Shown here piece by piece: positions 1 to 46,395 of a stretch of 46,395 bases of DNA (its first letter is position 1; each line of letters begins with the position of its first letter). The notes below the pieces were generated by a model. The model was not told where the DNA came from. It did no database searches and was given only the letters and a program-made list of their open reading frames with translations. Made by a program: the position numbers and the translations under genes. The DNA is from Stagnihabitans tardus (GTDB lineage: Bacteria > Pseudomonadota > Alphaproteobacteria > Rhodobacterales > Rhodobacteraceae), in contig NZ_JAABNR010000024.1 of assembly GCF_009925085.1 (NCBI RefSeq), forward strand, positions 1 to 46,395. The letters run 5' to 3'.

Positions 1-535
1 GGAGGGCGCTGCCCTCCCCCCGGACCCCCCTACCCGCAAGGGAGGGCCGCTGGCCCTCCCTTGACCCACCCGGGAATATTTGGGCCAAGGTGAAAGGGGG
101 GGGGGCTGGCAAGTTGCGTTGTCTTGTGGGCGCTGAGGTCGTGCGGGTGGGCTCCAGCACGCGGCGGCGCGGGAGAGTGATGCCTTGGGGGGGGGGGCTG
201 CTTCCGGTCCAGGGGATTGCGGTCTTGGCGCGTCATGTGCTCCGCAGGCTTGGGGCGTCTGAGCTCTTCATGGGCAGGCCTCGTGCAGGAAGCCTGCAGC
301 GCTGGCCACTTGCAGGACGCCCGCAGCGCGTGCCGCGTCAAGGGATATGCCGCTTGCGGGCGCCGTGCCGCGCCAATGTCAGCCCTCGGCCGGACAGTTC
401 AGGACCTCTGCGCTTTTCAGGGCTTCTCCGCATGCAGGCCCAGTGACGCCCGCGCTGGCCTCGGGGTCGGCGGGGCAGGGGGGAGGCATTGAATGCGACG
501 GCGCAGTCGGCAGATCCCCCGCTGGCAGCGGGCCC
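1..535. other. GC-rich intergenic region with hairpins and G-runs
   Basis: I see no gene here. Two GC-rich stem-loops lie at 1-17 (arms GGAGGGC/GCCCTCC, loop GCT) and 40-60 (arms GGGAGGGCC/GGCCCTCCC, loop GCT). Such hairpins are common after Rhodobacteraceae genes, and these may close a gene left of the window. Two long guanine homopolymers follow at 96-105 (G10) and 187-197 (G11). Overlapping reading frames in this stretch have no recognisable composition and look like GC-rich spurious frames. Confidence 0.5.
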
Positions 536-955
536 CTAGCGGAGGCCGAATTCGGCCATGGCCTCGGCCAGGCCCGGGGGCAGGGCCTCCTCCCTTGGCC
601 TCGCGCGGGCCAGGTCGCGGGGGGCTTCGTCGGGCGAGAGATAGCGCCAGCCCTGGAAGGGGCGGCGGGCGGCGGGCTCTGTCCGGTGTATCTTGGTCTC
701 CAGCACCAGGGCGCAGCGTTCGATCCCATCCGCCCCCATCCGCCGGTCGAGGTCCAGGATCTTCTGCCGCGCCAGGATCACGCCCTTGATGACCCAGTAA
801 AGCGAGCCCTCCAGCACCTCGGCCTCGCGCTTGGGCCACATGCGGGTGATGTGCTCGGCCGTCCCGGGCCGCCACTGGGGCGCCATCTGGGTCTGCCACT
901 GGGCCAGGTCTTCGACGCTTTCCGCGCCGACGCAGAGTTTCAGGATGTGAATCAT
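536..955 (-). CDS. DUF1489 family protein
   Basis: A 139-residue protein starting MIHILKLCVG, the characteristic N-terminus of the alphaproteobacterial DUF1489 family, followed by a segment rich in Trp and charged residues (DLAQWQ, YWVIKG). I chose the ATG at 953-955 because the family begins at this motif; the reading frame upstream is low-complexity. The function of the family is not known to me. No signal peptide or membrane segment is visible, so a cytoplasmic protein is expected. It is divergent from the ribonucleotide reductase gene, sharing about 200 bp of upstream DNA. Confidence 0.8.
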   Translation of the reverse strand: MIHILKLCVGAESVEDLAQWQTQMAPQWRPGTAEHITRMWPKREAEVLEGSLYWVIKGVILARQKILDLDRRMGADGIERCALVLETKIHRTEPAARRPFQGWRYLSPDEAPRDLARARPREEALPPGLAEAMAEFGLR

Positions 956-1158
956 GGGGCTGAGCATAGGGCGGGGGGCGACGGCGGCAAGGGGGGCAGT
1001 TCCGCCAGCAAGGGAGATTTGCCTTGAAAAGCGCCCCGCGCCGGGCAAAGGTTTTTTATTATCTCTCGAGACCGCGCCGGGCTGGACCGCGGCGCCCTCG
1101 GGCCCTATGTAGCGTCTCTCCGACAGATACCCACAAGACCTGCGACAGGAACCCCGCG

Positions 1159-3435
1159 ATGTCCCGTTTCCATGCTCCCATTGCCGAACAGATCTGGGAT
1201 ATGAAATACCGCCTGAAAGAGGCCGATGGCACCCCCGTCGATGGCACGGTCGAGGACACCTGGCGGCGGATCGCGCGGGCCTTGGCCTCGGTCGAACAGG
1301 ACCAGGCCCTGTGGGAAGACCGCTTCTATGCCGCGCTGGAGGATTTCAAGTTCCTCCCCGCAGGTCGCATCACCGCAGGCGCGGGCACCGGCCGCGCCGT
1401 CACTCTGTTCAACTGCTTCGTCATGGGGACCATCCCCGACACGATGGGCGGCATTTTCGACGCGCTGAAAGAGGCGGCGCTGACCATGCAGCAGGGGGGC
1501 GGCATCGGCTATGACTTCTCGACCATCCGGCCGCGGGGCGCGGAAGTGAAGGGCGTCGCCGCCGACGCCTCTGGCCCGCTGTCCTTCATGGATGTCTGGG
1601 ACGCCATGTGCCGCACGATCATGTCGGCGGGCTCGCGCCGGGGCGCCATGATGGCGACCATGCGCTGCGACCACCCCGATATCGAGGCCTTCATCGAGGC
1701 CAAGAAGGACCCCGCAAGGCTGCGGATGTTCAACCTCTCGGTCCTGGTCACCGATCCCTTCATGGCCGCCGTCAAGGCCGATGGGCCTTGGGAGCTGGCC
1801 TTCGGCGGCCGCGTCTACAAGACCGTCCAGGCGCGCGACCTCTGGAACCGGATCATGCGCAACACCTATGACTTCGCCGAGCCCGGGGTCATCTTCATCG
1901 ACCGGATCAACACGGCCAACAACCTTGGCTATGTCGAGACCATCGCCGCCACCAATCCCTGTGGCGAGCAGCCCCTGCCGCCCTATGGCGCCTGCCTTCT
2001 GGGCTCGGTCAACCTCGCGGCCCTGGTGACCGATCCCTTCACCCCCCACGCCCGGATCGACGAGGCCAAACTGGCCGACCTGGTCGCCATGGCCGTCCGC
2101 ATGATGGACAATACCGTCGACGCCAGCCGCTTCCCCTTGCCCGCGCAAGAGGCCGAGGCCCGGGCCAAGCGCCGCATCGGCCTTGGCGTCACGGGGCTCG
2201 CCGATGCGCTCTTGATGGTCGGCCTGCGCTATGGCTCGGATGAGGCCGTGGCCCAGACCAGCGCCTGGATGAAGGCGATTGCGCGGGCCTCTTACCTCGC
2301 CTCGGTGGGGCTGGCGAAAGAGAAGGGCGCCTTCCCGCTCTTCGACGCCAAGGCCTTCCTGGCCTCGGGCAACATGATGGGCATGGACGAGGATGTCCGC
2401 GCCGAGATCGCCACCCATGGCATCCGCAACGCGCTTCTGACCTCGGTCGCGCCCACCGGCACGATCAGCCTCTTTGCGGGCAATGTGTCGTCAGGGATCG
2501 AGCCGGTCTTCGCCTATGCCTATACGCGGAAAGTCCTGCAAAAGGACGGGTCCCGCACCGAGGAAGAGGTGGTCGACTACGCCGTCCGCCTCTGGCGCGA
2601 GCTGAAGGGCGACGCGCCCCTGCCGGATTACTTCGTCAATGCCCAGACCCTGGCCCCCCTGGACCATGTCAAGATGCAGGCCGCCGCCCAGCGTTGGGTG
2701 GACAGCTCGATCTCCAAGACCATCAACTGCCCCGAGGACATCTCCTTCGAGGACTTCCAGGAGGTCTATCTCTCCGCCTGGGACCAGGGCTGCAAGGGCT
2801 GCACGACCTATCGCCCCAATGCGGTGACGGGCTCGGTCCTGACCGTCTCGGAAAAGGAGCCCAAGCCCGAGGCCCAGCCCCAGACCGGCGGCGAGGTCGT
2901 CTACCTGTCCGAACCGCTCGATCGCCCCGCGGCGCTGGAGGGCCAGACTTACAAGCTGAAATGGCCGGGCAGCGAGCACGCGCTTTACATCACGATCAAC
3001 GACATCCTGATCGCGGGCCACCGCCGCCCCTTCGAGGTCTTCATCAACTCCAAGAACATGGAGCACTACGCCTGGACCGTGGCCCTGACGCGGATGATCT
3101 CGGCGGTCTTCCGGCGCGGCGGGGATATCTCTTTCGTCGTCGAAGAGCTGAAGGCGGTCTTCGATCCGCGCGGCGGGGCCTGGATGGAGGGGCGCTATGT
3201 GCCCTCGATCCTGGCGGCCATCGGCGGGGTGATCGAGCGCCACCTGATCGCCATCGGCTTCATCGCGGGCGAGGGCTTGGGGCTGAAGTCCGACCCCAAG
3301 GCCGAGATCGTCACCAGCCTGGCGAAGGCCGAAGGAGCGCCGAAAAGCGTTTGCCCCTCTTGCGGGTCGCATGCGGTGCAGATGAAAGAGGGCTGCATGA
3401 GCTGCAACGACTGCGGCCATTCGAAATGTGGCTGA
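1159..3435 (+). CDS. nrdJ: Adenosylcobalamin-dependent (class II) ribonucleoside-diphosphate reductase
   Basis: This 758-aa enzyme reduces ribonucleotides to deoxyribonucleotides using adenosylcobalamin as radical generator, so it needs no separate small subunit and works with or without oxygen. Visible hallmarks are the first redox cysteine in FNCF (C86), the NPCGE active-site loop (N266, C268, E270) followed by LPPYGACLLGSVNL, and a late GTISLFAGN-type loop. The C-terminus carries a cluster of cysteines (CPSCG, then CMSCNDCG, then SKCG), the zinc-ribbon-like redox tail common in the long proteobacterial class II enzymes. I chose the ATG at 1159 (MSRFHAPIAEQIW); the frame is open upstream to 1024 but that part is not protein-like. 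No cobalamin riboswitch was recognised in the 200-bp leader. Confidence 0.93.
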   Translation: MSRFHAPIAEQIWDMKYRLKEADGTPVDGTVEDTWRRIARALASVEQDQALWEDRFYAALEDFKFLPAGRITAGAGTGRAVTLFNCFVMGTIPDTMGGIFDALKEAALTMQQGGGIGYDFSTIRPRGAEVKGVAADASGPLSFMDVWDAMCRTIMSAGSRRGAMMATMRCDHPDIEAFIEAKKDPARLRMFNLSVLVTDPFMAAVKADGPWELAFGGRVYKTVQARDLWNRIMRNTYDFAEPGVIFIDRINTANNLGYVETIAATNPCGEQPLPPYGACLLGSVNLAALVTDPFTPHARIDEAKLADLVAMAVRMMDNTVDASRFPLPAQEAEARAKRRIGLGVTGLADALLMVGLRYGSDEAVAQTSAWMKAIARASYLASVGLAKEKGAFPLFDAKAFLASGNMMGMDEDVRAEIATHGIRNALLTSVAPTGTISLFAGNVSSGIEPVFAYAYTRKVLQKDGSRTEEEVVDYAVRLWRELKGDAPLPDYFVNAQTLAPLDHVKMQAAAQRWVDSSISKTINCPEDISFEDFQEVYLSAWDQGCKGCTTYRPNAVTGSVLTVSEKEPKPEAQPQTGGEVVYLSEPLDRPAALEGQTYKLKWPGSEHALYITINDILIAGHRRPFEVFINSKNMEHYAWTVALTRMISAVFRRGGDISFVVEELKAVFDPRGGAWMEGRYVPSILAAIGGVIERHLIAIGFIAGEGLGLKSDPKAEIVTSLAKAEGAPKSVCPSCGSHAVQMKEGCMSCNDCGHSKCG

Positions 3436-4048
3436 TGCGGGGGGATTGCGGTTTTCTGTCGGACCCACGATAAAATGTCCATTTCCCGGATGATTTGACC
3501 ATTCCGGCACAGGATTAGTGACCTCCGGCTGCGACGCAGTCGGTGGTTTCCTACTTAATTCAATGGCTTGCGGGTCTTGAGGGTTTGCGGATTTTTCGTC
3601 ATGCTGTCCGGGGGGCTTCTCGTGGTCCGGATTGTGAGCCGCTGCGGCAAGTGATCTGCGGTGTGATGCCAGCAACACGAATGTCGGTCATTGCTTCGGC
3701 GCCTCTGAACGCTGCCAACCGGTTCTGTTCTCGGCAATACTGTGGGGCGCCTTGAGCTTTGACGTTGAGGCGTCGCAAAGGGCGGAGACCGGACTTTCGC
3801 CGCGGTCGCGCAGACGCCGCCGATTTTCGGCGGAAGCGGACACTGGACTTCACATAGCCCTGCCCAACGTTTAGTCTCGGGGCAGAATTCCGACGAAAGG
3901 CAGTGCGGCGTGGCAGCCATATGTCTGGCGATTGTGATCTCTCGATCGCCTCGCAGCACGGACGAATTGAAATCGACGCGAACGACGGGAAGTGTCGTTT
4001 TTTTGCGGGCGTACTAACGGTATTCTCGAGCGCAAACACGTGGGAGAC
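3436..4048. other. Intergenic region with an IS21-type end fragment; no gene seen
   Basis: About 610 bp between the reductase gene and the ATPase cassette. The first part (3460-3605) is a copy of an IS21-type end also found at 45029, listed separately. The rest has no recognisable coding content. It contains a run of G/C-rich imperfect repeats around 3780-3850 (CCGGACTTTCGCCGC, CCGATTTTCGGCGGAAGCGGAC) that resembles intergenic repeats I recall from Rhodobacteraceae. The promoter of the following cassette presumably lies at 3860-4040, but I see no clean -35/-10 pair. Confidence 0.5.
3460..3605 (+). repeat. IS21-type element end fragment, copy A (direct repeat of 45029-45172)
   Basis: The first 56 bases match 45029-45084 at 54 positions, and similarity continues with scattered substitutions to about 3605. 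The block contains repeated short motifs (GATAAAATGTCCATT, then GATGATTTGACCATT), the sort of multiple terminal repeats present in IS21-family ends. No istA or istB remnant follows this copy, so it is a solitary end. It marks the left side of the AT-richer ATPase cassette. The alternative, a transposase-binding end of a Tn7-like element, is less likely because copy B is followed by istB and right-end remnants. Confidence 0.6.
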
Positions 4049-4282
4049 ATGCGCGTGGAAGACAAAGCAGAGACGGCAGATACGCCGGAAATATTTCTTA
4101 TTGCACTAGGAGAAAGTCTTAAGGGAAAGGAGGGCGTCGATGTCGGTATGGCGGACATCCTTAGCACTCACATCCTGAAAGCGGCGCCCGCGCAGAACGC
4201 CGTAAGTCAGGCCAAGGATGCGATGCTAAAACTTGCAAGCGAACGTGCTACTCCTCCCAAACCTGAGGTGACGAATGACTGA
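4049..4282 (+). CDS. Small protein of unknown function, partner of the SMC-like ATPase
   Basis: A 77-residue protein that I do not recognise. The frame is open from 3992, but ATG 4049 is preceded by GGGAG at a normal distance, so I prefer it. The sequence is mostly helical in character (EIFLIALGESLKGKEGVDVG, then ILKAAPAQNAVSQAKDAMLK) with a Pro/Lys-rich tail. It has no cysteine cluster, signal peptide or membrane segment. Its stop overlaps the start of the ATPase gene (ATGACTGA, ATG at 4275), so the two are translationally coupled and probably form one complex. Small partners of this kind sit next to ABC-type ATPases in several bacterial conflict systems; that role is inference here. Confidence 0.65.
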   Translation: MRVEDKAETADTPEIFLIALGESLKGKEGVDVGMADILSTHILKAAPAQNAVSQAKDAMLKLASERATPPKPEVTND

Positions 4283-6752
4283 TCCTTACCTCCTTCAGTC
4301 TTTGAGCCTTTCCGGATTTCGCGCCTATCTCGAACCGAAAACGTTTGATTTCAGCAGGAAGCGTTGCCTAGCGATCTTTGCGCCGAACGGGCGCGGCAAA
4401 TCCAGCGCCATCGATGCGCTGGAATTCATGTTCTCCAAGGACGGAACGCTCGAAAGGCTTGGGCAGCGCGCAATCAACAACCAGGCTGGACCCATGGCAT
4501 TGGCCCACAATCTGGCTGAGGAGAGGAAGATTCTGGCGGCGGTTACGATCGGCGTGGTCTCGGGCAAGAATTCCACCAACGGCAGCCGAGCGGCGACGGG
4601 GGCGAAGCGACCGATACCGGCGGTGGCCGCGACTTTGAACGACTGTTTTGCGGTGTCGCCGATCATCCGCGGGCATGCGCTGCGCACGTTCGTTGAAATC
4701 CATACGCCTGAACAGCGATACACGGATGTCGCCAAGTGGCTGCAGCTCGGCCCGCTGGTTGAAGTACAGAAGAACATTCGCGCGCTGCGCACGCAGGTGA
4801 AGGCCGCCGCCGAGGACGAGACGGCGCTGCAGCGCGTGGACACCCAGCTTGCCAGGGAGACGGCCCAGGCGGTGAAAACCTGGGATGCGTCGGCAGTGCT
4901 CTCCCACGCCAACACGCTGGTCCTGGCGCCACTCGATCCGTCGCTAGTGCTGGCGGCGCTGGCGGCCGACGATATGATCTATCTCGAACTGGAATCGCGC
5001 GCCAAGGCTGAGGAAAACAAGATCGGGCTTGCAGGACTGCGCCAGATCCGCAGCGCGGCTGCCGCTTTGTGGGCGGAGACGACGGACACGGAGGGCGGCG
5101 AGGCTGTCGTCAGAGGTGCGATTCCGACCTTTGATGCGGCTGTCGCGGTGCTGTCGGCGGCTGAGAGTAAAGAAACGGAAGAGCGCGGCAAGGCGGCGAG
5201 TAGCGTGTTTCAGGCTTTGTGGAAAGCCGCGGCACCGCTTTTTGCCGAAGGGATAGCGGCACCTGACATTTGCCCTGTCTGCGCGACACCTGTCGCGGAC
5301 ACGGCGGCTGGCAGCGCTGAGACGATCCGGGAACACATCTCCAAGCACCTGGAGGAGTTGGCGGACTACGCTGACGCCAAGAAGGCGCTCGACGAGGCCA
5401 AGACTGCGGCAACCAAGGCCCATACCCAGTTGGTAGCGGTTCTGCCGGGGTTGATTGGACATCTTGGCGACAGCGAGGCGGAACTGAAAGCTGATCTTAC
5501 CGCTTATCAAGGAGCCATTGCCGGCTGGCCTCAGACCGCCATTCCGGGCTCGACCGATATTGTCGCGGCAATTGCCAAGCTACTTTTCACGCTCGATCAG
5601 GCCATAGCGGACATCGAATCGAAGCAAGGCGACCTTACCTACATCAAGGCCAAGGCGAAGATCGATCGTTTTCTAGAGCTGCAGACCGAGCGGGACCTTG
5701 CGCTGCGGACGCGAGATGAACTGGGGAAACTCTCAGACGCTTTGACGGCGCAGGCGACGATTGTCTCGGCCGAGATCCGCAAGAAGGTGCAGGCCTTGCT
5801 CGACAAGCTTCAGACGCCGATGAACGATATTTACAAGCTGATCCAGGGCGCTGGCGCCACACCAATCCGGCTGGAGCTGCCGGCGGAAGACGACACGAAC
5901 CAACAGCGGCTCAACCTCCTGATCGACTTCGCCAAGAACCGCACGGGCGTGCAGCCGGGCGGCTACTTGAGCGACTCACAGATCCATTCGGTTGCGCTCG
6001 CGCTGCGCATGGCGGCGATCAAGCAATTTAATACAGGCGCACCCATCATTGCGCTCGACGACATCGTGACCTCCTATGATGCGGATCATAGGCGCACTAT
6101 CGCAGGGCTCATCGCCACCATGTTCGGCGACTGCCAGATCCTGATCACGACTCACGACGAGCGATTCTTCAATTATCTGAAGGATCAGCTTGAAGCGAAG
6201 ACGTGGCACTTCACCCGGATCATTGGTCTCGACCCGGCCTACGGGCCGCGTTTCGCTGATCATAAGGTCAGCGATGAGATGATTGCGGCACGTTGGGCGG
6301 CGGGCCAGTCGGCAGCCAATGAGATGCGGCAGGCCGAGAAGGAATGGCTTCTCGGCATCTGCCGAGATTTCGGGGTCAGCGTCCGCATCCGGCCGCTAGA
6401 TAGGGCCTACTCCTACGAACGCAGCGAGTTGGCTTCGGCGCTTGCCGGCCTGCTCAAGGATGCCAAGCTGGTGCCGGCGCTGGTGCCGGGCGTCAACAAC
6501 CGGTTCCTGGACAGTTTGGTGAAGGGCGAGGTCGAGAACTTTGGCAGTCACTTCCAAGACGGGCCCTATGGCGACGGTTCTATGGGTGACGAGAAAGCGC
6601 GCTGGGAGGAATTCAAGAATTTCCGCAGTCAGTTTGCATGCAAGAAGTGTAGCCGAATGAAATTCCAGCGGCCCTTCACTCTGAAAAAGCCGGTCTGCGC
6701 TCATGAAGGCTGTGAGGCTCAGTTCGAGTTCGCGGTGGCACCGGCGCAGTGA
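4275..6752 (+). CDS. SMC/Rad50-like ABC ATPase with zinc hook and C-terminal zinc ribbon
   Basis: An 825-aa SMC-type ATPase. The N-terminal half-domain has Walker A APNGRGKS (36-43). A long helical insert rich in Ala, Glu, Gln and Lys carries a zinc-hook-like CPVC (C333, C336). The second half-domain has an ABC signature LSDSQ (565-569), Walker B IIALDD (D595, D596) and the H-loop TTHDE (H627). A further domain of about 190 residues follows and ends in a four-cysteine zinc ribbon (CKKC at 789-792, then two cysteines near 808 and 813). Such a layout suggests an ATP-gated clamp acting on nucleic acid, as in Rad50, RecF-like and defence ATPases. It is shorter than RloC, and I could not place an anticodon-nuclease triad in the tail. 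Base composition is clearly less GC-rich than the neighbours, suggesting transfer. Confidence 0.85.
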   Translation: MTDPYLLQSLSLSGFRAYLEPKTFDFSRKRCLAIFAPNGRGKSSAIDALEFMFSKDGTLERLGQRAINNQAGPMALAHNLAEERKILAAVTIGVVSGKNSTNGSRAATGAKRPIPAVAATLNDCFAVSPIIRGHALRTFVEIHTPEQRYTDVAKWLQLGPLVEVQKNIRALRTQVKAAAEDETALQRVDTQLARETAQAVKTWDASAVLSHANTLVLAPLDPSLVLAALAADDMIYLELESRAKAEENKIGLAGLRQIRSAAAALWAETTDTEGGEAVVRGAIPTFDAAVAVLSAAESKETEERGKAASSVFQALWKAAAPLFAEGIAAPDICPVCATPVADTAAGSAETIREHISKHLEELADYADAKKALDEAKTAATKAHTQLVAVLPGLIGHLGDSEAELKADLTAYQGAIAGWPQTAIPGSTDIVAAIAKLLFTLDQAIADIESKQGDLTYIKAKAKIDRFLELQTERDLALRTRDELGKLSDALTAQATIVSAEIRKKVQALLDKLQTPMNDIYKLIQGAGATPIRLELPAEDDTNQQRLNLLIDFAKNRTGVQPGGYLSDSQIHSVALALRMAAIKQFNTGAPIIALDDIVTSYDADHRRTIAGLIATMFGDCQILITTHDERFFNYLKDQLEAKTWHFTRIIGLDPAYGPRFADHKVSDEMIAARWAAGQSAANEMRQAEKEWLLGICRDFGVSVRIRPLDRAYSYERSELASALAGLLKDAKLVPALVPGVNNRFLDSLVKGEVENFGSHFQDGPYGDGSMGDEKARWEEFKNFRSQFACKKCSRMKFQRPFTLKKPVCAHEGCEAQFEFAVAPAQ

Positions 6753-6941
6753 GATTGCTCTTCCGATATTGGCATGCCGGATCATGCTGCAAGATGTCAC
6801 CGATGGCCGGTTTTAGGAAGCTGGACAGCAGAGAGAACCGACCCGACGAGAGGCAGGTCAGGGCCGGGTGTGTCGATGATACCAGGATCGTCGCAGGGGG
6901 CGGAAAGCGGTCGTTCTAGCCTGCAAGTCTTGCTTCGCCGT

Positions 6942-8069
6942 TCAACCCATCCTGCGCAAAGCCAGGGACATCGCGATTTGGCCAACGGCCAGGGCCAGAA
7001 TGCTTCCGACCAAGACGGGTGCAGTTGATGAGACAACTGGTGCAGCGGCTGCAATCAAAGCGACAAGAACGTAGGGCCAACCCGAGGACAGCGGAAGGCC
7101 GTGGGTGGCCAGGGACACAAGGGTGACCCCGGTCATGGCGCAGGCCGCCCCCAGGGCAAACACCCATGGCGCGGGCCCGGCCAGGTCGATGTGATGGGCA
7201 AGATAGACCGTCCCGGCCCCCAGGCTTGCGATCCCCAGGTAGAGCGGAATGTGGCCATAGGCCCAGAGCCGCAGGCTCCGCCCGGCCGCGGCATCTGCGA
7301 TGTGCCGTTCGGCATTGCCGCGGGCGCGGCGGAAGTAGCCTATCCAGTAAAGAAAGCCTAAGCCCGCCCCCATCAGCGCCACGGCAAGCGTATCGCCGTG
7401 CAACTCGGGCCCATGGTCCAGCGCATGGACCGCGGCGGCGGCCGTCTCGCCCAGAAGGATGATGGTAAAGAGACCAAACCTTTCGGGCAAATGCTCCGGG
7501 TGTGGCGGTGCGTGATGGGTCTCACGCGCCACAAGGAAGGGCGTCGCGACGTCGAGCAAAAGGGCCAGCGCCCAAAGCGTCTGGCGCAGCGTCGGCTCGA
7601 CCCCGATCGACCCGGCCCAGAGCGCGGCCTGCACGGCGTAAATCGCCCCATAGATCGTGCAAAGACGGGAAAGCCCGGGCCTGCGGATCTCACGCAGGTA
7701 ACCCAGCATCAGCAGGGCCTTGAACCCGGCCACGCCCCCGGCAAAGGCCCAGGCGCGGGCACCCGAGGCATCGCTGGCGCCGTAGGCGATGAAGACGACG
7801 GCAAGGATCTGGGCAAAGCCGATCGCCCATTGGTCCGGGCGGTCCTCGTCAAAGCGGCTGGCGTGGAACGTGTGCCCCAGCCAGAGCCACCAGAGGACAA
7901 GGAACAGAAACCCGAACTCTGCCAGGCCCGCCCAGTCGTAGTGATGCGACAGCGCACCGCCAAGTGCTGCCACCGCGACCACGAAGACCAGGTCGAAGAA
8001 CAGTTCGAACCAGCTGGCCTTTCGGCCTTCGGCATGGGTCAGGACAGCAGTCTGAGGGGGATGGTTCAT
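6942..8069 (-). CDS. Low temperature requirement protein A (LtrA) family membrane protein
   Basis: A 375-aa polytopic membrane protein of the LtrA family. It begins with a soluble stretch and the family hallmark WFELFFDLVFVVA, followed by roughly a dozen hydrophobic segments. A conserved interior segment HLPERFGLFTIILLGE is also typical. The molecular function of the family is not established. I chose ATG 8069 (MNHPPQTAV), preceded by GGGAG on the minus strand; a longer frame starts at 8132 with non-conserved residues. It is the last gene of a minus-strand run that begins with the F420-type oxidoreductase gene, 59 bp after the PfpI-like gene. Confidence 0.88.
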   Translation of the reverse strand: MNHPPQTAVLTHAEGRKASWFELFFDLVFVVAVAALGGALSHHYDWAGLAEFGFLFLVLWWLWLGHTFHASRFDEDRPDQWAIGFAQILAVVFIAYGASDASGARAWAFAGGVAGFKALLMLGYLREIRRPGLSRLCTIYGAIYAVQAALWAGSIGVEPTLRQTLWALALLLDVATPFLVARETHHAPPHPEHLPERFGLFTIILLGETAAAAVHALDHGPELHGDTLAVALMGAGLGFLYWIGYFRRARGNAERHIADAAAGRSLRLWAYGHIPLYLGIASLGAGTVYLAHHIDLAGPAPWVFALGAACAMTGVTLVSLATHGLPLSSGWPYVLVALIAAAAPVVSSTAPVLVGSILALAVGQIAMSLALRRMG

Positions 8070-8128
8070 GATGGCTCCCAAGGATGTGGAGAGGCCGGGC
8101 CGGGCGCCCTTGACCCGGCCCGGTGCGT

Positions 8129-8866
8129 TCAACGGCCCAGCGTCTGGACGACCAGTTCAGCCGCCGCCCCGCCCGAGAACTGCTGCTGGCCGGTGATCAA
8201 GTTGCCATCGCGCAGCGCAAAGGCCTTGAACATCGAATTCACCACGAAGTTGGTGCCTTCGAGCTTCTTCGCCTCTTCCTCGATCCAGAAGGGCTGGATC
8301 TTCTGGCCCACCCAGGCGTCGGCGAAGGCCTCTTCGCTGTTGGCGAAACCGGTCCAGGTCTTGCCCTTGACCAGCAGGTCGCCGTTCGACAGGCGGGTCT
8401 TCAGCAGGATGCAGGTGCCGTGGCAGACGATCGAGACGATCTTGCCCGCCTCGTAGGCGCGGGCCACGAAGGCATGCAGCGCGGTGTCGTCGATCATCGT
8501 GACCATGGGCGACTGACCCCCGGCCAAGAAGACCACGTCGTAGGCCGTCGGGTCCACCTCGGCGATGGATTTCGTACCTTTCAGGAGGGCCGCATGGGTG
8601 GCGGATTTTTTGAAACCGAGGGAGATCAGGTCATGGGCGGAATAGCCCGACGCATCCTCGGGGTCCGAAAACCCGTCGGCCACCAGATCGCCGCCCTTGG
8701 GGCTGACGATCTCGATCTCGTAGCCGGCTTCCGAGAAGGTCCAGTAGGGATGGGTCAACTCTGCCCACCAGAAGCCCACGGGCCAGCCGGTGGTGGAAGA
8801 GGTGCCGGGGTTGGCGGCGATCATCAGGACTTTCTTTTTGGTATGCACGTCGATGGAGGCAGACAT
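8129..8866 (-). CDS. DJ-1/PfpI family protein (type 1 glutamine amidotransferase-like, HchA-like)
   Basis: This 245-aa cytoplasmic protein has the class I glutamine-amidotransferase-like fold of the DJ-1/PfpI superfamily. The nucleophile elbow is SIVCHGT, with the catalytic Cys at C148 next to H149, and a conserved acidic residue lies in WWAELTHP (E36), the pattern of HchA-like members. Relatives act as glutathione-independent glyoxalases or protein/nucleotide deglycases on methylglyoxal adducts. The neighbours, a GFA-family protein and a monooxygenase-like protein, fit a reactive-carbonyl role, but the substrate is inference. It starts 12 bp after the ABM-domain gene ends, so co-transcription is likely. 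Confidence 0.88.
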   Translation of the reverse strand: MSASIDVHTKKKVLMIAANPGTSSTTGWPVGFWWAELTHPYWTFSEAGYEIEIVSPKGGDLVADGFSDPEDASGYSAHDLISLGFKKSATHAALLKGTKSIAEVDPTAYDVVFLAGGQSPMVTMIDDTALHAFVARAYEAGKIVSIVCHGTCILLKTRLSNGDLLVKGKTWTGFANSEEAFADAWVGQKIQPFWIEEEAKKLEGTNFVVNSMFKAFALRDGNLITGQQQFSGGAAAELVVQTLGR

Positions 8867-8878
8867 TGTCTCGTCCTT

Positions 8879-9433
8879 TCAGAGGGTTTTCGATTTCGGA
8901 TAGATGAAGCGGGCGATCAGCGGCGTCAGGCGGGGCATGATGACGTAAGTCATCAGCCCGACCTGGATGCAGACCGTCACAAGCACCCGAAGCGGCAGCG
9001 GCCAGGCGATCATCAGCGGCCCCAGGATCAGGTTCAGTGCCAGCACCAGCGTGAAGACCACCGCGATCAGAACCAGCGCCATTCGGTGCAGGCTCGGTTG
9101 CGGGACCTTCGTGCCGGGGGGAGGGTCGAACCAGAACTCGAGGCCGGTCAGCCGCTCCCATGCCGCATCGGCGGCAAAGAGCGGCGCGGCCTCGGCCAGC
9201 ATCGCGGCCCGGAAGTCCGACCGCTCGAAAGCGTCAAGATGGTCCATGCTATCAAAGCGAAAGACGCTGCGATAGGCGCCACCGGGGCTGGCGGGGCGGT
9301 GGAATTCGGCCCCCAGATAGCCAGGGAACTGTGAGGTCGCGCCCCGCGACAGGCGTTCAAGCCAGGCCTCATAGTCGGTCTCGCGCCCGGACCTGACCCT
9401 GCGGCGAACGACGATGGTGACCGGACCCGTCAT
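8879..9433 (-). CDS. Antibiotic biosynthesis monooxygenase (ABM)-domain protein with C-terminal membrane segments
   Basis: The first ~100 residues of this 184-aa protein form a ferredoxin-like ABM domain (VTIVVRRRVRSGRETDYEAW, FPGYLGAEFHRP, FRFDSMDHLDAF). The C-terminal ~75 residues contain two strongly hydrophobic helices (MALVLIAVVFTLVLALNL and a second after WPLPLRVLV). Such membrane-anchored ABM proteins are common and mostly uncharacterised. The ATG overlaps the stop of the GFA gene (ATGA), which indicates translational coupling. Some ABM enzymes oxidise quinone-like compounds without cofactor; I cannot say whether this one does. Confidence 0.85.
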   Translation of the reverse strand: MTGPVTIVVRRRVRSGRETDYEAWLERLSRGATSQFPGYLGAEFHRPASPGGAYRSVFRFDSMDHLDAFERSDFRAAMLAEAAPLFAADAAWERLTGLEFWFDPPPGTKVPQPSLHRMALVLIAVVFTLVLALNLILGPLMIAWPLPLRVLVTVCIQVGLMTYVIMPRLTPLIARFIYPKSKTL

Positions 9434-9807
9434 GACGCCACCTTGGGCAGGTCGTACCAGTCAGGCTTCGACGGCTCCCACAGGTTCTTGATGATCCGTC
9501 GGCCCGTCGGCCCATCGATCAGCCCGGCCGAGACCAGCCAGCGCCCGGCGGCGGTGATCTCTTTGACCACCCGCGCGCCGCAGGTCCCGCAAAAGGCCCG
9601 GCGCGAGGCTGCACTGGACTGATACCAGACCAACGCCTCCTCTTCTTTCACAGTCATGTCGGCACGGGAGGCGGCGACGAAGGCGTTAAAATTGCCGTGC
9701 ATCTTCTGGCAGTCGCCGCAATGGCAGGCCAGAACCCCGGCCGCGCCGGCGGGCATCGTGATGTGAACCTTGCCGCAATGGCAGGAGGCGGTCAGGATGT
9801 CGGTCAT
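9430..9807 (-). CDS. GFA family protein (glutathione-dependent formaldehyde-activating enzyme-like, CENP-V fold)
   Basis: A 125-aa zinc protein of the GFA/CENP-V family. The cysteine pattern is complete: CHCG near the N-terminus, CHCGDCQ in the middle, and CGTCGA in the C-terminal half. The classic family member was described as assisting the reaction of formaldehyde with glutathione, but many members have unknown substrates. It begins 4 bp downstream of the original stop of the broken oxidoreductase gene and overlaps the ABM gene by 4 bases, so it belongs to the same operon. Confidence 0.88.
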   Translation of the reverse strand: MTDILTASCHCGKVHITMPAGAAGVLACHCGDCQKMHGNFNAFVAASRADMTVKEEEALVWYQSSAASRRAFCGTCGARVVKEITAAGRWLVSAGLIDGPTGRRIIKNLWEPSKPDWYDLPKVAS

Positions 9808-9810
9808 TGC

Positions 9811-10443
9811 TCAGCCCTCCACGGCCGAAAAGGCCCAGTTGCGGCCCTTGGCCCGGAACAGGGCCTGGTTGATCCAGACCATCGCGAAGGGTTCCAGCAG
9901 GCGCGCCTTGGTCAGATCGCCCGCGTCCTGCGCGGCAAAGCCGAGGTCGGTCAGAAGCTCTGCCACCTGCGCCTTTGCGCCCGCATCGTTTCAGGCCATG
10001 AACATGACCGGGCGCAGCGGAAAGTGGTCATTCCGGGCCATGATCTCGGCCCCCACCTGGTTCAGGGTCTTGACCACATGCGCCTGGGGAAGCCAGCCCT
10101 GCACGATCTCGCCGCCCGAGGTCTTGTGCCCGACCGTCAGGCCCAAGGCGCCGTCGATCATCCCCAGCGGATTCATGCAGTCGATGACGGTCTTTCCGGT
10201 CAGCGACCCCAAGGCCCGGACGGCGCCTTCGGCCGCATCCCAGGGCAGGGCCAGGATGATGACATCGGCAGCCTCGGCGGCGTCAGCCGGCAGCATCGGC
10301 ATGGCATCGGTCTCGGAGGCCAGCGCGACGACCTCGGCCGCCTGCGGATCGCGCGCACCAAGGCCTATGGCATGGCCACGGCCCCTCAGTCCCCTGGCGA
10401 TGGCAGAGCCGACCTTACCGGTGCCGATGATCGCGACGCGCAT
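9811..10443 (-). pseudogene. NADPH-dependent F420 reductase-like oxidoreductase, interrupted by an in-frame TGA
   Basis: The protein begins MRVAIIGTGKVGSAIARGL, a Rossmann dinucleotide-binding motif of the F420-oxidoreductase/prephenate-dehydrogenase-like family, followed by DVIILALPWDAAEGAV, TVIDCMNPL and VKTLNQVGAEIM. At 9991-9993 the frame meets TGA after RPVMFMA. Reading on in the same frame gives NDAGAKAQVAELLTDLGF and then KARLLEPFAMVWINQALF up to a stop at 9811. The family usually has Gly-Asn-Asp there, so a single GGA-to-TGA change explains it. The C-terminal ~60 residues would be lost, so this is a recent pseudogene, a sequencing error, or a truncated but working protein. The start at 10443 is preceded by AGGGGAAA. 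It would be the first gene of the minus-strand operon and diverges from a LysR gene. Confidence 0.8.
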
Positions 10444-10517
10444 CCCACTTTCCCCTTGCTTCATTCGCTGCATCAGAGATATGCGGTGAACGAAAGAATT
10501 GGTAATGAATAATCATC

Positions 10518-11441
10518 ATGTCTGAGTTAAGCACATCAGAACTCCGCCGCCTGGACCTGACCTTGCTCCTGGTCTTTCTGGGGCTGGTGCGGCACCGCAA
10601 GGCGCTGGATGTGGCGGCCGAGCTTGGCCTCACCCAGTCGGCCATCAGCCAGTCGCTGAAGCGGCTCCGAGACATATTCGGGGATGAACTTTTCCTGCGT
10701 CGTCCGCATGGGATGGAGCCCACGGCCACCGCACTTGCCCTTGAGGCGCCAGTTGCCGCAGCCGTCGATGCCCTGCGGGGCGCGCTGGGGGCCGCGCGAG
10801 ACTTCGACGCCGCCACCGCGACGGGCCTGGTCCGCATTGCCGCGCTCGATGCCGAACAGGCCGTCCTGATCCCGCCCCTTGCAGCGCGGCTGCGCCAGCT
10901 TGCCCCCGGACTGACCCTGTCGGTCCTGCCGCTGGGGCGTGGAGCCGCCATGGACGCCTTGTCAGAAGGCCGGGCCGACCTGGTGCTGGGCTTCGTCTGG
11001 GATCTGCCTGAAATGGTTTCCGGCAAGACGATCTACGAGGAATCCTTCCTGGTCGCGGGACGACCTGAAGCCCTGCCACAGGCGCCGGACATCAGCATCG
11101 ATGCCTACTGCGCCGCCGACCATGTGCTGATTTCACCCGGAGGCGACCTGCGAGGGGTGGTGGACGACCAGCTGGAGGCCATGGGCCGCAGCCGTCGCGT
11201 GATCCTGGGCCTGCCGGCCTTTTTGCCCGCGCTGGCCGCCGCAGCCGAGTCTGCCGCCCTCGTCACCCTGCCAGCCCGCGTCGCGCGCGCCTTTGCCGCG
11301 GGCTTCGGCCTCGTCACAGCTGAGCCGCCCATTCCCGTGCGGAGGTTCCCAGTATCGGTCTTCTGGCACCGGCGGAACGAGACCGACCCGAGAACGACCT
11401 GGATCCGACAACAGATCCTCGGGGTTTCGATCACTCATTGA
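10518..11441 (+). CDS. LysR family transcriptional regulator
   Basis: This 307-aa regulator has the LysR N-terminal winged helix (AAELGLTQSAISQSLKRLRDIFGDELFLRRPHGMEPT), followed by a periplasmic-binding-protein-like effector domain in which LVLGFVWDLPE lies near the hinge. It is transcribed divergently from the oxidoreductase/GFA/ABM/PfpI/LtrA operon, from a 74-bp intergenic region, the usual layout for a LysR activator of its neighbour. That region holds a short inverted repeat GCAT-N7-ATGC at 10470-10484, which may be part of its site, but the arms are too short to be sure. The inducer is unknown. Confidence 0.9.
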   Translation: MSELSTSELRRLDLTLLLVFLGLVRHRKALDVAAELGLTQSAISQSLKRLRDIFGDELFLRRPHGMEPTATALALEAPVAAAVDALRGALGAARDFDAATATGLVRIAALDAEQAVLIPPLAARLRQLAPGLTLSVLPLGRGAAMDALSEGRADLVLGFVWDLPEMVSGKTIYEESFLVAGRPEALPQAPDISIDAYCAADHVLISPGGDLRGVVDDQLEAMGRSRRVILGLPAFLPALAAAAESAALVTLPARVARAFAAGFGLVTAEPPIPVRRFPVSVFWHRRNETDPRTTWIRQQILGVSITH

Positions 11442-12188
11442 GAGCCGTTCGGATATGATCCCTCTGGAACCCCCATTGAATGGTAATGAGCGAATGTCGA
11501 TGTGACTTTGGTTCGTCGCAAGGGGCCGACCTCGTTGATGACGGTCTGGATCGTCACAAGGGGCGGAAAGCCGTCACTCGACAGTCGCGCGGTTTGCCGC
11601 AGCTTGTGCCACAACGGCCGTTCAGCGGACATCGGCAGGGTCATCTGGGAAAGGCAAGACCTCGTCGCTAACCAGAGGGAGGGTCGTGCGATCACCGAAA
11701 GGCGGAGGTTTGCCATGTCAGAGACCTGACGTCCTCGGCATCGGGAGCGTCTCTGGACGCTCTGTCGCAAAGACGGTCAGGTTTCCTGTCTTGAAGGGCC
11801 GGCACATCGCATTGCGCAAATCGCACGATCCAGCATTCGGTTCAAGCGATGTACCAAACCACTCCAAGCCCGACAAGCGAACCATTGTCGGAGGCCTCCC
11901 ATGGAAGCCACGGACCCTGCGCATCTGTCGTCATGGCCCCGCAAGGGCATTGCCCTTCACGAACCGGGTTGCACTGTTGACCGAAAATGCGCGGCCCGGA
12001 TCCTGATTTTGGCGCAACGCAATTCTGATTGGCGGTTTCGCCCGCGCAGGCGGTAGTTAAGAGACCCAATCCCTGCGGCCCTCGCATGATGTGCCCGATT
12101 GGCCACCGACCCAAAGCCCTTCGCTTGGGCACTTCGGGATGCCGCCCCGGTTGTCTTTGCCCGGGCTTTGCGGCAGGATACTGGCGAG
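11442..12188. other. Long intergenic region, no gene recognised
   Basis: About 750 bp between the LysR gene and the copper locus. Frames on both strands are open for 60-110 codons but show no recognisable protein composition. The DNA is somewhat less GC-rich than the surroundings, which could mean decayed coding sequence. The promoter of the copper locus should lie near 12000-12180; I see no convincing copper-regulator box there. Confidence 0.4.
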
Positions 12189-12548
12189 ATGAAAGCACTG
12201 GTCGATCTTCTGTCGCGCCTTGCCCTGGTGGGTCTGCTTGCCCTGTCCCTGGGGACGGGCGATTTGTCTCATGCCGCGCCCAGCCTGCAAGAGGCGCAGA
12301 TCGACAGCTATCTCGCAGCCGGGGGCTCCTTGGCGGACCTTTGCGCCGAAAAGGGCCCGTCCCGGGCGCACCAAGCGGATTGCCCGGCCTGCCATCTGCC
12401 GGGGGCCATCCTGCCCCCCGAGACCAGTCGGGATCTGCGCGCGGCTGATCTTGCCTTCGTGGCCCGCATCGTGGCGCCCCGTGAAAGCCGGGCTGCGCGG
12501 GCCGTGCTGGACATAGCCCACGGATTGCGCGCTCCGCCCCTGGCCTGA
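12189..12548 (+). CDS. Secreted or membrane-anchored small CPACH protein of a copper locus
   Basis: This 119-aa protein has an N-terminal signal or anchor segment (residues 6-28), then a short domain with C52 and a CPACH motif (C65, C68, H69), ending in HGLRAPPLA. I cannot name the family. A second protein with the same plan lies at 29257-29610: C52, CPACHLAGA and C-terminal HGLRGPPVA. That gene heads an MbnP/MbnH operon. Here the gene precedes ycnI and a copC-copD fusion. Repeated association with periplasmic copper genes suggests copper handling outside the cytoplasm, with Cys/His as ligands; this is inference. CPACH resembles a heme c motif (CxxCH), but with a single site in so small a protein heme attachment is uncertain. 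Confidence 0.75.
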   Translation: MKALVDLLSRLALVGLLALSLGTGDLSHAAPSLQEAQIDSYLAAGGSLADLCAEKGPSRAHQADCPACHLPGAILPPETSRDLRAADLAFVARIVAPRESRAARAVLDIAHGLRAPPLA

Positions 12549-12704
12549 ACCCAAACCTGGGCTTTCTGCCCCAGGCTGCGACCTGACCCTTTCCGGGCCA
12601 AGGTCTACCCCATTCGCGCCCCCCAAGGTCGCGAGTCCGATCCTGTCCCTGCGACCGGATCCCGTCTGAACCCCCAAACCATCCACTTCAATGGAGGAAA
12701 CCCC

Positions 12705-13223
12705 ATGAAACGTTCTTTGCTTGCCGCCGTCCTGGCCATGACCGCCACCGGTGCCTTTGCCCATGCCACGCTGGAACAGGGCGAAACCCCGCAGGGCGCC
12801 GCCTACAAGGGCGTGATGCGCATCGGCCATGGCTGCAGTGGCGAGGCCACGCTGAAGGTCCGCATCCAGATCCCCGAGGGTGTCATTTCGGTCAAGCCGA
12901 TGCCCAAGGCCGGCTGGACGCTGGAAACCGTGACCGGCCCCTATGAGAAAGAATACGACTACTACGGCACCAAGCTGACCGAAGGCGTCAAGGAGATCAT
13001 CTGGACCGGCGAGCTTCCCGATGCCTATTACGACGAATTCACCTTCCGCGGCACCGTCAGCGAGGCGATCGCCGTGGGCAGCATGGTCTATTTCCCGACG
13101 ATCCAGGAATGTGCCAATGGCGCCGAGCGCTGGATCGAGATCCCGGCCGAAGGTCAGGACCCGGACGCGCTGGAAGGCCCGGCCCCGGGCGTGAAGGTCA
13201 CCGAAAAGGGCCATTCGCACTAA
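12705..13223 (+). CDS. YcnI family copper-associated periplasmic protein (DUF1775)
   Basis: A 172-aa secreted protein with signal peptide MKRSLLAAVLAMTATGAFA, cleaved before His20, which places a histidine at the mature N-terminus as in copper-binding YcnI domains. The Trp that accompanies the site in YcnI is present in KAGWTLE (W71). The body has the expected beta-rich DUF1775 sequence (LKVRIQIPEGVISVKPMPK, EIIWTGELPDAYYDEFTFRG). A GGAGG ribosome-binding site lies just ahead of the ATG. It sits between the CPACH gene and copC-copD, so it probably delivers or stores periplasmic copper for them. Confidence 0.9.
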   Translation: MKRSLLAAVLAMTATGAFAHATLEQGETPQGAAYKGVMRIGHGCSGEATLKVRIQIPEGVISVKPMPKAGWTLETVTGPYEKEYDYYGTKLTEGVKEIIWTGELPDAYYDEFTFRGTVSEAIAVGSMVYFPTIQECANGAERWIEIPAEGQDPDALEGPAPGVKVTEKGHSH

Positions 13224-13231
13224 ATGCCTCC

Positions 13232-13261
13232 GCCCGGGCCCTTTGTCGAAGGGGCCCGGGC
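13232..13261 (+). terminator. Strong stem-loop between ycnI and copC-copD
   Basis: Ten-base perfect arms GCCCGGGCCC (13232-13241) and GGGCCCGGGC (13252-13261) enclose a 10-nt loop. No T-run follows, so it is more likely an attenuator or mRNA-stabilising hairpin than a full intrinsic terminator. It would lower copC-copD expression relative to ycnI. Confidence 0.5.
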
Positions 13262-13286
13262 ACATCTTCAAGGCCGAAAACCCGCC

Positions 13287-14798
13287 ATGTCCAAGTCCGT
13301 GCAGTCCCTGCTGGCCGACTTTGCCGCCCTGATGCTATGGGCCTCGATGGCGCTGGCCCATGCCGAGTTCCGCGGCAGCACCCCGGCGCAAAATGCGCTG
13401 CTGCAAGAGCTTCCGCCCGAGGTCGTGCTGACATTCTCCGAACAGGTGGGGGTGCTGGCGCTGGACTGGGTCCTGCCCGACGGCAGCCGGAAGGCGACCG
13501 AGGGCGCGGCAGGGGCCGAGGCGCTGACTGTCGCCGCCCCTCGCGATGGTGGCCCCGGGACCTATGTGCTGCGCTGGCGCGTGGCCTCGACCGACGGCCA
13601 TCCGGTGGCGGGGGCGCTGGTCTTCTCGGTGAAAGAGGTCACCGGCACGGCGCCGCAGCTGGCCGACAAGCCCCTGACCCCCGTGCTGGCGCGGGGCGGC
13701 TTCGTCCTGGCCCTGGTGCTTGCGGTGGGGGCTGCGGTCTTTCACCACCTGATCGCGCCCTTGACGCCCCTCGGTCAGCGCATCGCGCGGGCTTCTGCGG
13801 GCCTGCTGCTGCCCATGGGCCTTCTCTGGCTTTGGACCGAGGGGGCGGACCGGTTGGGTCAGGCCTCTTTTGCCGCCCTGGCCGAGGGGCTGCAAAGCCC
13901 TGCTGCCCGCAGCATCGCGCTGGGGATGGCTGCGGGGCTCTTGGCGCTGATCGCCTTGCGCAAAGGGCTTTGGGCGGTCCTGGCGGCCTGGGGTTTCGCG
14001 GCGCTGTCTTTTGCCGTCTCGGGCCATGCGCTCTCGGCGCCGGGAGGTCTTGCGCCCTATTTCACCGCGCTGCATGGCGCGGCGCTGATCCTTTGGGTGG
14101 GGGGGCTCTTGCCTCTGACGCTTGGCGTGGCGGCGGGTCCCGCCCTGCCGCTCTTGGCGCGGTTTTCGCGCCTCGCGCTGCCTTCGGTCCTGGTCCTGAT
14201 CGGCTCGGGCATTGGCCTGGCGCTGGCGCATCGTGGAGTGCCAGAAATCATGGGATCAAACTGGGCGCGGCTTCTGGTCGCGAAGCTCGGCCTTGTGGCT
14301 CTGATGCTGATGCTGGCGCTTTGGCATCGGTTCGACGCCATGCCCGCGCTGGAACGCGGCCGGACGCCCCCCCTACGCCGCAGCCTTGGCACTGAGACCG
14401 CGCTTGGCCTTGCGGTCCTGTGCCTCGCCATGGGTTTTCGCCTCGCCCCGCCGCCCGTCCTGCCCGAGCCCCTCTCGCTGCATATCCATACGCCCAAGGC
14501 CATGGTCACCCTGGAAACCACCGGCGCCCTGCCGGGATCGACGGGGTTTGTGCTCTACCTCTCGGATGGCAACCTGACCCTGATCGAGCCCAGGGAGGTC
14601 ACGCTGACCCTGACCGACCCCCTCGCCGGGATCGGCCCCTTGAAGGCCAAGGCCACGCGCGGGGCCGAGGGCGAATGGCTCGTGGCCCCCCAGGTCCTGC
14701 CCTCGCCCGGGCCTTGGGAGGTCGCGGTGGGCATCCTGATCAGCGATTTCGACAAGGTGACGCTGACGGGCGCCCTGCCAACCCCGGGGGCGCCATGA
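13287..14798 (+). CDS. Fused CopC-CopD copper resistance/import protein
   Basis: This 503-aa fusion starts with a signal segment and a CopC domain. Mature-type N-terminus HAEFRGSTPA carries a copper-ligand histidine, and VASTDGHPVAGALVFSV supplies the second conserved His motif. The middle (about residues 120-370) is a CopD-type membrane domain with about eight hydrophobic helices, including SGHALSAPGGLAPYFTALHG. The C-terminal ~100 residues form a further soluble beta domain (LHIHTPKAMVTLE and onward), of the sort often attached to CopD in this group. Together with YcnI it likely moves copper across the inner membrane. I chose ATG 13287 (MSKSVQ); a longer frame starts at 13224 across the hairpin. 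The stop faces the trmO stop two bases away. Confidence 0.88.
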   Translation: MSKSVQSLLADFAALMLWASMALAHAEFRGSTPAQNALLQELPPEVVLTFSEQVGVLALDWVLPDGSRKATEGAAGAEALTVAAPRDGGPGTYVLRWRVASTDGHPVAGALVFSVKEVTGTAPQLADKPLTPVLARGGFVLALVLAVGAAVFHHLIAPLTPLGQRIARASAGLLLPMGLLWLWTEGADRLGQASFAALAEGLQSPAARSIALGMAAGLLALIALRKGLWAVLAAWGFAALSFAVSGHALSAPGGLAPYFTALHGAALILWVGGLLPLTLGVAAGPALPLLARFSRLALPSVLVLIGSGIGLALAHRGVPEIMGSNWARLLVAKLGLVALMLMLALWHRFDAMPALERGRTPPLRRSLGTETALGLAVLCLAMGFRLAPPPVLPEPLSLHIHTPKAMVTLETTGALPGSTGFVLYLSDGNLTLIEPREVTLTLTDPLAGIGPLKAKATRGAEGEWLVAPQVLPSPGPWEVAVGILISDFDKVTLTGALPTPGAP

Positions 14799-14800
14799 GC

Positions 14801-15271
14801 CTATTCCGGGGGGATATCGACCGAGGCCAGCCAGGGCTTGATGTCCAGTAAAGGCGTGCCATCAAACGCATCCAGCGCGTCGATGGTCAGACGCCCGGCC
14901 TCGGGCTCCAGGGTCAGGATGCGGACCACGGCGAGCGCCACTGGATTGGGCCGGACCGGAGAGCGCAGCGCAAAGGTCCCGGTGGGCGCGGGCTTGTGAC
15001 CCGGGCTCTGCACGATCAGATCGCGCCGCGCCCGGTCCATCCAGTAAAGAAGGATGATCGTCTGCCCCACCTCCAGCCCCAAAAGGCCGGGGCGGAAGGG
15101 CGCATCGACCTCGACGGCAAAGGTGCCGCCCCGTTCGCGCGCCTCGCGCAAGTTCTTGGGCGCATCCCCCGGAGCCCAGGGAGAGCGCAACCGACCGATG
15201 GGCAAAAGCGCCGCGCCCTGAGGCAAGTCCACATCAAGGCGCATCTCGCCCGGGCGGGTTTCGTCGGTCAT
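14801..15271 (-). CDS. trmO: TrmO-type tRNA (N6-threonylcarbamoyladenosine(37)-N6)-methyltransferase
   Basis: A 156-aa TsaA/YaeB/TrmO-family enzyme that uses S-adenosylmethionine to N6-methylate t6A37 in some tRNAs. The conserved block RSPVRPNPVALAVVRIL and the C-terminal signature DAFDGTPLLDIKPW are both present, along with the N-terminal GRLRSPW segment. The length is at the short end for the family, lacking the C-terminal extension of the E. coli protein. It is convergent with copC-copD and divergent from the RegA-type gene, so it seems to be a stand-alone housekeeping gene. Confidence 0.88.
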   Translation of the reverse strand: MTDETRPGEMRLDVDLPQGAALLPIGRLRSPWAPGDAPKNLREARERGGTFAVEVDAPFRPGLLGLEVGQTIILLYWMDRARRDLIVQSPGHKPAPTGTFALRSPVRPNPVALAVVRILTLEPEAGRLTIDALDAFDGTPLLDIKPWLASVDIPPE

Positions 15272-15330
15272 CTGGGCCTCCCTTTGCCCCAGAATGACAG
15301 CCCCCCATCCGATTGCAAAGGCCCCAGACC

Positions 15331-15870
15331 ATGACCGAAGACCGCCACCTCCTGATCGTCGAGGATGATCCGACCCTGCTGATGGCCCTGTCGGAAAGCT
15401 TCATGTCGCGCGGCTACCAGGTGACCTGGGCCATGACCGAGGAAGAGGCGATCCGCCGCGCCCGCAAGGCCCGTCCCACCCATGCCGTGATCGACTTGAA
15501 ACTGGCCGAGGGCAGCGGGCTGGAAGTCGTCTCTTGGCTGGGCGCGCAGGAGCCCCGGCCGAAGATCGTGGTGATGACGGGCTTTGCCTCGATCTCGACC
15601 ACGGTGAATGCGATCAAGCTGGGTGCGGTGCATTACCTGGCCAAGCCCGCCACCGCGCGCGAGATCGAGGCGGCCTTCGACCATGTGGCGGGCCGCGACA
15701 TGCCCGAGATCGTCGAGGGGCCGAGGGTCTCGTCGCTCAAGACCCAGGAATGGGAGACGATCCAGCGCACCATGGCCGAGACCGATTTCAACGTCTCCGA
15801 GACCGCGCGGCGGCTGGGGATGCACCGCCGCACCCTGGCGCGCAAGCTGGCGAAACAACCGATCCGCTAG
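15331..15870 (+). CDS. ActR/PrrA/RegA family redox response regulator
   Basis: A 179-aa response regulator. The receiver domain has the acidic pair EDD near the N-terminus, phospho-acceptor D55 (VIDLKLAEGSG), the conserved Thr in VMTGFA and Lys in LAKPA. After a short linker comes a Fis-type helix-turn-helix, NVSETARRLGMHRRTLARKL, the hallmark of RegA/PrrA/ActR regulators that control respiration and photosynthesis genes by redox state. The linker differs from classical RegA (no Pro-run), so this may be a paralogue dedicated to the oxidase genes that follow rather than the global regulator. Its presumed kinase partner is encoded at 18835-20094, beyond the oxidase genes. Confidence 0.88.
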   Translation: MTEDRHLLIVEDDPTLLMALSESFMSRGYQVTWAMTEEEAIRRARKARPTHAVIDLKLAEGSGLEVVSWLGAQEPRPKIVVMTGFASISTTVNAIKLGAVHYLAKPATAREIEAAFDHVAGRDMPEIVEGPRVSSLKTQEWETIQRTMAETDFNVSETARRLGMHRRTLARKLAKQPIR

Positions 15871-15962
15871 GTCAGATTGTCCCAGGCGGGCAATGCGCCC
15901 AGTGGTTCACGCCCGTGTCAGGTCCTATGCGCTTGGGCGGTTTACCCCAAGGACGGCGCGAG

Positions 15963-16346
15963 ATGATCCCCCAATTCCTGGCATGGCTGGAAGGCCATGT
16001 GTTTCGTTGGCATGGGCTGAATGCCCTGATGTTCACCCTTGTCTTATGGCTTTCCGGTCCCGCGCGCAGCGCGCTGGGGCTGGCGGCCCTGGGGCTGATG
16101 GCGCTGTGGTCGCTGCGCTCCATGGGCCGGGCCCCCCGGCTGCACCCTTTCGACCTGGCGCTTGGCCTCGTGCCCCAGGCCATGGCCCTGTCGCTGGCGG
16201 CGCTGGCGCTGCACCTCTCGGGGGAGTGGCCCTGGCTCTTGGCGCTTTACGGCCTGCAACTGGGGCTTGTGGCCATCTGGAACGAGACCCTGTCCCAGGG
16301 CCGCGCGCATGAGGTCCGGCTTCCGGCCTGGGTGGAGGCGCAGTAG
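15963..16346 (+). CDS. Small integral membrane protein of unknown function
   Basis: A 127-aa protein with about four hydrophobic segments: LNALMFTLVLWLSG, ALGLAALGLMALWSL, a stretch around LVPQAMALSLAALAL, and WPWLLALYGLQLGLVAIW. It ends in a short polar tail. I do not recognise the family. Its stop is directly followed by the ATG of the bd-like oxidase subunit, so it is almost certainly part of that operon and could be an accessory subunit or assembly factor of the oxidase. That role is inferred only from position. Confidence 0.7.
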   Translation: MIPQFLAWLEGHVFRWHGLNALMFTLVLWLSGPARSALGLAALGLMALWSLRSMGRAPRLHPFDLALGLVPQAMALSLAALALHLSGEWPWLLALYGLQLGLVAIWNETLSQGRAHEVRLPAWVEAQ

Positions 16347-17762
16347 ATGGATTTCCCGATCTATCACCTCGACCTGATGGGCAACCGCCTGCTGGTCGCC
16401 GTCATCGCCATCCTGCATGTGCTGATCAACCATGGCCTGGCCGTCGGCCTTATCCCCCTGGTCGCCGCGATGGAGTGGTATGGCGCGCGCAAGGGCGATC
16501 CGCGCTGGGACCGGCTGGCGCGGCGCATCCTGTTCTTTGCCTTCCTGATCACCACGACCGTCGGCGCCCTGACCGGGGTGGGCATCTGGCTCTCGACTTC
16601 CCTCGTCAACCCGGCCTCGATCGGCAGCCTGATCCGGGTCTTCTTCTGGGGCTGGTTCATCGAATGGCTGGTCTTCATCACCGAGGTCGTGCTGATCCTG
16701 TGGTATCACCTGACCTGGGAGAGCTGGCAGGGCGCGCGCAAGGCGGCCCATATCCGGCTGGGCTTTGCGCTGGCGGTGTTTTCCTGGGTGACCATGGCGA
16801 TCATCGTCTCGATCCTTGGGTTCATGATGGATCCGGGCAATTGGCTGACCGACCACAGCCTGTGGAGCGGTTTCACCAATCCGATCTACCTGCCGCAACT
16901 GGCCTTCCGCACCGCCTTGGCCTTGTGCTTTGCGGCCATGGTGGCGCTGATGCTGATCCTGTTCTTTACGCGGCGGGATGATCCCTTCCGCTACCAAGCG
17001 GTGCGAGCGGTCTCGGTCTTTGCGCTGGCGACCGGGCCTTTCGTCGTGCTGGCGGGCTGGTGGTATGCCTCGGTCGTGCCCGAGACCATGCTGGCCAACC
17101 TCGCCACGGGTCTGGCCACGATGCAGTTCGAGGAGTGGCAGGACCGGCTGTTCCTCGGCATGATCGGGGCGGCGGCCTTGGTGATGGGCGTGGCGCAGCT
17201 GGGCGTCTGGCGGCCGCATTGGGTGCCGCGCCTGGGGCTTTTGGTGCCGCTGGTCGCCGTCATGTGGCTGACCGGCCATTTCGAGCGGGTGCGGGAGTTC
17301 ATCCGCAAGCCCTATGTCATCGGCCAATACATGTATGCCAATGGCCTGCGGGTCGAGGATTACCCGCTGTATCAGTCCAAGGGGCTTCTGCCCTATGCGA
17401 CCTGGACCTATCCGCTGTCGCAGGCCGAGACGGCGGCGATTCCGGCGGGCGCCTCCGTCACCGATGTGCAGGCGGGCAAGGATGTCTTCATGATCGCCTG
17501 CACGCGCTGCCATACCGCCAATGGCGTCAACGCGGTCCGGGGCCACTTCCAGCGCATGCTGGGCGATGATCCCTGGACGCCTGACAAGACCATGGACACG
17601 CTGGCCTATATGCACGAGGCGCGGCCCTTCATGCCTCCCTTCCCCGGCAGCCCGGCCGAGCTGGCCCAAGTGGCGCTTTACATCCAGACCCTGCAATCCG
17701 TGACCGAGCCCTTGGCAGGCGCCCAAAGCGCCGGTGTCAAGCTGCGCGAGGAGGCCCGATGA
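16347..17762 (+). CDS. Cytochrome bd-superfamily oxidase subunit I with C-terminal cytochrome c domain
   Basis: This 471-aa membrane protein is related to CydA: it starts MDFPIYHLDLMGNR followed by an early helix with two histidines (ILHVLINHG) and about nine hydrophobic segments. It lacks the quinol-loop signature GRQPW found in the true CydA of this window. Instead its C-terminal ~100 residues form a cytochrome c domain with CTRCH (C385, C388, H389) and a likely distal ligand Met at 429 (RPFMPPFPGSP). Heme-c-bearing members of the bd superfamily are known as a group separate from quinol oxidases. A c-type electron input instead of direct quinol oxidation is therefore likely, but is inference. 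The stop overlaps the next start (ATGA). Confidence 0.8.
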   Translation: MDFPIYHLDLMGNRLLVAVIAILHVLINHGLAVGLIPLVAAMEWYGARKGDPRWDRLARRILFFAFLITTTVGALTGVGIWLSTSLVNPASIGSLIRVFFWGWFIEWLVFITEVVLILWYHLTWESWQGARKAAHIRLGFALAVFSWVTMAIIVSILGFMMDPGNWLTDHSLWSGFTNPIYLPQLAFRTALALCFAAMVALMLILFFTRRDDPFRYQAVRAVSVFALATGPFVVLAGWWYASVVPETMLANLATGLATMQFEEWQDRLFLGMIGAAALVMGVAQLGVWRPHWVPRLGLLVPLVAVMWLTGHFERVREFIRKPYVIGQYMYANGLRVEDYPLYQSKGLLPYATWTYPLSQAETAAIPAGASVTDVQAGKDVFMIACTRCHTANGVNAVRGHFQRMLGDDPWTPDKTMDTLAYMHEARPFMPPFPGSPAELAQVALYIQTLQSVTEPLAGAQSAGVKLREEAR

Positions 17763-18763
17763 CCCCCGTTCCCCATGATCTGCCCCTTGGGCTTCCCGCG
17801 CCTGTGGGCGTGCTGACCGCCGTGCTGGTGGGCTTCTTCCTCATGCATATCCTCTTCGTCACCATGATGGTGGGCGGCATGATGATGGTGCTGGTGGCCC
17901 AGATCCGCGGGTTGAAGGACAAGGCCTGGGACCACATCGCCCATGATCTGGCCGCCACGATCACGGTCAACAAATCCATCGCCGTGGTGCTGGGCGTTGG
18001 TCCGCTTCTGGCGATCAACACGCTGTATACGGTCTATTTCTATACGGCCAATGCCCTGACCGGCAGTTTCTGGATTCTGATCGTGCCGCTGGTCGCCGGG
18101 GCTTTCCTTCTGACCTATGCCCATAAATACCTCTGGGGCCGGCTGCCGGTCTGGCTGCACTTGGGGCTGATCCTGGTGGTCATGGCGATCTTCGCCTTCG
18201 TGCCGCTGATCTTCCTCGTCAATGTCACGCTGATGCTGACGCCCGACCGCTGGGGAGAGGTCCAGGGTTTTTGGGACGCCGCCATGCTGCCCAATGTCTG
18301 GACGCGCTATGCGCATTTCATGCTCTCTTGCCCCGCCATGGCCGGGCTGATGGTGGTCTGGCTTTACCGCCGCAAGGCGGATCAGGACCGGGCACAGGTC
18401 ATCCGCATGGGCTATCGCTGGCTTTTGGGACCCACGCTGGCGCAATTCGTCGTGGGGCCGCTGGCCCTGATCACCCTGCCGCCGACGCCGGGGTCCCAGG
18501 GGCTGGCCGTGGCGATCTTCCTGGGCTCGATCCTGGTTGCGGCCTTCCTCTGCCTCGTGGCCTGGGGAGAGCTGAAGCGTCCCGATGCGCTCATCGGCCA
18601 GGGCTTTCCGCTGGTCGCAGGCGCCATGGTGGTGATCCTGGTCCTGATGGGCGGGGCGCGGCATCTCTACCGCGAGGCGGCGCTTTCCGACCACCGCGCC
18701 GCTGTCGCCGCCAAGACCGAGGCTTTCCGCGCCGAAAGCGAGGCGGCCCGGACCAACCCATGA
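17759..18763 (+). CDS. Cytochrome bd-superfamily oxidase second subunit (CydA-related)
   Basis: This 334-aa membrane protein has about eight hydrophobic helices. It resembles CydA more than CydB: the segment PNVWTRYAHFMLSCPAMAGL corresponds to the CydA stretch where a conserved His lies in a helix, and no CydB signature is visible. Pairs of CydA-like subunits are the expected architecture for the heme-c branch of the bd superfamily. It overlaps both neighbours by four bases (ATGA at 17759; stop at 18761-18763 overlapping a possible kinase start at 18760), so the whole block is translationally coupled. Confidence 0.75.
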   Translation: MTPVPHDLPLGLPAPVGVLTAVLVGFFLMHILFVTMMVGGMMMVLVAQIRGLKDKAWDHIAHDLAATITVNKSIAVVLGVGPLLAINTLYTVYFYTANALTGSFWILIVPLVAGAFLLTYAHKYLWGRLPVWLHLGLILVVMAIFAFVPLIFLVNVTLMLTPDRWGEVQGFWDAAMLPNVWTRYAHFMLSCPAMAGLMVVWLYRRKADQDRAQVIRMGYRWLLGPTLAQFVVGPLALITLPPTPGSQGLAVAIFLGSILVAAFLCLVAWGELKRPDALIGQGFPLVAGAMVVILVLMGGARHLYREAALSDHRAAVAAKTEAFRAESEAARTNP

Positions 18764-18834
18764 GGCAAATCGCCCTCTGGACGCGGAAGGCCCTCTTTGA
18801 CACCAAGGAGGCGCCTTTCGTGCAGGAGCTCGCC

Positions 18835-20094
18835 ATGACCGACACCCAGGCCCAGACCATCCGCCAAAGGGCCGAGGTGATGAACCTGCGGCTTCTGGTC
18901 TGGATGCGCTGGTTCGCCATCGCGGGCATGACAATCGCGGTGACCTTCGTCCATGCCGCCTTGCAGATCACCCTGCCGATCTGGCCCATCGCCGGGCTTC
19001 TGGTCTTTCTGGTCGCCGTGAACCTCGTGGCGGCCTGGCGGTTGAGGCGCCCGGGCGGTGCCCTGTCGCGGGCCGTCGTGGCCGATCTGATGGTCGATGT
19101 CGGGGCGCTGACGCTGATCCTTTACTGGACAGGCGGCGGAACCAACCCGTTCAACGGGCTTTTCATCCTGCAAGCCATCGTCGCGGCCTTTCTTCTGCCG
19201 CCGATCCAGGCCGGGGTGATATTCATCGCCACCGTGGTGGCGCAGCTTTGGCTCTTGAACAACGGCCTGCCCATCGACCTGCCGATGCATCACAGCCATG
19301 CCGGCCCCTCGGCCTTCGACCTGCATTTGCAGGGCATGTTCCTGTCCTTCTTCTTCAGCGCGGCGCTTGCGGTGCTCTTCATCCTCGGCATCAAAGACAA
19401 CCTCGCCAGCCGAGATGCGAGGCTCGAGCGTCTGGCCCGCCAGATCGAGGAGGAGAAGGTCGTCCTGCGCCTGGGCCTCATGGCGGGGACGGCAGCGCAT
19501 GACCTCGGCACGCCGCTGTCCTCTCTGGCGGTGATCCTCGATGACTGGGTCGACCTCGGCCTGCCGCCGCCCGACCGCCAGATGCGCCAGATCGCCGCCA
19601 TGCAGACCGCCGTTGCCACCTGCCGCGAGCGGATCAGCCATATGCTGACCGTGGGCGGGCGGCCAAGGCTGGACGAGGCCCATGGCGCCGATCCCGTGGC
19701 CCTGGTGCGCGAAGTGGCAGAGGATTGGGCGGGCGGCACGCCGGTGACGATCCGCGACGACCGCCCCGGCCCCGGAGGCGTGGTCCTGGCCGATGTGCTT
19801 CTGACCCGGGCGCTGGCCAACCTCTTCGACAATGCGCGCGAGGCGGGGGCCAAGGCGATCACCGTGGCCGTGCGCGATGCAGGCGCCCAGACTCTGATCG
19901 TCGTGCAGGACGACGGCTGCGGCTTTCCCCAAGCCATCCTGCAAGGCGCCGAGCCAGAGCCGGGGCCGCATGGGCTGGGGCTCTTCCTCGTTCGTTCGGC
20001 CCTGCGGCGGATGGGCGGGGGGCTGTCCCTTGCCAACCGGCCCGAGGGCGGGGCCGAGGTAACGCTGCATCTGCCAAGGATCGCCCATGGCTGA
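18835..20094 (+). CDS. ActS/PrrB/RegB family redox-sensitive histidine kinase
   Basis: This 419-aa sensor kinase has about six N-terminal membrane helices. The quinone-binding motif of RegB is intact (GGGTNPFN, residues 100-107). The phosphorylation site lies in AAHDLGTPLSSL (H222), and a cysteine in ATCRERIS (C263) sits where RegB has its redox-active cysteine. The ATPase domain shows N- and G-box features (NLFDNAREAG, DDGCGFP, GLGLFLVRS). I prefer ATG 18835 because of GGAG seven bases upstream; ATG 18760, overlapping the oxidase stop, would add 25 residues. It likely phosphorylates the RegA-type protein encoded upstream, with the oxidase genes placed between the two. Confidence 0.87.
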   Translation: MTDTQAQTIRQRAEVMNLRLLVWMRWFAIAGMTIAVTFVHAALQITLPIWPIAGLLVFLVAVNLVAAWRLRRPGGALSRAVVADLMVDVGALTLILYWTGGGTNPFNGLFILQAIVAAFLLPPIQAGVIFIATVVAQLWLLNNGLPIDLPMHHSHAGPSAFDLHLQGMFLSFFFSAALAVLFILGIKDNLASRDARLERLARQIEEEKVVLRLGLMAGTAAHDLGTPLSSLAVILDDWVDLGLPPPDRQMRQIAAMQTAVATCRERISHMLTVGGRPRLDEAHGADPVALVREVAEDWAGGTPVTIRDDRPGPGGVVLADVLLTRALANLFDNAREAGAKAITVAVRDAGAQTLIVVQDDGCGFPQAILQGAEPEPGPHGLGLFLVRSALRRMGGGLSLANRPEGGAEVTLHLPRIAHG

Positions 20095-21640
20095 CATCTT
20101 GACCCAGGCGCTGCAGGCCCAGGGGCGCCTGTCGCGGCGGGCCTCCGTGCTGTCGCTTCTGGGGCCCCTGCTCTGGCTGGTGCAGGCCTGGGTCCTGGCC
20201 TCGGCCGTGGTCGCGCTGATGGACGGGGGGCAGGCCTGGCCCCAGGCGCTGGCCTTCCTGGCCCTGGCCGCCCTCCGCGCCGGGGTCGAGGCGCTGGCCC
20301 TGCGCCAGACCCAAGCCCTCTCTGCTGCACTGCGCCGGGATCTGCGGGAGCGGCTTCTGTCGCACGCCCTGCGCCTCTCGCCCCGCGGCCCCGAGGATCC
20401 CGGCGGCCTCGCCTCCCTGATGGGCGAGGGCATCGGCCAGATCTCCCCTTGGGTCGAGCGTCTGCGCCCGGCGCTTTTGCGCGTGCGGGTCCTGCCGCTG
20501 GTGATCCTGGGGCTGGTGCTCTGGCACTCCTGGGCGGCGGCCCTGGCCTTGGTGGTGACCGGGCCGCTGATCCCGGTCTTCATGGCGCTGGTGGGGGCGG
20601 CGGCCGAGACGGTGGCCAAGGCGCAGCTGGTGGAACAGGGCGCCTTGAACCGCATGCTGATCGACCGCATGGCCGCGCTGACCGACCTGCGGCTGATGAA
20701 TGCGCTGCCCCGCGCCGAGGCCGACCTGGCCACCCGCGCCGATAGCCTGCGCGCGCGGATCATGGCGGTCTTGCGGCTGGCCTTTCTCTCTTCGGCGGTC
20801 TTGGAGTTCTTTGCGGCCCTGGGTGTGGCCATGGTGGCGGTGCAGGTCGGGCTGTCCCTCCTCGGCCTGATCTCCTGGGGCGGTTGGGGCGGGGGGATCA
20901 CCCCCTTTGGCGGCATCTTCACCCTGCTGATCGCGCCCGAGTTCTTTCAGCCCCTGCGCGACATGGCCGCCGCCTGGCACGACCGCGCCGCCGCCACCAG
21001 CGCCGGGGAGGCCATCGCCGCAAGGCTGGCGGAGGGGCCCACGATCCTTGGGGCCGGTGGCATGGCAAAGGCGCAGGGAGGTCTGCGCTGGCGCGGCCTG
21101 ACCCTGCCCGATGGCGCTGTGGCGCCTGGGGAATGCGTGGCGCTGATGGGGCCAAGCGGGTCCGGCAAGACCACCGCCCTTTGGGCCTTGGCGGGGCTCA
21201 TCCCGGGTGGAGAGGTCTGGCGCGGCGAGACGCCCCTGACCGAGGCGACGGCCGATGCCCACCGCGCGGGCCTCGCGCTGATCCCGCAGGTGCCGCGCTT
21301 TCCAGCCATGGCTTTGGGCGAGTGGCTGGGCGGCCCGCCCGATCCGCGCCTGGACCTTGGCCCGGTGATCGCGGCCCTGCCGCAGGGGCTGGCGACAGTT
21401 CTGGGCGAGGGCGGCGGCGGCGTCTCGGGCGGCGAGGCGCGGCGGCTGATGGTGGCCCGCGCGCTCAACCGCCGCCCCGCCGTGCTTTTGGCCGACGAGC
21501 CCACGGCAGACCTCGACCCCGAACGCGCCCGGGCGGTGGGTCAGGCGCTCTGTGACCTGGCGCGCGGCGGGGCGGCGGTGCTGGTCGCCACGCATGACGC
21601 GGAGCTTGCGGCCCGCGTGGACAGGGTGATCCGGCTATGA
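20087..21640 (+). CDS. cydD: Thiol reductant ABC exporter subunit CydD
   Basis: A 517-aa ABC half-transporter with an N-terminal six-helix membrane domain and a C-terminal ATPase: Walker A MGPSGSGKTTALWAL, signature VSGGEARRLMVARAL, Walker B VLLADEPTADLD and H-loop ATHDAEL. CydDC exports cysteine and glutathione to the periplasm and is needed for assembly of bd-type cytochromes. The membrane segment PFGGIFTLLIAPEFFQPLRDM is typical of CydD. The start overlaps the kinase stop, and its own stop overlaps cydC (ATGA). Confidence 0.92.
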   Translation: MADILTQALQAQGRLSRRASVLSLLGPLLWLVQAWVLASAVVALMDGGQAWPQALAFLALAALRAGVEALALRQTQALSAALRRDLRERLLSHALRLSPRGPEDPGGLASLMGEGIGQISPWVERLRPALLRVRVLPLVILGLVLWHSWAAALALVVTGPLIPVFMALVGAAAETVAKAQLVEQGALNRMLIDRMAALTDLRLMNALPRAEADLATRADSLRARIMAVLRLAFLSSAVLEFFAALGVAMVAVQVGLSLLGLISWGGWGGGITPFGGIFTLLIAPEFFQPLRDMAAAWHDRAAATSAGEAIAARLAEGPTILGAGGMAKAQGGLRWRGLTLPDGAVAPGECVALMGPSGSGKTTALWALAGLIPGGEVWRGETPLTEATADAHRAGLALIPQVPRFPAMALGEWLGGPPDPRLDLGPVIAALPQGLATVLGEGGGGVSGGEARRLMVARALNRRPAVLLADEPTADLDPERARAVGQALCDLARGGAAVLVATHDAELAARVDRVIRL

Positions 21641-23256
21641 GGCTTGTCTCACTGGCCCTTTGGCTTTTCCGCGCCGGGCGGCGGCGCTTTGCCCTGGCGG
21701 CACTGCTGGCCACGCTGGTGGCCTTGGCGGGGCTTTTGCTCATGGGCACCTCGGGCTGGTTTGTCGCGGCCTGCGCGGTCGCGGGGCTGGCGGGGGCGGG
21801 CCAGGTCTTCGACATCTTCCGCCCCTCGGCCGTGATCCGCGTCACCACCTTTGGCCGCGCCGCCGCCCGTTATGGCGAGCGTCTGACCAGCCATGACGCC
21901 ACCCTGCGCGCCTTGAACCTTCTGCGCCTTGGCCTCTTTCGCGCCGAGGCCGGGCGGGGTCTGGCCGCCCATCAACGCCTGCGCTCGGCCGAGGCGCTGA
22001 ACCGGCTGACCGCCGATCTGGACGCGGTCGAGGGGCTCTTGATCCGCATGGTCTTTCCGGGCCTCGCCTCGGGGGCGGCCCTGCTGGCCGGGGGCGCGGC
22101 GATCTGGGCGCTGATCGGGCCTTGGGCGGCCATGGGGGTGGTGGCGGTGATGCTGGCCGCGCTTTGCCTTCTGGTCCTCTCCGCCGGGGGCCTTTCGCAG
22201 GCCGCCGCCGCGCAGGAAACCGCGCTGCAATCCCTGCGCGCGGGCACGGCCGAGGCCTTTCGCCTGCGCAGCCTGTCGGCCATCGAGGGTGCCTTGCCGG
22301 GGGTCTTGGCCCAGGTCCTGTCCCAATCCGAGGCGCTGGAGAAAGCCCGCGCCCGGATCGACCGGGCCGAGCGGCGGGCGCAGGCGGTGCTGACGCTGGC
22401 GGGCCCCCTGGCGGCAGGGCCGGTGCTGCTGGCGGGCGCGGGGCCAGCCGAGACCCTGGGTGGGGTGCTGATCGCACTGGCCCTGACCGAGGCGCCCCGG
22501 CTGATGTGGCGCGGTCTGTCCGAGGCCGGACGGATGCGGCTCGCCGCCTCGCGCATGAGCCCGGCGCCCGCCCTGACCATTCCCGCGCCCATGCCCCCCC
22601 AGGGCCCGCCGCTCATCGCCCGCGACCTGGTGGCCCTTGCGCTGGACGGGCGGCCGCTGAACGCGCCCATCGCCCTGACCCTCGCCCCCGGTGACTGGGT
22701 CGGGCTCTCGGCGCCGTCGGGGCGGGGCAAGTCGAGCCTCCTTTGGGGTCTCGTGGGGCTTGGGCCGATCCAGGGCGCCGCCAAGGTCTTTGGCCTGACA
22801 CCGGACCAGGCCCTGACCTCGGGCCTTGTGGCCCTGGTCCCCCAGCGCCCCGGGCTGATCGGCGGCACCCTGGCCGAGAACCTCTCCCTTGCCGCCCCCA
22901 AGGCCACCGAGGCTCAAATGCAGGAGGCCCTGACCGCCGCCCTGCTGTGGCCCGTCGTCGCCCCGCGCGGCGGGCTGGGGATGGTTCTGGAATCCCAAGG
23001 CGCGGGCCTGTCGGGCGGCGAGGCGCGCCGTCTGGCGGTCGCCCGTGCCATCCTGGCCGCGCCCGGCCTTCTGCTGCTGGACGAGCCCACCGAAGGTCTG
23101 GACGCCGACACGGCCAAGGCCCTCCTTGCAGGCATCAAAAATGCCCTGCCGCAGGCCGCCGTGATCCTCGTCTCGCACCGGGCCGAGGACCTTGGGGCAG
23201 TAGGACAGATTGTCCACCTGGGGCAATCGGCACCCGGTCCGGCGCCCCTTGCGTGA
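21637..23256 (+). CDS. cydC: Thiol reductant ABC exporter subunit CydC
   Basis: This 539-aa ABC half-transporter pairs with CydD. The membrane domain shows the usual CydC opening (LWLFRAGRRRFALAALLATLVALAGLLLMGTSGWFV, given here as a 5' cue) and the RPSAVIRVTTFGRAAARYGERL-type loop. The ATPase has Walker A APSGRGKSSLLW, signature LSGGEARRLAVARAIL and Walker B LLLLDEPTEGLD. Expected role is thiol export for bd oxidase maturation, possibly for both oxidases in this cluster. The last codons overlap a FNR-type box that belongs to cydA. Confidence 0.92.
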   Translation: MRLVSLALWLFRAGRRRFALAALLATLVALAGLLLMGTSGWFVAACAVAGLAGAGQVFDIFRPSAVIRVTTFGRAAARYGERLTSHDATLRALNLLRLGLFRAEAGRGLAAHQRLRSAEALNRLTADLDAVEGLLIRMVFPGLASGAALLAGGAAIWALIGPWAAMGVVAVMLAALCLLVLSAGGLSQAAAAQETALQSLRAGTAEAFRLRSLSAIEGALPGVLAQVLSQSEALEKARARIDRAERRAQAVLTLAGPLAAGPVLLAGAGPAETLGGVLIALALTEAPRLMWRGLSEAGRMRLAASRMSPAPALTIPAPMPPQGPPLIARDLVALALDGRPLNAPIALTLAPGDWVGLSAPSGRGKSSLLWGLVGLGPIQGAAKVFGLTPDQALTSGLVALVPQRPGLIGGTLAENLSLAAPKATEAQMQEALTAALLWPVVAPRGGLGMVLESQGAGLSGGEARRLAVARAILAAPGLLLLDEPTEGLDADTAKALLAGIKNALPQAAVILVSHRAEDLGAVGQIVHLGQSAPGPAPLA

Positions 23257-23266
23257 TCTAGATCAA
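23253..23266 (+). promoter_or_regulatory. FNR/FnrL-type box upstream of cydA
   Basis: GTGAT-CTAG-ATCAA matches the FNR consensus TTGAT-N4-ATCAA at all but the first base. It overlaps the cydC stop codon and lies about 77 bp before the cydA ATG, a plausible position for activation under low oxygen. It suggests cydAB-X can be transcribed independently of the upstream operon. Confidence 0.65.
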
Positions 23267-23342
23267 GTCCCGCGCGGACCTGCCAAAGCATGACCTTATC
23301 CAGCGCCGCCCTCCCCGGCTGCGCAGGATAAGGAGTTCCACA

Positions 23343-24938
23343 ATGGAATTAGACATCGCAGACCTCTCACGCCTGCAATTCGCGGCGACGGCGATGTATC
23401 ACTTCCTCTTCGTCCCGCTGACCCTTGGCCTGTCCATCCTGGTCGCGACGATGGAGACGGTCTACGTGATGACGCGCCGCCCCGTCTGGCGGCAAATGAC
23501 CAAATTCTGGGGCACGCTTTTCGGGATCAACTTCGTCCTGGGCGTGTCCACCGGCCTGACCATGGAATTCCAGTTCGGCATGAACTGGTCCTATTACAGC
23601 CATTACGTCGGCGACATCTTTGGCGCGCCCCTCGCGATCGAGGGCCTGATGGCCTTCTTCCTGGAAGCCAGCTTCGTCGGCCTCTGGTTCTTCGGCTGGG
23701 AGAAGCTGAGCCCCCGCGCCCATATGATCGTGGGCTGGTGCGTGGCCATCGGCTCGAACTTCTCGGCGCTGTGGATTCTGATCGCCAATGGCTGGATGCA
23801 AAACCCGGTCGGCGCGGTCTTCAACCCCGACACGATGCGGATGGAGCTGTCCAGCTTCTATGACGTGCTCTTCAACCCCGTGGCCCAGGCGAAATTCGTC
23901 CATACCGTCAGCGCGGGCTATGTGACGGCCTCGCTCTTTGTGATCGGCGTTTCGGCCTGGTATCTCTTGCGCGGCCATCACATCGAACTGGCGCGGCGGT
24001 CGATTGCCGTGGCCTCGGCCTTTGGCCTGGCCTCGTGTCTGTCGGTCATCCTCCTGGGCGACGAGTCGGGCTATGAGGCCACGCTGAACCAGCGGATGAA
24101 ACTGGCCACGATGGAGGCCATGTGGGAGACCGAGAAGGCCCCCGCCGCCTTCACGCTTTTCGGCATCCCCGACACCGAGGCGCGCGAGACTCATTACGCG
24201 GTGCAGATCCCCGGGCTGATGGGGCTGATCGGTACGCGGTCGCTGACCCGGGAAATCCCCGGCATTTTCGACCTGGTGGGCCAGGCCGAGGCGCGCATCC
24301 GCTCTGGCCTGATCGCCTGGGAGGCCCTGCAGGTCATCCGCGCCGAGCGCGCCAATGCCCCGGCCGAAGTTCGCGCGACTTTCGAGGCGCACGGCGCCGA
24401 CCTCGGCTATGCCATGCTGCTGCTGCGCTATGTCGAGGACCCCACCAAGGCCACCGATGACCAGATCCAGAAGGCCGCCTGGGACACGGTGCCCAATGTC
24501 GGGCCGATGTTCTGGACCTTCCGCTTCATGGTGGGCGCCGCCTTCGTCATGCTGGGGATGCTGGTCTTCGCCTTCTGGCGCACCTCCTTCCGGGGCGGGT
24601 CCTATCCGCGCTGGTTCCTGCGCCTGGCGGTCGTGGCGATCCCCTTGCCCTGGCTTGCCGCCGAGACCGGCTGGTTCGTCGCGGAATATGGCCGCCAGCC
24701 CTGGACGGTGGACGGGCTTTTGCCCACCGCCATGTCGGTCAGCCGTCTTTCGGCGCTGGACCTTGCCCTGACGCTGGCCGGTTTCGTGACGCTTTACACC
24801 GTGCTTCTGGTCATCGAGATGCGCCTGATGCTGGCCGCGATCCGCAAGGGGCCGGTGCTGGACGTCGCCCTGACCGAGGACTGGCGTGTCGCGCATGAGG
24901 CGCGGCTTGCCTCTCCCAACGCTCAACCGGCGGAGTAA
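23343..24938 (+). CDS. cydA: Cytochrome bd ubiquinol oxidase subunit I
   Basis: The 531-aa catalytic subunit of the quinol-oxidising bd terminal oxidase in the inner membrane. It starts MELDIADLSRLQFAATAMYHF, with the heme-ligand His20, and has LGVSTGLTMEFQFGMNWSYY in the early helices. The quinol-site motif GWFVAEYGRQPW is intact near the C-terminus. AAGGAG precedes the ATG. It forms an operon with cydB, which starts 4 bp after its stop, and is preceded by a FNR-type box. Confidence 0.95.
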   Translation: MELDIADLSRLQFAATAMYHFLFVPLTLGLSILVATMETVYVMTRRPVWRQMTKFWGTLFGINFVLGVSTGLTMEFQFGMNWSYYSHYVGDIFGAPLAIEGLMAFFLEASFVGLWFFGWEKLSPRAHMIVGWCVAIGSNFSALWILIANGWMQNPVGAVFNPDTMRMELSSFYDVLFNPVAQAKFVHTVSAGYVTASLFVIGVSAWYLLRGHHIELARRSIAVASAFGLASCLSVILLGDESGYEATLNQRMKLATMEAMWETEKAPAAFTLFGIPDTEARETHYAVQIPGLMGLIGTRSLTREIPGIFDLVGQAEARIRSGLIAWEALQVIRAERANAPAEVRATFEAHGADLGYAMLLLRYVEDPTKATDDQIQKAAWDTVPNVGPMFWTFRFMVGAAFVMLGMLVFAFWRTSFRGGSYPRWFLRLAVVAIPLPWLAAETGWFVAEYGRQPWTVDGLLPTAMSVSRLSALDLALTLAGFVTLYTVLLVIEMRLMLAAIRKGPVLDVALTEDWRVAHEARLASPNAQPAE

Positions 24939-24942
24939 GATC

Positions 24943-26103
24943 ATGATCCTGCACGAACTTCTAAGCTATGACACGCTGCGCGTGATCTGGTGGGTGCTTT
25001 TGGGCGTCCTCTTGATCGGGGTGGCCCTGGCCGATGGTTTCGACATGGGGGTGGCGGCTCTGTTGCCCTTTGTCGGCAAGACCGACGAAGAGCGCCGCAT
25101 CGCCATCAACACGATCGGCCCGGTCTGGGAGGGCAACCAGGTCTGGCTGATCCTCGGTGGCGGGGCGATCTTTGCCGCCTGGCCGCCGCTTTATGCGGTC
25201 AGCTTCTCGGGCTTTTACCTCGCCATGTTCTTGGTGCTGGCCGCGTTGATCCTGCGCCCCGTGGGGTTCAAATACCGCAACAAGCGGCCTGATGCCGCCT
25301 GGCGGAGCCGCTGGGACTGGGCCTTGTTCATCGGCGGCGGCGTGCCCGCGCTGATCTTCGGCGTGGCGGTGGGCAATGCGCTGCAAGGCGTGCCCTTTGG
25401 CCTGACCGATACGCTGGTCCCGGTCTATGAGGGCAATGCGATCCTCAAGCTTCTGGGCCTGCTCAATCCCTTCGCGCTTCTGGCCGGGGTGGTTTCGGCG
25501 GCGATGCTGGTGACCCATGGCGCGGCCTGGCTGTCCTTCAAGGCCGAGGGAAAGGTGGCGGGGCGGGCGCGGTCCATCGGCTCGGTCAGCGGGTTGGTCG
25601 CCGTGGCGGCCTTCGTCTTGGCCGGGCTTTGGCTCGCCTATGGCATCCCGGCCTATCACTATGCCGCCGAGGTTCCGGCGAACGGCCCCTCGAACCCGCT
25701 GTGGCTGCCGATGGAGCGAGGCGGGTCCTGGCTGGAGGCCTATGCGGTCCGGCCCTGGATCGTCGTGGCGCCGGTCATGGGGATCCTGGGCATCGCGCTG
25801 GCCAGCCTGATCCTGCGCAAGGGCGGCGGAGGCTGGGCGCTGCTGGCCTCGAAACTCGGCATCTTCGGCGTGATCTCGACGGTGGGGCTGACGATGTTCC
25901 CCTTCATCCTGCCCTCATCCGTCCAGCCCGGAGCCTCTTTGACGGTCTGGAATGCCTCGTCCTCGCATCAGACGCTGTTCATCATGCTGGTCTGCACGGT
26001 GATCTTCCTGCCCATCGTGCTGGCTTATACCGCCTGGGTCTACCGTGTCCTCTGGGGCAAGGTCGGGGCGGAAGAGCTGCGCAGCAATCCCAACGCCTAT
26101 TGA
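24943..26103 (+). CDS. cydB: Cytochrome bd ubiquinol oxidase subunit II
   Basis: A 386-aa membrane subunit with the family opening (LRVIWWVLLGVLLIGVALADGFDMG, a 5' cue), the GPVWEGNQVWLILGGGAIFAAWP block and late FPFILPSS. I chose ATG 24943 (MILHELLSYD), directly after cydA, instead of an upstream in-frame start inside cydA. It holds the second half of the bd complex; the length is typical. Confidence 0.95.
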   Translation: MILHELLSYDTLRVIWWVLLGVLLIGVALADGFDMGVAALLPFVGKTDEERRIAINTIGPVWEGNQVWLILGGGAIFAAWPPLYAVSFSGFYLAMFLVLAALILRPVGFKYRNKRPDAAWRSRWDWALFIGGGVPALIFGVAVGNALQGVPFGLTDTLVPVYEGNAILKLLGLLNPFALLAGVVSAAMLVTHGAAWLSFKAEGKVAGRARSIGSVSGLVAVAAFVLAGLWLAYGIPAYHYAAEVPANGPSNPLWLPMERGGSWLEAYAVRPWIVVAPVMGILGIALASLILRKGGGGWALLASKLGIFGVISTVGLTMFPFILPSSVQPGASLTVWNASSSHQTLFIMLVCTVIFLPIVLAYTAWVYRVLWGKVGAEELRSNPNAY

Positions 26104-26113
26104 GGAGACCGCC

Positions 26114-26221
26114 ATGTGGTATTTCGCCTGGGCCCTGGGCCTGCCCGTCGCCGTGATGTTCGCCGTTCTCAACGCCATGTGGCTGGAGATGAAGGCCGAC
26201 GCGGCGCTCACACGCGACTGA
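26114..26221 (+). CDS. cydX: Cytochrome bd oxidase small subunit CydX
   Basis: A 35-aa single-helix protein beginning MWYFAWALGLPVAVMF, the CydX/YbgT signature of an aromatic N-terminus and one membrane helix. It ends in a short polar tail (ADAALTRD). A GGAG sequence lies a few bases ahead and the gene is 10 bp after cydB. CydX stabilises the heme groups of the CydAB complex. It is easily missed because of its size. Confidence 0.9.
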   Translation: MWYFAWALGLPVAVMFAVLNAMWLEMKADAALTRD

Positions 26222-26225
26222 CTTT

Positions 26226-26333
26226 CCGGGCCGGACCCACATCCGGCCCGGGACGCCCCCGGGACAATCCCTTCGTCCACGGGTTTACCTGCCGCCCGCG
26301 CTTCGGGCCCGTCCCGGGCCGGGCGGCCTTTTT
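26226..26333 (+). terminator. Tandem hairpins and intrinsic terminator after cydX
   Basis: A first stem-loop has arms CCGGGCCGG (26226-26234) and CCGGCCCGG (26243-26251). A second has arms GCCGCCCG (26291-26298) and CGGGCGGC (26320-26327) followed by CTTTTT, which is a good intrinsic terminator for the cyd operon. Confidence 0.75.
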
Positions 26334-26349
26334 CCCTCGAGCACAGCCC

Positions 26350-26643
26350 ATGTATTCCCCCAGCCTCTCCGCCGAGCACCTCCCCCCCGACCTTCCTGCC
26401 GCCGAGATCCTCGCCCTATGGCAAGAGGCCCCGGCCGAGACCCAGTTCCTGCACCCGGCGATCCTGCGCGCCGCCATGGCCGATTACGCCCGGCGCCATG
26501 ACGATTTCTTTGCCGAGGCCTATCGGCTGGAGCTGAAGGCCCAGGCCCTCGATGATCGCCTGGCGCGGCTGACGGGCCCGGGGCGGCTTCTGCGGCCCTT
26601 TCTGCTCTGGCACAGGGCCTGCCTGCGCGCGCAGGCCTATTAG
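26350..26643 (+). CDS. Hypothetical protein, possibly the front part of an amber-interrupted gene
   Basis: A 97-aa protein beginning MYSPSLSAEHLPPDLPAAEI, mostly helical (FFAEAYRLELKAQALDDRLARL), with no recognised family. It ends at TAG (26641-26643). The same frame continues without another stop through CFSFAMARRKGFLTDGTYDP to 26802. Either two small genes lie head to tail, or one ~150-codon gene carries a nonsense mutation. It follows the cyd terminator and has no visible functional link to the oxidase. Confidence 0.55.
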   Translation: MYSPSLSAEHLPPDLPAAEILALWQEAPAETQFLHPAILRAAMADYARRHDDFFAEAYRLELKAQALDDRLARLTGPGRLLRPFLLWHRACLRAQAY

Positions 26644-26658
26644 TGCTTCTCTTTCGCC

Positions 26659-26802
26659 ATGGCGCGGCGCAAGGGGTTCCTGACCGATGGCACCTATGAC
26701 CCCGACTGCTTTGCCATCGAAGAGGCCCTGGCCCAGGCCGCCAATCTCATGCTCTTCAAGCTGGTGAACCTGGCCCATGGCCATGGCGCGATCTATGCCT
26801 GA
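26659..26802 (+). CDS. Small hypothetical protein, in frame with the preceding gene
   Basis: A 47-aa frame starting MARRKGFLTDGTYDPDCFAI and ending in a HGHGAIYA tail. It is in the same frame as the upstream 97-aa protein, separated only by one TAG and five codons, and may be its detached C-terminal part. The composition (AIEEALAQAANLMLFKLVNLAH) looks like genuine coding sequence. Function unknown. Confidence 0.45.
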   Translation: MARRKGFLTDGTYDPDCFAIEEALAQAANLMLFKLVNLAHGHGAIYA

Positions 26803-27106
26803 CCGAAGCCCCCGATCGTCCCGGGTGGACCTCTGCCCAAAAACTTGTCATCTTGAAAAAAGGGCCCCCGTCCGGGGAACTTTTGGGAAAGAGCGGACGG
26901 GGGCAGTCAAGCCGAGGTGTTCACGGGAATGAAACCCCCGGCTACCTTTGTTCGAGGTCAAGACCCCGGACAAAGGCCGGAAACGGGTCGCTCCCTGCGG
27001 CAGGGCAGGACGGGAAGGGAACCGGTGCAGGTCCTTCCGCAAGGAGCGCCTGCCCTGGCCCGAAGGCCGCGGCAGGACAGGCGGTGTGGGACCACCTGAT
27101 GGAAAT
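26803..27106 (-). terminator. Gap with an intrinsic terminator for the minus-strand mbn operon
   Basis: Within this gap, an 11-bp perfect stem (GCCCCCGTCCG at 26864-26874 and CGGACGGGGGC at 26894-26904) is followed, on the minus strand, by CCC and six T residues (26856-26861). It lies about 200 bp after the MbnH-type stop and is the likely end of that transcript. Nothing else is recognised in the gap. Confidence 0.75.
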
Positions 27107-28255
27107 TCATGGCGCCTCTCCCCGTGCCGGATGGCCCTCGGGCCAGGGGTTGGCATAGGCGGGATTGGTCAAGAGGCTTTCGTCCGTCAGGCTGTCCAGA
27201 AAGGCGATCAGGTCGGCCTTTTCCGCAGGCGTCAGGGCAAAACCCCGCACGAAGGAGGAGCGCGTGGGCATCAGGCGGCCATCGCCGGCCTTGGGGCCCT
27301 CGGTCGTCACCGTGCCGCCCTGGGCATAGTGGGTGATGACCTGGTCCAGCGTCGCAAGGCTGCCGTCGTGCATGTAAGGCGCGGTCAGGGCGACGTTGCG
27401 CAGCGAGGGCGGGCGGAAGAGGCCCATGTGGCGCGGTTTCAAGGTCAGGTCGTAAAGCCCGCGATCCTCTTCCGGATAGGTCCCGGCATTGCCCACATTG
27501 TAAAGCCCGTTCGAGAAGAAGACGAAGGGATGCTTGCCCGGGGGGTCGTTCGCATCGACATAGGCGGTCGTCATGGTGGGGCCGGAATGGCAGTGGAAAC
27601 ACTCCAGCCGTTCGGAGTTGAACAGCGCCAACCCCCGACGTTCCTGGTCGGTCAGGGCAGAGGTCTGCCCCGCAAGGTAGCGGTCAAAGCGGCTGTCAAA
27701 GCTGTTGATCGTGCGCAGGAAAGAGGCAAGCGCCCCCACGATCCGGTTCCAGCTGGGTTGACCATCGGGATAGGCGGCGGCGAACATCGCCTGATACTCC
27801 GGGTCCTCGGCAAAGCGCGCCAGGACCTCGGCGGCATTGGCGTCGTTGATGCCAAGCTCGACCGGGCGCTCGTTGCGCAGGGGGACGTGGATCTGGTCTT
27901 CCAGAGAGACCAAGGCATTCGAGGCCCAGGTGTAATTCGGCAGATAGCCCAGGTTCACCAGGCCCTGGGAATTTCGCAGCAGCATATGCCCGGTCGAGCC
28001 GGTCGAGCGCGCCAGCCCGTCGGTGAAGGCCAGCTCTTGGTGATGGCACGAGGCGCAGGCCTGGGTGCCATTGGCCGAGAGCCGGAGGTCATAGAACAGC
28101 GCCCGCCCCAAGGCGACCTTCTCGGCGGTCGGCACATTCTCCTCCTGCAGGCGCGGCAGGGCCACGGCCTCGGGCAAGTGCAGAATAGAGCGCAGGTCCT
28201 GCGCCTGCCCTGGGGTCACCAGGGCCAGGCACAGGACAAGGGCAGTGCGGATCAT
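27107..28255 (-). CDS. mbnH: MbnH-type di-heme enzyme (cytochrome c peroxidase/MauG family)
   Basis: A 382-aa periplasmic protein with a signal peptide (MIRTALVLCLALVTPGQA) and two c-type heme sites, CASCH (C67, C70, H71) and CFHCH (C219, C222, H223), the layout of bacterial di-heme peroxidases. Adjacent MbnP identifies it as the MbnH branch, which oxidises a tryptophan of MbnP to kynurenine to complete a copper site. A conserved SLRNVALTAPYMHDGSLATL block confirms the di-heme family. I chose ATG 28255, which overlaps the mbnP stop (ATGA). Confidence in the di-heme family is very high; the MbnH assignment depends on the neighbour. Confidence 0.88.
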   Translation of the reverse strand: MIRTALVLCLALVTPGQAQDLRSILHLPEAVALPRLQEENVPTAEKVALGRALFYDLRLSANGTQACASCHHQELAFTDGLARSTGSTGHMLLRNSQGLVNLGYLPNYTWASNALVSLEDQIHVPLRNERPVELGINDANAAEVLARFAEDPEYQAMFAAAYPDGQPSWNRIVGALASFLRTINSFDSRFDRYLAGQTSALTDQERRGLALFNSERLECFHCHSGPTMTTAYVDANDPPGKHPFVFFSNGLYNVGNAGTYPEEDRGLYDLTLKPRHMGLFRPPSLRNVALTAPYMHDGSLATLDQVITHYAQGGTVTTEGPKAGDGRLMPTRSSFVRGFALTPAEKADLIAFLDSLTDESLLTNPAYANPWPEGHPARGEAP

Positions 28256-29199
28256 GGCAGGGCGTGGAAAGGCATGGCCAGGCCTTCGGCATCGCCCGTC
28301 ACGCGGGAAATGCCGAAGGTCTTGAAGAGCACGTCGCAATGGGCCTGCATCGGGCCGGAGTGGCAGGCGAGCCCCGGGCCCTCGCCGATCTTGGTCATGG
28401 TCGCCATGTCCATGACCGGCGCGACATAGTCATAGCCTGACAGGACCTCGCGCAGGTCCAAGGCCACGTCCAGCGAGCCATCCGCCGCCATGGGCAGGCG
28501 AACGAGGGGCGTGTTGACGAAATCGCAGCGCGGACGGTCGGCCAGGGCCTTGCCCTCCATCGGCCCGCAGCCCATCGAGCCGATGTGAAGATAGGCCTCG
28601 CCGAAGGTGCCGTCGGTCACGTCGACCTTGGCGTTCAGCACGAAATGCCGATAGCCCATGGCCCAGTTCCAGTACATCTGATCGAGCGGCTTGGGCGCAT
28701 CCTTGTCGGAATGGGCAGCGATGACGGCGGACATGACCTCTTGCGGCACGCCTATGCGGAAGCTGACCGAGGTCGCATCGGGCAAGGGGTTCATGCCGGT
28801 GACCTGGGCATTGACCGCCGCCGTCCCCTCGCCGAACTGGATCGACCCCGGGGCGCAGCTGCCCTCGGTATCGCCGGTCAGGTCGATCAGGGCGACAGTG
28901 CCCTCGGGGAGGGTCAGCTGGAAGTCGTTGGCATCCAGCTTGGCGGGCAGGCTGGTGCCATCGGCCTTCTGGAAGACCACATCGCTGATGTAGAAGCGCA
29001 GGTCGTTGATGCCGACCTTGTAACGGCCCTCGGGCCCCAGGCCCTCGATGACCGAGGTACAGGTGACGGGGCTGGCCCCATCGGTCGCCTGGAAGTTTAG
29101 GGTGAAGGGCACGGGTTCGGCCATGGGGGCGGCCTTCATGGCCATTTCGGCAGCAGCGGGCGTGGCCACGAGGGCCGTGAGGACAGCAAGCGATTTCAT
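28252..29199 (-). CDS. mbnP: MbnP family copper-binding periplasmic protein
   Basis: A 315-aa secreted protein with signal peptide MKSLAVLTALVATPAAA. Family features are VPFTLNFQATDG, KVGINDLRFYISDVVF and LDQMYWNWAMGYRHFVL; the last carries tryptophans W177 and W179 in the region where MbnP proteins have the Trp converted to kynurenine. Cysteines around C116 and in IGSMGCGP and RPRCDF fit conserved disulfides. MbnP binds copper in the periplasm. It is translated together with the MbnH-type enzyme and lies 57 bp after a CPACH protein gene, giving a three-gene copper operon. Confidence 0.9.
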   Translation of the reverse strand: MKSLAVLTALVATPAAAEMAMKAAPMAEPVPFTLNFQATDGASPVTCTSVIEGLGPEGRYKVGINDLRFYISDVVFQKADGTSLPAKLDANDFQLTLPEGTVALIDLTGDTEGSCAPGSIQFGEGTAAVNAQVTGMNPLPDATSVSFRIGVPQEVMSAVIAAHSDKDAPKPLDQMYWNWAMGYRHFVLNAKVDVTDGTFGEAYLHIGSMGCGPMEGKALADRPRCDFVNTPLVRLPMAADGSLDVALDLREVLSGYDYVAPVMDMATMTKIGEGPGLACHSGPMQAHCDVLFKTFGISRVTGDAEGLAMPFHALP

Positions 29200-29256
29200 T
29201 TGGATGATCCTGTTGTGACAAAGGGTCCGGCGGGAACCCCACCGGCAGGCCGGATG

Positions 29257-29610
29257 TCAAGCGACAGGAGGACCGCGCAGCCCGTGCGAAGGGTCGAAGG
29301 GCGTCCGCACACCCTGCTGCTCCATCGGCAGGGTGATGGTTGCCACGAAGCGCACCTCTTGATCCAAGGTCAGGGCCGAGGGTTCGGACAGGATCACCGC
29401 GCCCGCCAGGTGGCAAGCAGGGCACTCTGCGCCACTGCCCTTTTCAACCTCGCCACACAGCGCCGCAGCGCCATAGGTCAGGGCCGCCGCCTGGGCCAGG
29501 TCGTCCGCCTTGGAAAAGCGATGCGCCCCGCCCAAGGCCACCAAAGCCAGCGCCGCCACAAGGGCGAGCGTCAGAGCAAGGCCGGAAACAAGGGCGCGCA
29601 AGCGGATCAT
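29257..29610 (-). CDS. Small CPACH protein heading the mbnP-mbnH operon
   Basis: A 117-aa protein with an N-terminal hydrophobic segment (LVSGLALTLALVAALALVAL), C52, a CPACHLAGA motif (C63, C66, H67) and C-terminal HGLRGPPVA. It is a clear structural counterpart of the protein at 12189-12548 in the ycnI/copC-copD locus, sharing Cys52, CPACHLxGA and the HGLRxPPxA end although overall similarity is low. The family has no name known to me. Presence at the head of two unrelated copper operons in one genome suggests a secreted or membrane-anchored copper ligand or sensor-type accessory. Function is inference. Confidence 0.75.
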   Translation of the reverse strand: MIRLRALVSGLALTLALVAALALVALGGAHRFSKADDLAQAAALTYGAAALCGEVEKGSGAECPACHLAGAVILSEPSALTLDQEVRFVATITLPMEQQGVRTPFDPSHGLRGPPVA

Positions 29611-30405
29611 GGCAGAGCTATCCCAAATTCGCCGAGTCTATGCAAGCCTCGCCTGTGCAGATCGTGAACTACCCTTTTGCCGCGATGAAACCAGCCTTCC
29701 CGCCCGAAGATCTGATCCTGCGCAACGGCGTCTCAGGCGACCCGGGTCCGAGATCCTTGGTATCCGTGTTCAGTCGCGCCAGGGCTCTTGCCTTCCATGG
29801 TCGACCAAAGGATCCAGGATTCCAAAGATCGATGCCTAGGGCGCTCGGGTCCTTGGCACAGAACCCGGACGCATCTCCTTTGGACGCCGCTGATACGAGG
29901 CTCCTCCAAGCCGTTGCTCGTCTGAGGCTTTAGGGGCCTATGAAAGGACGGGCCGCAGGGTTGGACGGAGTTTCTTGGGCCGAAACCTTGGGGGCGAAGC
30001 CCACCGCAGCCTCTATCTGGGCTCTGTCTTGCCAGGCCACCAGTCCTCTCGCTTGCGCGCCGTGCCACCATGGGCGGGACTAAGCGCAGCCTCATCACCT
30101 GACCACTCCAGAACCCCTCCGCTTCGAGCGCATGCGATAGCAGTTGTCTATGCCTCAAGGATGGCGCGCTCGAATGACCGCTTAAGACAGGACAACTCAC
30201 AAGAGACCAGACGGCCTGATCGGCAGCAATGGTCCGGACCTGTCTGGTTTTGGCCAGTTGCGCTGCTCTTGGGCAACCTGCCTTGCTTTCCTGTGCCTGG
30301 AGATGCGACCAGGCCCAAAGGAGCACCCACTAAGGTTGCCGTGGGAACTGGCCAGAGGTGGGCCGGCATACGCGCGGAGAAGAGCCCTGTCTGGTGGTAA
30401 CCCGA
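29611..30405. other. Long intergenic region, no gene recognised
   Basis: About 800 bp upstream of the mbn operon and downstream of the alcohol dehydrogenase gene. Open frames exist on both strands, the longest on the minus strand at 29733-30326, but their translations look like low-information GC-rich frames and match no family I know. Composition is slightly less GC-rich. The mbn operon promoter is expected near 29620-29700. Confidence 0.4.
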
Positions 30406-31422
30406 TCACATCCGAAGCAAGGTCTTGATCGCGCGGCGCTCATCCATGGCGCGGTAGCCTTCGGCCACATCGGCCAAGGGCAGGCTCTGGTCGAAGACGC
30501 GTCCGGGGTCGATCTGGCGGGACAGGACCAGGTCCATCAGATGTGGCAGAAACCGACGCACGGGGGCAGGACCACCCATGAGTCCGACCTGCGCAAAGAA
30601 CAGCGCCTGGCCGTCGAGTTCAACCCCATGGGGGACGCCGACAAAGCCCACCGTGGCGCCGGGCCGGGCGACACGCAACGCCTGTTGCATCGCCTCTTGC
30701 GTGCCCACGCATTCCAGCACGGCATCGGCGCCGATGCCCCCGGTCAGGGCGCGAAGCTCTGCGATCCCCGCCTCTGCGCGGGCCTGCACGATATCGGTGG
30801 CGCCATAATGCAGCGCAAGGTCCTGGCGGGCCTTGTGGCGGCTCATGGCGATGATCCGCCCCGCGCCCATCTGCTTGGCCGCCAGCACCCCCATCAGACC
30901 CACGGCGCCATCGCCCACCACGGCGACCGTGGACCCTGGCAGGACTCGCGCCGCGTCCGCCGCATACCACCCGGTGCCCAGGACATCCGAAGCCGCCAGA
31001 AGCGAAGGGATCAGGTCCTCGCTCGGCATCTCGGGTGTGGCGACCAGGGTGCCATCAGCCAACGGCACCCGGGCATAGGGGGCCTGAGCGCCTGACATGA
31101 ACTCGCGCTGATTGCAGGAGGACTGGAACCCGTTGCGACAATGCGGACAGGTGTTGTCCGAAAGGCAGAAGGATCCCACAACGAACTGGCCGGGTGTCAC
31201 GGTCTTGACCTCCGATCCGATCTCGACCACCACACCGCAGTATTCGTGGCCCATCGGCATCGGCGCGCCGACGGGCTGCAAACCGCGCCAGGGCCAGAGG
31301 TCAGACCCGCAGATGCAGCTGGCCGCCAGCCGGATCACCGCATCGGTGGGTTTCAGGATCTTCGGCTCGGGGACCTCTTCGAAGCGGATATCGCCGGGGG
31401 CGTGCAGGACGGTGGCGCGCAT
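30406..31422 (-). CDS. Zinc-dependent alcohol dehydrogenase family protein
   Basis: This 338-aa medium-chain dehydrogenase has catalytic zinc ligands in CICGSDL and GHEYCG, and structural-zinc-like cysteines in NTCPHCRNGFQSSC (one of the usual four may be displaced). The NAD(P)-binding motif is VAVVGDGAVGLMGVLAAKQMG. The substrate cannot be read from sequence. It is the third gene of a minus-strand operon (MFS, cupin, dehydrogenase), starting 8 bp after the cupin stop, under likely control of the divergent LysR regulator. Confidence 0.9.
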   Translation of the reverse strand: MRATVLHAPGDIRFEEVPEPKILKPTDAVIRLAASCICGSDLWPWRGLQPVGAPMPMGHEYCGVVVEIGSEVKTVTPGQFVVGSFCLSDNTCPHCRNGFQSSCNQREFMSGAQAPYARVPLADGTLVATPEMPSEDLIPSLLAASDVLGTGWYAADAARVLPGSTVAVVGDGAVGLMGVLAAKQMGAGRIIAMSRHKARQDLALHYGATDIVQARAEAGIAELRALTGGIGADAVLECVGTQEAMQQALRVARPGATVGFVGVPHGVELDGQALFFAQVGLMGGPAPVRRFLPHLMDLVLSRQIDPGRVFDQSLPLADVAEGYRAMDERRAIKTLLRM

Positions 31423-31430
31423 GGGGGCTC

Positions 31431-31829
31431 CTATTGGCCGAGGTAATCGGCGTCGGTGACGGCTTCGGCCCAGGTGACGGTCTCGCCGCCCTGGACCTCG
31501 TGGATGGCGATATGGCTCATGGCCTGGTCTGGCGCGGCGCCATGCCAGTGCCGTTCATCGGGGGCAAAGGTCACGACATCGCCGGGGTGGATTTCCTCGA
31601 TCGGGCCGCCGTCGCGCTGGACGCGGCCGAGGCCCGCCGTGACGATCAGGGTCTGGCCAAGCGGATGGGTGTGCCAAGCGGTCCGGGCGCCGGGCTCGAA
31701 AGTGACAAGTGCGCCTTGCACCCGGTCAGGGGCGGCGGGGTTGAAGAGCGAGTCGATCCGGACCTCGCCGGTGAACCAGGCGGCTGGTCCCTTGCGGGTG
31801 GCGAGGGCGCCTGCGCGGGTGATCTGCAT
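31431..31829 (-). CDS. Cupin domain-containing protein
   Basis: This 132-aa protein is a single cupin barrel. Motif 1 is TAWHTHPLGQTLIVTAGLG and motif 2 is HPGDVVTFAPDERHWHGAA, giving His ligands for one metal ion. It resembles small carboxymuconolactone-decarboxylase-associated or hydroxynitrile-lyase-like cupins often found beside dehydrogenases and LysR regulators. Its start overlaps the MFS stop by one base, so they are co-translated. Confidence 0.88.
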   Translation of the reverse strand: MQITRAGALATRKGPAAWFTGEVRIDSLFNPAAPDRVQGALVTFEPGARTAWHTHPLGQTLIVTAGLGRVQRDGGPIEEIHPGDVVTFAPDERHWHGAAPDQAMSHIAIHEVQGGETVTWAEAVTDADYLGQ

Positions 31830-32938
31830 CAGTCTCTCCTTGTTCGGTGGGTCAGGGCTGCCAAAAGGCTTGCGGCCAAAAGGGCAACGACGGCCAGCAT
31901 GAAGGTGGCACGGACGCCCGCCGCGTCAAAGACCAGTCCTCCCACCGCCGCACCGCCCATGATCGCAGCCTGAATGACGGCGACCTGCAGGCCTCCACCC
32001 GCCTCGGCCTGCGCCCCAAGCGCCCGCGTCATCCAGGCACCCCAGCCGACCGGGGCGCCCGTGGCGGCAAAGGACCACAGGATCAACAGGGGCAGCGTGG
32101 GCAAGCCCGCCAAAAGGCCAAGCGCCAGCACAGCCATCACTGCGGGAATACCGATCAACAGCGCATAGGGCAGGCGCGGCAAGGCACGAGCCACGACCCA
32201 GGTCCCCGCAAGACCTGCCAGCCCCATGGACAGGTAGGTCAGCGACAGATCAGACCCTCGCGCCTCCAGATGGGGACGCAAGTAGGTGAAGAGCGCGAAT
32301 TGGCCAAGGAAGAACAGGCAGGTCGACCCCATGCCCAGGGCGATATGCGGCTGCGCCAGAAGGCCCAGGGGGGCTTTTTGCGCGGGGCGTACTGGCAAGG
32401 CCGGCAAGTGTCGCGCCAGGCCCCAAAGCGCGAGACCTGCCAGCGGCACCAGCACGAAAAAGGCCACCCGCCAGCCCCAAAGATGCTCGACCGAGGCGCC
32501 AAGCGGCGCGGCCAGGATGGAGGACAGGGCAACCCCGGCATTCAAGGCGGCCAGGCCGCGCGGCACATTGCCCGCCACCCGCATCACCACCGAGGCCGAC
32601 AGGGACCAGAAGCCTCCCACTGCGACGCCCAAAAGTGCTCGGCCCGCCATCAGCACCGGATAGTTCGGCGCCAGCGTCACGACGATGCCGGACACGACCA
32701 TGGCCAGCGCAAACAGCCCCAGCGCCCGCTTGCGGTCAAGTGCCCCCACAAGACCGGTGATCATCAGGCTGGTGACCACCGCAAACAGCCCCGAGACAGA
32801 GATCGCCTGGCCCGCCTGCCCCTCGGTGATCCCAAGGTCGCGGGCGATGGGGGTCAAAAGCGCCACGGGCAGGAACTCGGAAGCGACCAGGGTGCCGGCA
32901 CAAAGCGCCATCGCGGGAATTGCAAGGTTGCGTGTCAT
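31829..32938 (-). CDS. MFS transporter
   Basis: A 369-aa major-facilitator transporter with about 12 membrane helices, opening MTRNLAIPAMALCAGTLVASEFLPVALL, of which MALCAGTLVASEFLP resembles the arabinose-efflux/drug-resistance group (AraJ/YdhP type). The loop after helix 2 carries LDRKRALG, the family motif A region. I chose ATG 32938; ATG 32944 two codons upstream is equally possible. It is the first gene of the operon and divergent from a LysR gene with a palindromic operator between them. Substrate unknown, likely an organic solute exporter. Confidence 0.87.
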   Translation of the reverse strand: MTRNLAIPAMALCAGTLVASEFLPVALLTPIARDLGITEGQAGQAISVSGLFAVVTSLMITGLVGALDRKRALGLFALAMVVSGIVVTLAPNYPVLMAGRALLGVAVGGFWSLSASVVMRVAGNVPRGLAALNAGVALSSILAAPLGASVEHLWGWRVAFFVLVPLAGLALWGLARHLPALPVRPAQKAPLGLLAQPHIALGMGSTCLFFLGQFALFTYLRPHLEARGSDLSLTYLSMGLAGLAGTWVVARALPRLPYALLIGIPAVMAVLALGLLAGLPTLPLLILWSFAATGAPVGWGAWMTRALGAQAEAGGGLQVAVIQAAIMGGAAVGGLVFDAAGVRATFMLAVVALLAASLLAALTHRTRRD

Positions 32939-32968
32939 GCACATTGCATATCGCAGGACGATCGCGAT

Positions 32969-32985
32969 GATTAGCCCAAGTAATC
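32969..32985. promoter_or_regulatory. Palindromic LysR-type operator between divergent genes
   Basis: GATTA-GCCCAAG-TAATC is a perfect 5-bp inverted repeat with a 7-bp spacer, centred between the MFS operon start and the LysR start. Its size and dyad fit the recognition site of a LysR protein (T-N11-A core). Confidence 0.55.
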
Positions 32986-33013
32986 CGCTTGCATTGATCG
33001 AAAAGGGACATGA

Positions 33014-33901
33014 ATGACTCCGCCGCTGAATGACCTTCTGTGGTTCCAGACCCTGGCGCAGGTGCTGAACTTCACGCGGGCAGCGGCCAAGCTTGGCGTC
33101 TCGCAATCCACCCTGTCGCACCGGATCAAGGGGTTGGAGGCGGCCATGGGGCTGCGGCTCTTCAACCGCACCACCCGCGCCGTGGCCCTGACCGAGGCGG
33201 GCGAGCGGCTCTACCATGCGCTTGCCCCAAGGATGGAAGAGATCGAGGCCGAGATCACCAGCCTCATGGCCCTGGGCGAGCGCCCGGCGGGGCGGGTGCG
33301 GCTGACCTTGTCAGACCATGCGCTGAACCTCCTCTGGCCGCGGTTACAGGCCTTCCTGGCCGCCCATCCCGAGATCGCGCTGGAATGCAACCTGGACAAC
33401 GGCTTCCGCGACATCGTGGCAGAGGGATTCGATGCCGGGATCCGTCTGGGCGAGAGCCTTGAGGCAGACATGGTCGCGGTCCGCGTCTCGGCCGATTGGC
33501 GGCTGGTGACTGTGGCGGCCCCGGCCTACCTCGCACGACGGGGGGTGCCCGGCCATCCCCAAGAGCTGATCGGGCATGATTGCATCAACCACCGGCAGGC
33601 GACCTCGGGCGGGCTTTATGGCTGGGAGTTCACCAAGGCCGAGAAAAATTTGCGGGTGCGGGTCGAGGGGCGGCTGACCTTCAACTCGACCTTCCCGATG
33701 CTGCGCGCGGCCGAGGCGGGACTGGGTCTCGCCTATCTGCCCGAGGACCTGGTCGCGGGCGCTCTCTCCGCGGGATCCCTCGTTCCGGTGCTGGACGACT
33801 GGTGCCCGCATTTCCCGGGATATCATCTCTATTTCCCAAGCCGCCGCCGCAACCTCCCCGCCTTCCGCACCCTTGTCGAGGCGCTGCGCTGGCGGGAATG
33901 A
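33014..33901 (+). CDS. LysR family transcriptional regulator
   Basis: This 295-aa regulator has the N-terminal winged helix (FTRAAAKLGVSQSTLSHRIKGLEAAMGLRLFNRTTRAVALT, cited as the domain's span) and an effector domain of the DsdA/AaeR subtype, with GFDAGIRLGE at the expected position. ATG 33014 is preceded by GGGA. It diverges from the MFS-cupin-dehydrogenase operon and likely regulates it and itself from the palindrome at 32969-32985. It is the last gene before the accessory island. Confidence 0.9.
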   Translation: MTPPLNDLLWFQTLAQVLNFTRAAAKLGVSQSTLSHRIKGLEAAMGLRLFNRTTRAVALTEAGERLYHALAPRMEEIEAEITSLMALGERPAGRVRLTLSDHALNLLWPRLQAFLAAHPEIALECNLDNGFRDIVAEGFDAGIRLGESLEADMVAVRVSADWRLVTVAAPAYLARRGVPGHPQELIGHDCINHRQATSGGLYGWEFTKAEKNLRVRVEGRLTFNSTFPMLRAAEAGLGLAYLPEDLVAGALSAGSLVPVLDDWCPHFPGYHLYFPSRRRNLPAFRTLVEALRWRE

Positions 33902-33995
33902 TGCGCAATGCGCCGGCGGAAATCTCGCAGAAGACGCCAGAATGGGGCTGGCGGCCGAACGACTGGTTTGCGCCAGGAGCCAGGTCAGCATGACA

Positions 33996-34010
33996 GGCAG
34001 CTTTGGGCCG
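33996..34010 (+). repeat. 15-bp motif repeated in inverted orientation at 45957-45971
   Basis: GGCAGCTTTGGGCCG here recurs as its exact reverse complement at 45957-45971. The pair flanks the accessory segment between the LysR gene and the right-hand MFS gene. I recall similar motifs scattered between genes in Rhodobacteraceae, so the flanking arrangement may be coincidence. Confidence 0.5.
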
Positions 34011-34089
34011 AAAAGGTCGATGATAACCACGCTTTTTGCAACCGGCCCACAACGCCCTTCGCGATGTGGACCGAGGTGCCAAGGCCCGA

Positions 34090-34485
34090 TTAGCAGTAAA
34101 CCCCGAACTCGATGCGGACGAGATGATCCCGCACCGCTTGAGTGCCAGCCCGTGTCGAGAGCAGAGCCAAAGGCACATGGCCATCAAGGCTCGACACTGG
34201 TGTTGATAGCCAATCCAGGGCCGCATCGGCGGAGCCGAAGATCGCGACTACATTTGTAAAGACCGCGAGGAGGGATAAGGCGACGTCGCTGGCGGTTGGG
34301 CCGAGGCGCCGCTTCGAAGACGGCACCTCGATAAAACCAGCCACAAGGCTCGGGTCGACACCAAGGCTTCTCAAATGCCTGCGAATGTCCTTAGCACGGA
34401 TCCCCTTTTGGATGACCTTGTGGGCGGCCAGCAGGTCGGCCGGTGTCGAGCCAAGCGGCAATTCCGGTCTGCTCTTGGATTTCAT
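34090..34485 (-). CDS. MbcA/ParS/Xre-type antitoxin-like protein (DUF2384)
   Basis: This 131-aa protein has a C-terminal toxin-binding DUF2384 domain: VAIFGSADAALDWLSTPVSS, VPLALLSTRAG, and the family ending VRDHLVRIEFGVY. In known systems this domain covers a RES-type NAD-degrading toxin encoded next door. Here no RES gene is present; the gene is the last of a three-gene minus-strand operon, starting 3 bp after the stop of a 172-aa unknown protein, which follows a Lon-like ATPase gene. It may have been recruited as a regulator or adaptor of the ATPase, or bind the 172-aa protein. Confidence 0.82.
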   Translation of the reverse strand: MKSKSRPELPLGSTPADLLAAHKVIQKGIRAKDIRRHLRSLGVDPSLVAGFIEVPSSKRRLGPTASDVALSLLAVFTNVVAIFGSADAALDWLSTPVSSLDGHVPLALLSTRAGTQAVRDHLVRIEFGVYC

Positions 34486-34488
34486 CCC

Positions 34489-35007
34489 TCAGTCCTCCAA
34501 CCGGATCAGCATCGCATCTTCACGAATACCTCCCCGCGAGATCCACTTATCTCGCAGCCCGTGGTCATAATGACTAAGGCGGTAGAAGCGCGACCAGGTC
34601 CTTGCCCAGCCTTGCCCGCGCGACACTTGGAAAAGAGGAGAACTGCGCATCCTGCCAGCAAGGCGAAGAAACGGATGGCCCTCGACAACCCCGATTAATA
34701 CAGGACAGCCTTGGTCGATCACGGCGCACCAGGGATCAAGCAAAGGGGCCTTTCGCAGAGCAGGCGGCGCAGGGGTCGCTTTGCTCAGCGCCTCGATCTG
34801 GCTCAGGAAATCGTTGATGTCCAAGTGCCTGTTCTTTGGCACGGTCTGTTCCGCAAACACGATCAGATCCAGGAGCATCGGGTTGTCGTGCAAGACATCC
34901 TGCAGGCTCGAGGTCTTCAACGCCGCCCTGACCTTTTCGATGAGAGATGCGAAGGGCCTGTGGGGCATGACCGGATCGGCGGGTTCCATTCCATTGCCCC
35001 CCGTCAA
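34489..35007 (-). CDS. 172-aa protein of unknown function (possibly DUF6634-like)
   Basis: I do not recognise this protein with certainty. The N-terminal half is helical (FASLIEKVRAALKTSSLQDV), and the C-terminal half is beta-rich with Trp and Arg (VSRGQGWARTWSRFYRLSHYD). The segment resembling GWARTxSRxYRLG recalls small Rhodobacterales proteins annotated DUF6634, but this is from memory only. It lacks the Arg-Glu-Ser pattern of RES toxins. The ATG overlaps the ATPase stop (ATGA) and the stop lies 3 bp before the DUF2384 gene, so it must function with both. Confidence 0.65.
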   Translation of the reverse strand: MTGGNGMEPADPVMPHRPFASLIEKVRAALKTSSLQDVLHDNPMLLDLIVFAEQTVPKNRHLDINDFLSQIEALSKATPAPPALRKAPLLDPWCAVIDQGCPVLIGVVEGHPFLRLAGRMRSSPLFQVSRGQGWARTWSRFYRLSHYDHGLRDKWISRGGIREDAMLIRLED

Positions 35008-36119
35008 TTCAGCCGCGGTTTGTTCTCGAGGGCGAGAGCGCGGTCGATCATGCGCAGCACCATCCGAAGGGACAGGGATCCTGCCCCACCACGTCTTTCG
35101 ATGAGCTCTTGCACGATCCCGATGCCCATCTCCGACAGGCCGCGTCTATGCCCCACGCGCTCCGAGAAGGCTATCAGGTGTTGCTTAGTTGGCAGGTCAA
35201 CATGGATAGGCGGGCATCGGCTTCTCAAGGGGGCTGAAACCGGTGCGATGTCGTTGGCGGTCAGGATATAGCTCACCAGGGACATGTCGAACGGGACTTC
35301 GAAATAAGGACAGCTCCATTTGCTCGCCGTCGAGGGTTCGAGGAGGGGCAACAGGCCGTTGCAGAGGTCGAAATTCCGCCCTTGGTTGCTGGTCACGCTG
35401 CCGGCCTTCTCGACTTCGTCGATGATGGTGATCGGATTGCCGACCTTTGTACGCAAGATCGTGTTGACCAGGCGGCCGGGGGCGCTGTTGCCCCACCCTT
35501 TTTGGCTGCCCAGGATCCCGAAGCTCGCGCTTTCGACCGTCGCTTCCACCTCGACCGATGGCGTGCCGATAGCTGATGCCAAATGCCGCGCCCAGGTGGA
35601 TTTGCCTGCGCCCGGGGGACCCACCAGAAGGATTGGTGAAAAATGGAGCGCGATCCATCCCTCGCGGACTGAACGGCGCGCATCGTGCCACACTTTCTCG
35701 GTGGCCATGTTCATCCACGGGAATTCCGCATGCAGTTCTGCCGCAATCTCATCCGCGCGGTGTTCACTGGCAAGCCGGACAAGATTGATCCCGTCCCGGA
35801 GTGGAAGCAGCCGCTCGCGATCTTCTTTCTTCAGATGAGCCAACCCCGAAGCGGCCTGTCGGCGGTCCGTCAGCTTCCTAGCGCGGCGCGAAATCTTGTC
35901 ACAGTCGTCTGGGACCAAGTGGACCACGGGGCTTTGGCCAAATCCTGACAGTTCGTCAAAGAGGGTGCCTTTCCCTTCTTCGACCTCTTTCGATGAGTCA
36001 GGCGGATTGATGGCGCGGGCGCGCCGGAGTTTGCGAAGAACCTCTGTCAGATGGCTCTCGAGGTCCCAGCTGGTTTGACTCGGAGGAAAAGGACATTTTA
36101 CGAAGCGAAACGTTGGCAT
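35004..36119 (-). CDS. Lon-like AAA+ ATPase without protease domain
   Basis: A 371-aa AAA+ ATPase. Walker A is GPPGAGKST (167-175), Walker B TIIDEVEK (231-238), sensor 1 at N289 and an arginine-finger candidate in APLRSRC (R299/R301). The block LLPLLEPSTASKW followed by YFEVPFDMSLVSYILTAND closely parallels the Lon AAA+ module (ALLEVLDPEQNSxFxDHY, then VPFDLSxVxFIxTAN). The N-terminal 160 residues are not a Lon substrate domain, and the protein stops after the lid with no Ser-Lys protease domain. It is therefore a stand-alone unfoldase/remodeller. It is the first gene of a three-gene operon ending in a DUF2384 protein. Mixed base composition suggests acquisition. Confidence 0.83.
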   Translation of the reverse strand: MPTFRFVKCPFPPSQTSWDLESHLTEVLRKLRRARAINPPDSSKEVEEGKGTLFDELSGFGQSPVVHLVPDDCDKISRRARKLTDRRQAASGLAHLKKEDRERLLPLRDGINLVRLASEHRADEIAAELHAEFPWMNMATEKVWHDARRSVREGWIALHFSPILLVGPPGAGKSTWARHLASAIGTPSVEVEATVESASFGILGSQKGWGNSAPGRLVNTILRTKVGNPITIIDEVEKAGSVTSNQGRNFDLCNGLLPLLEPSTASKWSCPYFEVPFDMSLVSYILTANDIAPVSAPLRSRCPPIHVDLPTKQHLIAFSERVGHRRGLSEMGIGIVQELIERRGGAGSLSLRMVLRMIDRALALENKPRLN

Positions 36120-36599
36120 GACGGCACTCTCTTGACAAAGCGGGGCTGCTGACTGGCCTCAGGACAATCAGGCGGGCTTTCTGGATGATGGTGATTGGCT
36201 AGGCTTTGTGGCTCTTCAACAAAGCCCCGGCCGGTCGCGCAAGCGCGGTAAGGTCGTTCTGGACATGGTGTTCATCCAATCAGGCGGGCAAAGCTTCCCT
36301 CGCGCCCGCAGTTGCGTTCGTTGTCGGCCGCAAACGAGGTCCCTTGACGGAAAAACTGGAGTGCGGCGGTGGTTAAAGTGATTCTGTGGCCTCACGCTAA
36401 GGCGGGGCGGCAGCAGCCGTCAACCCGGAAACCGAAGCGGGATATAAACTAAGTACATGTTTCTGAACAATATATTTGCGAATAATGGAGGTCTGACAAA
36501 AGGCTCAACGTTCTCGCCGTAACGGAAAAAGTTGGTCTACCCCGGCGATGACTTGCCAGAAAACAGCGTGGCTCAGCGTAAGAGCCACGGTCTGAGGGT
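36120..36599. other. Intergenic region, no gene recognised
   Basis: This stretch holds the promoter region of the minus-strand ATPase operon on its left side and becomes AT-rich at 36440-36500 (GATATAAACTAAGTACATG and AATATATTTGCGAATAATGG). No CDS is supported. The right side merges into the istA remnant. Confidence 0.4.
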
Positions 36600-37100
36600 G
36601 CCGATGATTTCCTCGGTCCTTGTGTTGCACCACGATGAAGGAGCCTTACTCACTTCCGTGGAACAGGCACTGACCGATGGCGTGCCCACCAAGGCAAACC
36701 TGCTGAATCTGTCGCAACGCAAGATTGACGGCAAGATGGTTTCCGGTCCACCGCTGGACAAGCCACAAACAATGGCCCTGCATCGCGAACCCAAAGCTAA
36801 TGTCGAATGCAACGATGGTCTGCGTTCCTAGATCGCAGGACTCCGCTTTGCGACATGACCCCGCCGTCGACGCCATCGTCATCTTGGCTCCCGAAGCTTG
36901 ACCACCGCCTTTCTCGACCGCCTCACCCGCCGCTGCCAAATCCTAGAGACTGCGAGCGACAGCTTCCGCTTCAAGGTCAACTCAGCCGCAGCAGCGCGAA
37001 AAAAGAAGGGGCGTAACTGGACCTCGAGCCCAGCATTCGCCGAAATCCAAAATCAGACGTGGCTCACTTCTCGGTGGAAAAACGGGCTCAGTTCTGGCTG
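36600..37100 (+). mobile_element. Decayed IS21-family element (istA and istB remnants plus right end)
   Basis: A frame ending at 36831 gives the C-terminus of an IstA transposase (VLVLHHDEGALLTSVEQALTD, then a PTKANLLNL stretch and HREPKANVECNDGLRS). At 36853-36900 the start of IstB can be read (HDPAVDAIVIL). At 36898-37015 the IstB C-terminus follows in another frame (TTAFLDRLTRRCQILETASD, then FRFKVNSAAAARKKKG). The middle of istB is missing. A segment near 37069-37100 (TCTCGGTGGAAAAACGGGCT) is related to 45447-45478 and probably is the right end. The element cannot move by itself. Confidence 0.8.
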
Positions 37101-37104
37101 TAAG

Positions 37105-37570
37105 TCAACGGCAGGCTCTCCGGCTGCGGATCCAGCGGGGCAGCCCTGCGGTGACGATGCGTGTTTGCGAAAAATGCCAAGCGCCATCCCTTCTGAACTT
37201 CCCCTGGGTTCTGTCGGCAAGCAAGGGCGAGGGCTTGCCTGAACGGTGATAGGGGCGCGGCACTCCAATCCCCTGCTGCACCCGACAACGCATCGGACAA
37301 TCCGGCGCCAGTTCGTCGCGCCCGACTATCCGTATCAAGCTCTCGACCAACCCGGCGATTTGATGAAAAACAGGGCCGCAGAGCATTTTCAGCGAGATAC
37401 CGGCTCGGACTGCCGCATGAAAGACCGTCTCGGGGTGCCCTCGCCTGCAGAACTTGCCGGCATGCCAGACCGTGTCGGGATCAAACCAGACAGGGAGCGA
37501 GCCCCGCTGGCGGAGCGCGGCGTTGTCGTTGGGCCAGATCGTCGTGCGATAGCGGGCGGCATGAAGGTTC
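37105..37570 (-). pseudogene. Remnant of an IS5-family transposase
   Basis: Reading the minus strand from about 37570 gives RTTIWPNDNAALRQRGSLPV, then WFDPDTVWHAGKF, then FHQIAGLVESLIRIVGRDEL and a stretch ending RDGAWHFSQ. These correspond to the N-terminal half of IS5-family DDE transposases (NxALxxRGSLxxWFD, then RQxxGFVESLLRLxGLD). The C-terminal half with the catalytic residues is missing, and substitutions are many. No complete terminal repeat is seen. Confidence 0.75.
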
Positions 37571-37705
37571 GGCAGAGTTCCGATCTAAAGTTTTGTATTT
37601 AAACAATTAATTTCCATAGCCGCCTTGGGCGGCGACGTCTGTGCAAATCAAGAATGCGGGGCGCCGGGAGGAACCTCAAGCTGCGGATGGCTGCCACATG
37701 AAGAA

Positions 37706-37760
37706 TTTACGGAAAAAGTTTTACCGTAAACTTGACACGTAATCTATTGGGTGGCATAAC
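37706..37760 (+). promoter_or_regulatory. Sigma-70-type promoter with an abutting 25-bp palindrome
   Basis: The palindrome at 37706-37730 has arms TTTACGG and CCGTAAA and further dyad AAAA/TTTT around the centre; only one pair and the central base break the symmetry. Directly after it comes a perfect -35 TTGACA (37732-37737), a 17-bp spacer and a -10-like CATAAC (37755-37760). The start codon at 37793 has an AGAGGA sequence upstream. This is a strongly regulated-looking promoter, with a dimeric repressor or activator site touching the -35 box. Confidence 0.75.
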
Positions 37761-37792
37761 GCTCCCAAGGTCACTTCAAGAGGATAGCTTCC

Positions 37793-38419
37793 ATGGCGAC
37801 AAAAGGGGAAATGGTGCGGGCGCTTGCCCTGTTGTTCGACCTGAACCCCAATAAGGTCGACGCCATGACGCGTGCCATGGCGCGTGTCGGGCTCCGCACC
37901 CCTGGCGGGCGTGGCCGGGCCGCAGCGGATATGACGGGGGAAGATATCTTCCATCTCACCTTGGCCCTGGTCATGGGGCTTGAGACCAAGGACGCGCCTG
38001 AGGCGGTGCGTAAGCTTTCTCAAATGCGGTTGGTGCGTGGGTTCATGATTCTTGACGACTATATCCAGTGGGAAGCCGATGGCCATGAGGGAAGTATGAG
38101 TAAGCTGTTTGATGCCCTGAACCGGCCGCCTGTGGCTGGCCTCGAGCTGCATCGCGCCTTTGGTGCTTTCTGCGGCCACTGGCTAGAGGCAGGGTTCCGC
38201 AATTCTGATGATGGCTTCGGCCCTGCTGTGGTGTCTGTCGTGATCAGTTCAACCGGGCCGCATGCAGTCTTCTCGCACGAATCCGACAAAGGCAGTTTGA
38301 CGATTAGCTTCGGCGCTGCGGCCAATGATCTGAAAACACCGGAATGGGAGCGGCGGACGATCCTATCCGACCAGCTCTTCCGGCGGCTGTCAGATATCGT
38401 TCATAACGGCGGATCCTGA
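37793..38419 (+). CDS. 208-aa protein of unknown function, possible regulator
   Basis: The first ~65 residues (MATKGEMVRALALLFDLNP, then RVGLRTPGGRGRAAADMTGED) form a small helical domain with a Gly-Arg-rich turn and MTxxD, a pattern I recall at the N-terminus of several phage- or island-borne hypothetical proteins, probably DNA binding. The remaining ~140 residues have an alpha/beta character and no known motif. It is expressed from a strong promoter with an abutting palindrome, which it may bind itself. It lies between transposon remnants and the Tn7-like module. Function and regulator role are inference. Confidence 0.65.
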   Translation: MATKGEMVRALALLFDLNPNKVDAMTRAMARVGLRTPGGRGRAAADMTGEDIFHLTLALVMGLETKDAPEAVRKLSQMRLVRGFMILDDYIQWEADGHEGSMSKLFDALNRPPVAGLELHRAFGAFCGHWLEAGFRNSDDGFGPAVVSVVISSTGPHAVFSHESDKGSLTISFGAAANDLKTPEWERRTILSDQLFRRLSDIVHNGGS

Positions 38420-38548
38420 CCTCATCCGGACGCCTTCTTAGCACGAGAGCCGGATGATTGGCCGAATTCGATTCGCGAAATCGGCGTGATTTCATGACTT
38501 GCGCCGCCTAATCGGCGTGTTCTCACAACTATCCACAGAGTTATCCAG
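38420..38548. other. Intergenic region with direct repeats and two DnaA-box-like 9-mers
   Basis: The motif AATCGGCGTG followed by a T/C/A-rich tract occurs at 38479 and again at 38510. Two 9-mers each one base off the DnaA consensus TTATNCACA lie at 38529-38537 (CTATCCACA) and 38541-38549 (TTATCCAGA). Such clustering can mark a replication or transposon-end region, but the match is small and could be chance. Confidence 0.35.
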
Positions 38549-38807
38549 ATGAAAATGACCAATAAAGAGTTTTCTGCAGCCTATAGCGCCCGCGTTTCGC
38601 GCGCTGCTGAGGCCATCACGGTCATCTTTTCGCACAATCTGCTGGATGCTCTGAAAATCGGAGGTGCGCCCCTTTCCGATCTTGAGGCCGGAATTTGCGA
38701 AAATTCGGCCTCCCAACCCCTCCAATCCAGGCGGGCTGGATATCGTGAATGGGCATCTTCTATGGGTAATTCCCGAATACGCGGCTGATTTCCTGACAGG
38801 GTTCTGA
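38549..38807 (+). pseudogene. Small hypothetical gene, probably frameshifted
   Basis: The start MKMTNKEFSAAYSARVSRAA followed by ITVIFSHNLLDALKIGG looks like real protein. The frame then turns into low-quality sequence up to 38788. A shifted frame over the same DNA reads LRPEFAKIRPPNPSNPGG and LDIVNGHLLWVIPEYAADF before a stop at 38805-38807, also protein-like. A frameshift near 38660-38700 would join the two into a gene of about 85 codons. No family recognised; it lies upstream of the TnsA-like gene. Confidence 0.4.
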
Positions 38808-39050
38808 TCTCTCAGTTCCAATCAGGATGCAGGCGCCCATCGGAAGAAACTGTCCATAGAGGCTCACACACCTAAAACCAGCTATAGGCGCTTCGCGCCC
38901 GAATGAACCGTGCGAAAGCCCGATCCGTGGCTTGCACCCGTCGCTGAGCATGATGCTGGCACTGGGACAAGCAAGGCTCTGCACAAACTTCGAAGATTGC
39001 CAAAGATCACCACGGCTCGGGAATTTCAATTTCTCGGGGAGGGAGAAATC

Positions 39051-39734
39051 ATGTCTGAACTTTCTATCGGTGGCGGCATCCGCCTGCCGGAACACAGCCG
39101 AGGCGACCGTGCCACCCAAGTCGGTGCGACCCAACATTTCACCGGGTGTATCGTCTTGGGCTCCGGCCCTGGCATTCGCACCGGACTCGAAAGCCATCTC
39201 GAGTTGCAAGCTGCCCTGATCCTGGCGGCGCGGCCCGAAGTGCGTGACCTCGTTGAACAGGTCCGCTTCGACTGGTTCGACGAAGACGGGGAATTCCACA
39301 AGCACTACATCGACCTTGTCGCCACCGGGCAAGACGGGATCGTCATCGGCTATGCAGTGCGTCCCCTGGGGCGGGTGAAAGACGCCTATCTGGCGCAGCT
39401 GGCCCGCGTCAAGGAACAGGCCATCGCGCAAGGGGTTTTGGATGACTTTCGTTTGTTCACGGAACAGGATGTCTGTCCGGTTGAACTCTTCAATGCGAAG
39501 CTTTTCCATTCGGTGCGGCGGCCGGACCAGTTTGGCGACCCCGTCGCCCAGGATGTCGTCGGCCGGATGACCGGCGTAGCCACGATCGAAAGCCTGGTCG
39601 AGCAGACCGGCCTTGACGGGATGGGTTTCCGTGCGCTCGTTCGGCTGATCCGGTCCGGACAGCTTCAAATGGTAAGTTATGAGCGTATCGGCCGCGGCTG
39701 CCTGGTGTTCAAGACGCAGGAGGTCTGCGCATGA
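39051..39734 (+). CDS. TnsA-like endonuclease of a Tn7-like transposition module
   Basis: A 227-aa protein with the layout of TnsA: an N-terminal restriction-endonuclease-like domain (about residues 40-110) and a C-terminal helical domain. Candidate catalytic acids are E47/E51 (TGLESHLELQ) and D88 (KHYIDLVA). Where active TnsA enzymes have Glu/Gln-x-Lys (as VEVKP), this protein reads YAVRP (Y101-P105), so the third element is changed to Ala-Val-Arg. In Tn7 TnsA cuts the 5' ends of the element. I chose ATG 39051 (MSELSIGG), preceded by GGGAGGGAG; an upstream in-frame extension to 38910 is not conserved-looking. It leads a rightward operon with the TnsB-, TnsC- and TniQ-like genes. Confidence 0.72.
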   Translation: MSELSIGGGIRLPEHSRGDRATQVGATQHFTGCIVLGSGPGIRTGLESHLELQAALILAARPEVRDLVEQVRFDWFDEDGEFHKHYIDLVATGQDGIVIGYAVRPLGRVKDAYLAQLARVKEQAIAQGVLDDFRLFTEQDVCPVELFNAKLFHSVRRPDQFGDPVAQDVVGRMTGVATIESLVEQTGLDGMGFRALVRLIRSGQLQMVSYERIGRGCLVFKTQEVCA

Positions 39735-39958
39735 CTTTCGATCGTTCCCAGAGCAAGGATCCGGTTTCGCCCCGCCGCAAGAGCTCCAAACGGGGCCACT
39801 CCGCACCTGCTGATCGTCTTGAGCAAGATGACGTTGGGGCCGCATGGTTGGTGGCACCTTTTTTACCGGCCCTGTTGATCTTTGACGGTGGCACGACTTT
39901 CCGGAGCCGGAAGAGTCTGCAGGTCGGCTCTGATCTGGCCGCATCGGCCGACGACTGA
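39731..39958 (+). CDS. Possible small protein between tnsA and tnsB
   Basis: A 75-aa frame whose ATG overlaps the TnsA-like stop (ATGA). The N-terminal half is basic and Ser-rich (DRSQSKDPVSPRRKSSKRGH), the rest unremarkable. Coupling of start and stop is the only real support. The remaining gap to the TnsB-like start at 40097 (362 bp in all) shows no other gene. Confidence 0.3.
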   Translation: MTFDRSQSKDPVSPRRKSSKRGHSAPADRLEQDDVGAAWLVAPFLPALLIFDGGTTFRSRKSLQVGSDLAASADD

Positions 39959-40096
39959 ACTCAGGGCGGCAGGCGACGCCGTCCACCCAGCAACCCGCTC
40001 TCTCTTGAGCCATGCCTCTTCCAAGCGGTGCCTTTCGGGGACCGCCCTCCCTCCTGCTGCCTTGTGCGACGTCAAACATCTGAAAAGGACCTTGAA

Positions 40097-41356
40097 ATGG
40101 ATCTCTCCTTCTCCAACGAAAACACCCGCTATGCCTTTGGCCGTTTCGACCGTGTCACCGTGGACGGCATGGCTTTCCGTCTCCACATGGAAATGGAGGT
40201 TGGGGTGGTCATGACCCAGGATGACGACACGGGCTTCTCCAAGCAGTTCTCGCATCAAGACCTTTCCCGTTTGGGAAGCCTGGGCCGGATCCGCGTCGAG
40301 CGGAACTATTTCAATCCGGCCGCTGCGCGCAAACGGCAACTGGCGCATGGCGTATCGCTTTCGGCGCTCTCCGAGCGGCCGCTGCGCCGGTTCGTTTGCA
40401 AGGATGCTTATTGCCAGGCGGCAATCGACATGCACCGCGAGAAGCTGATGAACTTCACCGACGCATCCATTAAGGCATCCACGGATATGTTGGTGGGGCG
40501 TGCGGCACAGCTGGCATCCAAGCATGCTCCTTCTGGTGCCATGCATATTCTGCCCTCGGAGAACATGGGGGAAGCGCCGAGCCCTCGGACGCTTCGCAGG
40601 TGGCTTGCAGAACGCAACGATTTGAACCTGGTCGGCCATCTGGACAATATGGATCGGCGCGGATGGCGGGGAACCCGTCTCGATCCCGAAGTTGCCTGCA
40701 TCATGCACAGGGAAGTTCAGGGGTATCTCTCCCGCGACAAGCCGACGATCCAGCACATCTACGAAAATGTTCAATTGGCCATTCGCGAACGCAACGAACA
40801 ACACCCCGAAGAAGATCAACTCAGCGTACCGAGCCGTGAAACCGTTCGTCGGGCGATCCGTGCTTTGGACCCTTTCCGCGTCGAAGTCGCCCGTAATGGC
40901 GAGGCGGCAGCCCGCAAAAGGTTCAGGCCTGTTCTGAATGGTCTTGGCGTGACCCGCCCTCTGGAACGCGTCGAGATCGACGAATGGACGGTGGACGCCT
41001 CGACCTTGCTCGAGAGCACCAACATCTATGGCATGCTTACCGATGACGAGAAGCGGCAACTCGGCCTCTATATCAAAGGTGACGAGAAGGACCCGAATTA
41101 CAAGGCGAAAGTCAAGCGCCGGGATCGCTGGACCCTGACCGCCGCGATCTGCTGTGCCACGCGCTGCATTGTCGGCATGGTCCTGAGCCGGTCCGCGAAC
41201 TCCGAGGCGGCCGTCCAACTCTTGCAAATGATCACGACCAACAAGGGGGCATGGGCGGATGCGGTCGGGGCCCTGACGCCCTGGGACATGCACGGCACGC
41301 CTGAGCTGATCGTCTTCGATGGTGGTTCTGCCTTCATTCGATGCGCTTCCGCATGA
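40097..41356 (+). CDS. TnsB/TniA-like transposase, N-terminal part with two of the three DDE residues
   Basis: This 419-aa frame holds the N-terminal DNA-binding portion and most of the RNase-H-like core of a Mu/TniA/TnsB-type transposase. An N-terminal domain comes first; helix-turn-helix-like segments include SPRTLRRWLAERNDLNLVGH. D295 (RVEIDEW) is the first catalytic Asp and D408 (LIVFDGG) the second. The frame ends 11 residues after D408 at TGA (41354-41356), while the third catalytic residue, Glu, is encoded in the overlapping next frame. I chose ATG 40097 (MDLSFSNEN), preceded by AAAAGGAC. Confidence 0.8.
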   Translation: MDLSFSNENTRYAFGRFDRVTVDGMAFRLHMEMEVGVVMTQDDDTGFSKQFSHQDLSRLGSLGRIRVERNYFNPAAARKRQLAHGVSLSALSERPLRRFVCKDAYCQAAIDMHREKLMNFTDASIKASTDMLVGRAAQLASKHAPSGAMHILPSENMGEAPSPRTLRRWLAERNDLNLVGHLDNMDRRGWRGTRLDPEVACIMHREVQGYLSRDKPTIQHIYENVQLAIRERNEQHPEEDQLSVPSRETVRRAIRALDPFRVEVARNGEAAARKRFRPVLNGLGVTRPLERVEIDEWTVDASTLLESTNIYGMLTDDEKRQLGLYIKGDEKDPNYKAKVKRRDRWTLTAAICCATRCIVGMVLSRSANSEAAVQLLQMITTNKGAWADAVGALTPWDMHGTPELIVFDGGSAFIRCASA

Positions 41357-42315
41357 CGGCTGAAGATCTCGGCGTGATGTGGGAAATGGCGATGAACGAT
41401 GTGCCGGAAAACCGCGGCACGCTCGAGCGTTCCTTGGGCAGCTACGCGAGCGATTTCGCGCCGCGTCTGTCAGGACACACGTTTTCCAGCATCATGGAAA
41501 AGGGTGATGCGGATCCCGAGAAGCGCGCCGCACTCACCCTTGACGATTTCACCTTCGCGCTCCTGCGTTGGGTGATCGACATCTACCACAACACGCCCCA
41601 TCACGGGCTGGGCGGGGAAACCCCTGTGAAGGCATGGCGTCGCCTGTCGAAGCTTCACGGCGTGACGCCGCCGCCGGATGCGGAGATGATGCGCCTGTGC
41701 TTCGGTCACCAGCGCGAATATCGCCTCGATAAGACCGGAATCACCATTCTGGGTGTGCGGTACCAGTCCGAAGCTTCCCAGGAGCATTTCCGTCGCGAAA
41801 ATCCGGAAAACGTTTCGGTGCGCTGGCACCCCAAGGACATCGGCGCCATCTCGGTCAAACGGGGCAAGACCTGGTACGAGGTGCCTTCGCTTGACCCGTC
41901 GCTGCGGGGCGTAGCAGCCCAGACCTGGCTGACGGCTGTGCGTCATGTCCGTGACGCGAACCCGAAGTCGAACCGCCTCGACAACGTCGCCGTCCGTGAC
42001 GCCATCAGGGCGATCCAAGCGCGCAACGAAGCGGCGATGGCTGCAGCCGGTCTCAACCTCGAGGACTGGTCCGAGGAACACTGTGCGAAGGAAGAAAAGA
42101 AGCTTCTGGCTGGTATCGAGTTCGTTGAGCGCAAGGAATTGCGCCAGGCAAAAGACGGGCTCGGCATGGAGATCCCCGCATCCTCCGAGCTGAGCGTGGC
42201 GGCTGAGAAACCCAGCGCGCGGGTAACGCCCAGCAAACCCACGAAGCGGGCGACCCAAGGGCGCCGCGCGACGCCCGCAACTTCCCAATCCAACATGACC
42301 ATCGAGGAAAACTGA
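41341..42315 (+). CDS. TnsB/TniA-like transposase, C-terminal part with the catalytic Glu
   Basis: A 324-aa frame that overlaps the previous one by 16 bases in the -1 frame. It begins MRFRMTAEDLGVMWEMAMND and carries the catalytic Glu in RGTLERSLGSY (E29), followed by the retroviral-integrase-like end of the core (RWVIDIYHNTPHHGLGGETP) and a beta-barrel plus C-terminal tail (MTIEEN), where TnsB-type proteins bind TnsC. Together with the upstream frame this is one complete transposase; separate translation would split the DDE active site. A frameshift mutation, sequencing error or -1 ribosomal frameshift are all possible; no classical A-run slippery site is visible in the overlap. Confidence 0.8.
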   Translation: MRFRMTAEDLGVMWEMAMNDVPENRGTLERSLGSYASDFAPRLSGHTFSSIMEKGDADPEKRAALTLDDFTFALLRWVIDIYHNTPHHGLGGETPVKAWRRLSKLHGVTPPPDAEMMRLCFGHQREYRLDKTGITILGVRYQSEASQEHFRRENPENVSVRWHPKDIGAISVKRGKTWYEVPSLDPSLRGVAAQTWLTAVRHVRDANPKSNRLDNVAVRDAIRAIQARNEAAMAAAGLNLEDWSEEHCAKEEKKLLAGIEFVERKELRQAKDGLGMEIPASSELSVAAEKPSARVTPSKPTKRATQGRRATPATSQSNMTIEEN

Positions 42316-42317
42316 TT

Positions 42318-43271
42318 ATGGCACCGGCTGATACCGCAAAATTCGCCCTGGAACGTGTCCGCAGCCTTCACATCGGCTCCGCGCGTGATGCCGAGGCCGC
42401 CATGCACACGACGCGCCTTCTTGCCACGGACGAACAGGGGCAGCTGACCCCTGTCGCCAAGCGCTTCACCCGCACCGGAGAGACACGTGGGGTCATGCTG
42501 ATCGGGGGGCCCGGAAGCGGCAAGTCCCACCTGTTGGAGCGTACTCTGTCTAGGATCCAGGTGTTGCAGGAGGGCGAATACGGGCGGCCGCGCTATCTCG
42601 GATGTCCGGTGCCGAGCCCCGCGACATTCAAGAGCATGACGCTCGCCCTGCTGGAGGAGAGCGGCTATCCCGATGCGAACCCACGCAAGGAAGCCTGGTC
42701 GCTCTGGCAGGACTTGCGTCATCGCTTGCAGCTTCTGGGGATCTCGGTGCTCTGGATCGACGAGGCGCAGGACCTCTTCTGCGCGGACCGCAAGTTGATC
42801 CTTCGGGCGCTGAAATCCCTGATGCAGGGCGACGATGCCGTCATCGTGGTCTTGTCTGGCACGGAAGACCTTGCCAAGGTTATTCGCACGGATCCGCAGG
42901 TGCAGCGGAGGTTCACCGCGATGGTGCTCCCCGATCTCGTCGAGCAGGTAGACGGCGACAGCTTCCGCGATGTCATCACGCAATACTGCCAGCGTGTCGG
43001 GCTTGGGGCGCCGATCGAAGCGGACCTTATCGGGCACATCTTCCATGGGGCACGCTATCGGTTCGGACGTGCCCTCGAACTGCTTCTCCATGCCATGGAA
43101 ATCGCCATCGAGCGCGGCGACGACGACCTGGATATCGGGCATTTCGCGGCTGCCTACGCGATGAACGAGGCCTGCACAGCTGCCGATAATGTCTTCTATG
43201 CCGAGTATTACTGGCTCTTGAAACCCGATGAGGTCGAGGAGGATGTGGATCCTCGTCGGAAAAAACAGTGA
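42318..43271 (+). CDS. TnsC/TniB-like AAA+ ATPase of the transposition module
   Basis: This 317-aa AAA+ protein has Walker A GGPGSGKS (63-70) and Walker B VLWIDEAQ (144-151), the TniB/TnsC pattern, with VVLSGTEDLAKVI as sensor region. TnsC-type ATPases assemble on DNA and connect the target selector (TniQ) with the transposase. It starts two bases after the TnsB-like stop and is followed by the TniQ gene after 10 bp, so all are in one operon. Confidence 0.88.
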   Translation: MAPADTAKFALERVRSLHIGSARDAEAAMHTTRLLATDEQGQLTPVAKRFTRTGETRGVMLIGGPGSGKSHLLERTLSRIQVLQEGEYGRPRYLGCPVPSPATFKSMTLALLEESGYPDANPRKEAWSLWQDLRHRLQLLGISVLWIDEAQDLFCADRKLILRALKSLMQGDDAVIVVLSGTEDLAKVIRTDPQVQRRFTAMVLPDLVEQVDGDSFRDVITQYCQRVGLGAPIEADLIGHIFHGARYRFGRALELLLHAMEIAIERGDDDLDIGHFAAAYAMNEACTAADNVFYAEYYWLLKPDEVEEDVDPRRKKQ

Positions 43272-43281
43272 GGGCGGTTTC

Positions 43282-44820
43282 ATGAGCATGCTTTTCCCTA
43301 TGCTGCCCTTCGCCGATGATGAGACCCCTCTGTCCTGGGCGGCCCGGCAGGCTGCCCTTCACACCCGTGGCGGCGTTCTATCGTTCCTGACGGATCTCGG
43401 CATTCCCCTCATTGAACTCGCACGGGGCGACGAGCAGGCGGTTCTGCGGCTCTGCGACAGGGCAGGGCACGACCCCGCAAAGGTGCTGCGCAACACGATC
43501 GGCGCAGTTGGTGGGCGGCGCTACCGGCTGCGGGGGCTGGAGTTCTCGGCTGAGTTCACGACAGGTCCTGTGACAAGGATCTGTCCTGCCTGCTTGGGCG
43601 AAGATATGACTGGCACGCGTTTGCCCGCTGTCGCAATGCGTCATCGCCTCTTTTGGCGCCTGGCTCCGGTGCGGACCTGTCCGATCCACGGTTTCGCGCT
43701 CCGGGATCTGCGGTCGGGGAAATGGGATGACATCGCGCATGAGCTCCAGGCCATGCGGAGCTTGATCGTTGCCGCGCAGCAGGTGCCGCCTGTTGTCCGT
43801 GTGGTCTCGCCGCTGCAGGCCTACGCGGTGGCGCGCCTGGAGGATTGCCCCGGGCCGGCATGGCTGGACGGTCAGGACATCGACCAGGCGGTGCGTGCCA
43901 CCGAGATGCTGGGCGCCCTCGAGGCCTATGGCCCGAAGCTGAAAGCCTCGGACATGAGTGAGGATATGTGGGATGCGGCCGGGCGCGCGGGCTGGCCAAT
44001 CGTGTCAGAGGGTGGTGCGGCGATCCGTGGGTATCTCATGGCGCGCGTTACAACATCCGGAGAGAAGAATGCTACACCGCGCGCGGCCTTTGGCATGCTT
44101 CATGCCTGGCTCTCCGGTAGCCGGCTTTCCAAGAACCCGGGGCCAATTCGCGATATGCTCCGAGATGTGATCCTGGAGACCACCCCGCTCAGCAAGGGAC
44201 ACATGCTCTTGGGCAAGCCCGTTACGGATCCACACCTCTGCAGTGTGGCGTCAATCGCAAAGTCTGAAGGTCTCGACGGCAGAACGCTGCGCAACGTCCT
44301 GCAGGTCGCAGGGCTGCTGAGGCCGGAAGGGGCGGAGCAGCAAAGCAACCCGATCGTGGTCGACTACACCGCAGCGCGCGATCTGATCGACGTTGTGAAG
44401 CATGCTGTCCCGGTGACCCGTCTGCCGAGCATGCTCGGAGCCTCCCGCCCGCTGATCGCTCTTCTCATTGAGATTGGACAATTGCAGCGTGTGCAGGATC
44501 ACCGTGCCCTGGCAAGCAAGATCGGCAAGGCCGTGGATGGCCGTGGCGTGAAGCCGATCCTTCGGTTTCTGGAGACGCGCTTTCAGGCAGTCGACGAGGC
44601 GCCCGAGGGCTTTGTCCACCTCTCCAAATCGGCCGAGAAATCCCGCGCTCGAGTGAAGGTCATCCTCGAACCGATGTTCCTCGGCCATCTGAAGCGGGTC
44701 TACCGGGTGACCGGCGCACACGGGTTTGCCGCGGTGGTCGTCGATCCGGAGGAGATCAAGGCTCTCCTCGAAACCCTTCCTGTCGGCCTCTCCGAGGACT
44801 CGTATTTCCTGATGGACTGA
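43282..44820 (+). CDS. tniQ: TniQ family target-selection protein
   Basis: A 512-aa protein with an N-terminal TniQ domain (PFADDETPLSWAARQAALHT) and zinc-finger ligands CPAC (C101, C104) and CPIH (C133, H136) flanking the family signature RLFWRLAPVRTCPIHG. The C-terminal ~300 residues are a long helical extension and may recognise the target, as in TnsD. I chose ATG 43282; the frame is open from 43228 but ATG 43282 has a GAGGGCGG upstream. No CRISPR array or Cas gene is nearby, so guide-RNA targeting is not supported; the target site is unknown. Confidence 0.88.
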   Translation: MSMLFPMLPFADDETPLSWAARQAALHTRGGVLSFLTDLGIPLIELARGDEQAVLRLCDRAGHDPAKVLRNTIGAVGGRRYRLRGLEFSAEFTTGPVTRICPACLGEDMTGTRLPAVAMRHRLFWRLAPVRTCPIHGFALRDLRSGKWDDIAHELQAMRSLIVAAQQVPPVVRVVSPLQAYAVARLEDCPGPAWLDGQDIDQAVRATEMLGALEAYGPKLKASDMSEDMWDAAGRAGWPIVSEGGAAIRGYLMARVTTSGEKNATPRAAFGMLHAWLSGSRLSKNPGPIRDMLRDVILETTPLSKGHMLLGKPVTDPHLCSVASIAKSEGLDGRTLRNVLQVAGLLRPEGAEQQSNPIVVDYTAARDLIDVVKHAVPVTRLPSMLGASRPLIALLIEIGQLQRVQDHRALASKIGKAVDGRGVKPILRFLETRFQAVDEAPEGFVHLSKSAEKSRARVKVILEPMFLGHLKRVYRVTGAHGFAAVVVDPEEIKALLETLPVGLSEDSYFLMD

Positions 44821-45028
44821 GCCAGAGAACCTGACATTTCCCATGAAACTTTGTCGTGCCGCCTTCGGGTGGCATTTTTTTTACGGGCTTTCGATGGTCA
44901 TTTTCTCTGGGTGAAATGGCCATCTCGTGGCCCCAAGGCGTGTTTCGGTGATTCCGGTCTATATATTTCAATGGCTTGTGGTGCGAGGAGAGCGGCCAGT
45001 GGACAATAACTTGTGGGCCCGACATTTT
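44821..45028 (+). terminator. Terminator of the tns operon and following intergenic region
   Basis: A stem of 8 pairs (44856-44863 with 44868-44875, two of them G-U) closed by a TTCG tetraloop is followed by eight T residues (44875-44882). This is a textbook intrinsic terminator 35 bp after the TniQ stop. Downstream there are short motifs GGTCATTTTCTC (inverted) and GTGAAATGGCCATC related to those in the IS21-type ends, and a leader-like TATATATTTCAATGGCTTG that recurs in altered form at 45123. Confidence 0.85.
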
Positions 45029-45478
45029 CGGACCCACGATAAAATGTCCATTTGTCGGATGATTTGACCATTCCGGCACAGGATGAATGACCACCGGCTG
45101 CGATGCGGTCGGTGGTCATCTTATATATCAATGGCTTGGGGGCTGGTGGACTTGCGGACTTTCGTCCTGCTGCCCAGGCTCCCGGCTTCGGCAACGGGGC
45201 GGTCTCACTCAAACCGGATTTGCGCAGGCCCCGTCGCCCCCGGCTTTGCGCGATCGCCTGACCCACCGCTGCCCCTCGGCATCGGGCTCGAACCGATGGC
45301 GCCACGATGGTTCGACATGGAGACCGGCAATGACGTCTTCCGCTTCAAGGCGAGCTCCACCGTCGCGACCCGCAAAAGCAGGGAGGCAACCCAGCCATTG
45401 ACCCAAGCCTGAACTCCGGACCATAGCCCTCGCCTGGGTCACGTCCCGATGGAAAACCTGGGTCAGTTCTGCGCAAAA
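45029..45478 (+). mobile_element. Internally deleted IS21-family derivative (copy B)
   Basis: The left end (45029-45172) is a direct repeat of 3460-3605, and a hairpin GACATTTT/AAAATGTC (45021-45028 with 45039-45046 or so) borders it. After a gap without istA, remnants of the IstB C-terminus follow in two frames (ALRDRLTHRC near 45243, METGNDVFRFKASSTVATRK from about 45318). A right-end-like segment (45447-45478) parallels the one at 37069. The result is a ~450-bp non-autonomous derivative that might be mobilised by an intact IS21 elsewhere. It sits against the broken DUF4166 gene. Confidence 0.72.
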
Positions 45479-45485
45479 TTTCACA

Positions 45486-45860
45486 ACCAATCCCGTCACC
45501 GCAAAGGGCGAGACCTGGCAGCGGCGTTTCGAGGAGCGCATCTTCCGCTCGCGCCTTGCGGCGACGGCGCGGAGATCACGGGGAGCTTCTCCCTTCACCT
45601 TCCGTCTCGGCCCGACGGTCGAGGCAGGTGAGTTGCCCTATCCGGCGGCGTCCGGAAATCAGGGACCACTGCCTTTGCCGGGCTGGCTGGTGCCAGTGCT
45701 GGTGCCAGTGTCGATCGCGCGCGCGCAGGTGATCGACGACCTCCTCCGCTTCGGCGTGAGGATCCTGACCCCTGCGACCAGGGGCCTCCTGGTGCATTAT
45801 CGGGGCTGGCTTGCCGAAGTCGGGTCAGAGAGCAGGGCCGAGGCTGAGATATCCAGCTAA
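45486..45860 (+). pseudogene. 5'-truncated DUF4166-domain gene remnant
   Basis: One open frame reads GETWQRRFEERIFRSRL, then FTFRLGPTVEAGELPYPA, GPLPLPGWLVPVLVPV and LTPATRGLLVHYRGWL, the ordered signature of DUF4166 (GETWxRxFGGRRFRSRL; LxYPV; GPLPLPxxLxP; GLLVHYRGWL). The N-terminal part is missing: coding similarity begins just after the right end of the IS21 derivative, so that insertion or a linked deletion removed it. DUF4166 often forms the C-terminal part of membrane or saccharopine-dehydrogenase-like proteins of unknown function. A short tandem repeat (TGGTGCCAGTGC/T) is present at about 45688-45711. Confidence 0.72.
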
Positions 45861-45956
45861 CGTGACGCATGGCGCGAGATCGGACTGCGTGCGGCGAGCC
45901 GCAAGTCGACTTCAGAAAGCCGCCCTGCGCGGCGATCCGATTTCGGTCGACACTCC

Positions 45957-45971
45957 CGGCCCAAAGCTGCC
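45957..45971 (-). repeat. 15-bp motif, inverted counterpart of 33996-34010
   Basis: CGGCCCAAAGCTGCC is the exact reverse complement of the motif at 33996-34010. It lies in the 180-bp gap before the MFS gene and is embedded in sequence (CGGTCGACACTCCC, TTTCGGTC) typical of intergenic repeats in this group. Confidence 0.5.
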
Positions 45972-46039
45972 GGTCGCGGTTCGCACCGACGCCATTTGAT
46001 TTTTTCCGATAGCGGTCATTCCGCGGGGAAGACCTGGGA

Positions 46040-46395
46040 CTATGGGCCGGGGCTTGTTCTCCGCTGGCTCCAACCGATGAGCGCCGCGCCGACGAGGGCC
46101 ATTGCCCCTGCGGCGGCGAAGCCCGGGCCGTAGCTCTGATCGCTGGAGAAGGCCCGGAAAACTCCGGCCGAGATCAGCGAGGCCGTCACCGAGACCACGT
46201 CCAGAAGCGAGGTGGACAGGCCGACCTGGCCCTTGATCGTGTCCTGCATGACGCTGATCGTCAGGCTCACCAGCGCCGCCGTCGCCACCGCATTGGGGAT
46301 CTGCAGCCACAGGACCTGGGCCGGGGTGCGGGCGAAGACCATGGCCACCAGGTAGGCCGCGTAAAGGGCGCCGTTCAGCACCAGGACGCGCTCTT
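46040..46395 (-). CDS. MFS transporter, C-terminal part (runs off the window)
   Basis: At least 118 codons are open to the window edge. The translated end (NGALYAAYLVAMVFARTP, LWLQIPNAVATAALVSLTIS, QDTIKGQVGLSTSLLDVVSV) corresponds to the last four helices of a major-facilitator transporter, similar in arrangement to sugar-efflux (Set) transporters with the QDxxxGxxGxxTSL loop. It ends QRRTSPGP. A GTG at 46379-46381 is not the true start because the frame continues upstream as ERVLV. Confidence 0.8.
   Translation of the reverse strand, partial: ERVLVLNGALYAAYLVAMVFARTPAQVLWLQIPNAVATAALVSLTISVMQDTIKGQVGLSTSLLDVVSVTASLISAGVFRAFSSDQSYGPGFAAAGAMALVGAALIGWSQRRTSPGP

Follow-up and report, generated by a model that had tools for sequence, protein, structure and literature searches.

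A mobile gene pair of Stagnihabitans tardus encoding a zinc-hook ATPase with an RloC/PrrC-like tail and an overlapping small acidic protein

What is the function of a two-gene unit of Stagnihabitans tardus that encodes a zinc-hook ATPase together with a very small protein, and does this unit belong to a known defence system? The whole stretch of 46,395 nucleotides in which it lies is here called the window, and all features are on the forward strand unless indicated otherwise. The first gene of the pair (4049..4282) encodes an acidic protein of 77 residues (pI 4.9), and the second (4275..6752) encodes an 825-residue Rad50/RecF-like zinc-hook ABC ATPase with an RloC-like tail and a zinc ribbon, as judged from its translation and alignments. 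The overlap between the two genes that an earlier note had described amounts to 8 nt, ATGACTGA (4275..4282), and is 8 nt long in all 25 close-family loci, including the window. The most plausible start of the small gene is the ATG at 4049; if translation began at the GTG at 3992, the protein would have 96 residues. A non-coding leader (3780..4048) is common to the window and loci L002, L003 and L005, and a 3' non-coding stretch (6753..6866) that likely represents the end of the cassette is common to the window, L002 and L005. The long flanking ORFs are located at 1024..3435 on the left, which we take to be nrdJ, and at 6942..8132 on the right (reverse strand; LtrA). The pair is AT-richer than both neighbours, as had been noted before: its G+C content is 0.599 (0.530 for the small gene), as compared to 0.660 for the left neighbour (1159..3435) and 0.661 for ltrA.

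The pair had also been thought to be bordered by a solitary IS21-type end. There is indeed a 154-bp repeat at 3457..3612, with its other copy at 45026..45178, but we found no sign that this repeat is an IS21 end, and no IS21 transposase was found among the six window proteins scanned. Since the second copy sits about 200 bp past a TniB-TniQ pair, the end of a Tni-type element is at least as likely, and we rejected the IS21 assignment.

An upstream small ORF overlaps the start of the ATPase gene by 4-26 nt at the same place in 42 of 42 loci from Pseudomonadota, Bacteroidota and haloarchaea, the window included, and these ORFs encode 57-141 residues when read from the longest start. Among the controls, only 1 of 9 related ATPases had such an ORF, and of the other long ORFs 32 of 172 did. 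The pairing of the ATPase with the small ORF is not due to chance, and these counts bear out the coupled two-gene unit that had been proposed. The count was made without L023, L025 and L040 (partial ATPases), L041 (just 87 nt available upstream), L026 (a 19-bit match confined to the P-loop) and L035 (start unreadable); L001 and L036 both denote the window, L039 and L091 refer to one gene, and the ATPase gene of L042 is split in two pieces (with L040). With slightly wider limits, the overlapping ORF was also found in 5 of 5 further loci with a usable start, where L092 counts only with an inner ATG as start. A Streptomyces locus that has neither hook nor small ORF (L101) was treated as a non-member; if counted, the outcome would be 47 of 48. 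Both genes are under purifying selection, with dN/dS values against the three nearest two-gene relatives of 0.18-0.19 (ATPase) and 0.34-0.36 (small gene). An artefact of reading frame or annotation was rejected, because the genes are open, conserved and under selection.

The translation and alignments placed the ATPase motifs at the residues where they had been seen before. In a 20-row alignment, N38, G41, K42 and S43 of Walker A (APNGRGKS, residues 36-43; 4380..4403), C333, P334 and C336 of the CPVC zinc hook (residues 333-336; 5271..5282), S566 of the ABC signature LSDSQ (residues 565-569; 5967..5981), the Walker B residues L594-D595-D596 (6054..6062), in which an Asp replaces the usual catalytic Glu, and the H-loop H627 (6153..6155) are invariant in 20/20 rows. 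The only Pfam matches of the ATPase above cut-off are the generic SMC_N and AAA_23 domains, and its 14 NCBIfam matches are all below cut-off. The PF13166 model reaches a score of 35.9 (cut-off 36) over residues 349-642 only, and the best PADLOC match, LmuB with 82 bits, ends at residue 638. The 77-residue protein matches nothing in Pfam or PADLOC at E 1 and has a single NCBIfam match (E 0.21), and family scans of this protein and some of its relatives yielded nothing above cut-off. None of the libraries searched puts both genes in one named system, in agreement with the earlier note.

The C-terminal tail (residues 640-825; 6192..6749) had been described as a four-cysteine ribbon. The ribbon is real (C789, C792, C808 and C813; 6639..6713), with C789 present in 20/20 rows and C792 and C813 in 19/20, but the tail is not a ribbon only, since profile comparison and alignment point to a preceding RloC/PrrC-like domain with a putative RNase triad. 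Apart from the cysteines and G657, the most conserved positions of the tail in the 20-row alignment are R685-x3-E689 (6327..6341) and H759, the latter being invariant in 20/20 rows and part of S758-H759 (6546..6551). R685 is present in 18/20 rows and absent from both Bacteroidota rows. Residue 689 is Glu in 19/20 rows, the sole exception being the window with Lys (AAG). The predicted catalytic Glu being a Lys, the window allele may be weak or dead as a nuclease. Between the Glu and His positions there are 69 residues in the window ATPase and more in the distant branch.

The best of six hhalign comparisons, between the 20-row tail profile and the tails of nine PF13166 proteins, gave a score of 28.5 and a P of 0.001 over 104 columns with the triad in register, at an hhalign probability of only 21%. 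For this pair of profiles the reversed control scored 11.3, 200 column shuffles at most 14.6 and 200 block shuffles at most 26.0; thus, 0 of 400 shuffles, which were made for the best pair only, reached the observed score. The remaining five comparisons had P values from 0.0017 to 0.64. A 12-row tail profile gave P values of 0.064, 0.64 and 0.021, the 13-20 aligned columns lying entirely on the R-x3-E helix; five RloC-nearest templates matched with a P of 0.08 in the His half only. The 16 deep rows alone scored 23.8, less than the full profile reached in its best block shuffle, and the four close-family rows alone gave no signal against the PF13166 tails (score 10.5). PADLOC PDC-S06 was the best match for each of the seven templates, out of nine, that were scanned; three also matched PrrC, and none was labelled RloC. 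Fragments L082, L088 and L090 of PF13166 were left out as templates, and template L079 has an Asp instead of the triad Glu. RloC/PrrC domains have been placed in the HEPN superfamily by others (PMC3710099). A Pfam scan detected no HEPN family in the ATPase, and the motif Rx4-6H, which HEPN proteins have in an all-helical domain, is absent, the nearest candidate in the tail being N755-x3-H759. On these alignments, the tail appears to carry a putative RloC/PrrC-like catalytic pattern ahead of the ribbon, although the match is weak in absolute terms.

How, then, does the pair relate to RloC? RloC is a Rad50-like ABC ATPase with a CxxC zinc hook, as is the window ATPase, and its triad reads Arg-X3-Glu-X36-52-(Ser)His (PMC2610378). 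Linear DNA together with ATP activates RloC (PMC3874168), which is regulated by an internal switch; in the case of PrrC, a restriction enzyme keeps the nuclease silent (PMC3874168, PMC2610378). In the best profile comparison, the C-terminal R-x3-E...(S)H of the PF13166 tails falls in register with that of the window family, and the PF13166/PDC-S06 proteins that were read share the DD at Walker B. However, in every locus tested of the window family a small gene overlaps the ATPase gene, and the family has a four-cysteine ribbon after the domain and a Glu-to-His spacing of 69 or more instead of the published 36-52, and the window itself has Lys 689. Because of the partner gene, the ribbon and the longer spacing, we do not file the pair as RloC. 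We rather lean, with somewhat better than even confidence, towards a mobile two-component, DNA-sensing, abortive RNase defence system that is RloC-like in mechanism. As with Rad50 and RloC, an ATPase dimer joined through the zinc hook would detect abnormal DNA, such as the ends or replication intermediates of an incoming phage or plasmid. ATP would then drive a change of the heads that frees the RloC/PrrC-like domain to cut RNA, probably at the tRNA anticodon loop, so that translation would stop in the infected cell. The ribbon may bind RNA or dock the domain, and the small acidic protein would be an obligatory partner that silences the nuclease or supplies the trigger.

A different view follows from the LmuB match, namely that of a Lamassu/ABC-3C-like (LmuABC) sensor with the ATPase as LmuB, the small protein as an LmuC-type subunit and a third gene as the effector, so that the window would hold a remnant without effector. 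The zinc-hook ATPase with a small gene directly before it fits this view, LmuC being the small middle component of Lamassu (PMC10586767), and 16 of 24 close relatives scored do have a third gene, of the DUF3223/HamC-like or HD-CE-HATPase kind, which comes and goes. In the partner tree used for this scoring, L014 was taken as having none although its contig ends 315 nt past the ATPase. On the other hand, PF13166 proteins match the same LmuB profile, the window tail extends about 185 residues past the LmuB match, and a search of Pfam and PADLOC at E 1 gave no hit of the small protein to an LmuC model. Moreover, the window operon contains neither an LmuA effector gene nor an LmuA-sized ORF, the window's two-gene clade of four, which has no third gene, has good support and shows purifying selection on its genes, and the annotated distant loci share no common third gene (as judged by eye). 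We consider the Lamassu-like view unlikely. An HD-CE or DUF3223 gene hidden in the window was rejected, as tblastn finds none there. The third gene of L006 matches HamC of type II Hachiman (DUF3223) with 183 bits, and its relatives occur in nine to eleven other scored loci, whereas the window has no HamC-like gene. In an unsystematic search, no HamA or HamB was noticed beside the L006 gene. Under the favoured RNase defence reading, many relatives would add an exchangeable third gene, while the window clade would use the pair alone.

The distribution of the pair argues for mobility, as the earlier note had expected of a cassette. Its relatives, mostly 69-92% identical, occur in scattered families, yet no copy was found in any of the 15 other genomes of the same genus; of these, 14 contain a strong match to the nrdJ end. 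With the own genome counted in both samples, the pair is present in 6 of 385 genomes of the class and 3 of 398 of the phylum. Some relatives reside on plasmids, and one viral contig of IMG/VR holds a distant pair; when two distant ATPases were used to scan viral contigs, none was found, and searches of phage records gave no match. A survey of neighbourhoods, which had been suggested before, showed that a fair share of the relatives have defence genes close by (SIR2-HerA, AbiEii of AbiE, Olokun, DUF499, R-M and DarT), and one pair lies inside a BREX-5 operon in the order pglX-pair-pglZ. Clear defence neighbours were seen in only 7 of 18 plasmid loci, and the comparison with control stretches is illustrative only, as its six plasmids were chosen after the neighbourhoods had been viewed.

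Plasmid-borne relatives and a coupled acidic protein that is encoded first (pI 4.0-6.7) would suit a toxin-antitoxin-like module for plasmid or island maintenance, with the ATPase tail as toxin, the small protein as antidote and no role in defence. A large ATPase with DNA-repair-type heads is, from general knowledge, unusual for addiction, and the defence genes in the neighbourhoods, including the BREX-5 case, speak against this idea, which we regard as rather improbable; it should be noted that the two functions are not exclusive and can coexist. Least probable, in our view, is a horizontally spread SMC/Rad50/RecF-like protein for DNA repair or chromosome maintenance without RNase action, which would agree with the Rad50-, SMC- and RecF-like heads and with the SbcCD-like genes adjoining the pair in L009, L011 and L028, but not with the absence from all 15 congeneric genomes, the conserved, catalytic-looking tail and the neighbouring defence genes.

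Other systems with related ATPases resemble the pair less closely. The ABC ATPase heads of MADS mad3 are alike (64 bits over residues 7-638), but the tail is unmatched. Among the best 25 of 32 PADLOC families, Septu PtuA, PARIS AriA, Gabija GajA and Wadjet JetC give P-loop-length matches only; no full-length match of the ATPase to Gabija, Septu, PARIS or Wadjet was found there, and the tail is unmatched by the first three as well. A further difference from these systems is that the window has no TOPRIM or HNH partner. The DndDE and CxC-DndE (Pbe) dyad, which forms the core of modular systems (PMC10853773), likewise combines a zinc-hook ABC ATPase and an obligate partner of small size. However, the PbeC match is only P-loop-length (E 4e-4), there is no DndE match, and the small protein of the window is shorter and acidic. 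No published account of the pair was found among the titles and abstract beginnings covered or in the parts seen of PMC12839542 and PMC10853773; Krishnan et al. 2020 lay outside this scope.

A broader proposal, which we advance tentatively and with less than even confidence, is that the pairs constitute an undescribed obligate two-component class of DNA-sensing, anticodon-nuclease-like defence across bacteria and archaea. In this class, a small acidic regulator would be combined with a Rad50-like ATPase-RNase with terminal ribbon, which would also provide a sensing platform to interchangeable third effectors (DUF3223/HamC-like or HD-CE-HATPase) and lodge inside systems such as BREX-5; some copies, like that of the window, may have given up catalysis. 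The partner gene accompanies the ATPase in every tested locus from Bradyrhizobium to haloarchaea. If the proposal is true, a tiny partner gene would represent a third way to restrain a DNA-damage-sensing RNase, and would show how such an RNase can be carried safely and passed from host to host. A common sensor would also tie in the unexplained DUF3223/HamC and HD-CE-HATPase proteins, giving a testable handle on them.

The pair comprises a 77-aa ORF (4049-4282) and an 825-aa ATPase ORF (4275-6752), which overlap by ATGACTGA, as the earlier note had described. The ATPase motifs that it named were all located, residue by residue, at the positions given there. The ATPase scored above the Pfam cut-offs for SMC_N (60.5 bits) and AAA_23 (38.6), reached 35.9 bits for AAA_13 (cut-off 36), and had 14 NCBIfam matches (RecF, SMC, Rad50 and others), every one of them below cut-off. 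The solved structures matched by its sequence were mostly SMC, Rad50 and RecF heads, and no best stretch among the matches listed reached past residue 648. The small protein matched nothing in Pfam or PADLOC at an E-value of 1, and had a single NCBIfam match (E 0.21). In line with the earlier reluctance to assign the pair to a named system, searches of Pfam, NCBIfam and PADLOC yielded no assignment covering both genes. The best PADLOC match of the ATPase was LmuB (82 bits), but with no LmuA and no LmuC found, the pair is not classed as Lamassu.

The coupling of the two genes is conserved. A small upstream ORF ending 4-26 nt inside the ATPase gene was present at 42 of 42 loci, among them all 25 close ones, the window being included in both counts. 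In the distant branch it was found on plasmids of Rhizobium, Mesorhizobium, Roseibium, Sphingomonas, Phaeobacter and others, and the combination also occurs in Bacteroidota (L029, L103) and haloarchaea (L093, L094, L095, L102). Slightly wider limits added five of five further loci with a usable start, L092 counting only via an inner ATG. Under the limits of the 42-locus count, such an ORF overlapped one of nine control PF13166 ATPases; for other ORFs of at least 250 aa the figure was 32 of 172, length being the sole criterion for this second set, in which some ORFs may be false. The small ORFs span 57-141 aa by longest start (53-98 aa as aligned) and encode acidic proteins (pI 4.0-5.7, one 6.7). 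Since those of the close and distant loci are too divergent for alignment to show homology, it is their position and coupling only that suggest the same function across the family. Relative to the window, the small gene had dN/dS values of 0.16-0.39 and the ATPase values of 0.08-0.19, with one further pair saturated for each gene and low values accompanying dS above 1; for the small gene of L005 against L002 or L003 it rose to 0.50-0.51.

A third gene is more variable. Among the 25 close loci, window included, DUF3223 was found in 9, an HD-CE-HATPase gene (~870 aa) in 5, both in 2 and neither in 9, profile searches being limited to L008 (HD-CE, HATPase) and L006 (DUF3223). The DUF3223 gene starts on the base directly after the ATPase stop in L006, L009, L011, L013 and L021, is short in L027 and has interrupted frames in L008 and L018. 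Its L006 product matches HamC, described in an extract of PMC8565338 as a component of Hachiman type II. In L009, L011 and L028, SbcD-SbcC-like genes lie downstream of the pair or of the adjoining DUF3223 gene. The HD-CE-HATPase protein, a possible effector, is encoded in L004, L007 (truncated), L008, L010 (running off the contig), L016, L017 and L022; PADLOC gave no match better than E 0.004 for the L008 copy. The tree required 10 changes of partner type (minimum possible 3; shuffled mean 12.6), and the window groups with L005, L002 and L003 in a supported clade devoid of a third gene. The pair is the stable unit and the third gene a module.

The earlier suggestion of mobility was borne out by the distribution of the pair. 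Its own genome contains a single copy, and across 101 genomes (this one, 15 others of the genus and further relatives) the only other match was a 19-bit P-loop match. Relatives are encoded at 24 loci elsewhere, scattered across Alpha-, Beta- and Gammaproteobacteria, with one further record bearing the label Mycobacterium; full-length relatives are 69-92% identical. None of the 15 other same-genus genomes has a copy. Counting its own genome, strong matches occurred in 6 of 385 genomes of the class and 3 of 398 of the phylum. The end of the upstream gene, putatively nrdJ by our reading, is strongly matched in 14 of the 15 same-genus genomes (the fifteenth has a 27-bp match). In the four compared, this match ends at 3433-3435, and the DNA beyond is therefore not shared. 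DNA common to the window, L002 and L005 (3780-6866) extends slightly beyond the two genes, which are, as had been noted, AT-richer than both neighbours (G+C 0.60 vs 0.66 on each side).

Several other elements were observed. A 154-bp direct repeat (84% identical; 3457-3612 and 45026-45178), of which the genome has no third copy, borders the cassette with one copy, while the other lies ~200 bp after tniQ. The region 40028-44820 contains a Mu-type transposase-like ORF and TniB and TniQ genes; two ORFs that overlap there (40028-41356 and 41341-42315) may represent a single transposase gene that has been interrupted. The distant relative L033 likewise has TniQ, TniB and transposase genes as neighbours. 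The 4.7-kb segment 6861-11568, which includes ltrA among other genes, has a 94% identical copy in contig 21 of the same genome and a GGGCGGAAAGC-type repeat at both ends; genome-wide, the repeat pattern has nine occurrences (0 for controls), and the left cassette end carries a similar motif near 3778. The genome also encodes a PDC-S06 ATPase (contig 16:64632-67196) and a PF13166 fragment (contig 6:236441-237232), and therefore several such systems may coexist. On a Halorhabdus plasmid (L105:18846-21516), a small ORF whose last base is the first of an AAA ATPase gene, with a DUF3578 gene adjacent, perhaps forms with it another small-protein-ATPase pair. A Streptomyces plasmid (L101:4122-5843) encodes a 573-aa ATPase that resembles distant-branch ATPases over their second half, with no hook and no small gene.

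Neighbourhoods of the relatives were examined for defence genes. PADLOC matched SIR2 and HerA beside L013 (BLAST homologues cluster in L020, L021 and L025), AbiEii in L011 and OloA-OloB in L014; matches were weak for L003 and L012 and absent for the neighbours tested in L002, L004 and two of L006. Seven of 18 plasmid loci (L031, L032, L093, L095, L097, L100, L104; L101 left out) have annotated restriction, BREX, DNA methylase, DarT/TIR, DUF499 or DUF262/HipA genes. The other 11 do not, three being borderline (L028, nuclease-helicase genes; L030, TerB; L103, patatin and ThiF). As an illustrative comparison, control stretches of 25 kb, six in all and taken from six of the seven positive plasmids, had none of these defence genes; one contained a PIN-AbrB pair and another a DUF3578 gene next to an AAA ATPase. 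The pair of Halorhabdus tiamatea is flanked by pglX and pglZ within a BREX-5 locus, and one distant pair is located on an IMG/VR viral contig.

The tail of the ATPase appears to resemble that of RloC. When 20 diverse ATPases were aligned, the most conserved tail positions were C789 and H759 (kept in all 20), C792, C813, E689 and G657 (19 each), and R685 and A681 (18 each). The order R-x3-E, then (S)H, corresponds to the RloC triad, reported in an extract of PMC2610378 to be essential by mutagenesis in Geobacillus kaustophilus (R692, E696, H737). Templates were the tails of nine alphaproteobacterial PF13166 proteins, none a proven RloC; PDC-S06 was the best PADLOC match in all seven scanned, three of which also matched PrrC. 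Against these tails, a 12-row profile gave P-values of 0.064, 0.64 and 0.021, and a 20-row profile 0.08, 0.0017 and 0.001. The best of the six comparisons (score 28.5, 104 columns, hhalign probability 21%) placed R-x3-E and H in register, against 11.3 for the reversed template and maxima of 14.6 and 26.0 for 200 column-shuffled and 200 block-shuffled controls. The close-family rows alone gave no signal against these tails, and 16 deep rows alone scored 23.8. We regard this profile evidence as supportive, but not conclusive, of a RloC-like tail.

In the window ATPase, residue 689 is Lys (AAG), whereas it is Glu in the remaining 19 rows of this alignment and the remaining 28 of a second one. According to the same extract of PMC2610378, Ala in place of the triad Glu abolishes RloC activity. 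The neighbouring Glu residues 688 and 690 could make up for the change. The window copy may be a weakened allele. Pairwise ATPase dN/dS between the window and its nearest relatives (0.18-0.19) is similar to that among those relatives (0.18-0.21), and there is therefore no sign of relaxed selection.

The pair is not classed as RloC because it departs from the published triad spacing (69 residues from E to H in the window, more in the distant branch) and has a partner gene; the four-Cys ribbon is a further difference. RloC is activated by linear DNA and ATP, and loses the coupling between nuclease and ATPase when its zinc hook is mutated (extract of PMC3874168). By analogy, we think that the pair would work like RloC: its ATPase would detect DNA ends or intermediates and release the putative RNase tail, and the coupled acidic protein would keep the tail silent or relay a signal. 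What the analysis shows is the two genes, their coupling, the motifs, mobility, selection and a resemblance of the tail; the activities are all inferred. A two-component DNA-sensing RNase defence system, RloC-like in mechanism, seems to us somewhat more probable than its converse, our confidence having been lowered slightly because the six tail comparisons were counted together. We rate the pair as belonging to a known theme, in which an ABC ATPase is coupled to an RNase domain.
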